Source: Paraburkholderia ginsengiterrae (lineage in GTDB: Bacteria; Pseudomonadota; Gammaproteobacteria; Burkholderiales; Burkholderiaceae). From it: a DNA stretch of 64,000 nt. The stretch lies in the NCBI RefSeq assembly GCF_001645125.1, contig NZ_LXKA01000011.1, positions 151,619 to 215,618 on the forward strand. The letters run 5' to 3'. The position numbers and the translations under genes were made by a program. The stretch's first letter is position 1, and each line of letters opens with the position of its first letter. Shown here in pieces: positions 1 through 64,000 of the stretch. The notes below the pieces were generated by a model, which did not search any database, was not told the DNA's origin, and saw nothing but the letters and a program-made list of their open reading frames with translations.

Positions 1-471
1 ATCGAGCGTAGTGTCTTCGCGGATGTCCACCACGAGGCCTTGCGCGACGACCGTGTAGAGCCGCATCTGCTGGCGCATGGGCGGCTCGGCCGTCGCCGCC
101 AGAAATTTTCCCGAGTGATAACGCGTTTCGGCGATTGCGGTGGCGCGTGAGCGGGCGCAATAGAACACGCCGTAGGTGCCGTCGGAGAAGCGGCTGCCGA
201 GCGGATTCAGATGCGTCAACGCGGCCATGATCGGCCCGTAACCGGGCCCGAAGCGACGCTCTTCGCGTGGCACCAGATCGAGTTCGCCGACTTCGGTGCG
301 CAAGCGGTCGTTGGTCATGGCCTCGAGCGCGTACAGCGCGTCGAAATCTTCCGGCGAAGCCACGCGGTCGAATAGATTGATGGCCGGAAAGCGTGTGGGA
401 ATCACGCGATACGCGGGCGACCAGTCGAGCGGCGCGGTGCGCCAGCGGTCCTGCCAATGCGGTTGTGTCAC
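1..471 (-). CDS. RES-domain toxin (MbcT/ParT type), 3' end outside window
   Basis: This is the toxin half of a RES/Xre toxin-antitoxin pair. RES toxins of known systems degrade NAD+ or ADP-ribosylate a target. The 157 visible residues contain the fold's hallmarks: an Arg in TRFPAINLFD near the N-terminus, then GSRFSDGTYGVFYCARS and a TAIAETRYH stretch. The chosen start is a GTG at 471, whose GTGA overlaps the antitoxin stop by 4 nt, the usual sign of translational coupling. No ATG start serves this frame near the antitoxin end. The reading frame runs off the window at base 1, so the C-terminus is not visible. The family call rests on these motifs and on the neighbour. Confidence 0.85.
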   Translation of the reverse strand, partial: MTQPHWQDRWRTAPLDWSPAYRVIPTRFPAINLFDRVASPEDFDALYALEAMTNDRLRTEVGELDLVPREERRFGPGYGPIMAALTHLNPLGSRFSDGTYGVFYCARSRATAIAETRYHSGKFLAATAEPPMRQQMRLYTVVAQGLVVDIREDTTLD

Positions 472-905
472 GCCCAGCCGCCTCGCATTGCATCGAGATA
501 CTGGCGCACGGCCACGAGATCGCTGATGTTGCCGGCCAGCATGCGGTCCAGCGCACGGCGGCCGCCGAATGGCGGCGCGCTGTTGGGGCGCTTGATCCAG
601 GTGTCCGCGGCGCTGGCCTGCGGCAGCAGGATTTGCAGCGCTTTGTAGATGCCGAGCAGCAGCGACAGGCGTTCCAGCGTGTCGCGCCCGAGGCGGGCGG
701 TCTCCGGCGTGGCCTTCCATTTGAAATAGGTGGAGCGGCCGGGCGAGCCGAGCAGCACGATTTGCTCCTCGGCGCTCAAGTCCCAGTCGCGCGCGATGTT
801 GAAGAACGCGCGTAGACCCGCCGCGGACATTTCCGTTAGCGAAGGCGTCGAAGCGGGCCGGCGAATCGGCGCTTCGGGCTGGGTGGCACGGGCAGCATGA
901 GCCAT
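468..905 (-). CDS. Xre/MbcA/ParS-type antitoxin (DUF2384)
   Basis: A 145-residue antitoxin that would bind and block the RES toxin encoded immediately downstream and probably represses its own promoter. Residues of about 40-90 form an Xre-like helix-turn-helix (ERLSLLLGIYKALQILLP follows it). The C-terminal part has the toxin-binding DUF2384 signature: IKRPN, PFGGRRALDRMLAG, then DLVAVRQYLDAMRGGW. Antitoxin-first order and the 4-nt overlap with the toxin are typical of the family. The N-terminal 25 residues are Ala/Pro-rich and probably disordered. Confidence is high for the family, lower for the exact toxin activity it controls. Confidence 0.88.
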   Translation of the reverse strand: MAHAARATQPEAPIRRPASTPSLTEMSAAGLRAFFNIARDWDLSAEEQIVLLGSPGRSTYFKWKATPETARLGRDTLERLSLLLGIYKALQILLPQASAADTWIKRPNSAPPFGGRRALDRMLAGNISDLVAVRQYLDAMRGGWA

Positions 906-938
906 GAGCGGGTAAGTCCTTATGTGTACTTGAAATTA

Positions 939-966
939 ATTCTAGTCTAAATATGGATTTTTGCAA
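939..966 (-). promoter_or_regulatory. Candidate promoter of the toxin-antitoxin operon
   Basis: On the minus strand a TTGCAA -35 (961-966) is followed after 16 bp by TAGAAT (939-944), about 35 bp before the antitoxin ATG. The stretch is distinctly AT-rich relative to its surroundings. The call is from pattern matching only. Confidence 0.45.
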
Positions 967-1018
967 AAGAATATAATTCCGGCTCGTCATGCAAGCCGAA
1001 AATCAGGAGAAGCAGGAG

Positions 1019-1663
1019 ATGCGGGTTCGAGCAGTAGCAGTAGCCGCGGCGTTTGCCGCGTTGTGTGTGTCGGGCGCGGCCATGGCCTCGGGTTACGCCG
1101 AAGTATGGAATCCGCCCGAGTCGACCGGGCATGTCGCGAAACAGCCGAAGAAAAAGTCGGGTGCGGCCAAGGTCAAGCCTGCCGCCGGTTCAAAAGCCGG
1201 CGCGAAGCACGTGGCGGGTGCAAAGCATTCTGCGCCGCACGTGATGGCTGCATCGGCATCGGGACACAGCAATAAGGCGGCGCAGGGACATGTCAAGCCA
1301 GTGGCGGCCAAGGGTGTAACGAAGAGCGGGGCCGGGACGGCAGGTGCGCGCAAGACGCCATCGAAAGCGGCCCTGATGGTGCAGAGTGACAAGCCACATG
1401 CGAAGCAACACGCGGCGTCGCATGCGCAAGTCGCTCAGGCGAAAACGGGGCAAGGCAAGATCGTGCGTGCCAATCTGGTCCAAGGCCACACGGCTCGTCC
1501 TCATGTGGTGAAGGTCGCGGCCAAAACCGGCGCGGCGAAGCCGGCGGCATCTCATGCGAATGTGCCGGCCCAAAGCGCAAACGTTAGCGCCAGCCCGTCA
1601 TCAAACGTAACGAACAATCCGGCGACTGCCAGCAGCGGTTCGTTGCCGCCGATTTTGCACTGA
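1019..1663 (+). CDS. Exported Ala/Lys/His-rich protein of unknown function
   Basis: No family was recognised. The N-terminus MRVRAVAVAAAFAALCVSG ending in AAMA/S is a clear Sec signal peptide, so the mature protein is periplasmic or secreted. The rest (about 190 residues) is low complexity, dominated by Ala, Lys, His, Gly and Ser with repeated KPxA/AKHxA patterns, highly basic and probably disordered. The start at 1019 is preferred over an in-frame ATG at 989: it puts the signal sequence at the N-terminus, it has AGGAGA 8-9 nt upstream, and a TATAAT at 972-977 would leave only a few bases before 989. It is divergent from the toxin-antitoxin operon. Function unknown. Confidence 0.7.
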   Translation: MRVRAVAVAAAFAALCVSGAAMASGYAEVWNPPESTGHVAKQPKKKSGAAKVKPAAGSKAGAKHVAGAKHSAPHVMAASASGHSNKAAQGHVKPVAAKGVTKSGAGTAGARKTPSKAALMVQSDKPHAKQHAASHAQVAQAKTGQGKIVRANLVQGHTARPHVVKVAAKTGAAKPAASHANVPAQSANVSASPSSNVTNNPATASSGSLPPILH

Positions 1664-1681
1664 TCAAGCGCTCAGGCCGTC

Positions 1682-2083
1682 TCACGCCGCTTTACGTGGA
1701 CGGCCGCCTTTCTTGCCGTTTTCGCGTGCAGCCGCTGACTTTGCCTCGGATTTGACGCTGCCGCCGCTGCGCCCGATATCGCGCATCCAAGCTTTCGAGC
1801 CGAATACGCCGTCGATCAAACCGTGTACCGACACCACGACGTCGAGCGCCGGAAACACAAGCGCCGAACCGAGGCCAAAGAGCTGGATTTCGCGAAGATG
1901 CGCGGCAGTCGCGTTGTGCAGGCCTTCGATATAGGCGACTGGCACCAGCAGGGATATGCCGTTGGTCAGCATGATGTCGAGACGTTTGGTACGCGGCTTG
2001 TAGCATGCGCTGCGTGCGGCGGGCCGCCTGGCAGTCTCGGCGCCGCGCTCCTGCGCAAGCCGCCATTCTTCGCTGCTGTTCAT
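1682..2083 (-). CDS. DUF2442-domain protein
   Basis: A 133-residue protein whose central part matches the DUF2442 pattern: NGISLLVPVAYIEGLHNAT, then LREIQLFGLGSALVFPALD, then a conserved LIDGVFGSKAWM. Family members are often found near toxin-antitoxin or plasmid-type genes and their role is not established. The tail GGSVKSEAKSAAARENGKKG is Lys/Gly-rich and may bind nucleic acid. ATG 2083 (MNSSEE) has AGAGGA upstream; an upstream in-frame ATG at 2110 lacks a good site. The gene lies convergent with the exported Ala-rich protein, 18 bp away. Confidence 0.75.
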   Translation of the reverse strand: MNSSEEWRLAQERGAETARRPAARSACYKPRTKRLDIMLTNGISLLVPVAYIEGLHNATAAHLREIQLFGLGSALVFPALDVVVSVHGLIDGVFGSKAWMRDIGRSGGSVKSEAKSAAARENGKKGGRPRKAA

Positions 2084-2177
2084 GAGTGGATTCCTCTCCA
2101 GGCGGAGCACAGGAACGGCACCATATCATTGAATTACCGTAGCCGCTTGGGTTTATGGGATCTCGCGTGCGTCTGCC

Positions 2178-3029
2178 TCAAGCGCTCGCCAGCCCACTCG
2201 TCACCAACCGCAGCGTCTCCACCGACCGCTTGTCCCGCACACGCGAATGCAGCGTCACGCGCGACTCCGGCAGTGGCGGCAAACCCAGCCGCGCGCCGAC
2301 GTCGACCAGTCCGCGCGGCGCCACTCTGCGCGCGAGCGGCGACACCGCCAGCCCCGCCGCCACCGCGGCGCCCACGGCGGCCACGCCGCCGCCCACGAAC
2401 ACCTCCTGCCAGCCGATACCAGCCTCCACGAGCGTTCGCAGCGCCACGTCGCGCACGTTGCACGGCGGACTCAATAGCGCCAGCGCCAACGGCTCGCCGA
2501 CGCGCGGCAGCCAGGCCGGCGTGGCGAGCCAGCCAAGCGGTTCGCTGAACAAAGCCTGGGCGTCGTCGCGCGGAGGCTCGTCGGCGCCGTAGCGGACGAT
2601 CGCCGCGTCGAGACGGCGTTCGTCGAATTGCGCCAGCAGCGCCGCCGACGTACCCAGATGCAATTCGACGACCAAACCCGGATCGTGGGCATTGAGCCGC
2701 CCGAGCAACAGCGGCAGGTCCGGCCCCGCGACATGCTCGCTCAGCCCCAGCACGAGCCGCCGCCGCTCGATCGACAGCGAGCCCAGCGCGCGTTCATGCG
2801 CGTTCAACAGGTCGCGGGCCGCGCCGAGAAACGCGTTGCCGTCCGCGGAGAGGCGCACCACGCGGGGCGTGCGCTCCAGCAATTGCTTGCCCAGATGCGC
2901 TTCGAGCCGCTTGAGCTTCAGGCTGACGGCCGATTGCGTGGTGTCGAGCGCGTCCGCGGCACGCGTGAAACTGTGCAGATCGGCGACCAGAACGAAGGCC
3001 CGAACCGCATCGAGATCGAGGACTTTCAT
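2178..3029 (-). CDS. LysR-family transcriptional regulator
   Basis: A 283-residue LysR-type regulator. The N-terminal winged helix-turn-helix (residues 1-60) reads LDAVRAFVLVADLHSFTRAADA then TTQSAVSLKLKRLEAHLG, the classic LysR recognition helix. The effector-binding domain (about 90-280) has the usual SEHVAGPDLPLLLGRL and late AAVAAGLAVSPLARR segments. It is divergent from the tautomerase gene at 3141 with a 111-bp AT-rich spacer, the arrangement expected when the regulator controls that neighbour and itself. The effector cannot be deduced. Confidence 0.9.
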   Translation of the reverse strand: MKVLDLDAVRAFVLVADLHSFTRAADALDTTQSAVSLKLKRLEAHLGKQLLERTPRVVRLSADGNAFLGAARDLLNAHERALGSLSIERRRLVLGLSEHVAGPDLPLLLGRLNAHDPGLVVELHLGTSAALLAQFDERRLDAAIVRYGADEPPRDDAQALFSEPLGWLATPAWLPRVGEPLALALLSPPCNVRDVALRTLVEAGIGWQEVFVGGGVAAVGAAVAAGLAVSPLARRVAPRGLVDVGARLGLPPLPESRVTLHSRVRDKRSVETLRLVTSGLASA

Positions 3030-3140
3030 TTTCAGTATAAATAGATGAAATAATCAATGATGTCTGTTTATTATGACTGAGCGCGCCTAAAGTGTGTTTA
3101 CCCAAGCAACACCACATCAACGCAACCAAGGAGATTCATC

Positions 3141-3524
3141 ATGCCGCTCACACGAATTGCATTGCGCACCGGCAAGTCCGTCGAGTACCGGAAGGCGGTG
3201 TCGGACAGCATCCAGCGCTCGCTGGTGGACACCTTCAACGTGCCGAAGGACGACATCTTCATGCTGATCACCGAGCACGATGCCGGCAATTTTGTGTACG
3301 ACAACCAGTATCTGAACGTCGAGCGCAGCGACGATCTGGTGATGATCCAGATCACGCTCAATAACACCCGCACGCTCGAACAGAAAAAAGCGTTGTACGC
3401 GCGCATGGCGGACGAACTGGCGAAGTCGCCGGGGCTGCGGCGAGAGGACGTGCTCATCAATCTCGTCGAGGTGCTGAAGGAGAACTGGTCGTTCGGCAAC
3501 GGCATTGCGCAGTACGCGCTGTGA
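3141..3524 (+). CDS. Tautomerase family protein
   Basis: A 127-residue tautomerase-superfamily enzyme with two beta-alpha-beta units fused, roughly twice the length of 4-oxalocrotonate tautomerase monomers. Pro2 (MPLTRIAL) would be the catalytic base after Met removal. The rest fits the Tautomerase_2 pattern, including VPKDDIFMLITEHD, NVERSDDLVMIQITL and LRREDVLINLVEV. Its start has AAGGAG about 8 nt upstream. The probable regulator is the divergent LysR gene. The substrate is unknown; related enzymes act on small enol or halo-acid compounds. Confidence 0.85.
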   Translation: MPLTRIALRTGKSVEYRKAVSDSIQRSLVDTFNVPKDDIFMLITEHDAGNFVYDNQYLNVERSDDLVMIQITLNNTRTLEQKKALYARMADELAKSPGLRREDVLINLVEVLKENWSFGNGIAQYAL

Positions 3525-3619
3525 CGGCGGTCGTCGCTGTGTAGCGTGCGCGCCGTGGCGCGGGTTGGCGTCGTTATAATGATTCGTCGCCTTTTCCCGG
3601 CCATCGGCCGCTCTACGCC

Positions 3620-4456
3620 ATGACATCCGACCACACCGATCCGCGTCACGAACCTCTCGAACTAGGCGGCTCGGTCTGGTTCCAGGCGGGTGCGCAAACG
3701 CTCGGCGGTGCGTCGCGCATCGCGCTGCTCGCGGCGATTGGCGACACCGGATCGATTACCAGTGCGGCGAAAGCCGTCGGGATGAGCTACAAAGGCGCGT
3801 GGGATGCCGTCGACACTATGAACAATCTTGCCGGCGAGCCGCTCGTCGTCCGGCTGACCGGCGGCAAGGGCGGCGGCGGCACCACGCTCACGCCGCGCGC
3901 CGTGAAGCTGATCGAGACGTTTCGCGCGGTGGAGCGCGAGCATCGGCGCTTTCTCGAACGCGCGGGTCAGGTGATCGAAGGGTTCGCGAACGATTGGGAT
4001 CTGATTGGCCGCATCGGCGTGAAGACGAGCGCGCGCAATCAGCTCTATGGCACGGTGTCGGCGATCTCGCGCGGTACTGTCAACGATGAGATCACGCTGG
4101 CGCTGCCCGGCGGTCACGCGATCGTCTCTGTCATCACGCATGAAAGCACCGAGACGCTCGGCCTCGTCGAGGGCGCGGTGGCGTTTGCGCTGATCAAGGC
4201 GTCGTGGGTCGTGCTGCTTGTCGACAACGGCAGCGGGGCGCCGCTCAAGCTGTCGGCGCGTAATCAGCTGCGCGGCACGGTGCAGAGCGTGAAGCGCGGC
4301 GCGATCAATGCCGAGGTGTCGCTGGTGCTGGACGGCGGCGCGGTGATCACCGCGGTCGTCACCAATGAAAGCGCCGATACGCTCGGCCTCGTGGAAGGCG
4401 GCAGCGCTGTCGCGGCATTCAAGGCATCGAGCGTGATACTCGGAGTGAAGGACTGA
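3620..4456 (+). CDS. modE: Molybdate-responsive transcriptional regulator ModE
   Basis: ModE binds molybdate and represses the modABC uptake operon. The 278-residue length agrees with the two-part architecture seen here. The N-terminal winged helix-turn-helix covers about residues 20-110 (LLAAIGDTGSITSAAKAVGM, then SYKGAWDAVDTMNN). It is followed by two TOBE/Mop molybdate-binding repeats starting at TSARNQLYGTV (about 135-200) and LSARNQLRGTV (about 210-275). The gene is convergent with modC, whose 3' end is 34 bp away. A TATAAT lies at 3575-3580 but no convincing -35 was found. Confidence 0.95.
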   Translation: MTSDHTDPRHEPLELGGSVWFQAGAQTLGGASRIALLAAIGDTGSITSAAKAVGMSYKGAWDAVDTMNNLAGEPLVVRLTGGKGGGGTTLTPRAVKLIETFRAVEREHRRFLERAGQVIEGFANDWDLIGRIGVKTSARNQLYGTVSAISRGTVNDEITLALPGGHAIVSVITHESTETLGLVEGAVAFALIKASWVVLLVDNGSGAPLKLSARNQLRGTVQSVKRGAINAEVSLVLDGGAVITAVVTNESADTLGLVEGGSAVAAFKASSVILGVKD

Positions 4457-4490
4457 GCGTGCGTTGCACTCGCGCCGGATCGTGCCGCTT

Positions 4491-5192
4491 TCAGGGCTCG
4501 CTGCGCGCGTAGCCGGCGAACGGAAGATTTTCGCGCACGCGGCCATCGCCGATCTGCACGACCTGATCGCCGAAGGCGGCGACATCGTCGGGATCGTGTG
4601 TGATCAACACCATCGGGATATCGAGCCGCGTTTGCAGGTCGGACAACTCGCGCCGCATGCGCTGACGCAGCGCGCTGTCGAGCGCCGAGAACGGTTCGTC
4701 GAGCAACAGCACCTGAGGCTGCGCGACGAGCGCTCGCGCCAGCGCCACGCGTTGCTTCTGTCCACCCGAAAGCTGTACCGGATGATTGCCCGCCACGCTC
4801 TTCAATTCCAGCGTGTCGAGCCAATAGTCGACTTGCGGGTGCGCGTGCCGCGCGCGTGCATTGAACCAGCCCTGCTGCAAGCCAAAACCGATGTTCTGCC
4901 GCACGTTCAGATGCGGAAATAGCGCGTAGTCCTGAAACAGATAACCGATCTTGCGCGCCTGCGGTTTCAGATCGACGCCGCTCGCGCTGTCGAATAGCGC
5001 CTTGCCGTGCAGCGTGATCGTTCCATGGTCGGGACGCAGCAGTCCAGCGATAGCCTGCAAGGTCAGACTCTTGCCCGCGCCGGACGGCCCGAACAGCACG
5101 ACGCGTTGCGAGGTGGCGTCGAAAGCGACGTCGAGCGTAAAGCGGCGCTCGGCGCTCTCAAAGGTCTTGCGGATGTCGACGGTGAGAGGCAT
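4491..5192 (-). CDS. modC: Molybdate ABC transporter ATP-binding protein ModC (short form)
   Basis: The ATPase subunit of the molybdate importer. All ABC signatures are present: Walker A GPSGAGKS near residue 35, Q-loop GYLFQDYALFPHL, signature LSGGQKQRVALARAL, Walker B QVLLLDEPFSALD and H-loop LITHDPDDV. At 233 residues it is much shorter than E. coli ModC (about 350) because the C-terminal TOBE domain is absent; the protein ends soon after VQIGDGRVRENLP. It lies 1 bp after the modB stop, in the order modA-modB-modC. Molybdate regulation of transport would therefore rest on ModE rather than on ModC. Confidence 0.93.
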   Translation of the reverse strand: MPLTVDIRKTFESAERRFTLDVAFDATSQRVVLFGPSGAGKSLTLQAIAGLLRPDHGTITLHGKALFDSASGVDLKPQARKIGYLFQDYALFPHLNVRQNIGFGLQQGWFNARARHAHPQVDYWLDTLELKSVAGNHPVQLSGGQKQRVALARALVAQPQVLLLDEPFSALDSALRQRMRRELSDLQTRLDIPMVLITHDPDDVAAFGDQVVQIGDGRVRENLPFAGYARSEP

Positions 5193-5193
5193 A

Positions 5194-5868
5194 TCAGCGG
5201 GACGTCAAAAGCGAGTGCTGCGGCACGAGACGCCCGGCGAGCAACAGGATCACCACGCACGTCACCGAGGTCACGAGCACGAGGAAATTCGCGGTGCTGT
5301 CGTCGCCGGCCTGCACGGCGGCCTAGACCGCGACCGACAGCGTCTGCGTGCGCCCCGGCAGGTTGCCCGCGATCATCAGCGTCGCGCCGAATTCGCCGAG
5401 CGCCCGCGCGAAGGCCAGCAGGCCGCCGGCAAGAATGCCGCGCGCGGCGAGCGGCAGCGTCACGCGAAAGAACACGGCCGTCTCGCTGACGCCGAGCGTG
5501 CGCGCGGCCCGCTCGAGTTGCGGGTCGACGGCTTCGAAAGCGGCGCGCGCCGATTTCAGCACGAGCGGGAAAGCCACGACCGTCGACGCAATCACCGCGC
5601 CCTGCCAGGTGAACACCAGCTGGATATCGAAACGGTCGAGCCACCCGCCAATCACGCCGCGCCGCCCGAGCAGCACGAGCAGGTAGTAACCGAGCACGGT
5701 GGGCGGCATGACGAGCGGCAACGTCAGCAGCGAATCGATCACGTCGCGCGCGCCGGAGCGCCAGCGCGACAAACCGAAGCCGGCCGCGACACCGAACACC
5801 AGATTGAGCGCGGTGGCCCAGCCCGCCACTTTCAGCGACAGCAAGAGCGGAATCCAGGCCTGTTGCAT
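5194..5868 (-). pseudogene. modB: Molybdate ABC permease modB interrupted by one TAG codon
   Basis: This would encode the membrane permease of the molybdate importer. Residues 1-181 are intact ModB, with several membrane segments and the EAA loop reading LPLAARGILAGGLLAFARAL then GEFGATLMIAGN, which contacts ModC. A TAG (plus-strand CTA at 5323-5325) follows QTLSVAV. The same frame continues without a further stop for 42 codons (AAVQAGDDSTANFLVLV and a last hydrophobic helix), ending with TGA at 5194-5196 just before modC. Related ModB proteins have Tyr after SVAI/V, so TAC or TAT to TAG is the simplest explanation. The full frame of 224 codons fits the family length of about 225-230. It could be a true nonsense mutation or a base-call error. 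Confidence 0.88.
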
Positions 5869-5902
5869 GAGCGTGCGTTATTCCAGGGGGCGCAGGGTGG
5901 GC

Positions 5903-6676
5903 TTAATGCGCGGGCTTGAAACCGTACTTCGCCAGGACGGCCTGGCCGGCCGGCGACAGCACGAAATTCACGAACGCTTGCGCATCCGCGGCATGGTGGC
6001 TGCCTTCGACTTGCGCGATCGGATAGGTGATCGGCGTTTGCGTCGGCACGTTCAGCGCCACTTTCACCTTGTCGGGCATGACCGCGGCGTCGGTGCTGAA
6101 AACAAAGCCGGCGTCGACTTCGCCGCGCGACACGTAGTCCAGGCTTTGACGCACGTTCGCGGCCAGCACGGCTTTCGCATTCACCGCATCCCACACGCCC
6201 GCGGCTTGCAGCGCGCCTTGCGTATAACGGCCGACCGGCACGGAGGCCGGATCGCCGTAGGCGACACGTTTCACATTCGCCGACGTCAGATCGTTCAGCC
6301 CGGCCGGCGCGAAATGGCTGTCAGCCGGCACGATCAGCACCAGCGAATTGGCGGCGAAATCCTTGCGCGTGGCCGGCACGATGACCTTTTCGGCGGCGGC
6401 CTTGTCCATGGCTTTCTGATCCGCAGAGGCGAACACGTCGGCGGGCGCGCCCTTGACGATTTGCTGCATCAGCACGTCGGAGGCGCCGAAGTTCAGCAGC
6501 ACCTTGGTGCCCGGATGCTGCTGTTCGAACACTTCGCTGACCGCCTTGAACGCGTTGGTCAGGCTAGCGGCGGCGGAGACCACCAGTTCGTCGGCCCGCG
6601 CCTGGGCGCTAACCATGACAGAGACAGTGCTGGCGACGAACAACGCGTGCTTCAGAAGGCGGCGGGAGAGTGTCAT
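5903..6676 (-). CDS. modA: Molybdate-binding periplasmic protein ModA
   Basis: The 257-residue periplasmic solute-binding protein delivers molybdate to ModBC. It has a Sec signal peptide (LKHALFVASTVSVMVSAQARA), then the ModA opening DELVVSAAASLTNAFKAVSE with the Ser-rich oxyanion-binding residues. Further family motifs are NFGASDVLMQQI, GAPADVFASADQ and the hinge regions VAYGDPASVPVGRY and GEVDAGFVFSTDA. It is the first gene of modABC on the minus strand, 34 bp before modB, with a candidate ModE operator just upstream. Confidence 0.95.
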   Translation of the reverse strand: MTLSRRLLKHALFVASTVSVMVSAQARADELVVSAAASLTNAFKAVSEVFEQQHPGTKVLLNFGASDVLMQQIVKGAPADVFASADQKAMDKAAAEKVIVPATRKDFAANSLVLIVPADSHFAPAGLNDLTSANVKRVAYGDPASVPVGRYTQGALQAAGVWDAVNAKAVLAANVRQSLDYVSRGEVDAGFVFSTDAAVMPDKVKVALNVPTQTPITYPIAQVEGSHHAADAQAFVNFVLSPAGQAVLAKYGFKPAH

Positions 6677-6719
6677 GAAGGTCTTGAAGTCCGGCTTGAG
6701 CCGGAGCAGTGGGTTAAAA

Positions 6720-6749
6720 CGCTATCGTAATATATGAAAGGTTATAGCG
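6720..6749. promoter_or_regulatory. Candidate ModE operator upstream of modA
   Basis: CGCTAT at 6720-6725 and ATAGCG at 6744-6749 are inverted half-sites around an AT-rich 18-bp centre, 44 bp upstream of the modA ATG. The known ModE box is a comparable CGnTATAT-type inverted repeat at modA promoters, so position and shape fit, but the match is by eye. Confidence 0.6.
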
Positions 6750-6811
6750 GTGACCCATGACAATTATTCAGCCGCGCGCATAACGCGGCTCTTCAAGCGG
6801 AAGGCGAGGGT

Positions 6812-7513
6812 TCAAACGTCAGATGATTGCAGCGGCGCCAGCGTATTGCGCGTTTGCGACAGCGGCGCAGTTGCAGGGCGGACATCGCGCACGGAGCGCC
6901 ACTTGGCGCGAATGAACGGCCGCTCATGACCGGACACTTTCAGGGCGATATGCGTGACCCAGCGCTGGGTCGGCACATGCACGCCGTGCATCAATATCGC
7001 CAGCGCCATCATGCTGACGGCAACCGGCAGCGCCGACAGACGGCCCGGCTCGGCATGCCACGCGAGACGCACGAATACCAGCGCGGCCAGGGCGCCGACC
7101 AGACAGCCGGTGATGGCTTCAGACGGCGAGTGCGCGCTCAGCACGACCCGCGACAAGCCCACCGCGATCCCCGCGGCCAGGCCAGCCAGCACGCCGAGCA
7201 GACGAACGGCCGGACGCGCGGGCAACAGCATGAGAAACAGAACGACGGGATAAACGGCGGTGGACAGCATGGCGTGGCCGCTGACGCCGGTGAAATCCAG
7301 CTCGCGCACACCCACACCCCAGCCGAGGAACGCCAGCTTGGTCACCGTCACCACGCCGATGGCGCCGCCGAGCAGGAGCAGCCAGCCCGCTGCCATGCGC
7401 CACGAATAACCGGCGGCCAGCCCGAGCGCGATCGCGAGCGCCAGCGGCAGCGTGATGCCGGCGCCGCCGAGATTGGTGATCGAATACCACAGGTGAGCAG
7501 GTAAATCGGGCAT
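6812..7513 (-). CDS. PAP2-family membrane phosphatase
   Basis: A 233-residue membrane protein of the type 2 phosphatidic acid phosphatase family. Six hydrophobic segments are visible between residues 15 and 190. The PAP2 motifs are partly recognisable: SGHAMLSTAVYP (motif 2 with its His) and SRVVLSAHSPSEAITGCLVG (motif 3 with conserved Arg and His). The Lys-rich motif 1 is weak (VTKLAFLGWGV). Members dephosphorylate lipid phosphates or undecaprenyl pyrophosphate on the periplasmic side. It stands alone; the substrate is unknown. Confidence 0.8.
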   Translation of the reverse strand: MPDLPAHLWYSITNLGGAGITLPLALAIALGLAAGYSWRMAAGWLLLLGGAIGVVTVTKLAFLGWGVGVRELDFTGVSGHAMLSTAVYPVVLFLMLLPARPAVRLLGVLAGLAAGIAVGLSRVVLSAHSPSEAITGCLVGALAALVFVRLAWHAEPGRLSALPVAVSMMALAILMHGVHVPTQRWVTHIALKVSGHERPFIRAKWRSVRDVRPATAPLSQTRNTLAPLQSSDV

Positions 7514-7881
7514 GGCAAAAAGTGCGACCCGGGCCGCGTAGAATCGGATTGGTAATGACTTAACGCGTGAGCGGCTTGAATCGCCGACGTGACACAGGCG
7601 CTTAAGTCAAAGATTTAACCGTCAGTATAGACGGGTGCTGCAAGGCAGTTGCGCCGTGCGCCTGGCTTTTTGCCGCCGAACGCCGGTTGGCGAACAAGCA
7701 GCCGGCAAAGCCTTGTGGGGGTTGGACGCCGCCTGCGCGACAAGGTTCGCCGAGCGGAAATTTCAAGCCTGGATAACGCGGAGGGTTCCAGCATCGCATG
7801 AGGAATGATGTTATTGTGCATTGCACAAGAAAGCATCGTTTATCGAACGGACCCTGTCCCTTTTTGCGAGGTTATCCACCG
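7514..7881. other. Intergenic region between divergent PAP2 and esterase genes
   Basis: This 368-bp stretch separates two divergent genes. Short open frames on both strands (for example 7602-7826) have no recognisable sequence or start sites and are treated as non-coding. No clear promoter, repeat or RNA was identified. Confidence 0.4.
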
Positions 7882-9078
7882 ATGGCAAAAAGTCTATCGA
7901 AAATCTGGCTGGGCGGTCTCAAGCGGCTGCTCGCGATCCAAACCGACCACGCCAGCAAAACCGCCAAGCGGACGACGACGCGACCGGCCAAGGCCGCCAC
8001 CAGCAAGCCGTCCGCCAAGGTTCGCCCGCTCAAGCAAGTGGCTGTGCTACGCGCGCCCGCCAAGCGGGAAGCGCCGCATCCCGCCGCCCGCGAGTCGCGT
8101 GTGCGTCCGCGTGCGTCTGCTTGGGCGAGCGGTTCGTGGACGCGCTCGTTCCACTCGGCGCCGGCTTCTCCCGGGCGTCTCGTCAATCATCTTCAGTACG
8201 GTCTGTATGTCCCGGCAGGTCATGCGCGCGAGGCGCTGCCGCTGGTGGTGATGCTGCACGGCTGCACGCAGTCGATCGACGAATTCGCGGAAGGCACGCG
8301 GATGAACGTGCTGGCCGACCGCTTTGGCTTTGCCGTGGTCTATCCCGAGCAGTCGAAGCACGCGCACTCGCACCGCTGCTGGCATTGGTACGACGCCGGC
8401 GAACACGCGGGCGGGGCTGAGGCGCGCGCAGTGGTGTCGCTCGTCGATGCGCTGGTCGCGCAGCATGGTTTCGACAGCGAGCGTGTCTATGTTGCCGGAA
8501 TCTCGGCCGGAGCCGGCCTGACGGCGCTTCTGGCCGCCACCTATCCGGACCGGTTCGCGGCGGTCGCGCTGCATTCCGGCCCCGCGTTCGGCGAGGCGCG
8601 CTCCGGCATTGCGGCCATGGACGTGATGCGGCGCGGCGCACGCGGTGAACCGGCCGAACTGGTCGACGAGACCGTCGATGTGGCGCACTACCCGGGTATG
8701 CCGGCCATCATCATCCACGGCGACGCCGACCATGTGGTCTCGCCGGTCAACGCGGACCAATTGGCGGAGCAGTTTCTTCGCCTGAACCGTATGGTCGACG
8801 AAACCGGCGCGCGCAAGTCGGGCGAAGTGCGGGAAGAGCGTAAGAGCGGTGTGGTGATGCGCGACTACGTGCGCGGCGGTCGGCGCGTGGTGCGGTTCTG
8901 CCGCGTGCAAGGGCTCGCCCATGCCTGGAGCGGCGGCGACGACGCCGTGCCGTTCCATTCCGCCAAAGGTCCGGACGCGAGCGCCATGGTGTGGGAGTTT
9001 TTCAGACACCAGCGCCGCACCGGCGCCGGCCGCGTAGTGGAAAACACCGCCACAGCGGCCTCGGCCGGTGCCCGGTGA
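7882..9078 (+). CDS. PHB-depolymerase family esterase
   Basis: An alpha/beta hydrolase of 398 residues in the polyhydroxybutyrate depolymerase/LpqC esterase family. Residues 1-70 are basic and Ala/Lys-rich without a clear signal peptide. The catalytic domain begins near VNHLQYGLYVP, with oxyanion loop VMLHGCTQSIDEFAEGTRMN, nucleophile elbow VAGISAGAGLTALLA (GxSxG), a catalytic Asp in IIIHGDADHVVSPVN and His in GLAHAWSGGD. ATG 7882 (MAKSLSKIW) is chosen; an in-frame ATG at 7798 would add 28 unlikely residues. It probably acts on short-chain polyesters or ester prodrugs, inferred from family only. Confidence 0.88.
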   Translation: MAKSLSKIWLGGLKRLLAIQTDHASKTAKRTTTRPAKAATSKPSAKVRPLKQVAVLRAPAKREAPHPAARESRVRPRASAWASGSWTRSFHSAPASPGRLVNHLQYGLYVPAGHAREALPLVVMLHGCTQSIDEFAEGTRMNVLADRFGFAVVYPEQSKHAHSHRCWHWYDAGEHAGGAEARAVVSLVDALVAQHGFDSERVYVAGISAGAGLTALLAATYPDRFAAVALHSGPAFGEARSGIAAMDVMRRGARGEPAELVDETVDVAHYPGMPAIIIHGDADHVVSPVNADQLAEQFLRLNRMVDETGARKSGEVREERKSGVVMRDYVRGGRRVVRFCRVQGLAHAWSGGDDAVPFHSAKGPDASAMVWEFFRHQRRTGAGRVVENTATAASAGAR

Positions 9079-9105
9079 GGTTGGAGCAACACTTCGAAAT
9101 GAGTA

Positions 9106-9135
9106 TTGGCGCTTTCCTAGGGTTTTCCCTATAAT
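9106..9135 (+). promoter_or_regulatory. Promoter of the DUF3563 gene
   Basis: TTGGCG (9106-9111) and TATAAT (9130-9135) are 18 bp apart, a strong housekeeping-type promoter 50 bp upstream of the ATG. The spacer contains a TAGGG/CCCTA inverted repeat around TTTT that overlaps the -10 and could be an operator. Confidence 0.7.
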
Positions 9136-9147
9136 ACGGGTTATCCC

Positions 9148-9165
9148 TTAGGCGTTAACGCCTAA
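9148..9165. repeat. Perfect 18-bp palindrome in the 5' leader of the DUF3563 gene
   Basis: TTAGGCGTTAACGCCTAA is perfectly self-complementary and lies at about +7 to +24 of the predicted transcript, 20 bp before the start codon. It could be a regulator-binding site or a small leader hairpin. Confidence 0.65.
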
Positions 9166-9185
9166 ACTCATTTCCGAGGTTAGCC

Positions 9186-9362
9186 ATGTATCTGCTCAGC
9201 CGCCTGTTTCTGTTTCTGACCAAGTCGCCCGATCAGCTCGCGAAAGAACGCGCTGACGCATTCCTCGCTGAAGCAACCGATCTGTACGATCTGGAATTCC
9301 GTATGCGCAAGCTCGACCGTGAAGCGAACCTGCGTCACCCGTCGTGGATGAGCCAGCACTAA
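9186..9362 (+). CDS. DUF3563 family small protein
   Basis: A 58-residue protein, MYLLSRLFLFLTKSP at the start and LYDLEFRMRKLDRE near the end, closing with HPSWMSQH. It matches the short DUF3563 proteins common in Burkholderiaceae, whose function is not known. The first 12 residues are hydrophobic, the remainder is charged and probably helical. CGAGGT lies 5-8 nt before the ATG. It has its own strong promoter with two inverted repeats, which suggests specific regulation. Confidence 0.85.
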   Translation: MYLLSRLFLFLTKSPDQLAKERADAFLAEATDLYDLEFRMRKLDREANLRHPSWMSQH

Positions 9363-9413
9363 GCATGGCCTACGCTGCGCAGGTTAACGCCGCGCAACGT
9401 GTGAAATAGCGCA

Positions 9414-10946
9414 TCAGCGGTCCGCCTGCCCCGTGGTTCGGCCGTCAGATTTGCCGAAACGGATCAACGTGCGCGCCCGCGCTTCGGCATGGTCCACAAT
9501 CGGTGCCGGGTAGTCCTTGCCTAGCTCCACGCCCGCTTCCGCGAGCCGCTCCGCGCCCGCGAGCCATGGCGCGTGAATCCATTTCGCCGGCAGCTTCGCA
9601 AGCTGAGGCAAATAGCGTTTGATAAAGCGGCCGTCCGCATCGAATTTTTCGGATTGCGTGACCGGATTGAAGATCCGGAAGTACGGCTGCGCGTCGCAAC
9701 CCGTCGACGCCGCCCATTGCCAACCGCCGTTATTGGCCGAGAAATCGAAGTCGTTCAGCTGTTCGGCGAAATAACGCTCGCCGAGCCGCCAGTCCACGCC
9801 CAGATCTTTCACCAGAAAACTCGCCGTCACCATCCGCAAGCGGTTGTGCATATAGCCGGTGCGGTTCAGTTGCAGCATGGCCGCATCGACCAGCGGATAG
9901 CCGGTGCGGCCGTCGCACCAGGCGGCGAAAGCCTTGTCCGCTTCCGGACCCTGTTCCCAGCGTACCAGGTCGTACTCTTCCTTGAATGACGCGCCGCTCG
10001 CCAGCCGCGGATGATGCGCCAGGATCATGAAGTAAAAATCCCGCCAGATCAGTTCTGACAGCCACGTGGCCGAACCTTGCCCGTCGGGCTGCAGCGACAT
10101 CTCGTGAGCGAGACGCGCAAGCGTGCGGATCGACACCGTGCCGAAGCGCAGATGCGTCGACAGGTAGCTCGGGCCTTTGGCGCCGGGGAAGTCGCGCCGG
10201 TCCGCGTAGCTGTCGATACGGGTGGTGAAGTCGTCGAGCAGCCGCCGCGCGCCGCTCATGCCGGTCGGCAGATTCAATTCAGCCAGGTTGCTCGGTGCAA
10301 AGCCGAGTTGGTCGAGCGCGGGCAACTGGCGATCCAGCTTCGGCGGCAGTGCGGCCAGATGGTTCGCGTAGGTTTCAACCGGGTACGGCTTCAAGTCGAA
10401 GGCTGTTAGCTGCTTGAGCCACGCGTTCTTATAGGGCGTGAACACCGTGAAGGGCTTGTTTTGGCCGGTGAGCACTTCGTCGCGTTCGAAAATCACCTGA
10501 TCCTTGAACGTCAGCCATTGGCGTCCGGCGTCGGTGAGCCGCTCGCGTACGGTCTCGTCGCGTTCGATCGCGACTGGTTCGTAGTCTTGATTCGCGAAGA
10601 CAGCATCCACGCCGAGTTCGTCGGCGAGCGTCGGCACCAGCTCGGCTGGATCGCCGTACAGCACGATCAGGCCCCCGCCGGCGGCACGTAACGCCTCATC
10701 GAGTTCGCCTAGCGCCGCAAGAATAAACTCGACGCGGCGGTCCTGCGGCTGAGCGCCCGGATGGCGTGCCTGCCAGGTCTCAATCAGCGGATTCAGGATC
10801 GTCGTGTCGAACACGAATACGCACCAGATCCGTTCGCAATGCTTGAGCGCGTAATAGAGCGCGGCATGGTCCGTGCTGCGCAGGTCGCGGCGAAACCAGA
10901 CAAGACCGGTGTCGAAGGCGGCGTTCAGTCGTCGGGCTAGTGTCAT
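9414..10946 (-). CDS. phrB: Deoxyribodipyrimidine photolyase
   Basis: A light-dependent CPD photolyase of 510 residues. The N-terminal antenna domain begins GLVWFRRDLRSTDHAALYYA. The FAD-binding C-terminal domain shows SYLSTHLRFGTVSIRTLA, WLSELIWRDFYFMILAHH, TGYPLVDAAMLQLNRTGYMH, NRLRMVTASFLVKDLGVDW and GWQWAASTGCDAQPYFRIFN, all typical of class I photolyases including the tryptophan electron-transfer positions. The length fits the family (about 470-510). The gene stands alone; the upstream 219 bp before ohr show no clear regulatory site. Confidence 0.95.
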   Translation of the reverse strand: MTLARRLNAAFDTGLVWFRRDLRSTDHAALYYALKHCERIWCVFVFDTTILNPLIETWQARHPGAQPQDRRVEFILAALGELDEALRAAGGGLIVLYGDPAELVPTLADELGVDAVFANQDYEPVAIERDETVRERLTDAGRQWLTFKDQVIFERDEVLTGQNKPFTVFTPYKNAWLKQLTAFDLKPYPVETYANHLAALPPKLDRQLPALDQLGFAPSNLAELNLPTGMSGARRLLDDFTTRIDSYADRRDFPGAKGPSYLSTHLRFGTVSIRTLARLAHEMSLQPDGQGSATWLSELIWRDFYFMILAHHPRLASGASFKEEYDLVRWEQGPEADKAFAAWCDGRTGYPLVDAAMLQLNRTGYMHNRLRMVTASFLVKDLGVDWRLGERYFAEQLNDFDFSANNGGWQWAASTGCDAQPYFRIFNPVTQSEKFDADGRFIKRYLPQLAKLPAKWIHAPWLAGAERLAEAGVELGKDYPAPIVDHAEARARTLIRFGKSDGRTTGQADR

Positions 10947-11165
10947 CAGAAACGGGGATCATGGAATCTGGGTGAGCGGTCGGGCTTGCCGTCGACCGCA
11001 AGAGGCGGCACGAACCCGCGTCGCACAAGACATGCCGCGTTCGCAAAATGGCACAGCGCCCGCCCCTATTGTGCAGGGTGCGGGCGCTGTTTGTGGCCCG
11101 CGACGCGGTTTTCCGCGCCGCTTGGCTCCTTAGCCGATTTTCTGGCGATAGGCCGAGGCCGCAGC

Positions 11166-11585
11166 TTACGCGACTTGCAGACGGACCGCGACGTTGTTGC
11201 GCGTGGCGTTCGAGTACGGGCACACCTGATGCGCCGCGTCGACCAGCTCCTTGGCCGCAGTCGCTTCGAGGCCCGGCAGCGAGACGCGCAGATCGATGTC
11301 CAGCGCGAAACCGCCCTTGTCGTTCGGGCCGATGCCGACTTCGGCCGTGACTTGCGTGTCCGCCGGCAACGCCTGCTTCTTCTGGCCGGCCACGAACTTC
11401 ATCGCGCTCAGGAAACACGCCGAGTAGCCGGCTGCAAACAGTTGTTCCGGATTCGTGCCTGCTGCGCCGTTGCCGCCCAGTTCACGCGGTGCTGCCAGCT
11501 TGACGTCCAAAGCGTTGTCCGACGAAACGGCGCGGCCGTCGCGGCCACCGGTGCTCGTTGCGCTTGCCTTGTAGAGGATGTTCAT
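11166..11585 (-). CDS. ohr: Organic hydroperoxide resistance protein Ohr
   Basis: A 139-residue thiol peroxidase that reduces organic and fatty-acid hydroperoxides. Both catalytic cysteines are visible: NPEQLFAAGYSACFLSAMK (Cys about 60) and DAAHQVCPYSNATRNNV (Cys about 125), with the typical opening MNILYKASATSTGGRDGRA. It is transcribed from a promoter at 11682-11710 that carries a palindrome in its spacer. The MarR-type gene ohrR lies 173 bp further upstream on the same strand, consistent with OhrR repression relieved by peroxide. Confidence 0.95.
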   Translation of the reverse strand: MNILYKASATSTGGRDGRAVSSDNALDVKLAAPRELGGNGAAGTNPEQLFAAGYSACFLSAMKFVAGQKKQALPADTQVTAEVGIGPNDKGGFALDIDLRVSLPGLEATAAKELVDAAHQVCPYSNATRNNVAVRLQVA

Positions 11586-11681
11586 GGTGTTGCTCCTATG
11601 TCTGGTTTGTTGGGATCTGCATGTTTGCCGCTCCGCCTTGCCCGCCGTTCTGGCGGAGCCCTATCGAAGCGGCATGTGATA

Positions 11682-11710
11682 AAGATAGTACACAAATCAT
11701 TTGTGTGCAA
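11682..11710 (-). promoter_or_regulatory. ohr promoter with OhrR-type operator in the spacer
   Basis: Minus strand: TTGCAC (11705-11710), 17-bp spacer, TATCTT (11682-11687). The near-perfect inverted repeat ACACAAATCATTTGTGT (11690-11706) fills the spacer, so a bound MarR-type dimer would exclude RNA polymerase. A weaker related element (GCAAATCGATTGC) lies upstream of ohrR near 12238-12250. Confidence 0.7.
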
Positions 11711-11758
11711 ATTAATTTTTTTGCATCGTCGCGATAGCGTGCGTTTGCAACGCTCCGG

Positions 11759-12211
11759 CTAGTGGTCCATGTAATCGTTGAGCGTGGTGCGCAGGCGGGT
11801 CAGGTCGTCGCGCAATTGAAGCAGGAAGTCGGGCGTCTGTTGGGTCGCACAGAGGATTTCCGCAGGCACTTCGCGCGCCTGGCGCTTGAGTGCCAAGCCG
11901 GCCTTGGTGAGACGGATATACACGAGGCGCTCATCGTCCACGCCGCGAACCCGCTCCAGAAGCCCTTGTGTCTCGAGGCGCTTGAGCAGCGGCGTGACCG
12001 TCGCCGGATCGAGGTTCAGGCGTGCGGCCATGTCCTTGACCGTGATGTCGTCGCTCTCCCAGAGCGCCAGCATGGCCAGATATTGCGGGTAGGTCAGGCC
12101 CAGCTTGTCGAGTAGCGGCTTATACGCCTTCGTCATGGCGAGCGAGGTCGAATAGAGGGCGAAGCAGAGTTGCTCGTCGAGTGTGAAGGGCAAAGCCAGG
12201 CGCTGGGTCAT
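11759..12211 (-). CDS. ohrR: MarR-family regulator OhrR
   Basis: A 150-residue MarR-type repressor. The N-terminal LDEQLCFALYSTSLAMTKAY contains the peroxide-sensing Cys (Cys16 in the predicted protein) followed by the conserved Tyr residues of the OhrR family. The DNA-binding wing is DITVKDMAARLNLDPATVTP then LLKRLETQGLLERVRGVDDE. Known OhrR proteins repress ohr until the sensing Cys is oxidised by organic hydroperoxide, and the neighbouring ohr gene supports that role here. The gene is followed by ohr on the same strand. Confidence 0.92.
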   Translation of the reverse strand: MTQRLALPFTLDEQLCFALYSTSLAMTKAYKPLLDKLGLTYPQYLAMLALWESDDITVKDMAARLNLDPATVTPLLKRLETQGLLERVRGVDDERLVYIRLTKAGLALKRQAREVPAEILCATQQTPDFLLQLRDDLTRLRTTLNDYMDH

Positions 12212-12414
12212 GATGCCTCCCGTGCAAAAAGAGTGTGCAAATCGATTGCGTGCAAACTATTGTGCCGCAAATCGGCGTGCGATGACGAGTGCGGCGGCAG
12301 ACTGGGGGGCGTGGCGTAGACCGGGAAGGGGCGAAGACAAGTAGCAAAAACAAGCGCCGCCGTGAACGGGGCGTGTGGGCGGGCGCCAGAACAGCGCCCG
12401 CGCCGGAATGATGC

Positions 12415-13224
12415 TCAGGCCGCCGGCTTGTTGGTCGGCAGATCGGGTGTTTCGGGCGTCTGCACACCGAAGCAGCCGCGATAGGTCGCGTAAAACGAGC
12501 AATACAGCATGGTCGTGACGATCATCGTGGCCGGCATCAGGATCGCGAACGCGAAGTCGCCCGCGCCCAGCGCCTGCATGAGCGCGGACAAACCGAGCGA
12601 TACGGTCATGGCCACGGCGAACCACAGCGCGCCGAACACAATGAACGCCCCGCGGTTGCGCCAGCAACTGACGATGCTGAAGAACATGGCCTTGACGGGC
12701 GGCACGTCATGCCACGCGGCGAGGATCGGCGAGAACCAGAAGATCATCGCCACCGGCACGTAAAACGCGAAAGCCGTGATGACCGCGAGCGGGATATTGC
12801 TGTTGGCGATCGCGTCCTGATCGAGCGCGGCGCCTCCGAGCATCACCTTCAGCAGCATGCCGCCGTCGGCGAGCGCGGAGCCTGCCAGCACCAGCGCCAT
12901 GGCGACGACGTAAAGCACGCCGAGCACCAGCAGCCGTTTGGCGACCACCGGGCCGTAAGAGTGAAAACCGTCCACCAGAATGGTCGGGAACACCGGCTTG
13001 CCCGCAATCGTGTTGCGGCACGCCGCCATGAACCCGACCGCGACGCCAGGAATGAACGCGAGCGGCAGCACGCCGCCGATCACCGGAATCTGCGACACGA
13101 GCGTCATTACCAGCAGATAGGTGAAGAACAGCGTCAGGAACGCGAGCGGGTTCTTGCGGAACAGCCAGATACCCTGCCGGAACCATACATAGCCGGCTTT
13201 CGCGGGGACTTCGATCAGTTGCAT
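12415..13224 (-). CDS. BPSS1780-type integral membrane protein
   Basis: A 269-residue membrane protein typical of Burkholderiaceae, usually annotated as BPSS1780 family with unknown function. It opens with [20 protein letters not shown] and contains about six hydrophobic helices (for example [20 protein letters not shown] and [20 protein letters not shown]). The start overlaps the end of thrB by 10 nt, so the two are translationally coupled. The C-terminal tail ([14 protein letters not shown]) is polar and probably cytoplasmic. No enzymatic motif was seen. Confidence 0.8.
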
Positions 13225-14210
13225 GGGATATGAATGCCAGGAAGTGCTACGCCGGACAGGCGTTCGCGCAGAATGCGCTCGAAATGGCCGGGATCGTGCG
13301 GTTTGAGCAGCTCGGCCGCGCGCGGCAAATGAAAATCATACAGGCGCGAGACCCAGAAGCGGTACGCGCCCGCACGCAGCATGTCGCCCCAATGGCGGTT
13401 TTCTTCGGCGGTGAACGGGCGCACGGTCTGATAGGACCGCAGCAGGGCTTCGGTGCGCGCGTCGTCCAGTTTGCCGGTGGCGAGGTCGACGCACCAGTCG
13501 TTGACGGTGACCGCGACGTCGAACAGCCACTTGTCGCAGCCCGCGAAATAGAAGTCGAAGAAGCCGCCGAGGCGTACTTCGTGGCCGGTTTCCGGCGCGG
13601 CGTGCGCGAACATCGCGTTGTCGCGGAACAGATCGGCATGGCACGGGCCGCCGGGCAGCGCGGCGTAATCGGCGGAGGCGAAGAAGGCCTCCTGATGCGC
13701 CAGTTCGGACGACAGCAGCTCGCGTTGCGCGCCGTCGAGGAACGGCAGGACCGTCGGCACGGTCTCCTGCCACCACGGCAGGCTGCGCAGGTTCGGCTGG
13801 TAGCGGGGGTAATCGCGGCCCGCCAGGTGCATGCGCGCCAGCATGTGGCCGACTTCCGCGCAGTGTTCGACGCCCGGCGCCAGCTCCGGCGCGCCCTCGA
13901 GCTTGGTCACGATGGCGGCGGGCTTGCCATGCAAGGTGCCGAACAGCGCGCCGTCTTCGCGAGGCATGGGGTCCGGCACCGGCACGTGGTGCGCGGCCAG
14001 GTGCCGCATGAGTTCGAGGTAGAACGGCAGCTGTTCGGCCGTGAGCTTTTCGAAGATCGTGAGGACGTATTCGCCGCGCGTCGTCGTCAGAAAGAAGTTG
14101 CTGTTTTCAATACCGGAGGAAATGCCGCGAAAGTCGACGACATCGCCGAGATCGTAATGGCCCATCCATTCTGCGAGTTGGGATTCGGTGACAGCGGTGA
14201 AGACAGCCAT
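13215..14210 (-). CDS. thrB: Homoserine kinase (ThrB, APH-fold type II)
   Basis: A 331-residue kinase phosphorylating homoserine to O-phosphohomoserine in threonine biosynthesis. It belongs to the aminoglycoside-phosphotransferase-fold type, not the GHMP type of E. coli. Visible motifs are the opening [20 protein letters not shown], the glycine-loop equivalent [20 protein letters not shown], the catalytic loop [15 protein letters not shown] and the metal-binding [17 protein letters not shown]. It sits between the DUF2782 gene and the BPSS1780-type gene on the same strand. Confidence 0.93.
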
Positions 14211-14397
14211 GCGGGAGACGTCAGATCAGGTTGGTCGGGCTGGCGCGGTGAGGGCCAGTGCGATGTGTGGCAAATGCGATGTCGGCAACGCGCGCTTCCG
14301 GAGCCGCGAAGCGCTGCGGCATATCGACACCGTACGGCCAGGGTAAGGCTCGGCAAGCAGGCTGAAGGCCCAGGGGGCGCCTCGTGAGCGTCCGGAT

Positions 14398-14433
14398 CCG
14401 GGGCGGTGGCCTACACCGGGGGCGCCGCCCCGG
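14398..14433. other. GC-rich hairpin between the DUF2782 gene and thrB
   Basis: CCGGGGCGG (14398-14406) pairs with CCGCCCCGG (14425-14433), a 9-bp stem with an 18-nt loop. There is no T-run, so it is not a standard terminator; it may slow transcription or protect an mRNA end. Confidence 0.45.
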
Positions 14434-14449
14434 CTTGGCAATCAATAAG

Positions 14450-14845
14450 TCAATAGGTCAGGTTCACCGACGGCAAGCGCGTGCTCGCGCGGCCGTTATC
14501 GCGCACGGTGGGCGACGTGTCGAGCGGTGCGCTCATCTGGTAGTGCGTGCCAAAATTCGAATGCACGTTGATTTCGACAGGCTTGCCTTTGTCACGGTAT
14601 TCGGTGATTTCGGTGCCGTTGGCGCTGCGCTCGTGGAAGCTCGGCGTGCGCGGGACGTTGATTTCGACCTTCGAGCTGACCTCGGCGGCCGGACGATTGA
14701 TCTTCGCCAGGTCTGGCAGACCCGCCCGTTCATTGGCGGATTGAGCGACGTCGGCAGGCGGAGTCTCATCGACAGGCTGGGCAGCCATCGCGGCGTTGCC
14801 AAAGGCGAGGGCCAGTGCAACGGCGACGGGAAGGAGCGGCTTCAT
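14450..14845 (-). CDS. DUF2782-domain periplasmic protein
   Basis: A 131-residue protein with a Sec signal peptide (MKPLLPVAVALALAFGNAAM, cleavage after MAA). The DUF2782 part reads VEINVPRTPSFHERSANGTE, ITEYRDKGKPVEINVHSNFG and THYQMSAPLDTSPTVRDN. Members are small beta-rich exported proteins in beta- and gammaproteobacteria with no defined function, often near polA and thrB as here. The ATG at 14845 has GGAGAA 6-8 nt upstream; an in-frame ATG at 14944 would hide the signal peptide. Confidence 0.85.
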   Translation of the reverse strand: MKPLLPVAVALALAFGNAAMAAQPVDETPPADVAQSANERAGLPDLAKINRPAAEVSSKVEINVPRTPSFHERSANGTEITEYRDKGKPVEINVHSNFGTHYQMSAPLDTSPTVRDNGRASTRLPSVNLTY

Positions 14846-15039
14846 GGTGATTCTCCAATATGGTGCCCCGATTCTAGCAAATCCAGCCTGGCCTTCGGGC
14901 GCGACCGCCTTATTTTGCGCCCCTTTCGCGCCGCATGCCGGCAATCCTGCGGGCCGGATGACGGCCTGTGCGGGAAGGCTCGCCAGGACATATGGCGATC
15001 ATGGGTTCCGTGGTAATGTGGTCTCATCAATCGAGGCGA

Positions 15040-16572
15040 ATGACGATGAACAACGATACCAATCAACGCGCGGTGCAGACTCCCGCCAACAGCTTCCCAA
15101 CCGAATCCTTTGCCGACGCCGCCGAGGCCGTTACCCGCCTCTCAGCGATCTACGAAGCGAACACTTCGTTCCTGCGCGACGCCTTCGCGCGCTACCGCCG
15201 CAACGAGCTGTTCGAACGCCGGGTGCGCGCCTGCTACCCGTTCGTGCGAGTGTGCACTGAAGTGAACACGCATATCGACTCGCGCCGTTCGTACGGCTTT
15301 GTGGCGGGGCCGGGCGTGTTCGAGACGACCGTCACGCGGCCGGATCTGTTCGGCAATTACTATCGCGAGCAATTGCGCCTGCTAGCGAAGAACCACCACG
15401 TGCAGATCGAAGTCGGCGTGTCGGAACAGCCGATTCCAATTCATTTCGCTTTCGCCGAGGGCATTCACCTCGAGGGCGATCTGGACCGCGAGCGTCTGTT
15501 CCTGATGCGCGACGTATTCGACACGCCGGACCTCGCGCTGCTCGACGACCGCATTGTCAATGGCACCTATGAGCCGCCGCCGGGCGAGCCGCATCCGCTC
15601 GCGCTGTTCACGGCGGCGCGGGTCGATTTCTCGCTGCATCGGCTGAAGCACTATACGGCGACATCGCCAACGCATTGCCAGAACTACGTGCTGTACACGA
15701 ACTACCAGTTCTATATCGACGAGTTCGTCAAACTCGGCCGCACGATGATGGCTCATACCGACGACGCGGAACTGCGCGCCTATCGCAGCGAGTACACCTC
15801 GTTCGTCGAGCCCGGCGACGTAATCACCTACAACGAGAATCTCGGCGAACAGGCGCAGGAAGGCACGGCGCCGCCGCGTCTGCCGCAAATGCCGGCGTAT
15901 CACCTGAAGCGCGCGGACGGCAGCGGCATCACGATGGTCAACATCGGGGTTGGACCGTCGAATGCGAAGACCATTACCGATCACATCGCCGTGCTGCGTC
16001 CGCATGCGTGGGTCATGCTCGGCCACTGCGCGGGTCTGCGCAATACGCAGCGTCTCGGCGACTATGTGCTGGCGCACGGCTATGTGCGCGAGGATCACGT
16101 GCTCGACGCCGATTTGCCGCTGTGGGTGCCGATTCCGGCGCTCGCCGAAGTGCAGGTGGCGCTGGAGCGCGCGGTCGCGCAGGTCACGCAACTGGACGGC
16201 GCCGAATTGAAGCGCGTGATGCGCACGGGCACGGTGGCGAGCGTGGACAACCGCAACTGGGAATTGCGCGATCACCGCGAGCCGGTGCAGCGGCTGTCGC
16301 AAAGCCGCGCGGTGGCGCTCGATATGGAAAGCGCGACGATCGCCGCCAACGGTTTCCGTTTTCGGGTGCCTTACGGCACCTTGCTGTGCGTGTCGGACAA
16401 GCCCTTGCACGGCGAACTGAAGCTGCCCGGCATGGCGGATCAGTTCTATCGCGCGCAGGTCGATCAGCATTTGCAGATCGGTGTGAAGGCTATGGAGTTG
16501 CTGCGGATGAACGGGCTGCATCGCTTGCATAGTCGCAAGCTGCGCAGCTTTGCGGAAGTGGCGTTTCAATAA
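15040..16572 (+). CDS. amn: AMP nucleosidase
   Basis: AMP nucleosidase hydrolyses AMP to adenine and ribose 5-phosphate. The 510-residue product has the Amn N-terminal domain (PTESFADAAEAVTRLSAIYE, then VRVCTEVNTHIDSRRSYGFV) and a C-terminal nucleoside-phosphorylase-like domain. That domain contains TMVNIGVGPSNAKTITDHIA, the purine-site VMLGHCAGLRNTQRLGDYVL and the ribose-phosphate-binding VALDMESATIAANGFRFRVP. The start at 15040 (MTMNNDTNQ) follows GAGGCG; longer in-frame starts add residues with no homology pattern. It is divergent from the DUF2782 gene. Confidence 0.93.
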   Translation: MTMNNDTNQRAVQTPANSFPTESFADAAEAVTRLSAIYEANTSFLRDAFARYRRNELFERRVRACYPFVRVCTEVNTHIDSRRSYGFVAGPGVFETTVTRPDLFGNYYREQLRLLAKNHHVQIEVGVSEQPIPIHFAFAEGIHLEGDLDRERLFLMRDVFDTPDLALLDDRIVNGTYEPPPGEPHPLALFTAARVDFSLHRLKHYTATSPTHCQNYVLYTNYQFYIDEFVKLGRTMMAHTDDAELRAYRSEYTSFVEPGDVITYNENLGEQAQEGTAPPRLPQMPAYHLKRADGSGITMVNIGVGPSNAKTITDHIAVLRPHAWVMLGHCAGLRNTQRLGDYVLAHGYVREDHVLDADLPLWVPIPALAEVQVALERAVAQVTQLDGAELKRVMRTGTVASVDNRNWELRDHREPVQRLSQSRAVALDMESATIAANGFRFRVPYGTLLCVSDKPLHGELKLPGMADQFYRAQVDQHLQIGVKAMELLRMNGLHRLHSRKLRSFAEVAFQ

Positions 16573-16620
16573 GCGGGTTTTTATCAGGTGCGGGCCGGCC
16601 GCCCGCACCTAAAACAGCAC

Positions 16621-17151
16621 CTACATTTGCCCGAACCCCGTCAGCCCGATCAAGCTGCCGGCGGCCAGCAGCCACAGCGGATGAATGCGCGTCTTCATCG
16701 CCATGACGGCGGTGAAAGCGGTGATCGCCCACGCAATCGCGGTCGGGTCCGACGCCTCGGCGATCAACGCCGCACTTGCCGCCACGATGCCAGCCGTGAC
16801 CGGCACCAGTCCCATCTGTGCATAGCGCCGCCACGGGCGGTCTTTGAAGCGCTCCCATGCATGCAGCGCGAGGATCGTCACGAGCGATGACGGCCCGAAC
16901 TTCGCCACCGACGCCACCAGCATCCCCGCCCAACCCGCCACGTGCCAGCCCACCAACGTAACGACCATCAGATTCGGCCCCGGCGCGGCTTGCGCGAGCG
17001 CGAACAAGGCGCTGAACTCGCTGGCCGGCATCCAGTGATGCACGTCCACCACCTGACGCTGCATCTCCGGAAGAATCGTATTGCCGCCGCCGAACGCGAG
17101 CAGTGAAAGCTGGCTGAAAATGACGGCGAGGGAAACGAGCGTGTCGTTCAT
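16621..17151 (-). CDS. chrA: Chromate transporter, second ChrA half-subunit
   Basis: A 176-residue CHR-domain membrane protein. It carries the half-repeat signatures LAFGGGNTILPEM, MPASEFSALFALAQAAPGP and NLMVVTLVGWHVAGWAGMLV, with about five membrane segments. Its ATG overlaps the stop of the preceding chrA half-gene by 4 nt. Short CHR proteins are known to work as heteromeric pairs that export chromate. The physiological substrate here is not proven. Confidence 0.88.
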   Translation of the reverse strand: MNDTLVSLAVIFSQLSLLAFGGGNTILPEMQRQVVDVHHWMPASEFSALFALAQAAPGPNLMVVTLVGWHVAGWAGMLVASVAKFGPSSLVTILALHAWERFKDRPWRRYAQMGLVPVTAGIVAASAALIAEASDPTAIAWAITAFTAVMAMKTRIHPLWLLAAGSLIGLTGFGQM

Positions 17152-17717
17152 CGTGCTCTCCTCGACGCGATGTAGATGCTGAGCGGCGTCAGTACCAGCA
17201 TGGTGGGCAGAAGCGGCAGCCGCATGATCGCAATCGCGATGAAGCCGAGCACCGCGATAAGCGCGGCCATCGGGTCATGCCGCAACGGCAGCAGGATTTT
17301 CACGGCCATCGAGATCAACAGGCCGGCCGCGGCGGCCGCGAGACCTGCAAACAGATGGCGCACGTGCGGGTCGTTTTGCGTGTGTTCGTACAGCACGCCG
17401 AGGCCGATCACCACCAGCGATGGACCGGCGATCAGCCCGAGCAGGCCGGCCAGCGCGCCCGGCACGCCGCGAAAGCGCATGCCCATAGCCACCGAGAGAT
17501 TGATGACATTGCCGCCCGGCAAGAATTGGCAAAGGCCCAGCAGGTCGGTGAATTCTTTGGCGCTCAGCCAGCGGCGTTGTTCGACCAAGGCGCGCCGCGC
17601 CAGCGGCAGCGCGCCGCCGAATGAGATCAGCCCAAGGCCGAGAAAGCCGCCAAAAATTTCCCGCAATGTGGGTGGCGTAGCCAATGATGGCTCGGTCGAA
17701 GTGAGATCTTGGTCCAT
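17148..17717 (-). CDS. chrA: Chromate transporter, first ChrA half-subunit
   Basis: A 189-residue CHR-domain protein, starting at ATG 17717 (MDQDLTSTEPSLATPP). The signature is LREIFGGFLGLGLISFGGAL, then LSAKEFTDLLGLCQFLPGGN and VINLSVAMGMRFRGVPGALA. About five to six hydrophobic helices follow. It precedes the second half-gene with a 4-nt overlap, forming a split two-gene transporter. The divergent LysR gene at 17815 is the likely regulator. Confidence 0.88.
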   Translation of the reverse strand: MDQDLTSTEPSLATPPTLREIFGGFLGLGLISFGGALPLARRALVEQRRWLSAKEFTDLLGLCQFLPGGNVINLSVAMGMRFRGVPGALAGLLGLIAGPSLVVIGLGVLYEHTQNDPHVRHLFAGLAAAAAGLLISMAVKILLPLRHDPMAALIAVLGFIAIAIMRLPLLPTMLVLTPLSIYIASRRAR

Positions 17718-17814
17718 ATCGAGAAGCTTGCAGTTCAAGCTCAGGAGGGTAGCGCCGAACTGGCGGCGCGCAAAACGATTTTTGGGCGCGCGCTTGTGAT
17801 CTAGAATCACAAGC

Positions 17815-18732
17815 ATGGCTCGCAATCTCCCTCCCTTTCCGGCGCTGCGCGCCTTCGAAGCCGCGGCGCGGCATGAAAGCTTTACGGCTGCGGCGAACGA
17901 ATTGCATGTGACGCACGGTGCAATCAGCCGGCAAGTCGCGGCGTTCGAAACATGGCTGGGCGTGCAGGTGTTCCAGCGCCGCGGCAAGCGCGTGCGTCTG
18001 ACCGGCGATGGCCGCCGCTATCTGTCCACCGTGCAGGCCGCGTTCGACAGCATCGCGCTCGCCACGGATCAGTTGCGCGATACGGGTGTCGTCCACGTGC
18101 TGCGCGTGAATGCGCTGCCCACGTTTGCGATGAAGTGGCTGCTGCCACGGCTGCATCAATTCCAGCGCAAGGTGCCGAACGTGGAGTTGAGATTGGCCAC
18201 GTCGAACGCTCCGGTAGAAACGCTGGACAGCTTCGATGTGGCGGTGCGGCGCGGTCCGGCGCATTGGCCCAACTGCGTGAGCGGTCATTTTCTTGGCGAG
18301 AGCGAGATTCCGGTCTGCAGTCCCGCGCTATTGCAGCGCTCGCCGATCAAAGTCGCCGACGATCTCGCGCGGCATGTGCTGCTGCATTCCGACACGCGGC
18401 CGGACGCCTGGGGCAACTGGTTATCGGCGGCGGGGGTGACGGCCCGGTGCCGCAAGAAGCAATCGTTCGATCACTTCTACCTGGCCTTGCAGGCAGCAGT
18501 GGATGGTCTTGGTGTGGCGCTCGGGCCATTGCCGCTGCTCGCGGATGAACTGGCTTCGGGGCGGCTCGTGGTGCCGCTGGCGGGTCCGCGTATCGATGCG
18601 CGCGGCTACTGGTGGGTGGCGAGGCGAGAGGTTGCGCAGGCGCCGCTGGTGGCGCAGTTCTGTGAGTGGCTGCAAGCGCAAGGCGATCAGAATGACCAAG
18701 CGGAAGCGAGCGGCCAGGAGGCCGCCCGCTGA
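17815..18732 (+). CDS. LysR regulator of the GcvA type
   Basis: A 305-residue LysR-type regulator with a GcvA-like N-terminus: PFPALRAFEAAARHESFTAA then NELHVTHGAISRQVAAFETW. The effector domain shows LRVNALPTFAMKWLLPRLHQ and the late segment AAVDGLGVALGPLPLLADEL. It is divergent from the split chromate transporter with 97 bp between the starts, so it probably regulates that pair. The inducer cannot be inferred. Confidence 0.9.
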   Translation: MARNLPPFPALRAFEAAARHESFTAAANELHVTHGAISRQVAAFETWLGVQVFQRRGKRVRLTGDGRRYLSTVQAAFDSIALATDQLRDTGVVHVLRVNALPTFAMKWLLPRLHQFQRKVPNVELRLATSNAPVETLDSFDVAVRRGPAHWPNCVSGHFLGESEIPVCSPALLQRSPIKVADDLARHVLLHSDTRPDAWGNWLSAAGVTARCRKKQSFDHFYLALQAAVDGLGVALGPLPLLADELASGRLVVPLAGPRIDARGYWWVARREVAQAPLVAQFCEWLQAQGDQNDQAEASGQEAAR

Positions 18733-18754
18733 TATTCACGGTGCGTTCGCAACG

Positions 18755-19498
18755 TTACAGATAGAACATCCGGTCTTCGTCCGACTTGGCCGGATGCGGT
18801 TCGGCTTCTTCGCGGTCTTCATAGAACTTCAGCACTGCTTCGAGCACCTGATCCGGATCGTCGATGACCTGCATGAGGTCCATGTCGGTCGGATTGATCA
18901 GGCCCATCGGCAAGAGCGAGTTCCTGAACCACGCAAGCAGGCCTTCCCAGAACTCGCCGCCCACCAGAATGATCGGCACGTGGCGCGACTTCTTGGTCTG
19001 GATCAGCGTGAGGACTTCAGCGAGTTCGTCCAGCGTGCCGAAGCCGCCCGGCATCACGATCACCGCATCCGAATTCTTCACGAACGTGACTTTGCGCGTG
19101 AAGAAATGGCGGAAGCGCAACGAGATGTCTTGCCACTGATTGCCCGATTGCTCATGCGGCAATTCGATGTTCAGTCCGACCGAAGGTGCCTTGCCGGCAT
19201 GCGCGCCCTTGTTGGCCGCTTCCATGATGCCCGGGCCGCCGCCGGAGATCACCGCGAAGCCGGCATCCGACAGCTTGCGCGCGATTTGCGTGGCGAGCTT
19301 GTAGTAAGGCGAGTTCGGTTTCAGGCGCGCCGAACCGTAAATGCTGACCGCCGGGCGAATCTCCGAGAGGTACTCGGTCGCCTCGATAAACTCTGCCATA
19401 ATCGTGAACATCTGCCACGATGCGCGCGCCTTTTTGGCCGTTGCGCGCTCTTGATCTGCGAGTGATCGCAGACTCGGAATCACTTTTCTCTTAGTCAT
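18755..19498 (-). CDS. LOG-family protein (TIGR00730)
   Basis: A 247-residue LOG-family protein, formerly called lysine decarboxylase. The defining motifs are present: AVISGGGPGIMEAANKGAH and MPGGFGTLDELAEVLTL (PGGxGTxxE). Characterised LOG proteins release cytokinin bases from nucleotide precursors or act as nucleotide 5'-monophosphate phosphoribohydrolases. This longer subgroup has an N-terminal extension (MTKRKVIPSLRSLADQERAT). Its ATG lies one base from the polA ATG on the opposite strand, so each gene's upstream control lies inside the other. Confidence 0.88.
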   Translation of the reverse strand: MTKRKVIPSLRSLADQERATAKKARASWQMFTIMAEFIEATEYLSEIRPAVSIYGSARLKPNSPYYKLATQIARKLSDAGFAVISGGGPGIMEAANKGAHAGKAPSVGLNIELPHEQSGNQWQDISLRFRHFFTRKVTFVKNSDAVIVMPGGFGTLDELAEVLTLIQTKKSRHVPIILVGGEFWEGLLAWFRNSLLPMGLINPTDMDLMQVIDDPDQVLEAVLKFYEDREEAEPHPAKSDEDRMFYL

Positions 19499-19499
19499 A

Positions 19500-22250
19500 A
19501 TGCCTGAAGAACGAAGCCTTGAAGGTAAGACCCTGCTATTGGTCGACGGTTCGAGTTATCTGTACCGGGCCTATCATGCGATGCCGGATCTGCGCGGCCC
19601 CGATGGTGGTCCGACAGGTGCGCTCTACGGAATGATCAACATGCTGCGGCGCATGCGCAAGGAAGTCACCGCAGAGTATAGCGCGTGCGTGTTCGACGCC
19701 AAGGGCAAAACGTTCCGCGACGATTGGTATGCCGACTATAAGGCGAATCGTCCGTCCATGCCGGACGATCTCTCGCGCCAGATCGAGCCGATTCATGTGG
19801 CCGTGCGCGCGCTCGGCTGGCCGTTGCTGATGATCGAAGGCGTCGAGGCCGACGACGTGATCGGCACCCTCAGCACCGCGGCGGAACAGCGCGGCATGAA
19901 GGTGATCGTGTCGACTGGGGACAAGGATCTGGCGCAGCTCGTGTCGGATCATGTCACCCTCATCAATACGATGACCAACGAAACGCTCGACCGCGAAGGC
20001 GTGATCGCCAAGTTCGGCGTGCCGCCGGAGCGCATCATCGACTACCTGTCGTTGATCGGCGATACCGTCGACAACGTGCCGGGCGTCGATAAGTGCGGGC
20101 CGAAAACAGCGATCAAATGGCTCACGCAATTCGACTCGCTAGATGGCATCGTCGCACATGCTGACGAGATTAAAGGTGCGGTAGGAGACAATCTGCGCCG
20201 CGCGCTCGATTTTCTGCCAATGGCGAAAAAGCTCGTCACCGTCGAGCGCAATTGCGATCTGACCGGGCATGTCGTGTCGATCGGGGAAAGCCTGCCAAGC
20301 CGGCCTGAAGCGCGCGAGGAGCTGCGTGACGTGTTCATGCGGCACGGTTTCAAGACCTGGCTGCGCGAGGTGGAAAGCGCGAGCGCGGAGCCGGTGGAGG
20401 GCGCGCCGGCCGCCGACGTGCCGCCGGCGTTGACCGTGAATCACGAACGGCATTACGACACGGTGCAGACGTGGGAGCAGTTCGATGCCTGGCTCGAGAA
20501 GATCAACGTGGCCGAGCTGACCTCGTTCGACACGGAGACCACGTCGCTCGATCCGATGACGGCGCAGATCGTGGGGCTGTCATTGTCGGTGGAAGCGGGT
20601 CGCGCCGCATACGTGCCGCTCGCGCATCGCGGCCCAGACGCGCCTGTGCAGCTACCGCGCGACGAGGTGCTTGCGAAGCTCAAACCGTGGCTGGAGAGCA
20701 CCACGCACAAGAAGGTCGGTCAGCATCTCAAGTATGACGAGCAGGTGCTGGCCAACTACGGCATCGAAATGCGCGGCATCGAACACGACACGCTGCTGCA
20801 ATCGTATGTGGTGGAATCGCATCGCACGCATGACATGGACAGCCTCGCGCTGCGCCATCTCGGCGTGAAGACGATCAAGTACGAAGACGTGGCGGGCAAG
20901 GGCGCGAGTCAGATCGGTTTCGACGAAGTCGCGTTGGACAAGGCCTCGGAGTATGCGGCGGAAGACGCCGACATCACGTTGCAACTGCATCAGGTCCTGT
21001 ACCCGCAAGTGGCCGCGGAGAAAACGCTCGAATACGTGTACCGCGATATCGAAATCCCCACCTCGCGCGTGCTGCGCAAGATGGAGCGCACGGGCGTGCT
21101 GATCGATGCGGAAAAGCTGCGCCGGCAAAGCAGTGAAATCGCCACGCGGCTAATCCAGCTGGAAGGCGAAGCGTACGAGCTGGCCGGCGGTGAATTCAAT
21201 CTCGGCTCGCCGAAGCAGATCGGCCAGATCTTCTTCGAGAAGCTTGAATTGCCGGTGATCAAGAAGACTCCGAGCGGCGCCCCGTCCACCGACGAAGAAG
21301 TGCTGCAAAAGCTCGCCGAAGACTATCCGCTGCCGAAGATCCTGCTCGAACATCGTGGCTTGTCGAAGCTGAAGTCGACCTATACGGACAAGCTGCCGCG
21401 CATGGTCAACGCCACGACGGGCCGCGTCCACACGAACTACGCGCAGGCCGTGGCGGTTACCGGGCGTCTCGCGTCGAACGATCCGAACCTGCAGAACATT
21501 CCCGTGCGTACCGGCGAAGGCCGCCGTATTCGCGAAGCGTTTATTGCACCGCCGGGGCACAAGCTGGTCTCCGCGGATTATTCGCAGATCGAATTGCGCA
21601 TCATGGCGCACATTTCCGGCGACGAATCATTGCTGCGCGCGTTCTCGCAAGGCGAAGACATTCACCGCGCGACTGCGGCGGAGATCTTCAGCGTAACGCC
21701 GCTCGAAGTCTCGAGCGATCAGCGGCGCGTGGCGAAGGTCATCAATTTCGGGCTGATCTACGGCATGAGTTCGTTTGGTCTTGCCTCGAACCTCGGCATT
21801 ACGCGTGATGCCGCCAAGCTCTATATCGACCGCTACTTCGCACGTTATCCGGGCGTCGCGCGCTATATGGACGAAACGCGTGTGAGCGCGAAGGCCAAGG
21901 GTTACGTCGAAACGGTATTCGGCCGCCGCCTGTGGCTGCCGGAGATCAATGGTGGCAACGGTCCGCGCCGTCAGGCCGCCGAGCGAGCCGCGATTAACGC
22001 GCCCATGCAGGGCACGGCCGCCGACCTGATCAAGCTCTCCATGATCGCGGTACAGGACTGGATCGAAGAGTCGAAGATCGGCACGCGCATGATCATGCAG
22101 GTGCACGACGAACTGATTCTCGAAGTGCCGGACGGAGAGTTGTCCGAAGTACGCAAGCGCTTGCCCGAGTTGATGTGCGGTGTCGCCGACCTGAAAGTGC
22201 CGCTGGTCGCCGAAGTAGGCGCGGGCCTGAACTGGGAAGAAGCGCATTGA
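19500..22250 (+). CDS. polA: DNA polymerase I
   Basis: A 916-residue DNA polymerase I for Okazaki fragment processing and repair. The 5'-3' exonuclease domain spans about 1-290 (LLLVDGSSYLYRAYHAMPDL, GVEADDVIGTLS). The 3'-5' proofreading domain at about 330-510 keeps its acidic DxE (LTSFDTETTSLDPMTAQIVG), so it should be active. The polymerase part has motif A LVSADYSQIELRIMAHISGD, motif B RRVAKVINFGLIYGMSSFGL and motif C MQVHDELILEVPD. The length matches the family. It is head to head with the LOG gene. Confidence 0.97.
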   Translation: MPEERSLEGKTLLLVDGSSYLYRAYHAMPDLRGPDGGPTGALYGMINMLRRMRKEVTAEYSACVFDAKGKTFRDDWYADYKANRPSMPDDLSRQIEPIHVAVRALGWPLLMIEGVEADDVIGTLSTAAEQRGMKVIVSTGDKDLAQLVSDHVTLINTMTNETLDREGVIAKFGVPPERIIDYLSLIGDTVDNVPGVDKCGPKTAIKWLTQFDSLDGIVAHADEIKGAVGDNLRRALDFLPMAKKLVTVERNCDLTGHVVSIGESLPSRPEAREELRDVFMRHGFKTWLREVESASAEPVEGAPAADVPPALTVNHERHYDTVQTWEQFDAWLEKINVAELTSFDTETTSLDPMTAQIVGLSLSVEAGRAAYVPLAHRGPDAPVQLPRDEVLAKLKPWLESTTHKKVGQHLKYDEQVLANYGIEMRGIEHDTLLQSYVVESHRTHDMDSLALRHLGVKTIKYEDVAGKGASQIGFDEVALDKASEYAAEDADITLQLHQVLYPQVAAEKTLEYVYRDIEIPTSRVLRKMERTGVLIDAEKLRRQSSEIATRLIQLEGEAYELAGGEFNLGSPKQIGQIFFEKLELPVIKKTPSGAPSTDEEVLQKLAEDYPLPKILLEHRGLSKLKSTYTDKLPRMVNATTGRVHTNYAQAVAVTGRLASNDPNLQNIPVRTGEGRRIREAFIAPPGHKLVSADYSQIELRIMAHISGDESLLRAFSQGEDIHRATAAEIFSVTPLEVSSDQRRVAKVINFGLIYGMSSFGLASNLGITRDAAKLYIDRYFARYPGVARYMDETRVSAKAKGYVETVFGRRLWLPEINGGNGPRRQAAERAAINAPMQGTAADLIKLSMIAVQDWIEESKIGTRMIMQVHDELILEVPDGELSEVRKRLPELMCGVADLKVPLVAEVGAGLNWEEAH

Positions 22251-22417
22251 CGTGCGTGTGACGGCGCGCGATAACGTCGCGCGCATGTCACACATGTGAT
22301 TTGGCGGCTTGTGACAATCCGTCCTGCTAACGGACAATCGCTGAAAGACGGCGCGCTCGCGTGTTAGCTCATGCGCCCCGTCGCGACGCATTACCATCGG
22401 CAATCACGGAGAGTTCA

Positions 22418-23767
22418 ATGCATCGTTTTATCGTCGTTGGGGGGGGCGCGGGGGGGCTGGAGTTGGCGACGCGTCTGGGCGATCGTTATGCACCCCACAA
22501 GAATAAGAGTGGTGTGCAGGCGCAAGTCACGCTCGTCGATCGCAATCCGACTCATATCTGGAAGCCGCTGCTGCATGAAGTGGCGGCCGGCAGTATGGAC
22601 CCGTTCACGCAGGAACTCGAATACGCGGCGCAGGCGCGCTGGCATGGCTTCGAGTTTCAACAGGGAGAACTGACCGGGCTGGACCGCGCGAACAAGCGGC
22701 TCACGCTGGGTACGGTGCTCGACGACGACGGCGCCGAATTGCTCCCCGAGCGCGAGCTCGAATACGACACGCTGATCATCGCGATCGGCAGCACGACCGC
22801 TTTTTTCGGAGTGAAAGGCGCGCCGGAATATTCCCTCGCACTCGACACCGTGGGCCAGGCGGAGCGTTTCCGCAAACGCCTGATCGCGGCCTGCATGCGC
22901 GCCGAGCATCAGGTCCACGAGCCTGTCGAATCAACGCCGGGCGCGGCACCCTCCAGCGAGCCGCGCATTCAGGTGGCGATCGTCGGAGGCGGCGCGACGG
23001 GGGTGGAGTTGTCGGCGGAATTGCGCAACACGGCGCAGGTGCTGTCCGCGTACGGTCTGCATAAGCTCGATCCGCGGCATGACGTCGGCATTGTGCTGAT
23101 CGAAGCGGGGCCGCGCATTCTGCCGGCCTTGCAGGAGCGTGTGTCGACAGCTACCGCCGAATTGCTCACCAAGCTCGGCGTGAAGCTGATGATCGGCGAA
23201 ACGGTGGCCGAGGTCGCGCCGGGCATCATCCGCACGGCCAGCGGTAAAACGGTGCGTGCCGACCTGACGGTGTGGGCGGCGGGCATCAAGGCGCCAGCTA
23301 TCCTGAGCCAGCTCGACGGCCTGCCCGTCAATCGGCTTGGCCAGCTCAACGTGCGCCTGACGCTGCAAACCGAAATCGACGACAACGTCTTTGCGCTCGG
23401 CGATTGCGCGGCTTGCCCGTGGCCGGGTAACGAGCGTAACGTGCCGCCGCGCGCGCAGGCCGCCCATCAGCAGGCAAGTTTTCTGATGAAAGCGCTGGCG
23501 GCGCGGCTCGACGGCAAGCCGCTGCCGGAATTCGCTTATCGCGATTTCGGCTCGCTGGTGTCGCTCGGACACTTCAGTGCGGTTGGGAATCTGATGGGCG
23601 GGGTGATCGGCGGCAACATGCTGATTGAAGGTCTGTTCGCGCGATTCATGTACATGTCCCTGTACCGGCTGCATATTGCCGCGCTGCACGGCTACGCGCG
23701 CATGGTGCTCGATACCTTCGCACACTGGTTGCGGCGTACCACGCTGCCGCGGGTCAAGCTGCATTAA
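22418..23767 (+). CDS. NADH dehydrogenase type II-like FAD oxidoreductase
   Basis: A 449-residue flavoprotein of the NDH-2 family, which passes electrons from NADH to quinone without pumping protons. FAD motif: MHRFIVVGGGAGGLELATRL. NAD motif: IQVAIVGGGATGVELSAELR. Also diagnostic are VWAAGIKAPAILSQLDGLPV and NVFALGDCAACPWPG, followed by RAQAAHQQASFLMKALAARL. A C-terminal amphipathic or hydrophobic stretch (MYMSLYRLHIAALHGYARMV) probably anchors it to the inner membrane. ATG 22418 is preceded by GGAGAG. The gene starts 168 bp after polA and is convergent with the sulfurtransferase gene. Confidence 0.9.
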   Translation: MHRFIVVGGGAGGLELATRLGDRYAPHKNKSGVQAQVTLVDRNPTHIWKPLLHEVAAGSMDPFTQELEYAAQARWHGFEFQQGELTGLDRANKRLTLGTVLDDDGAELLPERELEYDTLIIAIGSTTAFFGVKGAPEYSLALDTVGQAERFRKRLIAACMRAEHQVHEPVESTPGAAPSSEPRIQVAIVGGGATGVELSAELRNTAQVLSAYGLHKLDPRHDVGIVLIEAGPRILPALQERVSTATAELLTKLGVKLMIGETVAEVAPGIIRTASGKTVRADLTVWAAGIKAPAILSQLDGLPVNRLGQLNVRLTLQTEIDDNVFALGDCAACPWPGNERNVPPRAQAAHQQASFLMKALAARLDGKPLPEFAYRDFGSLVSLGHFSAVGNLMGGVIGGNMLIEGLFARFMYMSLYRLHIAALHGYARMVLDTFAHWLRRTTLPRVKLH

Positions 23768-23818
23768 CGCGCGTTACTGCGCCGATGCAGAAGGTTGCAT
23801 CCGCAACGGCGCAGGTCG

Positions 23819-23855
23819 AAAAAATGCCGTTGCCGCTTCAAGGCGGCAACGGCAT
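23819..23855 (-). terminator. Rho-independent terminator of the sulfurtransferase gene
   Basis: A 13-bp stem (23824-23836 with 23843-23855) closes a 6-nt loop. On the minus strand it is followed by a run of six T. It lies about 30 bp past the end of the sulfurtransferase gene. Confidence 0.9.
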
Positions 23856-23884
23856 GTCTGCTATCCGTGAGACTGGGCTTGCGC

Positions 23885-24754
23885 TTACGGATTCGGGCCG
23901 GTCGCGACCGGCCGCTTCGGATCGGAACTCCATTCGCTCCACGATCCCGCATACAGCGCGGCGCCGTGCAGGCCGGCAACTTCCATAGCCAGCGCGTTCA
24001 CACACGCCGTCACGCCCGAGCCGCATTGCAGCACCACGTGTTCCGGCGACGTATCGCCCAGTAGCGCGTGGAATTCCTCGCGCAGTGTATGGGCCGACTT
24101 GAAGCGGTTGTCGGCCGTGAGATTGTCCTTGAAGTAGCGATTGAGCGCGCCCGGAATGTGGCCGCCGACGCGATCGAGCGTCTCGTTTTCGCCGCGATAG
24201 CGATCGGCAGCGCGCGCGTCGAGCACGACCCGCTCCTTCGTACTGAGATTGCGTTCGACCGTCTGGGCGTCGACCGTGACGGACAGCGGCGCGGCTGCGT
24301 TGAAGTCGCCGTTATTCTGGGCCGGCGCGTCCTGCGTCAGCCGTTGACCCGCCGTTTCCCATGCCTGCAGGCCGCCGTCGAGCAGGGCGACCGCGTCGTG
24401 GCCGAGCCAGCGCAGCAGCCACCAGGCGCGGGCGGCGTACATGCCGCCTTGCGCGTCGTAGGCGATCACTTGCTGCCCCTGTTTGAGGCCGCGCGACTCC
24501 AGTGTTTCGACCAGCCGCGCGCGATCCGGCAGCGGATGACGCCCGTTCGTCCCGTTCTTGGGCCCCGACAGGTCGCGGTCAAGGTGCAGGTAGTGCGCCC
24601 CCGGCAGATGCCCGGCCAGGTAGGCTTTTTCGCCCGCGTCGGTGTCGGCCAGGTCGAAACGGCAGTCGATCACGAACACGCTGCCCGGCGCGACGGCGAG
24701 CCGTTCCGCGAGATTGGTCGCGGAGATCAGAGTGGTGTAGTGAGTGTGGGGCAT
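23885..24754 (-). CDS. sseA: Sulfurtransferase (SseA-type, two rhodanese domains)
   Basis: A 289-residue sulfurtransferase of the 3-mercaptopyruvate/thiosulfate type. It has two rhodanese domains. The inactive N-terminal one is marked by VFVIDCRFDLADTDAGEKAY, LAGHLPGAHYLHLDRDLSGP and HPLPDRARLVETL. The catalytic C-terminal one has HIPGALNRYFKDNLTADNRF and the active-site loop HVVLQCGSGVTACVNALAME. The CGSGVTA loop is the SseA form rather than the thiosulfate-type CRxGx. The upstream gene on the opposite strand is NDH-2-like, convergent, with a strong terminator between. Confidence 0.92.
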   Translation of the reverse strand: MPHTHYTTLISATNLAERLAVAPGSVFVIDCRFDLADTDAGEKAYLAGHLPGAHYLHLDRDLSGPKNGTNGRHPLPDRARLVETLESRGLKQGQQVIAYDAQGGMYAARAWWLLRWLGHDAVALLDGGLQAWETAGQRLTQDAPAQNNGDFNAAAPLSVTVDAQTVERNLSTKERVVLDARAADRYRGENETLDRVGGHIPGALNRYFKDNLTADNRFKSAHTLREEFHALLGDTSPEHVVLQCGSGVTACVNALAMEVAGLHGAALYAGSWSEWSSDPKRPVATGPNP

Positions 24755-24801
24755 GATGTCTCCTGTCGAGCGAATGGCCGACCTATTCCGATAGTCTAAA
24801 C

Positions 24802-24829
24802 AAAAAAAGACGGGCCGAAGCCCGTCTTT
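24802..24829 (-). terminator. Rho-independent terminator of the Rieske oxygenase gene
   Basis: A 10-bp stem AAAGACGGGC/GCCCGTCTTT (24806-24815 and 24820-24829) around a CGAA tetraloop. On the minus strand a run of seven T follows. It lies 38 bp beyond the oxygenase stop. Confidence 0.92.
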
Positions 24830-24866
24830 CCATGTGTTGATGCTGCCCAGCTCTCGCGGGCACCAA

Positions 24867-25973
24867 TCAGATCGTGCCCAGTTCGCGCCGCAGGAACTCG
24901 TGGAAGTGTTGCATGCCGTCTTCCATCGGGCTTTGGTACGGGCCGACCTGGGATTCGCCGCGATTCATCAGCGCGCGGCGGCCGGCGTCCATGCGTTCGG
25001 CGATCTCGTCGTCTTCGCGGGCCGTTTCCATGTAGGCGGCGCGCTCGGCTTCGACGAACTCGCGCTCGAACAGCGCGATTTCCTCAGGGTAATAGAACTC
25101 GACCACGTTGGTGGTTTTCTGCGGGCCGCGCGGAATCAGCCACGACACGACCAGCACGTGCGGATACCACTCGATCATGATGCCCGGGTAGTACACCATC
25201 CAGATCGCGCCGAATTCCGGCGGATTGCCGTCGCGGAAGCGCAGCACTGCGTCGTGCCACTTGCGGTACGTCGGGCTGCCCGGCTGCTCCAGATCCTTGT
25301 GCACGCCAACTGTCTGGACGCTATACCAGTCGCCGAATTCCCACGTCAGGTCGTCGCAATTGACGAAGCTGCCGAGGCCCGGGTGGAACGGCGCGACGTG
25401 GTAGTCCTCCAGATAGACCTCGATAAAGGTCTTCCAGTTGTAGTTGCACTCGTGCACTTCGACATGATCGAACATGAAGCCCGAAAAATCGAAGTGCTCT
25501 TTCGTGCCGAGGCGTGCCAGATCGCGCGCGACATCGCGCCCCTGCGCTTCGAACAGCAGGCCTTGCCAGTTCTGCAGCGGCGTGGCGCCGAGATTCAGGC
25601 AGGGGTTGTCGGCGAAATGCGGTGCGCCCAAGAGCTGGCCGTTCAGGTCGTACGTCCAGCGGTGCAGGGGGCAGACGATATTCTCCGTCTGGCCGCGGCC
25701 GTTGAGCATGATGGCTTGCCGGTGGCGGCACACGTTCGACAGCAGTTCGACTTGCGACTGCTGGTTACGGACGAGCACACGCCCTTCTCTCTCGCTCGGC
25801 AAAGCAAAATAATCCCCCGCTTCGGGCACCATGAGATCGTGGCCGATGTAACGAGGACCTTTCTTGAAAAGGGTGTCGATTTCGCGCGTTAGAAGCGCTT
25901 CGTCAAAGTAAGCCGTGACTGGCAGCTGGCTGTGGACAGACCGCAACTGCAATGCATTGCTCAGATTGGACAT
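24867..25973 (-). CDS. Rieske non-haem iron oxygenase, alpha subunit
   Basis: A 368-residue ring-hydroxylating-type oxygenase alpha subunit. The Rieske 2Fe-2S site CRHRQ ... NIVCPLHRWTYDLNG matches the CxH-x15-17-CxxH pattern. The mononuclear iron site is EVYLEDYHVAPFHPGLGSFV (two His), with a later acidic ligand expected in the C-terminal region. ATG 25973 (MSNLSNALQ) has GGGAG upstream; an in-frame ATG at 26015 adds a spurious hydrophobic leader. No ferredoxin or reductase gene lies nearby, so electron donors must come from elsewhere. The substrate is unknown; the gene seems conserved among Burkholderia backbone genes. Confidence 0.88.
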   Translation of the reverse strand: MSNLSNALQLRSVHSQLPVTAYFDEALLTREIDTLFKKGPRYIGHDLMVPEAGDYFALPSEREGRVLVRNQQSQVELLSNVCRHRQAIMLNGRGQTENIVCPLHRWTYDLNGQLLGAPHFADNPCLNLGATPLQNWQGLLFEAQGRDVARDLARLGTKEHFDFSGFMFDHVEVHECNYNWKTFIEVYLEDYHVAPFHPGLGSFVNCDDLTWEFGDWYSVQTVGVHKDLEQPGSPTYRKWHDAVLRFRDGNPPEFGAIWMVYYPGIMIEWYPHVLVVSWLIPRGPQKTTNVVEFYYPEEIALFEREFVEAERAAYMETAREDDEIAERMDAGRRALMNRGESQVGPYQSPMEDGMQHFHEFLRRELGTI

Positions 25974-26258
25974 TCCCACTCCCGTGAAGATGAAAGCAGT
26001 GAACAACCCAACCATCGATAGATTCGATTTAGGGAGCCCGCTAGTATATCAGTTTCCCCTCCCTGGGGGCGCTTAAGTGTCTGATTTGGGTCAAAAAAGT
26101 TTGGAAAGTTCGACTTTTTCGCCGCAGACTGATCGTTTTTTTTCTGCGAGACTGCTAGGGCTGCGCAACGGGCGAGGACGGGGCGTAGAGCGGCGAGCAG
26201 ATCGGAAAAGTTGCTTTTGCCGTAGAATGTCCGACTTGTTTTAATTTTGCGACTATTC

Positions 26259-26567
26259 ATGGCGAAGACCGCGTCGAAAGAACCTGCTGCCACGCCAGCC
26301 GAAGGCGTCGACACCACGCCGCTGCCCGAGAACTACGAGGCCGCTCAGGCGGAGCTGGAAGGACTGGTTGCACGCATGGAAGGCGGCAATCTCAGTCTCG
26401 AGGAGTCGCTCACCGCCTACCGGCGCGGTGCGGCCCTCGTGGCGTTTTGCCAGCAGCAGCTCGAGAAGGTTGAGCAGCAGGTGCGCGTGCTCGACGGCGA
26501 GACGCTCAAGCCGCTGCCCATGAATACCGCAGGCACAGCCGCTACTGAAAGCGGGGACGACCTATGA
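26259..26567 (+). CDS. xseB: Exodeoxyribonuclease VII small subunit
   Basis: The 102-residue small subunit of exonuclease VII, which degrades single-stranded DNA together with XseA. The conserved core is YEAAQAELEGLVARMEGGN then LSLEESLTAYRRGAALVAFC and QQQLEKVEQQVRVLDG. An N-terminal extension (MAKTASKEPAATPAEGVDT) and a C-terminal tail flank it. The stop overlaps the ispA start by 4 nt. XseB is often next to ispA in proteobacteria. Confidence 0.93.
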   Translation: MAKTASKEPAATPAEGVDTTPLPENYEAAQAELEGLVARMEGGNLSLEESLTAYRRGAALVAFCQQQLEKVEQQVRVLDGETLKPLPMNTAGTAATESGDDL

Positions 26568-27445
26568 CATTCGAACAATGGATGCGCTCGGTGCTCGAGC
26601 GCGTCGAAACGGCACTCGAACATTACTTGCCGGCCGAGACGACCGAGCCCGCCACCCTGCATGAGGCCATGCGCTATGCGGTGCTGGGCGGCGGCAAGCG
26701 GGTTCGCCCGCTGCTGTGCCATGCGGCCGGCGAGCTGACCGGCGCGCGCGCCGAGTGCCTCGATGCGGCCTCGGCGGCGCTGGAAATGATCCACGTGTAC
26801 TCGCTGGTCCACGACGACATGCCGTGCATGGACGACGACGCGCTGCGCCGTGGCAAGCCTACGGTGCACGTCAAGTATGACGAGGCGACGGCGTTGCTGG
26901 TTGGCGACGCGCTGCAATCGCAGGCGTTCGTCGCGTTGACGTCGGATGTTCTGGCCCCGGGCCAGCAGGCTTCACTCGTGCGTGAACTGGCGCTCGCGAG
27001 CGGCTCGATCGGCATGTGCGGCGGGCAGGCCATCGATCTGGCGAGCGTCGGCCACACACTGACGCGCCCGCAGCTCGAAACCATGCACCGGATGAAAACC
27101 GGCGCCCTGCTGCGTGCCGCGGTGCGCATGGGCGCGCTGGCGGGCGAAACGCCGGACGCGGTCGCGATGCGTTCGCTGGACGCGTATTCGGCTGCTGTCG
27201 GCCTCGCGTTTCAGGTCGTCGACGACATTCTCGACGTCACGACCGATTCCGCGACGCTCGGCAAAACGGCGGGTAAGGACGCGAAGGACGGCAAGCCGAC
27301 CTACGTGTCGATCATTGGGCTCGACGCGTCGCGCGCGCTCGCAGCCCAGCTGCGCAGCGACGCGCACGCTGCCTTGGCGCCGTTCGGCGCACGGGCGCAG
27401 CGTCTTGCCGAATTGGCCGACCTGGTGGTGAACCGGGTTAGCTGA
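26564..27445 (+). CDS. ispA: Farnesyl diphosphate synthase
   Basis: A 293-residue polyprenyl synthetase making farnesyl diphosphate from IPP and DMAPP/GPP. The first aspartate-rich motif is [18 protein letters not shown] and the second is [32 protein letters not shown] binds IPP. It overlaps xseB by 4 nt and is followed by dxs after 85 bp, a standard isoprenoid cluster that links precursor formation and chain extension. Confidence 0.95.
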
Positions 27446-27530
27446 ACGCGAAAGCCCGCCGCCGCGCACCTTCTTGACGAGGTGCATGTATGAAGTGCGG
27501 GCGCGTAAGTTTTCCTACAATGGAACGACG

Positions 27531-29438
27531 ATGTACGACTTGCTGAAAACTATAGACGACCCGGCAGCTCTGCGCCGCCTCGATCGCCGCCAATTGCAAC
27601 CGCTTGCTGACGAGTTGCGTGCCTTCGTGCTCGACAGCGTGTCGCAGACAGGCGGCCATCTTTCGTCCAACCTCGGCACGGTCGAGTTGACCATTGCTCT
27701 GCATTATGTGTTCGACACGCCGCACGACCGGATCGTCTGGGACGTCGGCCATCAAACCTATCCGCACAAGATCCTGACGGGCCGCCGCGAGCAGATGCAT
27801 ACGCTGCGTCAGCTCGGCGGCATCTCGGGATTCCCGAAGCGTGACGAGTCCGAATACGACACCTTCGGCACCGCGCATTCCAGCACCTCGATTTCGGCCG
27901 CGCTCGGCATGGCGGTCGCGAGCAAGCTGCAGGGTGACAACCGCATGGGCATCGCCGTGATCGGCGATGGCGCGATGACGGCCGGCATGGCCTTCGAAGC
28001 GATGAACAACGCCGGTGTCGAAGACGACGTGCCGCTGCTGGTCATCCTGAACGACAACGACATGTCGATTTCGCCGCCGGTCGGCGCGCTGAACCGCCAT
28101 CTGGCGCGTCTGATGTCCGGCCGCTTCTACGCCGCCGCGCGCGCGGGCGTCGAGCGCGTGCTGCGCGTCGCACCGCCTATGCTCGATCTCGCCCGCAAGC
28201 TCGAAGAGCACGCGAAGGGCATGATCGTGCCGGCCACGCTCTTCGAAGAGTTCGGCTTCAACTACATCGGTCCGATCGACGGCCACGACCTCGATTCGCT
28301 GATCCCCACGTTGCAGAACATCAAGGAACTGCGCGGTCCGCAATTCCTTCACGTCGTGACGAAGAAGGGCCAGGGCTACAAGCTGGCCGAGGCAGATCCG
28401 GTGCTGTACCACGGCCCGGGCAAGTTCAATCCGGCAGAAGGCATCAAGCCGGCAACCACGCCGTCGAAGAAGACCTACACGCAGGTGTTCGGCGAATGGC
28501 TGTGCGACGCCGCCGAACTGGACGCACGCGTGGTCGGTATCACGCCGGCCATGCGTGAAGGCTCGGGCATGGTCGAGTTCGAGAAGCGCTACCCGGATCG
28601 CTATTTCGACGTGGGCATTGCCGAACAGCACGCGGTAACGTTCGCCGGCGGCCTGGCGGCGGAAGGCATGAAGCCGGTGGTCGCGATCTACTCGACCTTC
28701 CTGCAACGCGCTTACGACCAGCTGATCCACGACGTCGCGCTGCAGAACCTGCCGGTGGTGTTCGCGATCGACCGCGCGGGTCTGGTCGGCGCGGACGGCG
28801 CGACGCACGCGGGTGCTTACGACCTGGCGTTCATGCGCTGCATCCCGAACATGACGGTGATGGCGCCCGCGGACGAAAACGAGTGCCGCCAGATGTTGTA
28901 CACCGCCTTGCAGCAGCCGAATCCGACGGCCGTGCGCTATCCGCGTGGCGCCGGCACGGGTGTGGCAACGGTCAAGCAGATGGCGGCGCTGCCGCTCGGC
29001 AAGGGCGAGGTGCGTCGCGAAACGTCGCAGCCGGCTGGCAAGCGCATTGCGATCCTGGCTTTCGGCACGATGGTGGCGCCGTCGCTGGCGGCTGCCGAGC
29101 AACTGGACGCCACGGTTGCGAACATGCGCTTCGTGAAGCCGCTGGACGCCGATCTGGTTCGTCACCTGGCCGAAACGCACGACGCCATCGTCACGGTCGA
29201 AGAAGGCTGTGTGATGGGCGGCGCGGGTTCAGCGTGCGTCGAAGCCCTGCTTGAAAGTGGCGTAATGCGGCCCGTGCTGCAATTGGGCCTCCCCGACCGG
29301 TTCATCGATCACGGGGATCCGGCCAAGCTGCTGGCTGCGTGCGGTCTCGACGCAGCGGGTATCACGAAGTCGATCCGCGAACGCTTTCTGTCGAGCGGCG
29401 CAGTCGGCGCTCAGTCGTCGGTGAAGCGCGTCGCGTAA
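27531..29438 (+). CDS. dxs: 1-deoxy-D-xylulose-5-phosphate synthase
   Basis: The first, thiamine-diphosphate-dependent step of the MEP isoprenoid pathway: pyruvate plus glyceraldehyde 3-phosphate to DXP. The 635-residue length is standard. Motifs include [20 protein letters not shown], the TPP/Mg site [20 protein letters not shown] then [18 protein letters not shown], and the pyrimidine region [19 protein letters not shown]. The start is ATG 27531 ([15 protein letters not shown]). It follows ispA and precedes folE2 after a 233-bp gap with two hairpins. Confidence 0.95.
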
Positions 29439-29501
29439 CGCGTTGCCGCTTGCCGGGCCGTCGCGGTGCTATGGCGGCCATAGCAATCTTCAACTTGAAT
29501 C

Positions 29502-29545
29502 GATGGGCCTTCAGGCCCATCATCCAACGCCGGCAGGGGCCGGCG
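29502..29545. other. Two tandem GC-rich hairpins in the folE2 leader
   Basis: GATGGGCC-TTCA-GGCCCATC (29502-29521) and CGCCGGC-AGGG-GCCGGCG (29528-29545) are 8-bp and 7-bp perfect stems, six bases apart, between dxs and folE2. Neither has a T-run. They could be an attenuator, an mRNA processing site or a weak terminator of dxs. Confidence 0.55.
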
Positions 29546-29671
29546 TTCGCCGTTGCGTGCGTTGATCCGCGCGGCCGCCGAGAGCGCCCGAACCTGTCGC
29601 TGCGCGACAGCGCATTCGCGGGAGCGCGAACCCTTTGGGGCAGCCCGGCGTTTTCCTGAAAGGACAAGATA

Positions 29672-30478
29672 ATGAATCAGATGAACCCCGCCTTTGTGAT
29701 GCCCGACGTGCAAAGCACGCCCGACACGCGTCAGATCCCGATTCAGCGGGTTGGCGTGAAGGCCGTGCGTCATCCGTTGACGGTGCGCACACAAGGCGGC
29801 GAGGTGCAGCCTTCGGTCGGTACGTGGAATCTCGACGTGCATCTGCCGGCTGAGCAGAAGGGCACGCACATGTCGCGTTTCGTTGCACTGCTCGAAGAGA
29901 ACAAGGCGCCGCTCGAACCGGCTACGTTCCGCACCATGCTCGCCGCGATGCTCGAGAAGCTCGAAGCCGAGGCGGGCCGCATCGAAGTGTCGTTCCCTTA
30001 CTTCGTGAACAAGACCGCGCCGGTTTCGGGCGTGCAGAGCCTGCTCGACTACGAAGTCACGCTGACGGGCGAGATCCGCAATGGCGCGACGCGGCTGTTC
30101 CTGAAGGTGCTGGTGCCGGTCACGAGCCTTTGCCCGTGCTCGAAGAAAATCTCGCAGTACGGCGCGCACAATCAGCGTTCGCACGTCACGATCAACGCCG
30201 AACTGGCGGGCGAGATTGCGGTGGAAGAGCTGATCCGTATCGCCGAGGAAGAAGCTTCGTGCGAACTGTGGGGCATGCTCAAGCGTCCGGACGAAAAGTT
30301 CGTCACCGAGCGCGCGTATGAGAACCCGAAGTTCGTCGAGGACCTGGTGCGCGACGTCGCGCAGCGTCTGAATGCGGACGAGCGGGTGGTTGCCTATGTG
30401 CTCGAAGCCGAGAACTTCGAGTCGATCCACAATCACAGCGCGTATGCGGTGATCGAGCGGGACAAGCGGGTGGCCTGA
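29672..30478 (+). CDS. folE2: GTP cyclohydrolase FolE2 (type IB)
   Basis: A 268-residue type IB GTP cyclohydrolase, which converts GTP to dihydroneopterin triphosphate for folate and related pterins. The metal-binding cysteine loop is [20 protein letters not shown]. Other family markers are [20 protein letters not shown] and [20 protein letters not shown]. The C-terminal [20 protein letters not shown] fits as well. In several bacteria FolE2 replaces zinc-dependent FolE during zinc limitation; no Zur-type site was recognised here. AAAGGA lies before the ATG. Confidence 0.93.
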
Positions 30479-30502
30479 TACCGGCGCTCGCTGAATGCAT
30501 GA

Positions 30503-30532
30503 AAAAAAACCGCTTCGAGAAGCGGTTTTTTT
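30503..30532. terminator. Bidirectional terminator between folE2 and tsaD
   Basis: AACCGCTT-CGAG-AAGCGGTT stem (30508-30527) is flanked by an A-run on the left and a T-run on the right, so it can end transcription from both convergent genes. Confidence 0.93.
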
Positions 30533-30552
30533 ACGGCCCAACACGGTGAAAC

Positions 30553-31581
30553 TCAGCGTGCGAGGGAGGTCAGATCCCAGCGCGGCTTCACTGTGAACGC
30601 ATAGTCTTTGCCCGCTTGATCGGGCCAGCGTTTCAGCCGCAGGGCGCCGGCCAGCGCGATCATCGCGCCGTTGTCCGTGCACAGTGACAGATCCGGATAG
30701 TGCACGTAGAAATTACGCTTCTGCGCGGCCGCGGAAAGCGCCTCGCGCAATTGCCGGTTCGCACCGACACCGCCCGCCACGACCAATCGGTTGAGCTTCG
30801 TTTTCTTCAACGCAGCCAATGACTTCGTGGCCAGCACGTCCACTGCCGCATCGACGAAACCACGCGCCAGATCGGCTTTCGCCTGCTCGCAGATATTCGC
30901 GCCGCCGAGCTTTTTCGCGTGCGTGAGGACCGCTGTCTTCAGGCCGCTGAAGCTGAAATCGAGGTCGCCGGAATGCAGCATCGGGCGTGGCAGGACGACC
31001 GCGCCGGGTGTGCCGAATTCAGCCATGCGGGAGACTTCCGGGCCGCCCGGATAACCGAGGCCGAGCAGCTTGGCGGTTTTGTCGAACGCCTCTCCGGCCG
31101 CGTCGTCGAGCGTTTCGCCGAGCGTCTCGTAGACGCCCACGTCCGTCACGCGCATCAATTGCGTATGGCCGCCGGATACCAGCAGCGCGACAAACGGAAA
31201 AGGCGGCGGCTCATCCACCAGCAGCGGCGACAGCAAATGCCCTTCAAGGTGATGGATGCCGATGGTCGGCTTGTCCCACGCCATGGCCAGCGAATTGGCG
31301 ACGCTCGCGCCCACCAGTAGCGCGCCCGCGAGCCCCGGCCCTTGCGTGTAGGCGATCGCGTCGATGTCGGAGCGGACTGAGCCGGCACGCTCCATCACCT
31401 CTTCGAGCAGCGGCAGCGCCCGCCGGATGTGATCGCGCGACGCCAGTTCCGGCACCACGCCGCCGTACTCCCGATGCATCGCAATTTGCGAATGCAGCGC
31501 GTGCGCGAGCAGGCCGCGCTCCGTGTCGTAGAGCGCGAGACCGGTTTCGTCGCAGGAGCTTTCGATGCCGAGAACGAGCAT
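30553..31581 (-). CDS. tsaD: tRNA threonylcarbamoyladenosine transferase TsaD
   Basis: TsaD transfers the threonylcarbamoyl group to A37 of ANN-decoding tRNAs (t6A), working with TsaB, TsaC and TsaE. The 342-residue product has the ASKHA fold: [20 protein letters not shown], the metal-binding [11 protein letters not shown] (HxxxH) and [17 protein letters not shown]. The later [18 protein letters not shown] and [14 protein letters not shown] also fit. ATG 31581 is chosen because the family starts at MLVLGIE. Its divergence from the gene set leading to rpsU-dnaG-rpoD recalls the E. coli arrangement. Confidence 0.95.
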
Positions 31582-31703
31582 GATGGGTGGTCGTGAGCCG
31601 ACGCGCGAGTAACGGCGCGCCGGCTTCGGAAATTGAAGAGGCAAGCCTGAAAGTATAGCAGCGCGGGCAAAGCGCCGCCGAGGCGCAGGTACAATGCGGC
31701 CCC

Positions 31704-32921
31704 ATGGAATCCTTCGATATCGCGGTAATCGGCGCAGGCGCGGCCGGCATGATGTGCGCGGCCGTGGCCGGGCAGATCGGCCGTCGCGTGGTGCTGATCG
31801 ACCACTCGCAGCGCCTCGCGGAGAAAATCCGCATCTCCGGCGGCGGCCGCTGCAATTTCACGAATCTGTACGCCGGGCCGGCGAATTATCTGTCGGCCAA
31901 TCCTCATTTCTGCCGCTCGGCGCTCGCGCGCTATACGCCGCGCGACTTCATGGCGCTGCTCAAGCGCCATCATGTGACGTGGCACGAGAAGCACAAAGGC
32001 CAGCTGTTTTGCGACCAGTCGAGCGACGCAGTCATCAATGTGCTGAAGCACGAGTGTGACGCCGGCCGCGTGGCCTGGCGCACGCCTCTGGCGGTCGAGC
32101 AGGTGCGGCGCAGCGACGAAGGGCGGTACACACTGGATACGCAGTCGGGCCCGATCACCGCCCGTGCGCTGGTGATCGCGACCGGCGGCCTGTCGATCCC
32201 CAAGATCGGCGCGACCGATTTTGCCTATCGCCTCGCCAAGCAGTTTGGCCACAAGCTGATCGACACCCGTCCCGCGCTGGTCCCTCTGACCTTTGCGGCA
32301 GCCGACTGGGAGCCGTTCGCGGCGCTATCGGGCGTGTCGCTCGAAGTGCAACTCGCGACCGGCAACAAGAAGACCGGGGCCGACTTCAACGAAGATCTGC
32401 TGTTGACCCATCGCGGCCTGTCCGGTCCAGGTGTCCTGCAGATATCAAGCTACTGGCAGCCGGGCGAGCCGATCCACGTCAACCTGCTGCCGGAGCAGGA
32501 CGCCACGGCGGCTTTGCTGGAAGCGAAAACCGGCACGAAACGCCAGATCGCCAATCTGCTGTCGGAGTGGGTGCCGCAGCGGCTCGCCCACGTCTGGCTG
32601 GACACCCACCAGATTCCCGCCGACGCCCGCGTAGCCGATTTGCCGGACAAGACCCTGCGTCGCGTCGGTGAGGCGCTGTCGCGCTGGACGCTCACCCCGA
32701 ACGGCACCGAAGGCTATCGCAAGGCCGAAGTGACGCGCGGCGGCGTCGACACGCGCGACCTGTCGTCCACGACGATGATGAGCGCCCGGGCGCCCGGGCT
32801 GTACTTTATCGGCGAGGCGGTCGACGTCACGGGGTGGCTCGGCGGCTACAATTTCCAATGGGCGTGGGCCTCGGGCGTGGCGGCCGGAGAGGCCGCCGCG
32901 GAGTACGTTCTGGGGGCTTGA
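31704..32921 (+). CDS. BaiN/HI0933-family FAD-dependent oxidoreductase
   Basis: A 405-residue flavoprotein. The dinucleotide-binding motif is [20 protein letters not shown], then [11 protein letters not shown], the family signature. It is followed by [20 protein letters not shown] and ends [20 protein letters not shown] then [18 protein letters not shown]. Members include BaiN, an oxidoreductase of bile-acid metabolism, but the substrate of proteobacterial homologues is not known. It is divergent from tsaD (122 bp apart) and is 68 bp upstream of rpsU. Confidence 0.87.
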
Positions 32922-32951
32922 CGGCACACTGGCTTTGTGAGAAAGCTCTGC

Positions 32952-32957
32952 TATACT
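32952..32957 (+). promoter_or_regulatory. -10 element before rpsU
   Basis: TATACT lies 33 bp upstream of the rpsU ATG. A matching -35 is poor (CTGGCT, 17 bp upstream), so the element may be activator-dependent or weak. Confidence 0.4.
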
Positions 32958-32989
32958 CCTGAACCTTTACAAAGTTCCGTTATTGAAAA

Positions 32990-33202
32990 ATGACGACCAT
33001 CCGCGTAAAAGACAACGAGCCGTTTGAAGTCGCCATGCGCCGTTTCAAGCGCACCATGGAGAAAAACGGCTTGCTGACGGAACTTCGCGCTCGCGAGTTT
33101 TACGAAAAGCCTACGGCTGAACGCAAGCGTAAGAAGGCGGCAGCGGTGAAGCGTCATTTCAAGCGTCTGCGTGGCCAGATGCTACCTAAGAAGTTCTACT
33201 GA
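32990..33202 (+). CDS. rpsU: 30S ribosomal protein S21
   Basis: The 70-residue S21, a small basic protein of the 30S platform that helps start translation. It starts [20 protein letters not shown] and ends [20 protein letters not shown]. No clear Shine-Dalgarno sequence precedes the ATG: the upstream bases are GTTATTGAAAA. It heads the macromolecular synthesis operon rpsU-yqeY-dnaG-rpoD. Confidence 0.97.
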
Positions 33203-33209
33203 TTCTGGC

Positions 33210-33333
33210 GTTGCCGCGGTGCCCGTTCAACGGAGCGGCAACATTCAAAACACGGCCCATCGGGCCAGCCGGCAGGGTCGCATCCACTACGCACATTGCG
33301 CCAACCCGCTTGAGGAAGCTGTTCCCAAGCGGG
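33210..33333. other. Two stem-loops between rpsU and yqeY
   Basis: GTTGCCGC/GCGGCAAC (33210-33217, 33235-33242) and CCCGCTTG/CAAGCGGG (33305-33312, 33326-33333) are perfect 8-bp stems with 17- and 13-nt loops. No T-run follows. They would allow partial termination or RNA processing, so that S21 is made in excess of primase and sigma factor, as in E. coli. Confidence 0.55.
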
Positions 33334-33394
33334 CATTCGTGTTGATGCGGTGAGCCTCGCCGGTTTTTCAAATCCCAACGCATTCAGGTGAGTG

Positions 33395-33841
33395 ATGAGT
33401 CTCAAGGACCGGATCAACGACGATATGAAAGCTGCCATGCGGGCACGTGAGACCGAGCGTCTCGGCACGGTCCGCCTGCTGCTCGCCGCTATCAAGCAAC
33501 GCGAAGTCGACGAGCGCGTCACACTCGACGACGCCGCGATCACCGCGGTCGTCGACAAGATGATCAAGCAGCGCAAGGACTCGATCAGCCAGTTCGAAGC
33601 GGCTGGCCGCACGGATCTGGCCGACAAGGAAAAGGCCGAAATGGCGATCTTGTCTGCCTATATGCCGGAACAGATGTCCGAAGCGGAGATCGTTGCCGAA
33701 GTGCAGGCCGCTGTCGCGCAAACGGGCGCTGCCGGCCCGCAGGACATGGGCAAGGTGATGGGCGTGCTCAAGCCGAAGCTGGCCGGCCGTGCCGACATGA
33801 CTGCCGTCTCGGCGCAAGTCAAAGCGGCGCTCTCGAAGTAA
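33395..33841 (+). CDS. GatB/YqeY domain protein
   Basis: A 148-residue YqeY-family protein, related to the tRNA-binding tail of the GatB amidotransferase subunit. Motifs: MSLKDRINDDMKAAMRARET, RLGTVRLLLAAIKQREVDER, IKQRKDSISQFEAAGRTDLA then KEKAEMAILSAYMPEQMSE and the C-terminal QDMGKVMGVLKPKLAGRADM. Its role is not established; it may affect charged-tRNA handling. It is inserted between rpsU and dnaG, a position common in beta- and some gammaproteobacteria. Confidence 0.92.
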   Translation: MSLKDRINDDMKAAMRARETERLGTVRLLLAAIKQREVDERVTLDDAAITAVVDKMIKQRKDSISQFEAAGRTDLADKEKAEMAILSAYMPEQMSEAEIVAEVQAAVAQTGAAGPQDMGKVMGVLKPKLAGRADMTAVSAQVKAALSK

Positions 33842-33920
33842 ATTCCTGTATTTCCGCGCGGCGCGTGCCGTCGTTCGACACTGCGGGCCGCGCCGAGCTT
33901 TTTAGGTAGCGTGATTTACT

Positions 33921-35792
33921 GTGATTCCACCGTCATTCCTGCAGGATCTGCTCAACCGCGTCGATATTGTCGACGTGGTCGGCCGGTATGTGCAGTTGAA
34001 AAAGGGCGGCGCGAACTTCATGGGGCTGTGCCCGTTCCACAACGAAAAAAGCCCCTCGTTTACGGTTAGTCCGACTAAACAGTTCTATCACTGCTTCGGC
34101 TGCGGTGCGCATGGTACGGCCATCGGGTTCTTGATGGAGCACGTCGGCTCGTCGTTTCCGGAGGCGGTCAACGAGCTGGCGCAGTCGGTTGGCTTGACCG
34201 TGCCAAACGAACCTTCGCCAGGATATGGCGGTGGTTCGTCAGGCGGCGGCTATGCGCCGGCGGCATCCAAGGCGGTTACCACGGCGCTTTCCGACGTGAT
34301 GCAGACAGCCTGCGACTTTTATCGCAAGCAACTGCGCGGCGCGCCGACCGCGATCCAGTACCTGAAGAAACGGGGCTTGACCGGCGAGATCGCGGCCCGT
34401 TTCGGGCTCGGATATGCGCCGGATGGCTGGCAAAACCTCGAAGCGGCATTTTCGAACTACCGGGACGATTCGCTGGTCGAATCAGGTCTGGTGATCGTCA
34501 GCGAAAAGTCCGATGCACAGGGCCAGAACCGCCGCTACGACCGCTTTCGCGAGCGGATCATGTTCCCGATACGCAATGTGAAGGGGCAGGTGATCGGCTT
34601 TGGCGGCCGCGTACTGGACAGCGGCGAGCCCAAATATTTGAATTCGCCCGAAACGCCGCTATTTAACAAGGGCAGCGAGCTGTACGGGCTGTTCGAGGCG
34701 CGTTTGGCGATTCGCGAGCAGCACTACGTGCTGGTCGTGGAAGGCTACATGGACGTGGTCGCCCTGGCCCAATTGGGGTTCCAGAACGCGGTCGCCACGC
34801 TCGGCACGGCCTGCACGCCGATTCACGTGCAGAAGCTGATGCGCCAGACCGACACGGTCATTTTCAGTTTCGACGGCGATTCGGCCGGCCGGCGCGCCGC
34901 GCGCCGTGCGCTGGACGCCTGTTTGCCGCACGCGGCGGACAACCGGACCATCCGGTTCCTGTTCCTGCCGTCCGAGCACGATCCGGACAGCTACGTGCGT
35001 GAATTCGGCACCGAAGCGTTCGCCGAACAGGTCGAGCGGGCCATGCCGCTGTCGCAGTTCATGCTGAACGAGGTGCTGACCGGCAAGGAACTGGATCAGC
35101 CGGAAGGCAGGGCCCGCGCGCTGTTCGACGCCAAGCCGCTGTTGCAGGCACTGCCGGCCAACGCGCTGCGCGCGCAGATCATGCATATGTTCGCCGACCG
35201 GCTCGACGTGCCGTTCGAGGAAGTCGCCGCGCTTTGCGAGGTCGACGCGCGCATCGCGGCGGCGGCCCGCGCGGCCCCGGCCCGCAAGGATCGGCGCAGT
35301 GTGACCGGGATCGAGGAAAAGACGCTGCGCAACCTGGTGATGCATCCGCGCACGGTGGCCGTGCTCGACGAAGAGGCCGAGCAGGCGCTCCTGACGGTCA
35401 CGCGGCACGGGGAACTGTTCGAGGAAGTGACGACGCATGCGCGTGCGCTGGGCGACTCGGCGGAGTTTCAGCTGTTGTCCGATCTATTGCGAAACGGCGC
35501 TAACGCCCCAACTTTCGAGGAAATCTTTCGCAAAATTCTAGACTATGATGAAAACGTCCGGGATTTGCTGCTGAAGGACCCGGAGGATGCGACCGTCATA
35601 GAGGAACGGCGCGAGCAGGAACGGATCGTCGGAGAAGAGCTGAAGGCAGCCATTCTGAAGATGCGGTATGACGCTTATTGCGATCGTCTCGAGCAACTTT
35701 CGCGGCAATCCCGGCACACGCCGGAGGAGTTTGCGGAGCTGTCGGAGCTCAATCGGAAGCGGGCTGACATGAAGCGTCAGCTGGGTCTGTAA
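33921..35792 (+). CDS. dnaG: DNA primase
   Basis: A 623-residue primase that makes RNA primers at the replication fork. The start is a GTG (MIPPSFLQDLLNRVDIVDVV). The zinc-binding domain has CPFH ... YHCFGCGAHG (CHC2 type). The catalytic TOPRIM domain includes YVLVVEGYMDVVALAQLGF and TVIFSFDGDSAGRRAARRAL. The C-terminal part, from about residue 450, is the helicase-interacting region and is Ala/Glu-rich. It sits between yqeY and rpoD. Confidence 0.96.
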   Translation: MIPPSFLQDLLNRVDIVDVVGRYVQLKKGGANFMGLCPFHNEKSPSFTVSPTKQFYHCFGCGAHGTAIGFLMEHVGSSFPEAVNELAQSVGLTVPNEPSPGYGGGSSGGGYAPAASKAVTTALSDVMQTACDFYRKQLRGAPTAIQYLKKRGLTGEIAARFGLGYAPDGWQNLEAAFSNYRDDSLVESGLVIVSEKSDAQGQNRRYDRFRERIMFPIRNVKGQVIGFGGRVLDSGEPKYLNSPETPLFNKGSELYGLFEARLAIREQHYVLVVEGYMDVVALAQLGFQNAVATLGTACTPIHVQKLMRQTDTVIFSFDGDSAGRRAARRALDACLPHAADNRTIRFLFLPSEHDPDSYVREFGTEAFAEQVERAMPLSQFMLNEVLTGKELDQPEGRARALFDAKPLLQALPANALRAQIMHMFADRLDVPFEEVAALCEVDARIAAAARAAPARKDRRSVTGIEEKTLRNLVMHPRTVAVLDEEAEQALLTVTRHGELFEEVTTHARALGDSAEFQLLSDLLRNGANAPTFEEIFRKILDYDENVRDLLLKDPEDATVIEERREQERIVGEELKAAILKMRYDAYCDRLEQLSRQSRHTPEEFAELSELNRKRADMKRQLGL

Positions 35793-35816
35793 CCGGGAGG
35801 CCGGGAGCCTGGGTGC

Positions 35817-35822
35817 TATAAT
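35817..35822 (+). promoter_or_regulatory. -10 element upstream of rpoD
   Basis: TATAAT at 35817-35822, about 70 bp before rpoD and 25 bp after dnaG. The -35 region is GC-rich (CCGGGA) and weak. A separate rpoD promoter would let sigma levels vary independently of rpsU and dnaG. Confidence 0.45.
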
Positions 35823-35894
35823 AAAAGGTTTCCAGCGGTTTGTTTTTTAAGGGTTTTCCAAGCAAAGGCTAAATGCCAAAAGGCGGGCGATGCG

Positions 35895-38285
<2,391 letters not shown>

Positions 38286-38327
38286 TCGAGGCTGGTGGCC
38301 GATTGACACCGATGTAGTGGTTCGAAG

Positions 38328-38378
38328 GGGCTTTCCAATTGTTTCGCAGTAGCGAAGCGGTTGCGGAAGCCCTTTTTT
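38328..38378 (+). terminator. Rho-independent terminator of the rpsU-rpoD operon
   Basis: GGGCTTtCC (38328-38336) pairs with GGAAGCCC (38365-38372) around an inner TTCGC/GCGAA hairpin, followed by TTTTTT. It lies 43 bp after the rpoD stop. Confidence 0.88.
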
Positions 38379-38388
38379 CGTGTACTAT
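38361..38388 (+). promoter_or_regulatory. Candidate promoter of the tRNA gene
   Basis: TTGCGG (38361-38366), a 16-bp spacer and TACTAT (38383-38388) overlap the arm of the rpoD terminator. The initiation point would be about 45 bp before the tRNA. The match is by eye. Confidence 0.4.
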
Positions 38389-38407
38389 GTCGGCCAATCG
38401 ATGAATC

Positions 38408-38434
38408 GACCCGGCTTTCAGACCGGGTCTTTTT
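38408..38434 (+). terminator. Terminator-like hairpin directly before the tRNA gene
   Basis: GACCCGG (38408-38414) pairs with CCGGGTC (38423-38429) with an 8-nt loop and is followed by TTTTT. It ends 3 nt before the tRNA 5' end, inside the presumed tRNA leader, so it could attenuate tRNA transcription or be a second terminator of rpoD. Confidence 0.65.
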
Positions 38435-38437
38435 CTT

Positions 38438-38525
38438 GGGCCGGACGCCGTGCTGGTTGCAGGCAGCGGACTCATAATCCGCCTCCGAAAGGACACCGTG
38501 GGTTCGACTCCCACCCGGCCCACCA
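38438..38525 (+). tRNA. tRNA with CAU anticodon, Ile2-like anticodon loop and long variable region
   Basis: A full cloverleaf can be drawn: a perfect 7-bp acceptor (GGGCCGG with CCGGCCC), discriminator A, encoded CCA, anticodon stem GCGGA/TCCGC and loop CTCATAA. The T-arm is GTGGG-TTCGACT-CCCAC. The anticodon loop equals that of E. coli tRNA-Ile2, and acceptor pairs C4:G69 and C5:G68 are those reported to favour the lysidine synthetase TilS. Unusual points: A8 and T14 replace the near-universal T8 and A14, the D-stem has only three strong pairs, and the variable region is 15 nt with a TCC-GAAA-GGA mini-hairpin, as in class II tRNAs. Decoding as Ile (AUA) is likely; Met cannot be excluded. Confidence 0.85.
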
Positions 38526-39336
38526 AGCCTGGCTTGGGTTTGCGGGTTTTTGCTGTCGCCCTGGCGACGGACTGAATCCCAGGCGGGTGCAGTGCCCGCT
38601 GCAAAAACTGATGCTTCCTTTTAAACGATATGACGCCCGTTTCGGGCGGCGGACGACGCATTTCCCTGCGTTGCGCGCGGCGAAACTGGCCGCTCGCGCA
38701 CCATGCTCACGAATGTTTGCGGAGCGCAACGGTTTCCACTTCAGCTGCGGACAGCCAGGTAGTCCGAATGGATCAGCGTGACCGTGGCTCACGCCATTCG
38801 TCAGGTATCTGCTTGGCTAGGACATCGAAGGTGAATACGGCGAAGCGGGGCCGTGACGTTGTCGGACCTGAACCCGAGCGTGGTTTGGGTAACGCTGCCA
38901 GGCGAGCGCAGTGCGATAGCACTATTGCGGGCATCCACCTACGGAAAGCAGGTGCCTGCCCAGTAAGACCTAAAGTGCCCGACGAGACGCTGTATTTGAT
39001 CTGCGCACCGACGCGGGCGTCGTCCGATGATTGCACCAACGGCTGTTGGTTCAACGCCCCGGTGCAAACTCCCGAGATCGGCGTTGACAGATATCAATGT
39101 TGCAGGGTTTTCGTAGCAAACCCGTACCGGGTTCTAGCATTGCGCGAAATGCTCACGCTGGAAGTTGTTCAGATCGACAGGCCGTCGGGCGTGTGTGTCG
39201 AACCCATGCGCGATAGGGCGCGGGTAGTCAACGTCGAAACGGGCAGGGTGCACGGCGAGCGTGTCGGTTTCTGTGCGCACTACTGCCCCTTACCGATCTA
39301 TTACAACGGCCCGTCGCGGCGCCGCACGGTGTGATC
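38526..39336 (+). other. Region downstream of the tRNA with no recognisable gene
   Basis: About 810 bp of mixed composition. An open frame at 38630-39334 on the plus strand has no recognisable domain, no good ribosome-binding site and a low-quality composition (rich in Arg, Cys and Ser), so it was not called. No integrase, repeat of the tRNA end or transposase was found. It is the first DNA after the tRNA and marks the shift from core to accessory sequence. Confidence 0.5.
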
Positions 39337-39858
39337 ATGAAACGTTTTTTTCTGATCGCGTCACTATGCGTGGCGTAGCTACTGCCGCCAGTAATTCAGG
39401 CACAAGAACCGCAGACGTCCGGCTACCACTACATATTGCCGCTCGACGTCGCTCTCGATGCGGCGAAAGAAGCGATTCGCGTGTGCGAAGCGAAGCATTA
39501 TTGGGTGAGTGCCACGGTGCTCGATATGGATGGGTTGCCGCAAGTGGTACTGCGCGGTGACAGGAGCACGGTACACACTGCTGAATCGAGCATGCGTAAA
39601 GCGTTCACCGTCGTGACGCTAGGGCCGGAATTCGGCTTCGACAGGTCGAGTGGCTTTTTCGAATTGATGAAGACGAGTCCGTACGCGCCGCAACTCGCGA
39701 CCGTGCACAACGTCATGGCGTTGCCGGGCGCAGTAGCGTTCAAGGTAAACGGAGAGATGGTGGGCGCGCTCGGTATCGGGGGCGCACCCGGCGGCGACAA
39801 GGATGAGGTGTGCGCTGCCGCGGGCGTAGCGAAGGTCGCGGACCGGTTACCGCACTGA
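39337..39858 (+). pseudogene. GlcG/HbpS-type haem-binding protein with TAG in the signal peptide
   Basis: The reading frame opens with MKRFFLIASLCVA, a signal peptide start, then has TAG at 39376-39378 (codon 14). It continues LLPPVIQAQEPQTSGYHYIL with no other stop to 39858. The mature region is of the GlcG/HbpS type: PLDVALDAAKEAIRVCEAKH, VLDMDGLPQVVLRGDRSTVH and GALGIGGAPGGDKDEVCAAA. A TTG at 39436 could give a cytoplasmic, signal-less protein of 140 residues. Family members bind haem or act on small metabolites in the periplasm. Either the export version is lost or the TAG is a base-call error. Confidence 0.72.
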
Positions 39859-39930
39859 GCCTGCTGCGCGGTATCGCGCATCACGACGGAGACGTTGCGC
39901 GTTACTTTCGAACGCGCAACGTGTGCGCGC

Positions 39931-40353
39931 TCAGGCGGCCGAGACTCGCGGATCGAAGTCGAACTCGAGCCGAATCCCGCCCGGTTCAAAAATCATCGTG
40001 TGCCGCTTTGGGCCAGCCCCCAGGGTTTCGGGTGCAAATTGAACTTCAACACCGGGCCATTTGGACACCTTTGAGAATACGTCCTCGAGCGCTGCTCCAC
40101 TGCCGACGCGCAAGGCCAGGTGATGCAGGCCCACGTTAGTTTTGCGGTCGAATTCCACGCGGCCCGATTGATTCTGCACCTCCCACAGCGTCAGCATCAC
40201 CCGCCCGTCAGACACGAATGCAGCCGGATATTCCGGCTTCTCTCCGATTTGCGTCCATCCCAAACAACTGATGAAAAAGTCGCGAGTGAGGTTCAAATCG
40301 CGAACGGTCAAGCCGATGTGATCGATGCCAAGCGTTAGTGGTTTCGCGGTCAT
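39931..40353 (-). CDS. VOC-family (glyoxalase/dioxygenase fold) protein
   Basis: A 140-residue single-module vicinal oxygen chelate protein. GIDHIGLTVRDLNLTRDFFI has the first metal His, VGLHHLALRVGSGAALEDVF a second, and IFEPGGIRLEFDFDP the closing Glu. The pattern fits metal-dependent isomerases, lyases or fosfomycin-type enzymes; the exact reaction is unknown. It is convergent with the haem-binding-like remnant. Confidence 0.82.
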   Translation of the reverse strand: MTAKPLTLGIDHIGLTVRDLNLTRDFFISCLGWTQIGEKPEYPAAFVSDGRVMLTLWEVQNQSGRVEFDRKTNVGLHHLALRVGSGAALEDVFSKVSKWPGVEVQFAPETLGAGPKRHTMIFEPGGIRLEFDFDPRVSAA

Positions 40354-40623
40354 TTGAGCCTCCGGGTTGTGGTGATGATGCTAGCGCAGAAGGACAATGT
40401 CGATCGATTGCACGCAGGCGGTGCGATCAGATCGCGATTGATGTAGTTTGGACGCGCATTCGCGTATTGCCGGCCAGTCGATGCCCGCATTCAAGCGCTC
40501 CCGGTAAACGATCTCTTGTTCAATCTTGGGTTAACCCTGACAACATTGAAGCATAGACTTCATTCACGGCATCAAACAACTGAGTTTGTTGCAGGCCATC
40601 CAACATTAATCGAGGTGTTTGCC

Positions 40624-40929
40624 ATGAAATCAATTATCCGTGCAGCAATTTTTGCCAGCGCTCTGGTGATTCCAGTTGCGTCGTTCGCTCAATCGACGGC
40701 GCACACGACACGTGCGCAGGTCCGCGCAGAACTCGCGCAACTTGAGAGTGTGGGTTTTCACGTCGGTGACGGCGATGCGACGCACTATCCTGATGCAATC
40801 CAGGCAGCCGAAGCGAGCGTGGCGGCGCGCGATGCATCGGCGAGCAGTTACGGTGGCGTGTCCAGCAGCACATCGCAGTCGGGTAGCCGCGTGTCGGCTG
40901 CCGACTGGAATGCAATGTATAGCCGCTGA
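40624..40929 (+). CDS. DUF4148-domain exported protein
   Basis: A 101-residue protein with a Sec signal peptide (MKSIIRAAIFASALVIPVAS, then FAQ). The DUF4148 core follows: TRAQVRAELAQLESVGFHVG and DATHYPDAIQAAEASVAARD. DUF4148 proteins are small periplasmic proteins, frequent and multicopy in Burkholderiaceae, of unknown function. The Ser/Gly-rich tail ends SAADWNAMYSR. CGAGGT lies before the ATG. Confidence 0.85.
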   Translation: MKSIIRAAIFASALVIPVASFAQSTAHTTRAQVRAELAQLESVGFHVGDGDATHYPDAIQAAEASVAARDASASSYGGVSSSTSQSGSRVSAADWNAMYSR

Positions 40930-41039
40930 GCGCCGATAGGCGCGAGGGACGGTTGCTATCGGTCATCGTGCAACCGTCCTGAATCAGATTATTGGTAGTT
41001 GAGCATTGGTACGGCTAGTCGTCGTCCGCCGCGTTAGCG

Positions 41040-41210
41040 TATATAACGATGTCCACCCAGTGGATGTTCGTCACGAATTGCGGCGGGGCATTGAGCTTCG
41101 CTTCAACCTTGCGCCAGTCGTAGTCTCATCGCCAATAGGTCGGGAGTTTACGCATCGTTGCGAGTTGCATGCGTTGGGATGCCTTCTACGGTAGCAAAGC
41201 GTTCTCGGGT
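41040..41210 (-). pseudogene. Epoxide hydrolase N-terminal remnant
   Basis: One minus-strand frame reads KASQRMQLATM, a TGA, then DYDWRKVEAKLNAPPQFVTN. This aligns without gaps to the intact epoxide hydrolase of this window (DASQGVQLATM ... DYDWRKVEARLNALPQFVTE). Two in-frame stops (TAG and TGA) and the loss of all downstream catalytic parts show it is a decayed fragment. The rest of the 528-bp gap between 40930 and 41457 contains nothing else recognised. Confidence 0.8.
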
Positions 41211-41457
41211 TTGCTGGAGCACATCTCGGTCGGGCGATACGAGGCCGGTGCACATCTGCATTCCGACTCCTTCGCGGGTCACGTCGGCGTCCTCGACGGA
41301 GTCTGATGTGTCGCCGTGGTGGATCGCAAATGCACCGCGTCGTCAACTTATCGCCGAGCGCACCTGCCTATAGACTACTCTTAAGTTTCCAGGCGACGCT
41401 CCTGGCTTTTCCGACTAGAAGTGCCGGGTAATGTCCCGATACTGAACAGGATCGACC

Positions 41458-41886
41458 GTGAATCTCAAGCGTGTAGGCTCGGAACCTTCAATGAGAGGCC
41501 CTGAAGCGCAATTTACGGGTGCTGTTCGCATCGACCCGTTGAACTTTCCTCCAGAGCCGGCGCGCGTGTCAGTGGTGAGCGTGACGTTTGAACCTGGCGC
41601 ACGGAGCGCCTGGCATACTCATCCTCTCGGGCAGACGCTTATCGTCACCGCAGGCTGTGGATGGACTCAGTGCGAAGGTGAACCCATCGTCGAAATTCGT
41701 GCTGGCGACGTGATCTGGTGCCCGCCGGGTCAAAAGCATTGGCACGGAGCATCCGCTACTACCTCCATGACCCACATCGGAGTTCAGGAAGCTCTGGATG
41801 GCGTGAGCGTCGTTTGGATGGAGAAGGTTACCGACGAGGAATATCAGGTCGGGCCTAGTGGCGATGAGCATGGCCACAATCACTAG
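41458..41886 (+). CDS. Cupin-domain protein
   Basis: A 142-residue single-domain cupin starting at GTG 41458. Cupin motif 1 is [20 protein letters not shown] and motif 2 is [20 protein letters not shown], with the His/Gln-containing metal site. The tail is rich in His (GDEHGHNH), which may bind metal. The gene is followed after 112 bp by an aldo/keto reductase on the same strand. Proteins of this type often belong to the quercetinase-like or carboxymuconolactone-associated cupins; the substrate is unknown. Confidence 0.83.
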
Positions 41887-41998
41887 TAGCGCCGCGAAGC
41901 ATTTCGGGTGCGCATAGATCCATGGACCTGGCGTCACAATCGCCCGCTCAAGCGTCGGTCCTTCATCGCTGAGCACGAGATAGTGCGGAGGTGTCGTC

Positions 41999-42937
41999 AT
42001 GATTGAGTCTTCCGATTTTCGGGGGAGAAGGATGGTGCTTAATCACGGAGGCGGCCGTATGCCCGCAGTCGGATTTGGCACGCTGATTTCCGATGCGGCC
42101 ACGACGACAAGCGCCACCAGATGGGCGCTGGAAGCCGGATATCGACACTTCGATTGTGCCGAGCGATATCGGAACGAGCGTGAGGTGGGCGAGGCTGTGC
42201 AGGTAGGACTTGCAGTCGGAGGGATCGCGCGCGAAGAAATCTTTGTGACCAGCAAGCTATGGAATTCAAATCATCGGCCCGAGCGTGTCGAACCGGCATT
42301 CGAGGCAAGTCTTGAAAGACTTGGGCTGGACTATCTGGATCTTTATCTCATTCATACGCCGTTTGCATTTCAACCAGGAGATGAGCAGGATCCGCGCGAC
42401 GAAAATGGAGATGTCCTCTACGACAAAGGTGTGACTTTGCTCGACACGTGGAGGGCGATGGAAGATCTCGTCGACCATGGAAGATGCCGGGCCATCGGAC
42501 TGTCTGACATTAGCCTGAACGAAATGCTGCCCCTCTACGAATCGGCAAGAATCAAGCCGGCCGTGGTCCAGATCGAAGCACATCCTTATCTTCCAGAAAC
42601 GGAACTTCTGGAATTCTGCAAGGAGAGGGAGATAGTGTTTTTGGCTTTTGCGCCATTGGGTCACGGAATAAGGCCAGGGCCGCTCGATGACCCGGTCATC
42701 TCGCAGATTGCCGCGCGAGTTGGAAAAACGCCAGCACAGGTGCTGCTCGCCTGGGCGGTGCAACGCGGCACAGCTTTGCTTACAACGCCCAAGACTGCGA
42801 CCCGGGCGCAGGAGAATTTCAACATCTCTGCCCTCCCGGCAGACGCATTCGACGAGATCAACCGGATTCAGACCAGGCAGAGGTTCAACGAAGTTACGAA
42901 GACCGGCAGCCCCGGTTTTATTCCGCGAAGTAGATAA
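41999..42937 (+). CDS. Aldo/keto reductase
   Basis: A 312-residue NADPH-dependent aldo/keto reductase. Catalytic residues are visible: HFDCAERYRNEREVGEAVQV (Asp and Tyr), IFVTSKLWNSNHRPERVEP (Lys) and LDLYLIHTPFAFQ (His). The cofactor region is QVLLAWAVQRGTALLTTPKT. GGAGG sits 8 nt before the ATG. It follows the cupin gene, and the two may share a transcript. It probably reduces small aldehydes or ketones; the specific substrate is not deducible. Confidence 0.9.
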   Translation: MIESSDFRGRRMVLNHGGGRMPAVGFGTLISDAATTTSATRWALEAGYRHFDCAERYRNEREVGEAVQVGLAVGGIAREEIFVTSKLWNSNHRPERVEPAFEASLERLGLDYLDLYLIHTPFAFQPGDEQDPRDENGDVLYDKGVTLLDTWRAMEDLVDHGRCRAIGLSDISLNEMLPLYESARIKPAVVQIEAHPYLPETELLEFCKEREIVFLAFAPLGHGIRPGPLDDPVISQIAARVGKTPAQVLLAWAVQRGTALLTTPKTATRAQENFNISALPADAFDEINRIQTRQRFNEVTKTGSPGFIPRSR

Positions 42938-42986
42938 TAGTGAAACGTGAACCGTATCCGGAGGCGGTCCCACGACGGCCGCCTCG

Positions 42987-43217
42987 TCACGATCGAAGTG
43001 AGCGGGGGGCACTCAGGGGGCAGATGTAGCGGTGCGGCCAGATTTTCCCCCGATTCGGGTGTGACGGTTCTCCATGGACAGCGCCGGTGAAAAGGCCGCT
43101 CGTCTCCAAAAAAGCATCTGGATAAGTCCAGATCGCGGTTCGGGTCTCGCCGATTTCGTAGTAGCTACAGATCCCCTTGTACGGGCAGAAGGTCTGGTAT
43201 ATAACCAGGACGCGTCG
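42987..43217 (-). pseudogene. DUF427 protein remnant
   Basis: The minus-strand frame contains RVLVIYQTFCPYKGICSYYE then TRTAIWTYPDAFLETSGLF, which fits the DUF427 core (CPYKG, SYY, AWxYPxP). The N-terminal half needed for a complete domain is absent and the flanking frame is not protein-like, so the gene is a fragment. The 530-bp gap between the aldo/keto reductase and the giant kinase otherwise shows no gene. Confidence 0.6.
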
Positions 43218-43467
43218 ACCTGCGGTCGGTACGCGCAAAGTGCCGGCGGCGATCCAACAAGTGGGATGGGAGGCTTCGCCTCCCGCATCATGGGCGATCC
43301 GTCGCCAGCAGCGGCGTGACAACAAATAATGCAGATCAATGCAAGTTTGTTTCGTCCAGTACCTCACCATTGCTCAGAGAAATCACTTACCGGCGATGTA
43401 AGCGATAGCCGAAAAGGTGAGAGGCGTGGAAAATAATCTCTGAATTCGCAGCATGACAGGGGAGTCC

Positions 43468-46400
43468 ATGGTGGATCTCACCGGATATGAGTTAGAGCCG
43501 CTGCACGATGACGGCGACTTCTCACTATATCGCGCTCGGAGACCCAGCCACCCCGTCTCGGTGCTGGCGCTCGTCGCCAGGCGCACGGCCTCGCAGGCCA
43601 TTACACGCCTCGAGCACGAATATGGATTAGCCGCGATGCTCGATTCCAGCTGGGCGGCTCGTCCCCTCGCGCTCTACCGGCGCAGAGAGCCGCCCATGCT
43701 CGTTCTTGACGACGACGGTGGCGAGCCCCTGCATCGCTTACTCGGCCGTCCGCTGGAGCTCACGCGTTTTTTGCGCATCGCCGTCAATCTGGCGAGGGTG
43801 GTCTACCACGTTCACCGCTGCGGTCTCGTTCACAAAGACATCAAGCCGGCGAATGTGCTTGTCGACGGAAACGGCAACGTGCGGCTCACCGGCTTCGGCA
43901 TCGCCTCGCAACTGCAGCACGAACATCAGCCGCCCGTGCCGCCGGAGATCGTTGCCGGGACCTTCGCGTATATGGCGCCCGAGCAGACGGGCCGCATGAA
44001 CCGCTCGATCGACACGCGCAGCGATCTCTACTCGCTCGGCGTCACGCTGTACGAGATGCTCACCGGGTCGCTGCCGTTCACGGCGTCGGACGCGATGGAA
44101 TGGATTCATTGCCATATCGCTCGCAGGCCGACGCCGCCAGGAGAGCGCGTCGACGGTATTCCGGCGGTGGTCGAGGGCATCGTTCTGAAGCTACTCGCAA
44201 AAGCGGCTGAGAACCGTTACCAGACCGCCGCGGGTGTCGAGGCTGACCTCCGGTCGTGCCTTGTGGCATGGGAGGCGCACCACCGCATCGACCCGTTCCC
44301 GCTGGGTGCGCACGACGCGTCCGACCGGCTGCTGATCCCCGAAAAACTGTACGGACGCGAGGCACAGATTGAAGCTCTTGTTACAGCGTTCGATCGTGTC
44401 GTGCGCAGCGGGGTGATCGAACTGGTGCTTATCTCGGGCGATCCGGGTATTGGCAAGTCGTCGGTCGTCAACGAGTTGCACAGCGTGCTGGTGCCGCCAC
44501 GCGGCCTGTTCGCGTCCGGCAAGTTCGACCAGTACAAACGTGATATCCCTTATGTGCCATTTGCACAGGCCTTCCAGACGCTCGTACGCAACCTGTTGAG
44601 CAAGAGCGACGCGGAGGTCGAGCCGTGGCGGAACGCGCTCATGGAGGCGCTAGGGCCCAACGGTCAGCTGATTGTGAATCTGATCCCCGAGCTTGCGCTC
44701 ATCATCGGCGAGCAGCCGCCCGCGCCCGTTCTCCCGCCGAAGGATGCGCAAAACCGCTTCCAGATCGTATTTCGACGTTTTCTCGGCGTGTTCGCACGAC
44801 CTGGGCATCCGCTCGCGCTGTTTATCGACGATCTGCAATGGGTCGATACGGCGACGCTCGACCTGCTCGCACACCTCGTCACGCATCCGGCCGTGAAGCA
44901 CGTTCTGCTGGTCGGCGCCTACCGGGACAACGAGGTGGATGCATCGCACCCGTTTGCGCGCACGCTGGAGTCGATCAGCCACGCCGAAGGGAAGGTGCAG
45001 CAGATAGCGCTCGCTCCGCTCACGCCGGATAGCGTCACGCAACTCGTGGCTGATTCGCTTCACTGCGACGGCGCGACGGTCGGGCCGCTCGGGCAACTGG
45101 TGCACGAGAAGACGGGCGGCAATCCATTCTTCACGATCCAGTTTCTGACGGCGCTCGCCGATGAAGATCTGCTCACTTTCGACCAACGCGCCGCGATGTG
45201 GTGCTGGGATCTGCCGCGCATTCATGCGAAGGGTTTTACCGAGAACGTCGCCGATCTGATGGCCGCGAAGCTGAGCAGGTTGCCTCCTCTGACGCGCGAC
45301 GCGTTGGGGCAGTTGGCGTGCCTCGGCAGCGTCGCCAAAGTCACCGCACTGACGTCGGTTCAGGGCGGATCTGAAAAGACGGTGCACGCGAACCTGTGGG
45401 AAGCCGTGCGGACGGGCCTCGTTTTTCGTGTGGCCAACGCCTATGAATTCGCACACGATCGCGTGCAGGAGGCCGCCTACGCGCTCATACCCGCCGACGA
45501 GCGCGCCCCCGCTCATCTGCGGATCGGCCGGGCGCTCGTGTCGCGGACCGCGCCAGAAGCGCTTGAAGGTGTCATCTTCGACATCGTCAACCATCTCAAT
45601 TGCGGCGCGGTGCTGATCGTGTCGGGGGCGGAGCGTGAGCAGGTCGTTGCGTTGAACCTCATCGCAGGCAGGCGCGCCATGAGTTCGGCGGCCTACGCGG
45701 CCGCTCGCAGCTATCTGGCGCAGGGCGTCGCGCTGCTGTCGCCCGACGCGTGGACGCAGCGCTACGACAGCACGTTCGACCTCTATCTGGCGTTTTCGGA
45801 GTGCGAATATATTGCTGGCGATTTTGTGAAAGCCGACGCTCTGGCCGACATGATGCTCGCCAGGGCGCGCTCCAATCTCGACCGTGCGAAAGTCTTCAGC
45901 CTGCGAATGGAGTTGTATCAGCTCGCCGGACGATATGACGAGAGCTTCACTGTCGCGCTCACAGCGCTCCGCGAGTTCGGCATCATCTTTCCCGAGACCG
46001 ATCAGGACATCCAGGCGGCGGTCGACGGCGGATTGCGGGACATTCGCATCAATCAGGCCGGGCGTCCCATCGGCGAACTGGTCGAGGCGCCGGTAGCGAC
46101 GGATCCTGCGACCCGTGCGATCGTCAACCTTCTGATTCAGGCGATGCCCTGCGCCTTTGCGGCGCGGCCCGCGTTCTACCCGCTCTTCACCCTCAAGGCG
46201 GTCAACCTCTCCTTGCAGCGCGGCAATACCGACAACTCCAGTTTTGCATACGGCAATTACGCGTTAATGCTGGTCTCCCGTCTCGGCGATATCCCCACTG
46301 CGGTGCAATTTTCAGAAATGTCGCTAAAGCTGAACGAAAAGTTTGGCAATCGGCGCTTGTATGGAAAGCTGCTTCACCTGTATGGCGCCCATGTCAATTT

Positions 46401-48996
46401 CTGGCGGTGCCACATTGCGAATAATCTGCCGGTTCTCGAACGGGCGACCGCCGCGTGCCTGGAAGTGGGCGACCTCGTTTTTGCAGGCAACCTCGCATTC
46501 AACGCGATTTGGCAGACAATCGAGAAAGGGGCCGTCCTCGACGACGTGCAGACGCTATCGGAAAAGTACGCTGCCCTCGCGCGGGACAGTCACAACGACG
46601 CGGTCTACGAGTTGGTCCGGATCGAGCAGCAATTCGTCGCCAGTCTCCGGGGCAAAACGACCGAAACGTTGAAGCTGAACGACGATACATTCGACGAAGC
46701 AGCCTGCTTCGAGGCAATCATCAAATCAAACTTCGGCTGTGCGATCGGCGTCTATCACATCATCAAGGTGATGCTTGCCTTCCTTGATGGCCGGTATGCC
46801 GACGCATTGAAGGCTGCGGACCGGGCGGAGGCGGTCCTCAGTTCTGTCATGGCACTGTCAATCGAAGCGACCTACCACTTCTTTCATGTGCTCACTTTGA
46901 CGGCGCTCTATCCGGAGGCATCCGCGGAACAGCAGCAAGCCTACGGGCACATTCTTGCAGCGAAACTCAAGAAGTTCGAAATGTGGGCCGGGCACTGTCC
47001 GGAGAACTATCACAACCGCTACGCGCTTGTCCGCGCGGAACTCGCGCGTCTGGAGGGCCGCGATCTCGACGCCATGCGCCTTTACGAACAGGCGGCGCAC
47101 TCCGCTCGCGAAAACGGCTTTCTACACCACGAAGGCATTGCCAGCGAACTTGCCGGGCGCTTCTATCTAGGCTGTGGTCTCAGGACGAACGCCGATGCGT
47201 ATTTACACAATGCGCGTCATTGCTTCGCGCTGTGGGGAGCCGACGGCAAAGTCGCGCAACTCGACGGGCAATTCCCCCGCCTCGCCGATCAGGACGGGAG
47301 CAAACCTGCATCGACACTCAGCTTCGATTGGCGGCAGTTCGACGCCGCAACGCTGCTCAAGGCGTCTCAGGCGCTTTCCAGCGAGATCGAGGTGACCGGC
47401 CTGATCGAGCGCCTGATGACGATAGCGCTGCAGACCGCAGGCGCTGATCGGGGCCTGTTAATCGTGCCGGAGCAGCCCGACGGCTACCGGATCGAGGCGG
47501 AGGCGCGCATCAACGGCGACGGGATCGAGTTGAACCGGGGACCGGTTGCCCATTCCGCCGTCCCTGCCGACCTCCTGCGTTACGTGATCCACACGCAAAA
47601 GAGCGTCATCATCGACGATGCCCTGGCGTCCAGTCTGTTCTCTGAAGACAACTATCTGTCGCGCGGGACGACCCGGTCTGTGTTCTGTCTGCCTCTTGTC
47701 AGACAGGGCAAACTCAGCGGCCTGCTTTATCTCGAGAACACAGCCACTTCGCACGTTTTCACGGCGCGCCGCTCCGCGCTGCTCGACTTGCTGGCATCAC
47801 AGGCGGCTATTTCGCTGGAGAACACCCGGCTTTATGCTGATCTTCAGGAGCGCGAGGCAAGGGTTCGGCGCCTGGTGGACTCCAACATCATCGGGATCCA
47901 CATTTGGGACTTTGAAGGCAACGTCATCGAAGCCAACGATGCTTTTCTGCGCATTGTGGATTACAGCCGGGAGGATCTCCTCTCAGGGCGTATCCGGTGG
48001 CCCGATCTGACTCCGCCTGAGTGGCATAGCCGCGACGAACTGGCGAGGGTGGAATTGAAGGCCACCGGAAGCGCCAAACCGTTTGAGAAAGAATACTTCC
48101 GCAAGGACGGCCGCCGGGTGCCAGTGCTGGTCGGCGCGGCTGCGTTCGGCGACCGCGAGGGGCAGGGTGTCGCTTTTATACTCGACCTGACCGACCAGAA
48201 GCGGGCGCAACAGGAAGTACGCGACAGCGAACGACGATATCTCGAACTCCAGATGGTACTGGCGCATTCAAATCGCGTGGCAACGATGGGCCAACTATCG
48301 GCATCGATTGCCCACGAAGTGAAGCAGCCAATCACTGCAATGGCTGCCTATGCCAGTGCGGCCTTGCGCTGGCTGGCGGCGCGGCCGCCCAATCTCGACG
48401 AAGTGCGTCAGGCGCTCAACCGGATTGTCGCGGATAGCGGCCGCGCCAATAACATCGTCGACCGAACCCGCGCCTTCTTTAGAAAAGAACCGCTGCGAAA
48501 AGATGGCCTCGACATCAATGAAGCGATTCTTGAACTGATCGCGTTCATGCGAGGCGAAGCCGACAAGTCCGGCGTCGAGCTCGCTGTACAGCTTGTTGAA
48601 GGACTGCCGCAGATACATGGCGATCGGGTACAACTGCAGCAGGTGATGCTCAATCTGATCATCAACGCCCTTGAGGCGATGAGCGCAACGACGGTCGGCG
48701 CGCGAACGCTTTTGATCCGAACCGGCAAGACCGACGACAACGAACTCTGCGTTACCGTGCAGGATTCGGGACCGGGCGTTGACGCCGGGCATCTGGAAGG
48801 CGTCTTTGAGGCATTTTTTACGACCAAACCCAACGGCCTTGGGATGGGACTGCCAATCTGCCGCTCGATCGTGGAAAGTCACGGAGGACGGTTATGGGTG
48901 ACGTCGAACTCTCCCGGGGGCGCCATCTTTCAGTTCACGTTGCCTGCGCAAGGCAACGTATCGCATCCCGGCAACGATCAGGCGATCGCGAAATAG
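43468..48996 (+). CDS. Trifunctional Ser/Thr kinase-like/ATPase/sensor histidine kinase
   Basis: A giant cytoplasmic signalling protein of 1842 residues. Order: a protein kinase-like domain (about 10-265; LVHKDIKPANVLVDGNGNVR at about 120, APEQTGRMNRSIDTRSDLYS at about 170). Next is a COG3899-type AAA ATPase (Walker A GDPGIGKS at about 324, Walker B LALFIDDLQWVD at about 450). A long helical, TPR-like region (about 680-1290) follows, then GAF (about 1310-1450), PAS (about 1465-1580), HisKA (SASIAHEVKQPITAM, His1616) and HATPase (MLNLIINALEAM, DSGPGVD, NGLGMGLPICRSIVESHGG). The kinase DFG reads GFG, so phosphotransfer by that domain is doubtful. No membrane helix was found. The start is ATG 43468 after AGGGGA. 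Receiver genes at 50311 and 50864 are the likely partners. Confidence 0.92.
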   Translation: MVDLTGYELEPLHDDGDFSLYRARRPSHPVSVLALVARRTASQAITRLEHEYGLAAMLDSSWAARPLALYRRREPPMLVLDDDGGEPLHRLLGRPLELTRFLRIAVNLARVVYHVHRCGLVHKDIKPANVLVDGNGNVRLTGFGIASQLQHEHQPPVPPEIVAGTFAYMAPEQTGRMNRSIDTRSDLYSLGVTLYEMLTGSLPFTASDAMEWIHCHIARRPTPPGERVDGIPAVVEGIVLKLLAKAAENRYQTAAGVEADLRSCLVAWEAHHRIDPFPLGAHDASDRLLIPEKLYGREAQIEALVTAFDRVVRSGVIELVLISGDPGIGKSSVVNELHSVLVPPRGLFASGKFDQYKRDIPYVPFAQAFQTLVRNLLSKSDAEVEPWRNALMEALGPNGQLIVNLIPELALIIGEQPPAPVLPPKDAQNRFQIVFRRFLGVFARPGHPLALFIDDLQWVDTATLDLLAHLVTHPAVKHVLLVGAYRDNEVDASHPFARTLESISHAEGKVQQIALAPLTPDSVTQLVADSLHCDGATVGPLGQLVHEKTGGNPFFTIQFLTALADEDLLTFDQRAAMWCWDLPRIHAKGFTENVADLMAAKLSRLPPLTRDALGQLACLGSVAKVTALTSVQGGSEKTVHANLWEAVRTGLVFRVANAYEFAHDRVQEAAYALIPADERAPAHLRIGRALVSRTAPEALEGVIFDIVNHLNCGAVLIVSGAEREQVVALNLIAGRRAMSSAAYAAARSYLAQGVALLSPDAWTQRYDSTFDLYLAFSECEYIAGDFVKADALADMMLARARSNLDRAKVFSLRMELYQLAGRYDESFTVALTALREFGIIFPETDQDIQAAVDGGLRDIRINQAGRPIGELVEAPVATDPATRAIVNLLIQAMPCAFAARPAFYPLFTLKAVNLSLQRGNTDNSSFAYGNYALMLVSRLGDIPTAVQFSEMSLKLNEKFGNRRLYGKLLHLYGAHVNFWRCHIANNLPVLERATAACLEVGDLVFAGNLAFNAIWQTIEKGAVLDDVQTLSEKYAALARDSHNDAVYELVRIEQQFVASLRGKTTETLKLNDDTFDEAACFEAIIKSNFGCAIGVYHIIKVMLAFLDGRYADALKAADRAEAVLSSVMALSIEATYHFFHVLTLTALYPEASAEQQQAYGHILAAKLKKFEMWAGHCPENYHNRYALVRAELARLEGRDLDAMRLYEQAAHSARENGFLHHEGIASELAGRFYLGCGLRTNADAYLHNARHCFALWGADGKVAQLDGQFPRLADQDGSKPASTLSFDWRQFDAATLLKASQALSSEIEVTGLIERLMTIALQTAGADRGLLIVPEQPDGYRIEAEARINGDGIELNRGPVAHSAVPADLLRYVIHTQKSVIIDDALASSLFSEDNYLSRGTTRSVFCLPLVRQGKLSGLLYLENTATSHVFTARRSALLDLLASQAAISLENTRLYADLQEREARVRRLVDSNIIGIHIWDFEGNVIEANDAFLRIVDYSREDLLSGRIRWPDLTPPEWHSRDELARVELKATGSAKPFEKEYFRKDGRRVPVLVGAAAFGDREGQGVAFILDLTDQKRAQQEVRDSERRYLELQMVLAHSNRVATMGQLSASIAHEVKQPITAMAAYASAALRWLAARPPNLDEVRQALNRIVADSGRANNIVDRTRAFFRKEPLRKDGLDINEAILELIAFMRGEADKSGVELAVQLVEGLPQIHGDRVQLQQVMLNLIINALEAMSATTVGARTLLIRTGKTDDNELCVTVQDSGPGVDAGHLEGVFEAFFTTKPNGLGMGLPICRSIVESHGGRLWVTSNSPGGAIFQFTLPAQGNVSHPGNDQAIAK

Positions 48997-49000
48997 ACCG

Positions 49001-49975
49001 TCATGACATCGTTGCGACTTCTTCATGACGATTGTTTGGTTGGGGAACCCTGATCGCATCATGGGCAAAGGGTCGGGCGGGCGCTCTGAAAAACTCGGCG
49101 CAGAAATCGACGAATGTCCTGAACCTCGCCGGAAGCAGTTCCCGGTGCGAATAGAAGAGACATATTTCAACGTTGCTGTCCGATGTCGTGCATTCCGGCA
49201 GGATGTGCAAGAGATGTCCCATGTCGATATCTTCGCGAACCATGGATTCAGGTAACGTGGCGATACCGGTCCCGGTTAGCGCCGCCGCCCGCAGCAGCAC
49301 TTCGTTACCATCCATCGACGACATGGGGGATACGCTCACGCGTCGGCCACCCTCATACAGATCGATGAAATCCGCGCTCTTCTTCCTCGACTCGGGGTCG
49401 ACCAGCAGAAAGTGACTGGCGAGCTTCGAAGCGGTTTCTGGCGTACCGTATTGCTGCAGATAAGCGGGTGAAGCGACTAGAATGCGCGGCGACCTGAATA
49501 GCATCCGGCGAATCACGGCGGATTGCTCCACAAGATGAGGCGGAAGAATCGCTATATCGAACCGGCCGTCATACAGATTCGTGGCGCCATCCTGAACGGA
49601 AACAACGAGACTCACATTGGGCGCAATGGCGCGATAGCGCCGCACCAGGCGGGAGAACGTTTCGCTCACCAGCATGGGGTGCACGACAAGCCGCAGCCTT
49701 CCGCCGTTGACTTCTTGCTCTTGCGAAATGCGACGGTTTGCCTCATCGAGCTCTTCAAGCAAACGGCAGCAGATCAGATAGTACGGTTGTGCCGCTTCTG
49801 TCAAAGAGACGGACCTTGTTGTCCTGAGCAAGACCCTTGTCTGAATGCATCCCTCGAGCTTGGCGATCGCTTTCGATATTGACCCGGTGGTCACATTCAA
49901 GGATTCGGCGGCCTTGCTAAAACTTTGATACCGCGCGGCCGCAATGAATGCACGCATCATGTAAAGCTGATCCAT
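49001..49975 (-). CDS. LysR-family transcriptional regulator
   Basis: A 324-residue LysR regulator whose 3' end is 4 bp past the end of the giant kinase gene, convergent. The helix-turn-helix is MRAFIAAARYQSFSKAAESL then NVTTGSISKAIAKLEGCIQT. The effector domain starts GRLRLVVHPMLVSETFSRLV and contains SVQDGATNLYDGRFDIAILP. ATG 49975 (MDQLYMMRAF) follows GGGGTG. No divergent partner is obvious, so the target is unknown. Confidence 0.9.
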   Translation of the reverse strand: MDQLYMMRAFIAAARYQSFSKAAESLNVTTGSISKAIAKLEGCIQTRVLLRTTRSVSLTEAAQPYYLICCRLLEELDEANRRISQEQEVNGGRLRLVVHPMLVSETFSRLVRRYRAIAPNVSLVVSVQDGATNLYDGRFDIAILPPHLVEQSAVIRRMLFRSPRILVASPAYLQQYGTPETASKLASHFLLVDPESRKKSADFIDLYEGGRRVSVSPMSSMDGNEVLLRAAALTGTGIATLPESMVREDIDMGHLLHILPECTTSDSNVEICLFYSHRELLPARFRTFVDFCAEFFRAPARPFAHDAIRVPQPNNRHEEVATMS

Positions 49976-50310
49976 CTCGCACCCCACAGGCAAATTGATG
50001 AAGGGAGTATCCAGCCGCTCAGAACTGCCAAAGATGACGAAAACTCAACCGCCCCTCTGCGCGTGTAGCCAAAGTTGCATGTCCGCGGCGGCTCGCACGC
50101 TGTCTGAGACGGTGCCAGAATGAGCCAGGAGTCCCTCGTCCAACGATTGAAGGGTAAGCGCGAACGCCGCGCGATTCTATCGTCCGATGTGATGTGATGC
50201 GTTGTGCAGTCGCATGTTCGTCTAATACGTTCGGATGCTTTGAGCAAGCGGCGGCATGACGGCCCCTTCGCAGGTCTCGCCCAGGCCAGCGCGAGGGACC
50301 TTCGGTTAGC
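49976..50310. other. Intergenic region between the LysR gene and the receiver gene
   Basis: A 335-bp stretch with only short, unrelated open frames. No tRNA, repeat or terminator with a T-run was recognised. Confidence 0.4.
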
Positions 50311-50688
50311 TTACTTCAAAAGTATTTCGCCAATCAGCGCGAGCAGTCGCGCGTCGTCCACTGGCTTTGAGAAGAAACCGGCGGCTCCGCCGGCATTGAC
50401 TCGCTCGAGAAGCTCCTGCGTCTCATAGGCTGTAATGAAAATGACGGGAACTGGGTGCTTCGATAGCTTGATCGACTCAAGCAGCGCAAAACCGTCCATG
50501 CCCGGCATGTGGATATCCGCGACAACAAGCTTCAGTTCCGACCGCCGCGTATCGTCTAGAAGATGGCTGGCGGACGAATAGGCAATGACCTTCCAGTTTG
50601 CCGATCGAAGCGAACTGGATATCGCCATCCGGACGGATTCGTCATCGTCCACCACCCCAATAACTGCAGAAGAGCGCTTTGATTTCAT
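50311..50688 (-). CDS. Receiver-only response regulator (CheY-like)
   Basis: A 125-residue protein that is only a REC domain: acidic pair VVDDDESVRMAISSSL, phosphorylatable Asp in VVADIHMPGMDGFALLESI, conserved Thr/Lys in VPVIFITAYETQELLERVN and FFSKPVDDARLLAL. No output domain follows. It could act as a phosphate sink, a phosphorelay intermediate or a protein-binding switch for the giant histidine kinase nearby. It is upstream-adjacent to the LysR gene and lies 175 bp downstream of the FixJ-type gene on the same strand. Confidence 0.9.
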   Translation of the reverse strand: MKSKRSSAVIGVVDDDESVRMAISSSLRSANWKVIAYSSASHLLDDTRRSELKLVVADIHMPGMDGFALLESIKLSKHPVPVIFITAYETQELLERVNAGGAAGFFSKPVDDARLLALIGEILLK

Positions 50689-50863
50689 CGAGAGTTCGCA
50701 GGCCGTCGAAAGGATTCGGAAAGCTCGAATCCTCTAGACAAATTACAGGCCCACGGACAAGGAGACAATAAGACCTTCGAATGATTTTGGTGACAGTTCG
50801 TATGAGCCGGGATCGATCCCAGCGCTGAAGATGACGGCCACAGCGCAGCGAATGCAGAAACTT

Positions 50864-51523
50864 CTATCTGGCGCCCTGGTGGAGAGGCTGCACCTGCTGC
50901 AACTTCCTGACGACATCGGGCACTGAGCGCGCATTCAGCTTGTGCATCGCTTGCGCCCGATGGATCTTGACCGTCACCTCGCTAAGACACAGGAGGTCGG
51001 CGATCTGCTTGTTCAACAGTCCATCGGCGACCAACCTGATCACTTCCCGCTCGCGCGCTGTCAGCGAATCGTATGTTTGACGGATGCCCGCAACGATCCT
51101 TTCCTGACGCTTCAATTCGCCATCCTTTTTCAGGGCTGCGGCGATCGTATCGATCAGATCCTGATCCTTGAACGGCTTTGTCATGAAATCGAAAGCGCCC
51201 GCCTTCATTGCCTTGACGGACATCTCAATGTCACCGTGCCCGGTCAGAAATATGATCGGAAAGTGAACACTTTCCTTGAATGGCTCCTGCTGCAGGGTAA
51301 GGCCGCTCGCGCCTCGCAGCCGGACGTCAAGAATGAGACAACTCGGCACGTCCGGCATCTCCGCGGCTAGAAAATCGTCGGCCGATTCGAACGCCCGCAC
51401 GTGAATTCCGACCGACATCAGCAGAGAGGTTAGCGAGCCTCGAATTGACTCGTCGTCGTCGACCACATAAACGACCGAGCCCGGCAATGATTCACTTCCC
51501 GCCCCAACGTTGTCGTGTTTCAT
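50864..51523 (-). CDS. FixJ/NarL-type two-component response regulator
   Basis: A 219-residue regulator with an N-terminal receiver domain and a C-terminal LuxR-type helix-turn-helix. The receiver opens SVVYVVDDDESIRGSLTSLL, has its phosphorylation Asp in CLILDVRLRGASGLTLQQ, and continues IIFLTGHGDIEMSVKAMKAG then AFDFMTKPFKDQDLID. The output domain reads LTAREREVIRLVADGLLNKQ then IADLLCLSEVTVKIHRAQAM. This is the FixJ/TodT/TtrR layout. ATG 51523 (MKHDNVG) is used. It is divergent from the decayed enolase gene by 52 bp. Confidence 0.92.
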   Translation of the reverse strand: MKHDNVGAGSESLPGSVVYVVDDDESIRGSLTSLLMSVGIHVRAFESADDFLAAEMPDVPSCLILDVRLRGASGLTLQQEPFKESVHFPIIFLTGHGDIEMSVKAMKAGAFDFMTKPFKDQDLIDTIAAALKKDGELKRQERIVAGIRQTYDSLTAREREVIRLVADGLLNKQIADLLCLSEVTVKIHRAQAMHKLNARSVPDVVRKLQQVQPLHQGAR

Positions 51524-51575
51524 CGCTCGATCTTCGAAAAGTTCGTCACGGTAAGCTGACGCTGATCCTTTCCGT

Positions 51576-52550
51576 ATGGTAAGCAATGCTCGCCCTCATC
51601 GCCAGATATTGCGCACGGTTTTTCCTGGTGTCATTGCGCCTCAAGCTATACCGGCGGGCGGCAGGTCCGGCGCGGCAGTGTGGGGTAAAGCGGGTTTGGA
51701 AACCGTCGACTCGCTGATCGTGAAGGTCACCACCGATACGGGCGTCGTCGGCTGGGGGGAGTCGTTTGGATTTACCGCCATTCCGGCGGTGAAGGTGGTG
51801 ATCGACTCGATCCTCGCGCCTGAAATGATCGGCCGCGATGCCACGCAGCTTGAGAAGCGGATGCTCGATCTGCAGAAGAAATTCCATGTCTTCGGGCGCA
51901 GCGGAGCCTTCATCTACGGCCTCTCGGCCATCGACATCGCGTTGTGGGATATTGCCGGCAGGGTTGTGGGGCAGCCGGTGCACCAGCTCCTCGGCGGCAG
52001 CGAAGCCGTTTCGCTGCCCGCTTACGCAAGCCTGATCCGTTACTCCGATCCTGAGCTGGTCAGGGAAAACTCAGACGTGCGCTGGATAGCGGCTTTCGGC
52101 ATCTCAAGCTGCATGAGATCGATATCGACTGTATCCGTGCGGCGCGCGAAGCGGCCGGGGATGACGTCGAGATGGCCACCCGAGAACTACTCAGGGCTGG
52201 CGCAGGTTCGACAGCAGGGCGGTAATCCGGTGGCCGCCGGCGAGAACGCCTCGACGCTGACGGATTTTCAGCATCTTCTCGAGGCGGGGGCCGTCGACTT
52301 CATTCAGCCGAGCTCCGCCAAAATGGGCGGCCTGACCGAACTGCGCAAGGTCTTCGCGCTGGCCAACGCCCATAACGTCACGGTGATGGTGCACTCGTTT
52401 TATGACGGCCCGGGGCCGCTGGCAAACGTGCATGCAAGTGCGGCACTGGGCGGCCCAGGTGCGATGGTCGAGTGGCGGTATTTCGACCGCGAGGCGCAGC
52501 TCTACGGTGAAGCGATCATCCCGAAGAACGGCACGATGGCCGTTCCGTGA
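51576..52550 (+). pseudogene. Enolase-superfamily (mandelate racemase-like) gene with frameshift and deletion
   Basis: Residues 1-165 match the mandelate racemase/muconate-lactonising family: VDSLIVKVTTDTGVVGWGES, RSGAFIYGLSAIDIALWDIA and GQPVHQLLGGSEAVSLPAYA. Near 52070 the frame breaks: the +1 frame then reads LRRALDSGFRHLKLHEIDID and CIRAAREAAGDDVEM. At about 52170-52174 an apparent deletion rejoins the original frame at WPPENYSGLAQVRQQGGNP. The lost stretch holds the catalytic Lys and first metal-ligand Asp/Glu of the family. The C-terminal half (VDFIQPSSAKMGGLTELRKV, HSFYDGPGPLANVHASAALG) is intact. The protein could not be active. Confidence 0.88.
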
Positions 52551-52730
52551 GGTCCGGGACTTGGGCTTGAACCGGATGCCGATGTGATCCGCGATTTTCG
52601 TCTGAGATGAACGCGCAGCATCGGTGAGTGCCTGGGCGCGGCGGTGCCGCGTTCCTCGCAATCTGTAGCAGCGTCTCTGCCGGCACATGCGGCGGGGCAT
52701 GCAGGTCGACGCCTGGGAGTAGCAACTCAA

Positions 52731-53486
52731 ATGCTGGACCATATCCTGGGGCCTCTCGTGCCCGTCGCCTTTGTCATTGTGCTCGGCTTCATAGCAGGCA
52801 AACGTGGCAAGCTCAACTATTCCGACAGCCTGCTGATCAGTAAGCTCGTGCTGAACTGGATTTTTCCCGCGCTTCTGCCGGCGGGCATGGCTGGCACGCC
52901 GCGCTCGCAACTGCTCGATGTCCGGTTTGTCGTCGCGACGTTCATCGCGATAATGGGCATGTACGCGCTTGCTTTTGCGACCGGTTGGTACCGCTATCGT
53001 GAACTGAAAGCCGCCACGCTGAAGGGTTTCGTGTGCGGCTACCCGGATGGTGCATTCATGGGTATTCCGATTCTGCAGGCCATGTTCGGACCGTCGAGCC
53101 TGTATGCGGTGCTGGTGCTCAATCTGATTGCCAGCCTCGTAATGATCCCGCTTACGACGATGCTGCTTGCGATCGCGAGCGGTGAGGGCGGTGGCGCTAA
53201 GGCGTGCGTCTCGAGCATTTCGGCTGCAGTGCGACGGCCGCTGATGTGGGCACCAGCGATCGGCATCCTGTGCTCGCTGCTCGCGGTCAAGCTTCCTCCT
53301 GTGCTGAACGACTCGCTGAACCTGCTTTGCGCACTGCCGTCAGCGACGATTCCCGCGATGTTCGCCAACGAAGCGGGCGCATACCGTAGTGAGGCCGCTA
53401 CCTCGATCCTCGCGAGCACAGTGCTGTCCGTCATCACCTTTTCGTTCGCTATCTATCTGATCGACGGAGGCCTGGCCGCGGCCTGA
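52731..53486 (+). CDS. AEC-family permease, apparently internally deleted
   Basis: A 251-residue auxin efflux carrier-type permease starting at ATG 52731 (MLDHILGPLVPVAFVIVLG). Recognisable segments are LVLNWIFPALLPAGMAGTPR, GYPDGAFMGIPILQAMFGPS, LMWAPAIGILCSLLAVKLPP and SATIPAMFANEAGAYRSEA. Full-length members have about 310 residues and carry two more helices between LPPVLNDSLNL and the last motif. Here the join LNLLCALPSATIPAMF is direct, so about 50-60 residues seem to be missing in frame. It sits downstream of the decayed enolase gene, as a carrier for the same substrate would. Confidence 0.8.
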   Translation: MLDHILGPLVPVAFVIVLGFIAGKRGKLNYSDSLLISKLVLNWIFPALLPAGMAGTPRSQLLDVRFVVATFIAIMGMYALAFATGWYRYRELKAATLKGFVCGYPDGAFMGIPILQAMFGPSSLYAVLVLNLIASLVMIPLTTMLLAIASGEGGGAKACVSSISAAVRRPLMWAPAIGILCSLLAVKLPPVLNDSLNLLCALPSATIPAMFANEAGAYRSEAATSILASTVLSVITFSFAIYLIDGGLAAA

Positions 53487-53841
53487 GACACCGCCAGCAT
53501 CGGCCGGTCGTGGCGTGGCGGGACAGGCGATCTCAGACATTCTGGCACTTCAGGTTTCGGGACCACACTAACAGGCGTGGCGGCGTGCCGGGAGGGAACA
53601 GGATTGTCTTTGAATCAGGCATCTGTCTCGATCTTCATCTTTTACCCAAAGGAGTCTTTTCGGGAAACCTGTTCTAACGCGGAAACAATCGGGGATGACT
53701 CCGGCCAGCAAGGGCGCAATGCACGGAGCACGGATTGCCAGGAGGATGGCGCAGCAGAATCCGGACCTGGTTCGGGCTATGCTGTGAATGAAGCGTCAGG
53801 GACAGCATGTCGAATCCAGGCAAGATGCCGAGGCGGAGATA
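53487..53841. other. Intergenic region before the LysR gene
   Basis: A 355-bp stretch without a gene that can be supported. A plus-strand frame from 53577 runs through the LysR start but has no recognisable sequence. No repeat was identified. Confidence 0.4.
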
Positions 53842-54783
53842 ATGGACACGTTCCGCAACATGAAGATTTTCGTCGAAGTGGCCGAGGCGGGAAGCTTTAC
53901 GGCGGCTGCCAATCAACTGGGTACCACAACTGGCTATGTGTCCCGGTCGATTTCCGAACTCGAAACTCATTTGCGCACCCGCCTGCTCAACCGCACGACG
54001 CGGCGTCTCGCACTGACAGAGGCAGGCGAGCGGTATCTGCAACGGTGCTACGCGATTACCGCGTCGGTTGCGGAGGCAGAGGCTGAGGCATCGAACGCGC
54101 ATGCGAAGCCGGTGGGAGCGCTGCGAGTCCACGCGTTGTCGAGCCTGGGGCAAAACTATGTGGTCCCCGCGGTTGCGGCCTATCAGGAGCGTTATCCCGC
54201 AGTGACCGTGGATCTCACGCTCTCGCAGAACGTTCCCGACCTGCTGGAAGAGGGCTACGACGTGGCCTTGAGGGTCACCCCGGGGGCGCTACCCGACTCG
54301 GCCTACATCTCACGGCGGCTCGGCACGTTCTACAGTATTCTGTGCGCGTCTCCAAAGTATCTCGAGATACACGGTGTGCCGCAGACAGTTGACGATTTAT
54401 CGAATCACACCTGTCTTCAGGTCGCCGTGCCGATTTTTCCGGCGGACCGCTGGCTTCTGGAAGATGTGAGCGGAGAGCACGAATTCATGCTGCCAGATGG
54501 CCGCTTCAAGGTGAACGTCCCTGATGCCATGGCGGTTGCGGCGCTGGAAGGAATGGGCATTGCCGCGTTACCGACGTTCACGGTGCGGTCCCTGCTGCGC
54601 TCGGGCTCGCTGAAACGCGTGCTACCGGACTATCAGCTGCAAGCGCAGAATGTTTTCGCGCTGTATGCGTCGCGTCAGTATCTCGACGCGAAGATCAAAA
54701 CATGGATCGAATTCTTGCGCGACTGGACGGATAGCGCGCTAAACGCCGACGGTCCGGCGATAGAACCTACCTCGAACGGCTAA
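53842..54783 (+). CDS. LysR-family transcriptional regulator
   Basis: A 313-residue LysR regulator, starting MDTFRNMKIFVEVAEAGSFT with the helix AANQLGTTTGYVSRSISELE. The effector domain begins KPVGALRVHALSSLGQNYVV and continues NVPDLLEEGYDVALRVTPGA; a late AALEGMGIAALPTFTVRSLL is also present. The start at 53842 has GGAG 5-8 nt upstream. It follows the truncated AEC permease. It may once have regulated the enolase/permease pair or the downstream SDR genes. Confidence 0.9.
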   Translation: MDTFRNMKIFVEVAEAGSFTAAANQLGTTTGYVSRSISELETHLRTRLLNRTTRRLALTEAGERYLQRCYAITASVAEAEAEASNAHAKPVGALRVHALSSLGQNYVVPAVAAYQERYPAVTVDLTLSQNVPDLLEEGYDVALRVTPGALPDSAYISRRLGTFYSILCASPKYLEIHGVPQTVDDLSNHTCLQVAVPIFPADRWLLEDVSGEHEFMLPDGRFKVNVPDAMAVAALEGMGIAALPTFTVRSLLRSGSLKRVLPDYQLQAQNVFALYASRQYLDAKIKTWIEFLRDWTDSALNADGPAIEPTSNG

Positions 54784-55046
54784 GGCGTGGTGCGCGGGGA
54801 GCACCGTCGAGGTGGCGTATCAGGGATATGCACGTTGAGCGGGCAACGGATCAGGCGCGGGGTCTGCATCTTTCATCCGCGACCTTCGAAACCTGCACCG
54901 GTCAATGCCCGTGCGACGATCCTCGAATCGGCCTTGAACGCGATTGAACCGTTGCTGACAAACCAGCTGTAGATATTCTCCTGGAAGGCGCGACTGCTAG
55001 CGCGGATCGACGAGATCCTGCCGCGTGGTGTGGTATCGAAACGCCC

Positions 55047-55277
55047 CTACTTCAACCCTCGCTGCTTGCGATATACGTCAGTCGGTAGACCACCCCAGCC
55101 CCAGTTCTCCGTTTCCACCTCCTGGATGACCACAAAGGTTGCGTCGAGCGGCTTTTTCAGCACGTCGAGCAGCAGGTGGCTGACGCCCTTGATGAGTTCG
55201 GCTTTCTCTTCTGCGGTGACCGAGTCGACGCCCGGCCTGGTGCCCTCGCGGGTCACCTGGATCGTGACGATTGGCAT
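55047..55277 (-). CDS. 4-oxalocrotonate tautomerase-like protein
   Basis: A 76-residue tautomerase with the catalytic Pro after the initiator Met: MPIVTIQVTREG. The rest is typical: SVTAEEKAELIKGVSHLLLD, then KPLDATFVVIQEVETENWGW. It follows the SDR gene at 55379 on the same strand, and the two may form a small operon. The substrate is unknown; family members isomerise 2-hydroxymuconate-type enols. Confidence 0.88.
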   Translation of the reverse strand: MPIVTIQVTREGTRPGVDSVTAEEKAELIKGVSHLLLDVLKKPLDATFVVIQEVETENWGWGGLPTDVYRKQRGLK

Positions 55278-55378
55278 GGTGTTCTCCTTGATCGTAGTTG
55301 ACGAACCGGCCGCCAGCTAGCGGCGGCGTCCGGTCGTGCGGGATGGTGCCTGATATGGCTGGTATTGCCTGGTCGCGT

Positions 55379-56089
55379 TTAATGCCCGGCGTTCTGGCCG
55401 CCGTCGACGTGCAGGATCTCGCCGGTGACGAACGGGGCGGAGTCGAGATACACGATCGCGTTGACGATATCGCTCATTTCACCCATATGACCCATCGGAT
55501 GGAGCGCGCCGAGTGCCGCATGCGTTTCCGCCGCGTGCATCGGCGACTTGATGATGCCCGGCGCGACCGCGTTGGCACGAATGCCGCGTTTTGCGTATTC
55601 AATCGCAAGGGACTTTGTTGCCGCGTTCAGGCCGCCCTTGGTGAGCGAGGCGAGTACCGACGGCACGCCGTCGATCGCGTGGTCGGCCAGGGTGGTGGTG
55701 ATGCTGACGACGTGGCCGCTGGAATGCTTCTCCATTTCAGCGATGGCGAGCTGCGTGATGTAGAAGAAGCCGTTCAGGTTCACGCCTATGACTGCCGCAT
55801 AGTCTTCCGCGGTGTAGCGGGTAAAAGGCTTGGCGACGAAGACGCCGGCGTTGTTGACGAGCGTGTCGATGCGGCCAAAGCGCGCCACGCCCTCGCTGAT
55901 CACGCGCCGGGCGGTTTCGGGGTCGGCGATGTCGCCGACCACGGTCAGGATGTTGGGATCCTCCGACGGCTTGATGCTGCGCGCGGTGGCGACCACGCGA
56001 TAGTCGAGCTTGCGGAAAGCCTTGACGACTTCTGCGCCGATGCCTTGCGACGCACCGGTAACGACGATGACCTTTTGTGACGTGCTCAT
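55379..56089 (-). CDS. SDR-family oxidoreductase lacking the catalytic Tyr
   Basis: A 236-residue short-chain dehydrogenase/reductase. Cofactor motif: KVIVVTGASQGIGAEVVKAF. The structural NNAGVFVAKPFTRY motif is intact and SGHVVSITTTLADHAIDGVP has a possible catalytic Ser. The normal YxxxK is PSVLASLTKGGLNAATKSLA here: the Lys is kept but the Tyr position is Ala. Such variants may be regulatory, scaffold or low-activity proteins. ATG 56089 follows GGAGG. The tautomerase gene lies downstream on the same strand. Confidence 0.88.
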   Translation of the reverse strand: MSTSQKVIVVTGASQGIGAEVVKAFRKLDYRVVATARSIKPSEDPNILTVVGDIADPETARRVISEGVARFGRIDTLVNNAGVFVAKPFTRYTAEDYAAVIGVNLNGFFYITQLAIAEMEKHSSGHVVSITTTLADHAIDGVPSVLASLTKGGLNAATKSLAIEYAKRGIRANAVAPGIIKSPMHAAETHAALGALHPMGHMGEMSDIVNAIVYLDSAPFVTGEILHVDGGQNAGH

Positions 56090-56546
56090 ATAGAACCTCC
56101 GAATCAATTGAGTGGGCTCTGTTGCCGATCGGGCCCGTGGCTCCGATAGGGGTCTAATCTAGGCGCTTTGGCGTCGAGTTCGAATACCCGGGGCGGACAA
56201 ACACTTGTGATCCGGAGGAACAAATCAGGCGCGGCGGGCGGCCACGCGTACTTCGCGGCCGTCATGACGGCCGAACAGCGCCTGGCGCCGAAGAAGGGGG
56301 CACCGCTCGTCGACGACGATCGCGGTCTGAAGGTGGCCCGCCACGAAGACGGCTTTTTCTGCAAGCCTTTTCCATCGGGTAAAGAATGTTTTGCCCGCCA
56401 GTCGATTGTCCACCTGTTCTCCCAGGTGGCATTCTGGAGAGGCAAATCCCGAATGAGCATCTGACTGAGCGCGAGATTGAGTTCTCAGCGCTAGAAATAT
56501 TCCATCCAGTTGCAACCCCGGATGATCAAAACACAAGGAGCATGAC
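56090..56546. other. Intergenic region with an 18-bp palindrome
   Basis: A 457-bp gap between divergent SDR and VOC genes. CGGCCGTCATGACGGCCG at 56256-56273 is perfectly palindromic. Open frames on both strands (56104-56460 minus, 56168-56464 plus) have no recognisable features and were not called. Confidence 0.5.
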
Positions 56547-57221
56547 GTGAGCAATGCACAGACACGTAACGAAGCCAAAACAGCGGTTGGAACAGCGCGG
56601 ACGGCCGACATGAAGCTTGAGGTCGTGGTCATCCCCGTCTCTGACGTCGATCGCGCCAAGCAGTTCTACGTTGGGCTAGGTTGGAGGCTCGACGTCGATA
56701 TCGCAAAGGATGACCAGTTTCGGGTTGTGCATTTCACGCCCCCGGGCTCGCAATGCTCGATTCTCTTCGGCAAGGGCGTCACAACGGCAGAGCCAGGCTC
56801 GGCGCAGGGACTCCATCTCATTGTGTCTGATATAGACGAAGCGCGCGCAGAGCTTGTCGAGCGGGCCATCGACGTGAGCGAAGTCTTTCATGACGCCGGC
56901 GGCCTTTTCCACCATGCGGGTGAGGAAGAACGCGTGAGCGGCCCGCATCCGGCGCGGCGCAGCTATGGTTCTTTCGCTTCGTTCAGAGATCCTGACGGAA
57001 ATGGCTGGGTCTTCCAGGAGGTGACCACTCGACTCCCTGGAAGGACGGACACGCAGGCCACGACGTTCACTTCGGCGATCGAGTTCGCAGGGGCGCTACG
57101 ACGGGCCGCGGCCGCGCATGGCGAGTTTGAGAAAGTGTCCGGACAGCATGACGAAAACTGGCCGGACTGGTATGCCAACCATATCATCGCTGAGCAGGCC
57201 GGCACGCAGTCGCCGACATGA
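56547..57221 (+). CDS. VOC-family protein with C-terminal extension
   Basis: A 224-residue protein beginning at GTG 56547 (AAGGAG upstream). The VOC domain comprises MKLEVVVIPVSDVDRAKQFY, VGLGWRLDVDIAKDDQFRVV, QGLHLIVSDIDEARAELVER and ASFRDPDGNGWVFQEVTTRL, a single glyoxalase-type module. An extension follows (AAHGEFEKVSGQHDENWPDW then YANHIIAEQAG), seen in a subset of these proteins. It probably handles an electrophilic small molecule; the reaction is unknown. Confidence 0.85.
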   Translation: MSNAQTRNEAKTAVGTARTADMKLEVVVIPVSDVDRAKQFYVGLGWRLDVDIAKDDQFRVVHFTPPGSQCSILFGKGVTTAEPGSAQGLHLIVSDIDEARAELVERAIDVSEVFHDAGGLFHHAGEEERVSGPHPARRSYGSFASFRDPDGNGWVFQEVTTRLPGRTDTQATTFTSAIEFAGALRRAAAAHGEFEKVSGQHDENWPDWYANHIIAEQAGTQSPT

Positions 57222-57540
57222 GCCTGGCGGCAGATGGCTGCGCTGGCTGAGGAATGAAGTGCTGCCCCGGATGAGCCGAATAGGCGTCAAGCGTGTCGCG
57301 GGGCGCCGGTGGCATCGCTGGCTGCGGTAATGGTGGCGGCACTATCCCGAAGCACAGCGACTGCTGACCGGGAAAGAAGAAGCCTCGCTCGCTGGCGGGG
57401 CCTGTGCTGCCAGGTGCGAAGCGCGTGGATTACTTGTCCGGTTGATTTACCTCGCCGGTGTACCGGTCGAGATGAATCTCCACATCAGGCCTTTTCTGCA
57501 ACCCAAGTTCCATCAGACGCACGCCCGAGGGATTTGCTCT

Positions 57541-57716
57541 GGAATAGAAACGTCGAGCGCGACGGATTTGTTCGCGACCGACACAACTGTTGTTCTAACC
57601 TGGGCGTTTACCCAGATGGCTTGCTTCCGCACAATCAATACAGCTACTGCGGACTGCGGTTTGCGGTCGGTCGAGGCGGTGACGATGTGAGGCTTGCCAA
57701 CTGGCTGCCTCTATAG
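57541..57716 (+). pseudogene. Coding remnant A of an unrecognised family (inverted counterpart at 63.8 kb)
   Basis: In one plus frame the last part reads DRHNCCSNLGVYPDGL, LPHNQYSYCGLRFAV, then GRGGDDVRLANW and a stop. Its nucleotide stretch 57576-57668 aligns without gaps to the reverse complement of 63748-63840 (about 73% identical by hand count). The upstream part of the frame is not protein-like, so this is an orphan fragment. The rest of the 586-bp gap between the VOC gene and the epoxide hydrolase shows no gene. Confidence 0.6.
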
Positions 57717-57807
57717 TCGGCTCAATTGGACAATCGTGAAAGTGATTGCCCCAGGATGTTGGGTTGCTGCCGCACTCATCGCTCCACCTTTACTAACAGG
57801 AACTTGT

Positions 57808-59133
57808 ATGTCTGACGATATTCTTCCCCAGACCCCATCGCGCCGTCGCTTTATTGGCGTGGCAGCGGCGGCCGCTATTGCAGGCTCGTTGAGTCAACTC
57901 GCTTTCGCGGAAACGAATCAAGCCGTCACTGAAGTCGCGCCGTCGAGCGGCGGTGACAAGACCGCTATTCGGCCACTACGTGTGCACGCGCCGGAATCGC
58001 AACTCATCGATTTGAAGAGGCGTATCAAGGCGACCAGGTGGCCCGAGCGGGAAACGGTAACCGATGCATCGCAAGGCGTGCAGCTCGCGACAATGCAAAA
58101 GCTCGCACGTTATTGGGCGACCGACTATGACTGGCGCAAAGTGGAGGCGAGGCTGAACGCTCTGCCGCAATTCGTCACCGAGATCGATGGGCTCGACATT
58201 CATTTCATCCACGTTCGTTCGAAAAGCGAAAATGCGTTGCCGGTTATCATCACGCACGGGTGGCCTGGCTCGATCATTGAGCAGTTGAAGATCATCGATC
58301 CGTTGACCAATCCTACGGGCCATGGCGGGACTGCGTCGGACGCCTTCGATGTCGTGATTCCATCTCTCCCGGGCTACGGGTTTTCAGGCAAGCCGACCAT
58401 GACGGGATGGGATCCTGCCCGCGTTGCACGCGCCTGGGTCGTACTGATGAAACGGCTCGGATACACACGATATGTTGCGCAAGGCGGCGATTGGGGGAAT
58501 GCCGTCACTGAGCAGATGGCCCTCCTGGCGCCACCGGAACTGCTCGGCATTCACACCAACATGCCGGCCACCGTACCGGACAACGTTGCAAATGCACTCA
58601 AGTTCGGCGACCCGGTGCCAGCAGGCCTCTCAGCTGATGAGAAGCACGCGTACGATCAGCTCGACTATTTCTACAAGCACGGCCTTGGCTACGCCCAGGA
58701 GATGACGAACCGCCCGCAGACGCTGTACGGAATTGAAGATTCACCTGTCGGCCTCGCCGCGTGGATGCTCGACCACGATGCCGCCAGCCAGGCACTTATC
58801 GCACGCGTGTTTGACGGTCAGTCGGAGGGGCTTACGCGAGATGATGTTCTCGACAACGTGACGCTCTATTGGCTCACGAACACGGGAATTTCTTCGGCTC
58901 GTTTGTATTGGGAAAACAAGCTCAACTTCTTTGCTCCCAAGCACGTTGCTATCCCGGTGGCCGTCAGCGTGTTTCCAGATGAAATCTACGCCGCCCCGCA
59001 AAGCTGGACAGCGAAGGCGTATCCGAAGCTGATTCACTATAACCGCCTTCCCAAAGGCGGGCATTTTGCGGCCTGGGAGCAGCCGCAGACCTTCTCGGAA
59101 GAGCTTCGCGTGAGCTTCCGGTCGCTGCGGTGA
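57808..59133 (+). CDS. Tat-exported epoxide hydrolase
   Basis: A 441-residue alpha/beta hydrolase of the epoxide hydrolase family. A twin-arginine signal peptide opens it: PSRRRFIGVAAAAAIAGSL, then SQLAFA. The epoxide hydrolase N-terminal domain follows (LRVHAPESQLIDLKRRIKAT, DYDWRKVEARLNALPQFVTE). The oxyanion HGWPGS, nucleophile Asp228 in AQGGDWGNAVTEQMAL and the catalytic His in RLPKGGHFAAWEQP are present. ATG 57808 follows AGGAA. It is convergent with the efflux operon. The exported location suggests detoxification of epoxides outside the cytoplasm. Confidence 0.9.
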   Translation: MSDDILPQTPSRRRFIGVAAAAAIAGSLSQLAFAETNQAVTEVAPSSGGDKTAIRPLRVHAPESQLIDLKRRIKATRWPERETVTDASQGVQLATMQKLARYWATDYDWRKVEARLNALPQFVTEIDGLDIHFIHVRSKSENALPVIITHGWPGSIIEQLKIIDPLTNPTGHGGTASDAFDVVIPSLPGYGFSGKPTMTGWDPARVARAWVVLMKRLGYTRYVAQGGDWGNAVTEQMALLAPPELLGIHTNMPATVPDNVANALKFGDPVPAGLSADEKHAYDQLDYFYKHGLGYAQEMTNRPQTLYGIEDSPVGLAAWMLDHDAASQALIARVFDGQSEGLTRDDVLDNVTLYWLTNTGISSARLYWENKLNFFAPKHVAIPVAVSVFPDEIYAAPQSWTAKAYPKLIHYNRLPKGGHFAAWEQPQTFSEELRVSFRSLR

Positions 59134-59177
59134 GCGCAAGGATGCAGGCTCCGCGTCGCTTGCCGCAGAATGCCGCG

Positions 59178-60716
59178 TCAATGAAGGCTGTCCTGTCTGG
59201 CGTAGGTTGATTCCCACCCGCCGCCGAGCACCTTGCATAGCGTGATCAGGGTGACGGCGGCGTCGGCCTTACTTTGCTCAAGGTTGCTTTGCGCATCGAG
59301 CAACTGTTTCTGCACGTTGAGTACGTTGAGGAAGTCGACCGCGCCCTCCTTGTATCGTTGCCGCGCGATGGAGAGCGCACTCTGGTTCAGGCTCACGACC
59401 GTTTTCAGGCGATCGCGACGCCGCTGTTCAGCGTCATAGACGACGAGCGCGTCGTCCACTTCCCGCCAGGCGTCTAGTACGGTACGTTTGTAGACAATCG
59501 CAGCCTCCTGCTGTTGTGCCTCGCGCAAATGAAGCGTCCCAATGAGGCGTCCGCCCTGGAAGATTGGAAGCGTGATTGATGGTCCCACGACATACTGGCC
59601 GGACTCCCAGCCGGCGAGATTCGACAGTTGCAGGCTCTGAAAACCGGCGCTGCCGTTCAGCGATATGCGTGGGTAGAAGTCGGCCTTTGCCATTCCGATC
59701 GCCGCCGTGGCTGCGTGCAGTTGATCCTCCGCTTTGCGGATGTCGGGGCGGCGCTGCACCAGTTCAGACGGAAGCCCGATGGGCACCTGGTCAGGCAGTG
59801 CCGGAACATCACGGGGCTCGGCGAGCATCTGTTGTAACGCACCAGGTTCCTTCGCCAGCAGTATGCCGATCGCATTGATCGTGGTCTCGGAACGCGATTC
59901 GAGCGTCGGGATCAGGCTCTCAATCGACTCAGCCTGTGCGGAAGCGTTGTCCACGTCCAGATTCGTAGTGACGCCTTCACGTACCCGATTCTCCGTAAGC
60001 TTCGTTGCGTCACGGGCGATTTCCAGGTTCTGTCGTGCGATCTGAAGCAAAGCCTGCGTGTCACGCAACTGAATGTAGTCTCGCGCGAGTTCAGCGCGCG
60101 CCGACAAAAGCACTGCGTTGCGGTCCTCGTATGAGGCATCGGACAGAGCGGTCGCGGCCTCGACACCGCGTCGAACCCGTCCCCAGATGTCGAGTTCCCA
60201 GGATGCATCGAAACCGAACTGATAGAGGTTGAAAGGTGGCGAGCCTTTGGACCCTGGTATTGGCGCCACACCGAGCGGCGCGGTGCCCGATGCTGACTGC
60301 GGCTCACTTCCCGTCGGGGTGACGCCAAGCAACGAGAGGATGCCGTTCGGACTTCCGCGCTCGCGGTGATACGAGGCATTGCCGTCCAGTGTTGGATATT
60401 CCTCTGCTCCGGCGATGCGTTGCTCCGCGCGGCTTTGCCGCAGACGTGCCGACGCCGCCGCTACGTCGAGGTTCGCATCGGCGAGTTGTTGTTCCAGTGA
60501 GTCCAGTACCGGGTCATTAAACAGGGTCCACCATTCTTGACCGAATTCGGATTCAACTGGTTTGCTCGATGCTTGCGCAGTCTGAGTGCGGTTAAATACG
60601 TCAGGCGTACTCGTCTGCGGACGTTCGAAGTTCGGGCCGACCAGACAGCCCGTGAGCGCGAAACAGAGCGATACTGCGAGCGCTGGCGTGCGGATGGAGA
60701 ATTCACTCGCATTCAT
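59178..60716 (-). CDS. Outer membrane efflux lipoprotein (NodT/OprM family)
   Basis: A 512-residue TolC-like outer membrane factor. The signal ends in a lipobox, ALTGC with Cys24, then LVGPNFERP, so it is lipidated. The family pattern includes QEWWTLFNDPVLDSLEQQLA, NLDVAAASARLRQSRAEQRI, SWELDIWGRVRRGVEAATAL and ELVQRRPDIRKAEDQLHAAT. It is the last gene of the operon, overlapping the membrane fusion gene by 4 nt. It forms the exit duct for substances pumped by the EmrAB-like pair. Confidence 0.92.
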   Translation of the reverse strand: MNASEFSIRTPALAVSLCFALTGCLVGPNFERPQTSTPDVFNRTQTAQASSKPVESEFGQEWWTLFNDPVLDSLEQQLADANLDVAAASARLRQSRAEQRIAGAEEYPTLDGNASYHRERGSPNGILSLLGVTPTGSEPQSASGTAPLGVAPIPGSKGSPPFNLYQFGFDASWELDIWGRVRRGVEAATALSDASYEDRNAVLLSARAELARDYIQLRDTQALLQIARQNLEIARDATKLTENRVREGVTTNLDVDNASAQAESIESLIPTLESRSETTINAIGILLAKEPGALQQMLAEPRDVPALPDQVPIGLPSELVQRRPDIRKAEDQLHAATAAIGMAKADFYPRISLNGSAGFQSLQLSNLAGWESGQYVVGPSITLPIFQGGRLIGTLHLREAQQQEAAIVYKRTVLDAWREVDDALVVYDAEQRRRDRLKTVVSLNQSALSIARQRYKEGAVDFLNVLNVQKQLLDAQSNLEQSKADAAVTLITLCKVLGGGWESTYARQDSLH

Positions 60717-61798
60717 TTCGCGTCGGCTCCTGCGATTCGCGTATCGGCGCGCTTGCCAACGGCGACCTCTGTTTCGACCGACAACCCCACGCTCAACTCG
60801 GACGCAGCCTGCTGTCCCGGGTCGATTGTGATCTTGACAGGGACGCGCTGGACGACCTTGGTGAAGTTGCCCGTTGCGTTGTCGGGCGCGATAGGCGCGA
60901 AGCTCAATCCTGTAGCCGGGGCAAGACTATCGACGTGTCCCTGGATCACGACGCCCGGCAAGCTGTCGACCGTGATGCGCACGGTCTGCCTGGGGCGCAT
61001 GTTGGTGAGCTGGTTTTCCTGGAAGTTGGCAAGGACATACGCCTCCGAAAGCGGGACAATCGCGAGCAGTGGCGTGCCCGTTGTAACGTATGCGCCGACC
61101 CGCGCCGAGCGTCGTCCAACCTTGCCGTCGATGGGCGCGCGGATCTCCGTATAGGACAGGTTGAGTTTCGCCTGATCGAGTACGGCCTCGGCGTGGGCCA
61201 ACGTGCCTGCCGCCTTGTCGCGCTCGGTACGCAGAACTTCGAGGTTCTGTTCAGTCGCAACAAGTACAGCCCGATTGTGGGCCTGCTGCGCGAGTTCCTC
61301 GGCAAGCGCGCTCGAAGCATGTTGTTTCTCCTGCGTTGTTCCTGCGCCCGATACCGAGAGATTCTGGTAGCGCAAGGCATTCTCTCGCGCAAACTCAATC
61401 GTCGCGTCATCTGCCCGTAGCGTGGCGCGCGCCTCGTCGACAAGCGCAGGTTGCCGCGCGATCTCGGCGTCGTAGTTCGCAACCGAAGCCCTGGCTGCCG
61501 CGACGTCGGCTTGTGCGCTCATCAATGCGGCGCGGAAATCGCGGTCGTCGATACGCACCAAAAGCTGGCCGGTTTTTACCTGCTGGTTGTCCTCGACGAG
61601 TACCTCTGAAAGCTGGCCGGGAACACGGGGCGCTATCAGCGTGAAATCGGCCGTCACATAGGCATCGTTTGTGGTCTCGCTATTCGGGGCGGAAAATAGC
61701 TTGATGCAAGCCCATACAGCCACGCCAAGTATGACCACATACGCGGCAAGACGAATTGTTTTGGGAGGAATTCGAGTGACAAATGACATAGATACCAT
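60713..61798 (-). CDS. EmrA-like membrane fusion protein (HlyD family)
   Basis: A 361-residue periplasmic adaptor. It has one membrane helix near the N-terminus (LAAYVVILGVAVWACIKLF), then DAYVTADFTLIAPRVPGQLS and VLVEDNQQVKTGQLLVRIDD (lipoyl-like hairpin start). A long coiled coil follows, with LSYTEIRAPIDGKVGRRSAR and VLANFQENQLTNMRPRQTVR. It links the inner membrane pump to the outer membrane factor. The gap to the pump gene is 3 bp. Confidence 0.92.
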   Translation of the reverse strand: MVSMSFVTRIPPKTIRLAAYVVILGVAVWACIKLFSAPNSETTNDAYVTADFTLIAPRVPGQLSEVLVEDNQQVKTGQLLVRIDDRDFRAALMSAQADVAAARASVANYDAEIARQPALVDEARATLRADDATIEFARENALRYQNLSVSGAGTTQEKQHASSALAEELAQQAHNRAVLVATEQNLEVLRTERDKAAGTLAHAEAVLDQAKLNLSYTEIRAPIDGKVGRRSARVGAYVTTGTPLLAIVPLSEAYVLANFQENQLTNMRPRQTVRITVDSLPGVVIQGHVDSLAPATGLSFAPIAPDNATGNFTKVVQRVPVKITIDPGQQAASELSVGLSVETEVAVGKRADTRIAGADAK

Positions 61799-61801
61799 CG
61801 C

Positions 61802-63427
61802 TTAGCGGGAAGAGGGCGACGTAGTGCACCATGGCGGATAAATACGCACGGGTAACACCGGAACAACGAAAAGAAAGGCGACGGCGATGCCGGCCATCAC
61901 GCGATAGAGATCCGCCGATGTCAGTACTACGGCCTGCTCGTGGATCCGGTGCGCGAGTTCGCCGAGATCATCAATTGCGCCGATGCTTTGGCCCGTCACC
62001 AGCGCGTTGTTGCCTAAGTGGTCCACGAGCATGCTCGAATGAAAATGATCGCGCGTAGTACCCAGCCCTTCAATGAGAGCGGTTGCCGCAGCACCCGTAA
62101 ATGTTTTGACCGTATTGAACATGGCCGAGGCAAACGGCCCATCCGTTGGGGCCAGGCCTGTCGTGACACCCATCAGGATCCCCATGATCACCATGGGTTG
62201 TGCAACGATCTGTAACGACTGAAGCCAGTAAAAATTCTCGCGCACCCACTCGGAGGTCATGAAACTCCCCAAAAAGCACGTGGTGGCCATCAGGCAAAGT
62301 CCAATGGCCATGACCCAGCGGTGGTCGACCTGCCGGAGGTTCAGGACGGCGGCGGTCGCAGGTAGCGCAATCAATAGGGGAATGGCAACGAGCAAAGACA
62401 GCGGCGTGGTTTGCAGCGGCCTGTAACCGTGGATTTGGGCGAGATATTGGCCGGGTATAGCGGCGACGCCAACCAGCAGCGTAACGGCGCCTACCAGCGT
62501 CAGAAGCCCGTGCGCGAAGTTTCGGCGGGCAAGCAGTTGAAGCTTGAAAAACGGCAGTGGATGAAACCACTCGTTGATAAGGAACGCCACAAACAACAGC
62601 GCTCCGCCACAAAACATCGTGGAGATAAACGTGGAATTCAGCCAATCAAGGCGATCGCCCTGCAGAAGACCAATGACGAGCATGGCGATAGCGGGGTATC
62701 CCAGTATGAATCCGCTCCAGTTAAATGAACGGAACCGTTCCAGTTTGAGCGGATCTGGCGGAAGACCCTGCTGGATCGCCACGCAGCATACGATGCCAAG
62801 CGGCACGATTTGCCAGAATGCCATTCGCCAGCTGACGTATTCCGTCCATAAGGCTGCGAGAGGCGTGCCGAGCGCCGGTCCGAAGGTCGCGGTGAGTGCG
62901 TATCCCGCGAGTCCATATAACTTGACTTTCGGGGGAAGATATCGAAGCGCCACGATGATCAACATCGGCGGCAGACATCCGCAGGCTACGCCCTGCAGCG
63001 TACGCAACACATATAGCGTAAGCAGGTTCGGCGCAAAGGGGCAAAGAAATCCAAGGAACATCACGGCCAGCACGGCGCCAATCGTAAATCGCTTCAGCGT
63101 GAGCGTCACCCCAAACCACGGAGCGAATACCATCGTGGCTACGTTCGTAGCCTCGAATAGAGTGGTCAGCCAGGTCCCATCGTCATTTCCAATCGAGAAC
63201 GCGCCGCGAATATCGGCCAGCGCCACCGCAGTGACCTGTTCGTTCAATATTGCCAGCAGCGACGCCAGCAGCATTCCGATCAGGCCGATAGCAAGGCGAA
63301 GTGGCAAGTCGGCTTCTTTGGACGTTGTCTGTACAGAAGTGTCTGCCTCCCGTGCGGAAACCGGCTCCGGCGAGTGTGCGAGCTTCGGTTCTGCCGTTCC
63401 AGTTGTCCGTTGCTTGGCGGGGTTCAT
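61802..63427 (-). CDS. EmrB-like MFS drug efflux pump (DHA2 family, 14 helices)
   Basis: A 541-residue major facilitator of the DHA2 family, which exports drugs or hydrophobic compounds by proton antiport. After a polar 45-residue N-terminus, hydrophobic helices follow through the whole length. Typical segments are TWLTTLFEATNVATMVFAPW, TLQGVACGCLPPMLIIVALR and LAGYALTATFGPALGTPLAA, with a late PTDGPFASAMFNTVKTFTGA. It is the first gene of a three-gene operon with the membrane fusion and outer membrane factor genes. No regulator lies beside it. Confidence 0.93.
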   Translation of the reverse strand: MNPAKQRTTGTAEPKLAHSPEPVSAREADTSVQTTSKEADLPLRLAIGLIGMLLASLLAILNEQVTAVALADIRGAFSIGNDDGTWLTTLFEATNVATMVFAPWFGVTLTLKRFTIGAVLAVMFLGFLCPFAPNLLTLYVLRTLQGVACGCLPPMLIIVALRYLPPKVKLYGLAGYALTATFGPALGTPLAALWTEYVSWRMAFWQIVPLGIVCCVAIQQGLPPDPLKLERFRSFNWSGFILGYPAIAMLVIGLLQGDRLDWLNSTFISTMFCGGALLFVAFLINEWFHPLPFFKLQLLARRNFAHGLLTLVGAVTLLVGVAAIPGQYLAQIHGYRPLQTTPLSLLVAIPLLIALPATAAVLNLRQVDHRWVMAIGLCLMATTCFLGSFMTSEWVRENFYWLQSLQIVAQPMVIMGILMGVTTGLAPTDGPFASAMFNTVKTFTGAAATALIEGLGTTRDHFHSSMLVDHLGNNALVTGQSIGAIDDLGELAHRIHEQAVVLTSADLYRVMAGIAVAFLFVVPVLPVRIYPPWCTTSPSSR

Positions 63428-63741
63428 AAGAGTCCGCGACGCTACCAGCGTTCAATGGGCTATTGGATCGGGAAGTCTTCCTCTCACGCGCAGTGCTCGC
63501 GAAGATCACGGATGCGCCGCGAAAGAACCTGGTCCAATCGCCCAATGGTTTTTCCCACAGTCGTTCGAACCGGTTCAATCACGTATCGCTGCCGCGCAAT
63601 GGATTCATCTCATTCAATGAGACGGGTCCACTTTCTTACTAACAAAGGTCGCGTACTAGTCCATTCCATTCATAATCTGGACAATATCACCACAACTACC
63701 GGGACAACGCGTCCGCCTGGAAATGATCCTTTTCCATTCGG
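63428..63741. other. Upstream region of the efflux operon
   Basis: A 314-bp region upstream of the EmrB-like gene. The plus frame 63374-63745 is not protein-like. No convincing operator or promoter was identified. Confidence 0.4.
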
Positions 63742-63996
63742 CTAACAGACTGCGAACCGTAGACCGCGGTAGTCAAGCCGGTCGTGTGCAAACAAGCCCT
63801 TTGGGTAAATGACCACGATTGAACAACAGTTGTGTCCGTCAGGGATAAATGGGTCTATTGCGCTCCAGTTCGCTAATCTTACTGTGTCACAAAAGCTATT
63901 TACTGTGGAGTGATACCTGGTAGTATTAAATAATAAAGACTTCGGGCGACCGGAATGAGAGAGGATGTCGACGAATTTGACGCGTATCTGGATCAT
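63742..63996 (-). pseudogene. Coding remnant B of an unrecognised family, possibly running out of the window
   Basis: The minus frame reads DTVRLANWSAIDPFIPDGHN, then CCSIVVIYPKGLFAHDR, DYRGLRFAV and a stop. It matches remnant A in 18 of 31 residues. The RLANW that ends remnant A appears here before the DGHN motif, so the parent protein may contain tandem repeats of about 50 residues. The DNA is AT-rich compared with the neighbourhood. The 5' end could lie beyond base 64000, so it might be the end of a real gene. Confidence 0.55.
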
Positions 63997-64000
63997 CTGG

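Follow-up and report, generated by a model that had tools for sequence, protein, structure and literature searches.

A class II-like tRNA-Ile2 of a mobile, and probably phage, gene lineage is the likely sole AUA decoder of Paraburkholderia ginsengiterrae

tRNA-Ile2 normally has a class I body, and TilS, which acts on it, is regarded as an essential enzyme. A tRNA gene lying 3' of rpoD in Paraburkholderia ginsengiterrae combines the CAU anticodon of tRNA-Ile2 with a long, stemmed variable region, and raises the question of whether such a body can serve a cell as tRNA-Ile2 and, if so, where it came from. The gene lies in a 64,000-nucleotide stretch of contig NZ_LXKA01000011.1, analysed here as a whole and called the window. 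We refer to the 88-nt form of the gene as type D. The features of the locus are as follows.

33921–35792, + strand: dnaG, 5' of rpoD, with AUA at residue 217 (Ile in 43/43 relatives that use a codon other than AUA) and at residue 560 (variable)
35895–38285, + strand: rpoD, the usual 5' neighbour of tRNA-Ile2
38408–38429, + strand: terminator-like GC hairpin followed by a T run to 38437, ending just 5' of the tRNA; a pattern match only
38438–38525, + strand: tRNA-Ile2(CAU), class II-like type D, 88 nt, CCA encoded (ARAGORN, Rfam, family model)
38438–38444, + strand: acceptor 5' strand GGGCCGG, paired with 38515–38521 and including G3:C70, C4:G69 and C5:G68 (sequence)
38445, + strand: A8, where ordinary tRNAs have T; invariant in 34/34 aligned family sequences
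38447–38464, + strand: D arm with a 3-bp stem GCC/GGC; T14 at 38451, G15 at 38452, GG at 38455–38456 (sequence, family alignment)
38466–38482, + strand: anticodon arm with loop CTCATAA; anticodon CAT at 38473–38475 (sequence, ARAGORN)
38483–38497, + strand: variable region of 15 nt; 3-bp hairpin of 38484–38486 with 38491–38493; C48 at 38497, partner of G15 (covariation)
38498–38514, + strand: T arm (sequence)

ARAGORN called a tRNA with the anticodon CAT at exactly these coordinates on the + strand, the sole tRNA in the window, and Rfam RF00005 (gathering cut-off, 29 bits) matched 38438–38522 with 44.7 bits, most of the variable region being treated as an insert. The sequence bore out the perfectly paired acceptor, anticodon and T arms and the encoded CCA described in the initial annotation: the stems GGGCCGG/CCGGCCC, GCGGA/TCCGC and GTGGG/CCCAC contain no mismatch, and A73 and CCA are present in the gene. 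The A8 and T14 bases, the D stem of three pairs and the 15-nt variable region with a mini-hairpin (CTCCGAAAGGACACC, pairing as TCC-GAAA-GGA) were also as described. The predicted fold of −42.6 kcal/mol was better than those of 200/200 dinucleotide shuffles (z = −3.0), and the gene scored 107.9 bits against the family model R1, the alignment of which contains the window tRNA itself. The body thus lacks the class I combination of a variable region of 4–5 nt with T8/A14, and instead has a variable region longer than 10 nt with a conserved stem and an intact Levitt pair, 15-48, as in class II tRNAs (Ser, Leu and Tyr), with which it also shares Ser-like letters in the D arm. It differs from them in its Ile anticodon and acceptor, in A8/T14, and in a variable stem of only 3 bp followed by four unpaired 3' bases. 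Compared with ordinary tRNA-Ile2, the differences are the 15-nt variable region with its hairpin (against about 5 nt), A8/T14 and the 3-bp D stem. In a literature search consisting mostly of titles, with thin coverage of subscription journals, we recognised no description of a class II-like tRNA-Ile2.

The variable arm was compared across 31 distinct bacterial and plasmid haplotypes, 30 of which aligned without gaps (L310, with T at position 1, was left out). All three variable-arm pairs were kept in 30/30 haplotypes, with both-sided changes of UA/GC, CG/GC and CG/AU. The hairpin looks to be under selection, because each of its three pairs was maintained throughout with compensatory changes, and the class II-like variable arm of the initial annotation is thereby substantiated. 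For the same reason, the comparative evidence indicates that the tRNA at 38438–38525 is real and intact, a product of neither chance nor decay.

A second alignment of 34 viral and bacterial rows (A2), which left out two viral sequences with longer stems (L419 and L462) and 26 bacterial haplotypes, had 99.2% of its cells paired and both-sided changes at 22/26 pairs. The Levitt pair 15-48 was AU in 23 and GC in 11 of its rows with no exception, and GC in 34 and AT in 23 of 57 distinct A8/T14 sequences. Where a CAU tRNA combined a 3-bp D stem with a variable region of 15 nt, positions 8 and 14 were AT in 57 cases, TA in 15 and other in seven; nine further CAU tRNAs without the 3-bp D stem were excluded from this tally. 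L419 and L462, both among the seven, possess a longer D stem, and in alignment their bases fall as A8/T14. These counts favour a swapped 8-14 pair but fall short of proof, A22 being a possible partner of T14. The earlier view that the pair is swapped rather than lost therefore holds as far as the bases A8 and T14 are concerned, and the pairing of A8 with T14 stays unproven within the family, in which neither base varies (34/34).

The alternative partner matters because the tRNA sequence of the window, folded by itself to minimum energy, forms a bulged D stem of 6 bp in which T14 is paired with A22. An arm closed in this way, somewhat as in tRNA-Sec, could take the place of the 8-14 swap as an explanation; the invariance of both T14 and A22 is compatible with this reading. 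The 15-21 pair of the longer stem, on the other hand, is impossible in 23/34 relatives, while 15-48 is intact in 34/34. Since relatives break the former and keep the latter, the cloverleaf with the 3-bp D stem appears to be the better model, and the closed D arm, which we consider improbable, was set aside.

We then asked what the tRNA would decode. In the host draft genome (393 contigs, rated 100% complete), 150 of 160 candidates were scored and 54 tRNA matches lay above the cut-off; all 54 were read. Four have the anticodon CAT: by sequence reading, two initiators, one elongator tRNA-Met (C3:G70) and the window tRNA. The last is the only CAU tRNA among the 54 with C4:G69 and C5:G68, and it also has G3:C70. 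Excerpts of PMC12514573 give C4:G69 and C5:G68 as the elements recognised by E. coli TilS, and G3:C70 and an 11-nt D loop as additional needs of the Burkholderia cenocepacia enzyme. Type D thus shares CAU and A73 with ordinary tRNA-Ile2, G3:C70 with that of B. cenocepacia and C4:G69 and C5:G68 with that of E. coli, and, as with ordinary tRNA-Ile2, TilS is encoded in the host genome (one gene above the family cut-off and a second, weaker match below it). With these features present and a UAU tRNA-Ile absent, the window tRNA is, judged by its anticodon and acceptor pairs, a tRNA-Ile2 of the lysidine type, in agreement with the identity first proposed from CAU and the loop. The search for a second canonical tRNA-Ile2 suggested by the initial annotation was run on the whole genome, and neither such a gene nor a UAU tRNA was found among the 54 matches; therefore, AUA decoding in this genome very likely depends on the window tRNA alone. 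TilS would convert C34 to lysidine and IleRS would charge the tRNA, whereupon AUA would be read as isoleucine. The gene is functional-looking in this role, with lysidine formation and charging as inferred steps.

The 3' part of the tRNA is duplicated as element ends in the host genome and in relatives, which could mean that the gene is merely an attachment pseudo-tRNA of a mobile element and that another gene decodes AUA. We regard this as very improbable and rejected it: AUA would be left without a decoder among the remaining tRNAs of the genome, as the 54 matches hold no further Ile2 or UAU tRNA, and the full-length genes hold their stems nearly always (99.7% of cells paired in 30 haplotypes).

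AUA is rare, accounting for 23 of 13,565 codons in 37 selected window ORFs. At 16 DnaG and RpoD positions occupied by AUA in type D genomes, isoleucine is the commonest residue at 11 where relatives use another codon. Seven of the 16 are at least 99% Ile (43/43, 47/47, 48/48, 83/83, 179/179, 178/179 and 196/196), three more are mainly Ile (72/83, 89/105 and 158/181), and at DnaG 560 Ile is the commonest residue with only 15/46. Five positions are mainly non-Ile (DnaG 101, G; RpoD 9, K; 42, A; 69, T; 110, T), and none of the 16 is mainly Ser or Leu. The counts come from related sequences and are not independent; they fit the reading of AUA as isoleucine in type D hosts. They also bear on a recoding scenario in which AUA is read, as by an allo-tRNA, by a class II tRNA that carries serine or leucine. 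A variable arm is present, and the D arm, GCCGTGCTGGTTGCAGGC, resembles GCCGAGCGGTTTAAGGC of the host's own tRNA-Ser. Nevertheless, the acceptor branch consists of 7 + 5 bp, as opposed to the 8/4 or 9/3 branches of allo-tRNAs described in PMC7609411, and position 73 is A. Neither those divisions nor the 8/5 division of tRNA-Sec, which make up branches of 12 or 13 bp, are seen here. With AUA falling mostly at Ile sites, we rejected recoding, which we regard as very improbable, and retained isoleucine.

How widespread is this body at the post-rpoD locus? The full 88-nt type occurred in 17/100 sampled genomes of the family and in 3/25 genera, and a pattern for any tRNA-Ile2 with a GGGCC acceptor matched 69/100 family genomes and revealed at least four bodies. 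Type A is ordinary (76–77 nt). Type B has 79 nt and an 11-nt D loop, to which the B. cenocepacia tRNA-Ile2, with its 11-nt D loop, conforms. Type C is of ordinary length (77 nt) and has A8, with acceptor and T arms like those of type D (e.g. L236), and type D is the body described above. Each of the four was found directly 3' of rpoD on the same strand; in the family the exceptions were two extra type A-like copies in one genome (G063) and the type D copies of Cupriavidus. A scan of named sequences, which returned at least 119 stretches and is no census, had rpoD at 65/76 type D loci among the matches listed, the other 11 being 10 from Cupriavidus and one cut by the edge of the locus. The type D carriers among the matches listed were Paraburkholderia, Trinickia, Ralstonia, Cupriavidus, 'Burkholderia sp.' and Burkholderiaceae strains. 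Comparison of the post-rpoD locus across Burkholderiaceae, as had been proposed, thus found a tRNA-Ile2 there in relatives, of differing bodies. The type D body occupies the tRNA-Ile2 site of many Paraburkholderia, of Trinickia and of part of Ralstonia, with relatives keeping other bodies. On an rpoD tree of 142 rows, a quick tree with many weak forks, the five states A, B, B with intron, C and D required 16 changes, between the minimum of 4 and the shuffled mean of 51.4. A hairpin similar to the one upstream of the window tRNA was seen 5' of the tRNA in 49/92 type D loci by a crude pattern, and the scan found no sigma-70 promoter 5' of the window tRNA.

Within its own genus, the window tRNA was matched in 124/145 genomes, at full length in 123. 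The 21 other genomes examined comprised 20 without a match and G597, one unlisted genome standing outside the set; an uninterrupted tRNA-Ile2 pattern was found in 0/21. RpoD was recovered in 20 of them, and 18 of these 20 carry a type B 5' exon that breaks off after GGACT. One genome (G499) had no tRNA within the 700 bases read 3' of rpoD, and in G597 a disrupted type D precedes a type B with an interruption; only in G597 was the far exon read. The insert at one other interrupted locus matched Intron_gpI with 25.7 bits in a relaxed search, below the 50-bit cut-off, and no intron was found at the Rfam gathering level in five loci. The tRNAscan-SE 2.0 paper mentions tRNA-Ile2 genes of Burkholderia and Acidovorax that contain group I introns. 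Such intron-bearing genes share gene and locus with the window copy in sister species, and differ from it in body and in the intron, which the window copy lacks.

One TilS match was found in each of 30/30 genomes, and the host TilS shared 83% identity with that of G490, an intron-bearing type B genome, a higher value than for 13 of the 15 type D genomes compared (range, 67–85%). Coevolution of TilS with the tRNA type was rejected on this ground. Because TilS does not track the tRNA type, these identities suggest that one enzyme tolerates several tRNA bodies; types D and B also share the post-rpoD locus.

The 3' part of the gene offers a clue to how bodies might be exchanged.

38468–38525, + strand: 3' part of the tRNA, recurring as an attachment site; a 58/58 identical copy lies at G000:C35:150373–150430 in the same genome

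Several genomes carry an extra 3'-only copy, typically of positions 31–88, often kilobases to more than 100 kb from the intact gene. Copies were compared in 20 chosen stretches. In G501, the arm reads GGA-GAAA-TCC and the T stem GTCGG in the intact gene, but TCC-GAAA-GGA and GTGGG in the end displaced by about 36 kb; G518 shows the same flip of the arm in the reversed direction. The copies of G600 differ only in the T stem and one nearby base, and those of G520 agree. A tyrosine-recombinase gene adjoins the tRNA in G501, and the 27,577-bp plasmid of Paraburkholderia sp. SOS3 encodes a tyrosine recombinase at 2133–3197 next to an attachment sequence at 3314–3373. A 27,577-bp contig of G571 corresponds to this plasmid by length and position; at chromosomal copies in G571 its left flank recurs exactly and its right one is one base shorter. 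From the swapped copies, the recombinases and the recurring flanks, it therefore appears that the elements recombine within the anticodon arm, so that the variable arm, the T arm and the 3' strand of the acceptor are replaced. One window ORF 3' of the tRNA was compared with PHROG and gave no match.

In G597, about 81 kb separate the 3' part of the type D gene from the rest, the break falling after the anticodon loop, and the DNA between the two halves includes a type B tRNA-Ile2 that is complete and carries an intron. As read from this arrangement, it is a takeover of tRNA-Ile2 seen in one genome. Turnover at the locus appears to be driven, at least partly, by integrative elements with tyrosine recombinases that exchange the 3' half, and the inserted DNA may bring a complete alternative tRNA-Ile2, as in G597. 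Cupriavidus shows type D detached from this site: type B adjoins rpoD in 7/7 genomes examined, and 12 type D copies (1–3 per genome in seven genomes) lie on other contigs without rpoD nearby. Nine Cupriavidus plasmid records match most of the window tRNA, and the four that were read all contain the full type D (4/4).

A pattern scan of 399 genomes of the order, which demanded the GGGCC acceptor, matched two, the host's own and one congener, and a class-wide scan of 369 genomes with R1, scoring 12 candidates per genome, recovered type D only in the host genome; two other matches (71.1 and 68.7 bits) both lack the CTCATAA loop. Scans of IMG/VR gave 24, 36 and 93 stretches, which contained 60 different CAU tRNAs, all full and with a variable region of 15 nt. 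Of these 60, 29 have A8/T14, three of them identical to bacterial ones. An acceptor-free pattern accounted for the 93 viral stretches, as compared with 1/369 class genomes, the host's own. Among 20 viral stretches, 12 carry at least four tRNA or tmRNA genes (22 in L396 and 21 in L402), six carry a second, ordinary-sized CAU tRNA, and contigs reach 337 kb. A8/T14, the D arm and the 15-nt variable arm are thus present in viral contigs with further tRNA genes nearby, as would be expected of a phage lineage.

PHROG matches were obtained for 20 of 30 chosen proteins from the viral stretches, many to families of no known function and others to phage DNA polymerase, DnaB helicase, UvsX-like recombinases and a virion structural protein. 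The phage nature of L395, L394 and L401 is well supported, and that of the remaining viral stretches is likely. Three sampled viral-contig proteins resemble those of phages of cyanobacteria, Pseudomonas and other bacteria, and no Burkholderiaceae phage was among their listed best matches.

Three further observations were made in the viral contigs. L412 carries two adjacent members of the family at 3704–3897, with the anticodons CAT and AAT. Genes labelled tRNA-Ile(UAU) in L394 (10039–10129), L405 (1238–1329) and L398 (12833–12927) measure 91–95 nt, over the ordinary length. L445, L424, L434 and others combine TGCGGGG- or TGCGGGA-type acceptors with CAU and 15-nt variable regions, and are initiator-like.

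INPHARED contained no phage match covering more than 80% of the window tRNA, and the best named-phage matches are annotated simply as tRNA-Lys and tRNA-Asn. These class II-like phage tRNAs, Lys(CUU) and Asn(GUU), occur in Rhodobacter phage RcXuper and in Roseobacter/Ruegeria and Salmonella/Escherichia phages. The two copies read, Lys(CUU) of RcXuper and Asn(GUU) of KKP_3822 (L361, 373–460, and L362, 371–458), have 88 nt and a 15-nt variable region as in type D, and the T stem of the Lys gene is identical; unlike type D, they have T8 and other anticodons. Phages may more generally give class II-like bodies to tRNAs of class I identity.

In which direction did the gene move? The 28 viral sequences have a mean identity of 73.1% (minimum, 53.3%) and the 31 bacterial ones 91.1% (81.8%), the bacterial set coming from narrower searches (GGGCC acceptor or similarity to the window tRNA) that limited its diversity by design. 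The nearest viral sequence is 94.3% identical to a bacterial one. In a tRNA tree of 88 columns, the bacterial–viral forks lack resolution: grouping the bacterial sequences together is rejected only at p-AU 0.037, grouping the viral ones is not rejected (0.10), and a tree this short does not show direction. The type could have arisen within Burkholderiaceae through relaxed selection on a rarely used tRNA, with phages and plasmids taking up host copies, an origin compatible with the rarity of AUA, with the oddities of the core in ordinary-sized relatives (A8 with type D arms in type C; the 11-nt D loop of type B) and with the three viral A8/T14 sequences that are identical to bacterial ones. We consider this origin unlikely: the viral set is the more diverse, albeit against narrower bacterial searches, the single acceptor-free pattern was far commoner in viral stretches than in class genomes, and the tight covariation of the stems speaks against relaxed selection.

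We favour the opposite course, in which the type D body is a member of a mobile and phage tRNA-Ile2 gene lineage and would have passed from phage to bacterium. That a class II-like tRNA of this lineage became the sole AUA decoder is, on the genomic comparisons, likely, the direction of transfer being our inference. The initial annotation had proposed that, were this the only AUA decoder, the core of the lysidine-modified tRNA had been rebuilt. The likely sole decoder and the rebuilt core both stand; the rebuilding is probably not confined to the host lineage, since the 88-nt type is common to plasmids and viral contigs. Phage tRNAs are reported in PMC11555353 and PMC12409363 to counter host tRNA-cutting systems, and a changed body could protect the tRNA from cleaving enzymes, provided that TilS and IleRS still accept it. 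A fuller scenario, plausible but tentative, is that a class II-like tRNA-Ile2 evolved in phages, possibly reshaped against tRNA-cleaving defences, was captured as the sole AUA decoder in many species of several genera, and that the post-rpoD locus is an arena of repeated replacement among phage-type, intron-bearing and ordinary genes.

Taken together, a class II-like body with an altered 8-14 contact seems to serve many species as tRNA-Ile2 and is common to phages and plasmids, in a lineage that is mobile and probably also of phages. This bears on what TilS, IleRS and the ribosome require of the tRNA core. It also bears on whether mobile DNA can take over essential tRNA genes: exchange of the essential AUA decoder appears to be the work of mobile elements, and it is partly readable from the junctions of the elements. 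If the fuller scenario of capture is true, cellular translation in these bacteria would depend on a core tRNA of viral type.
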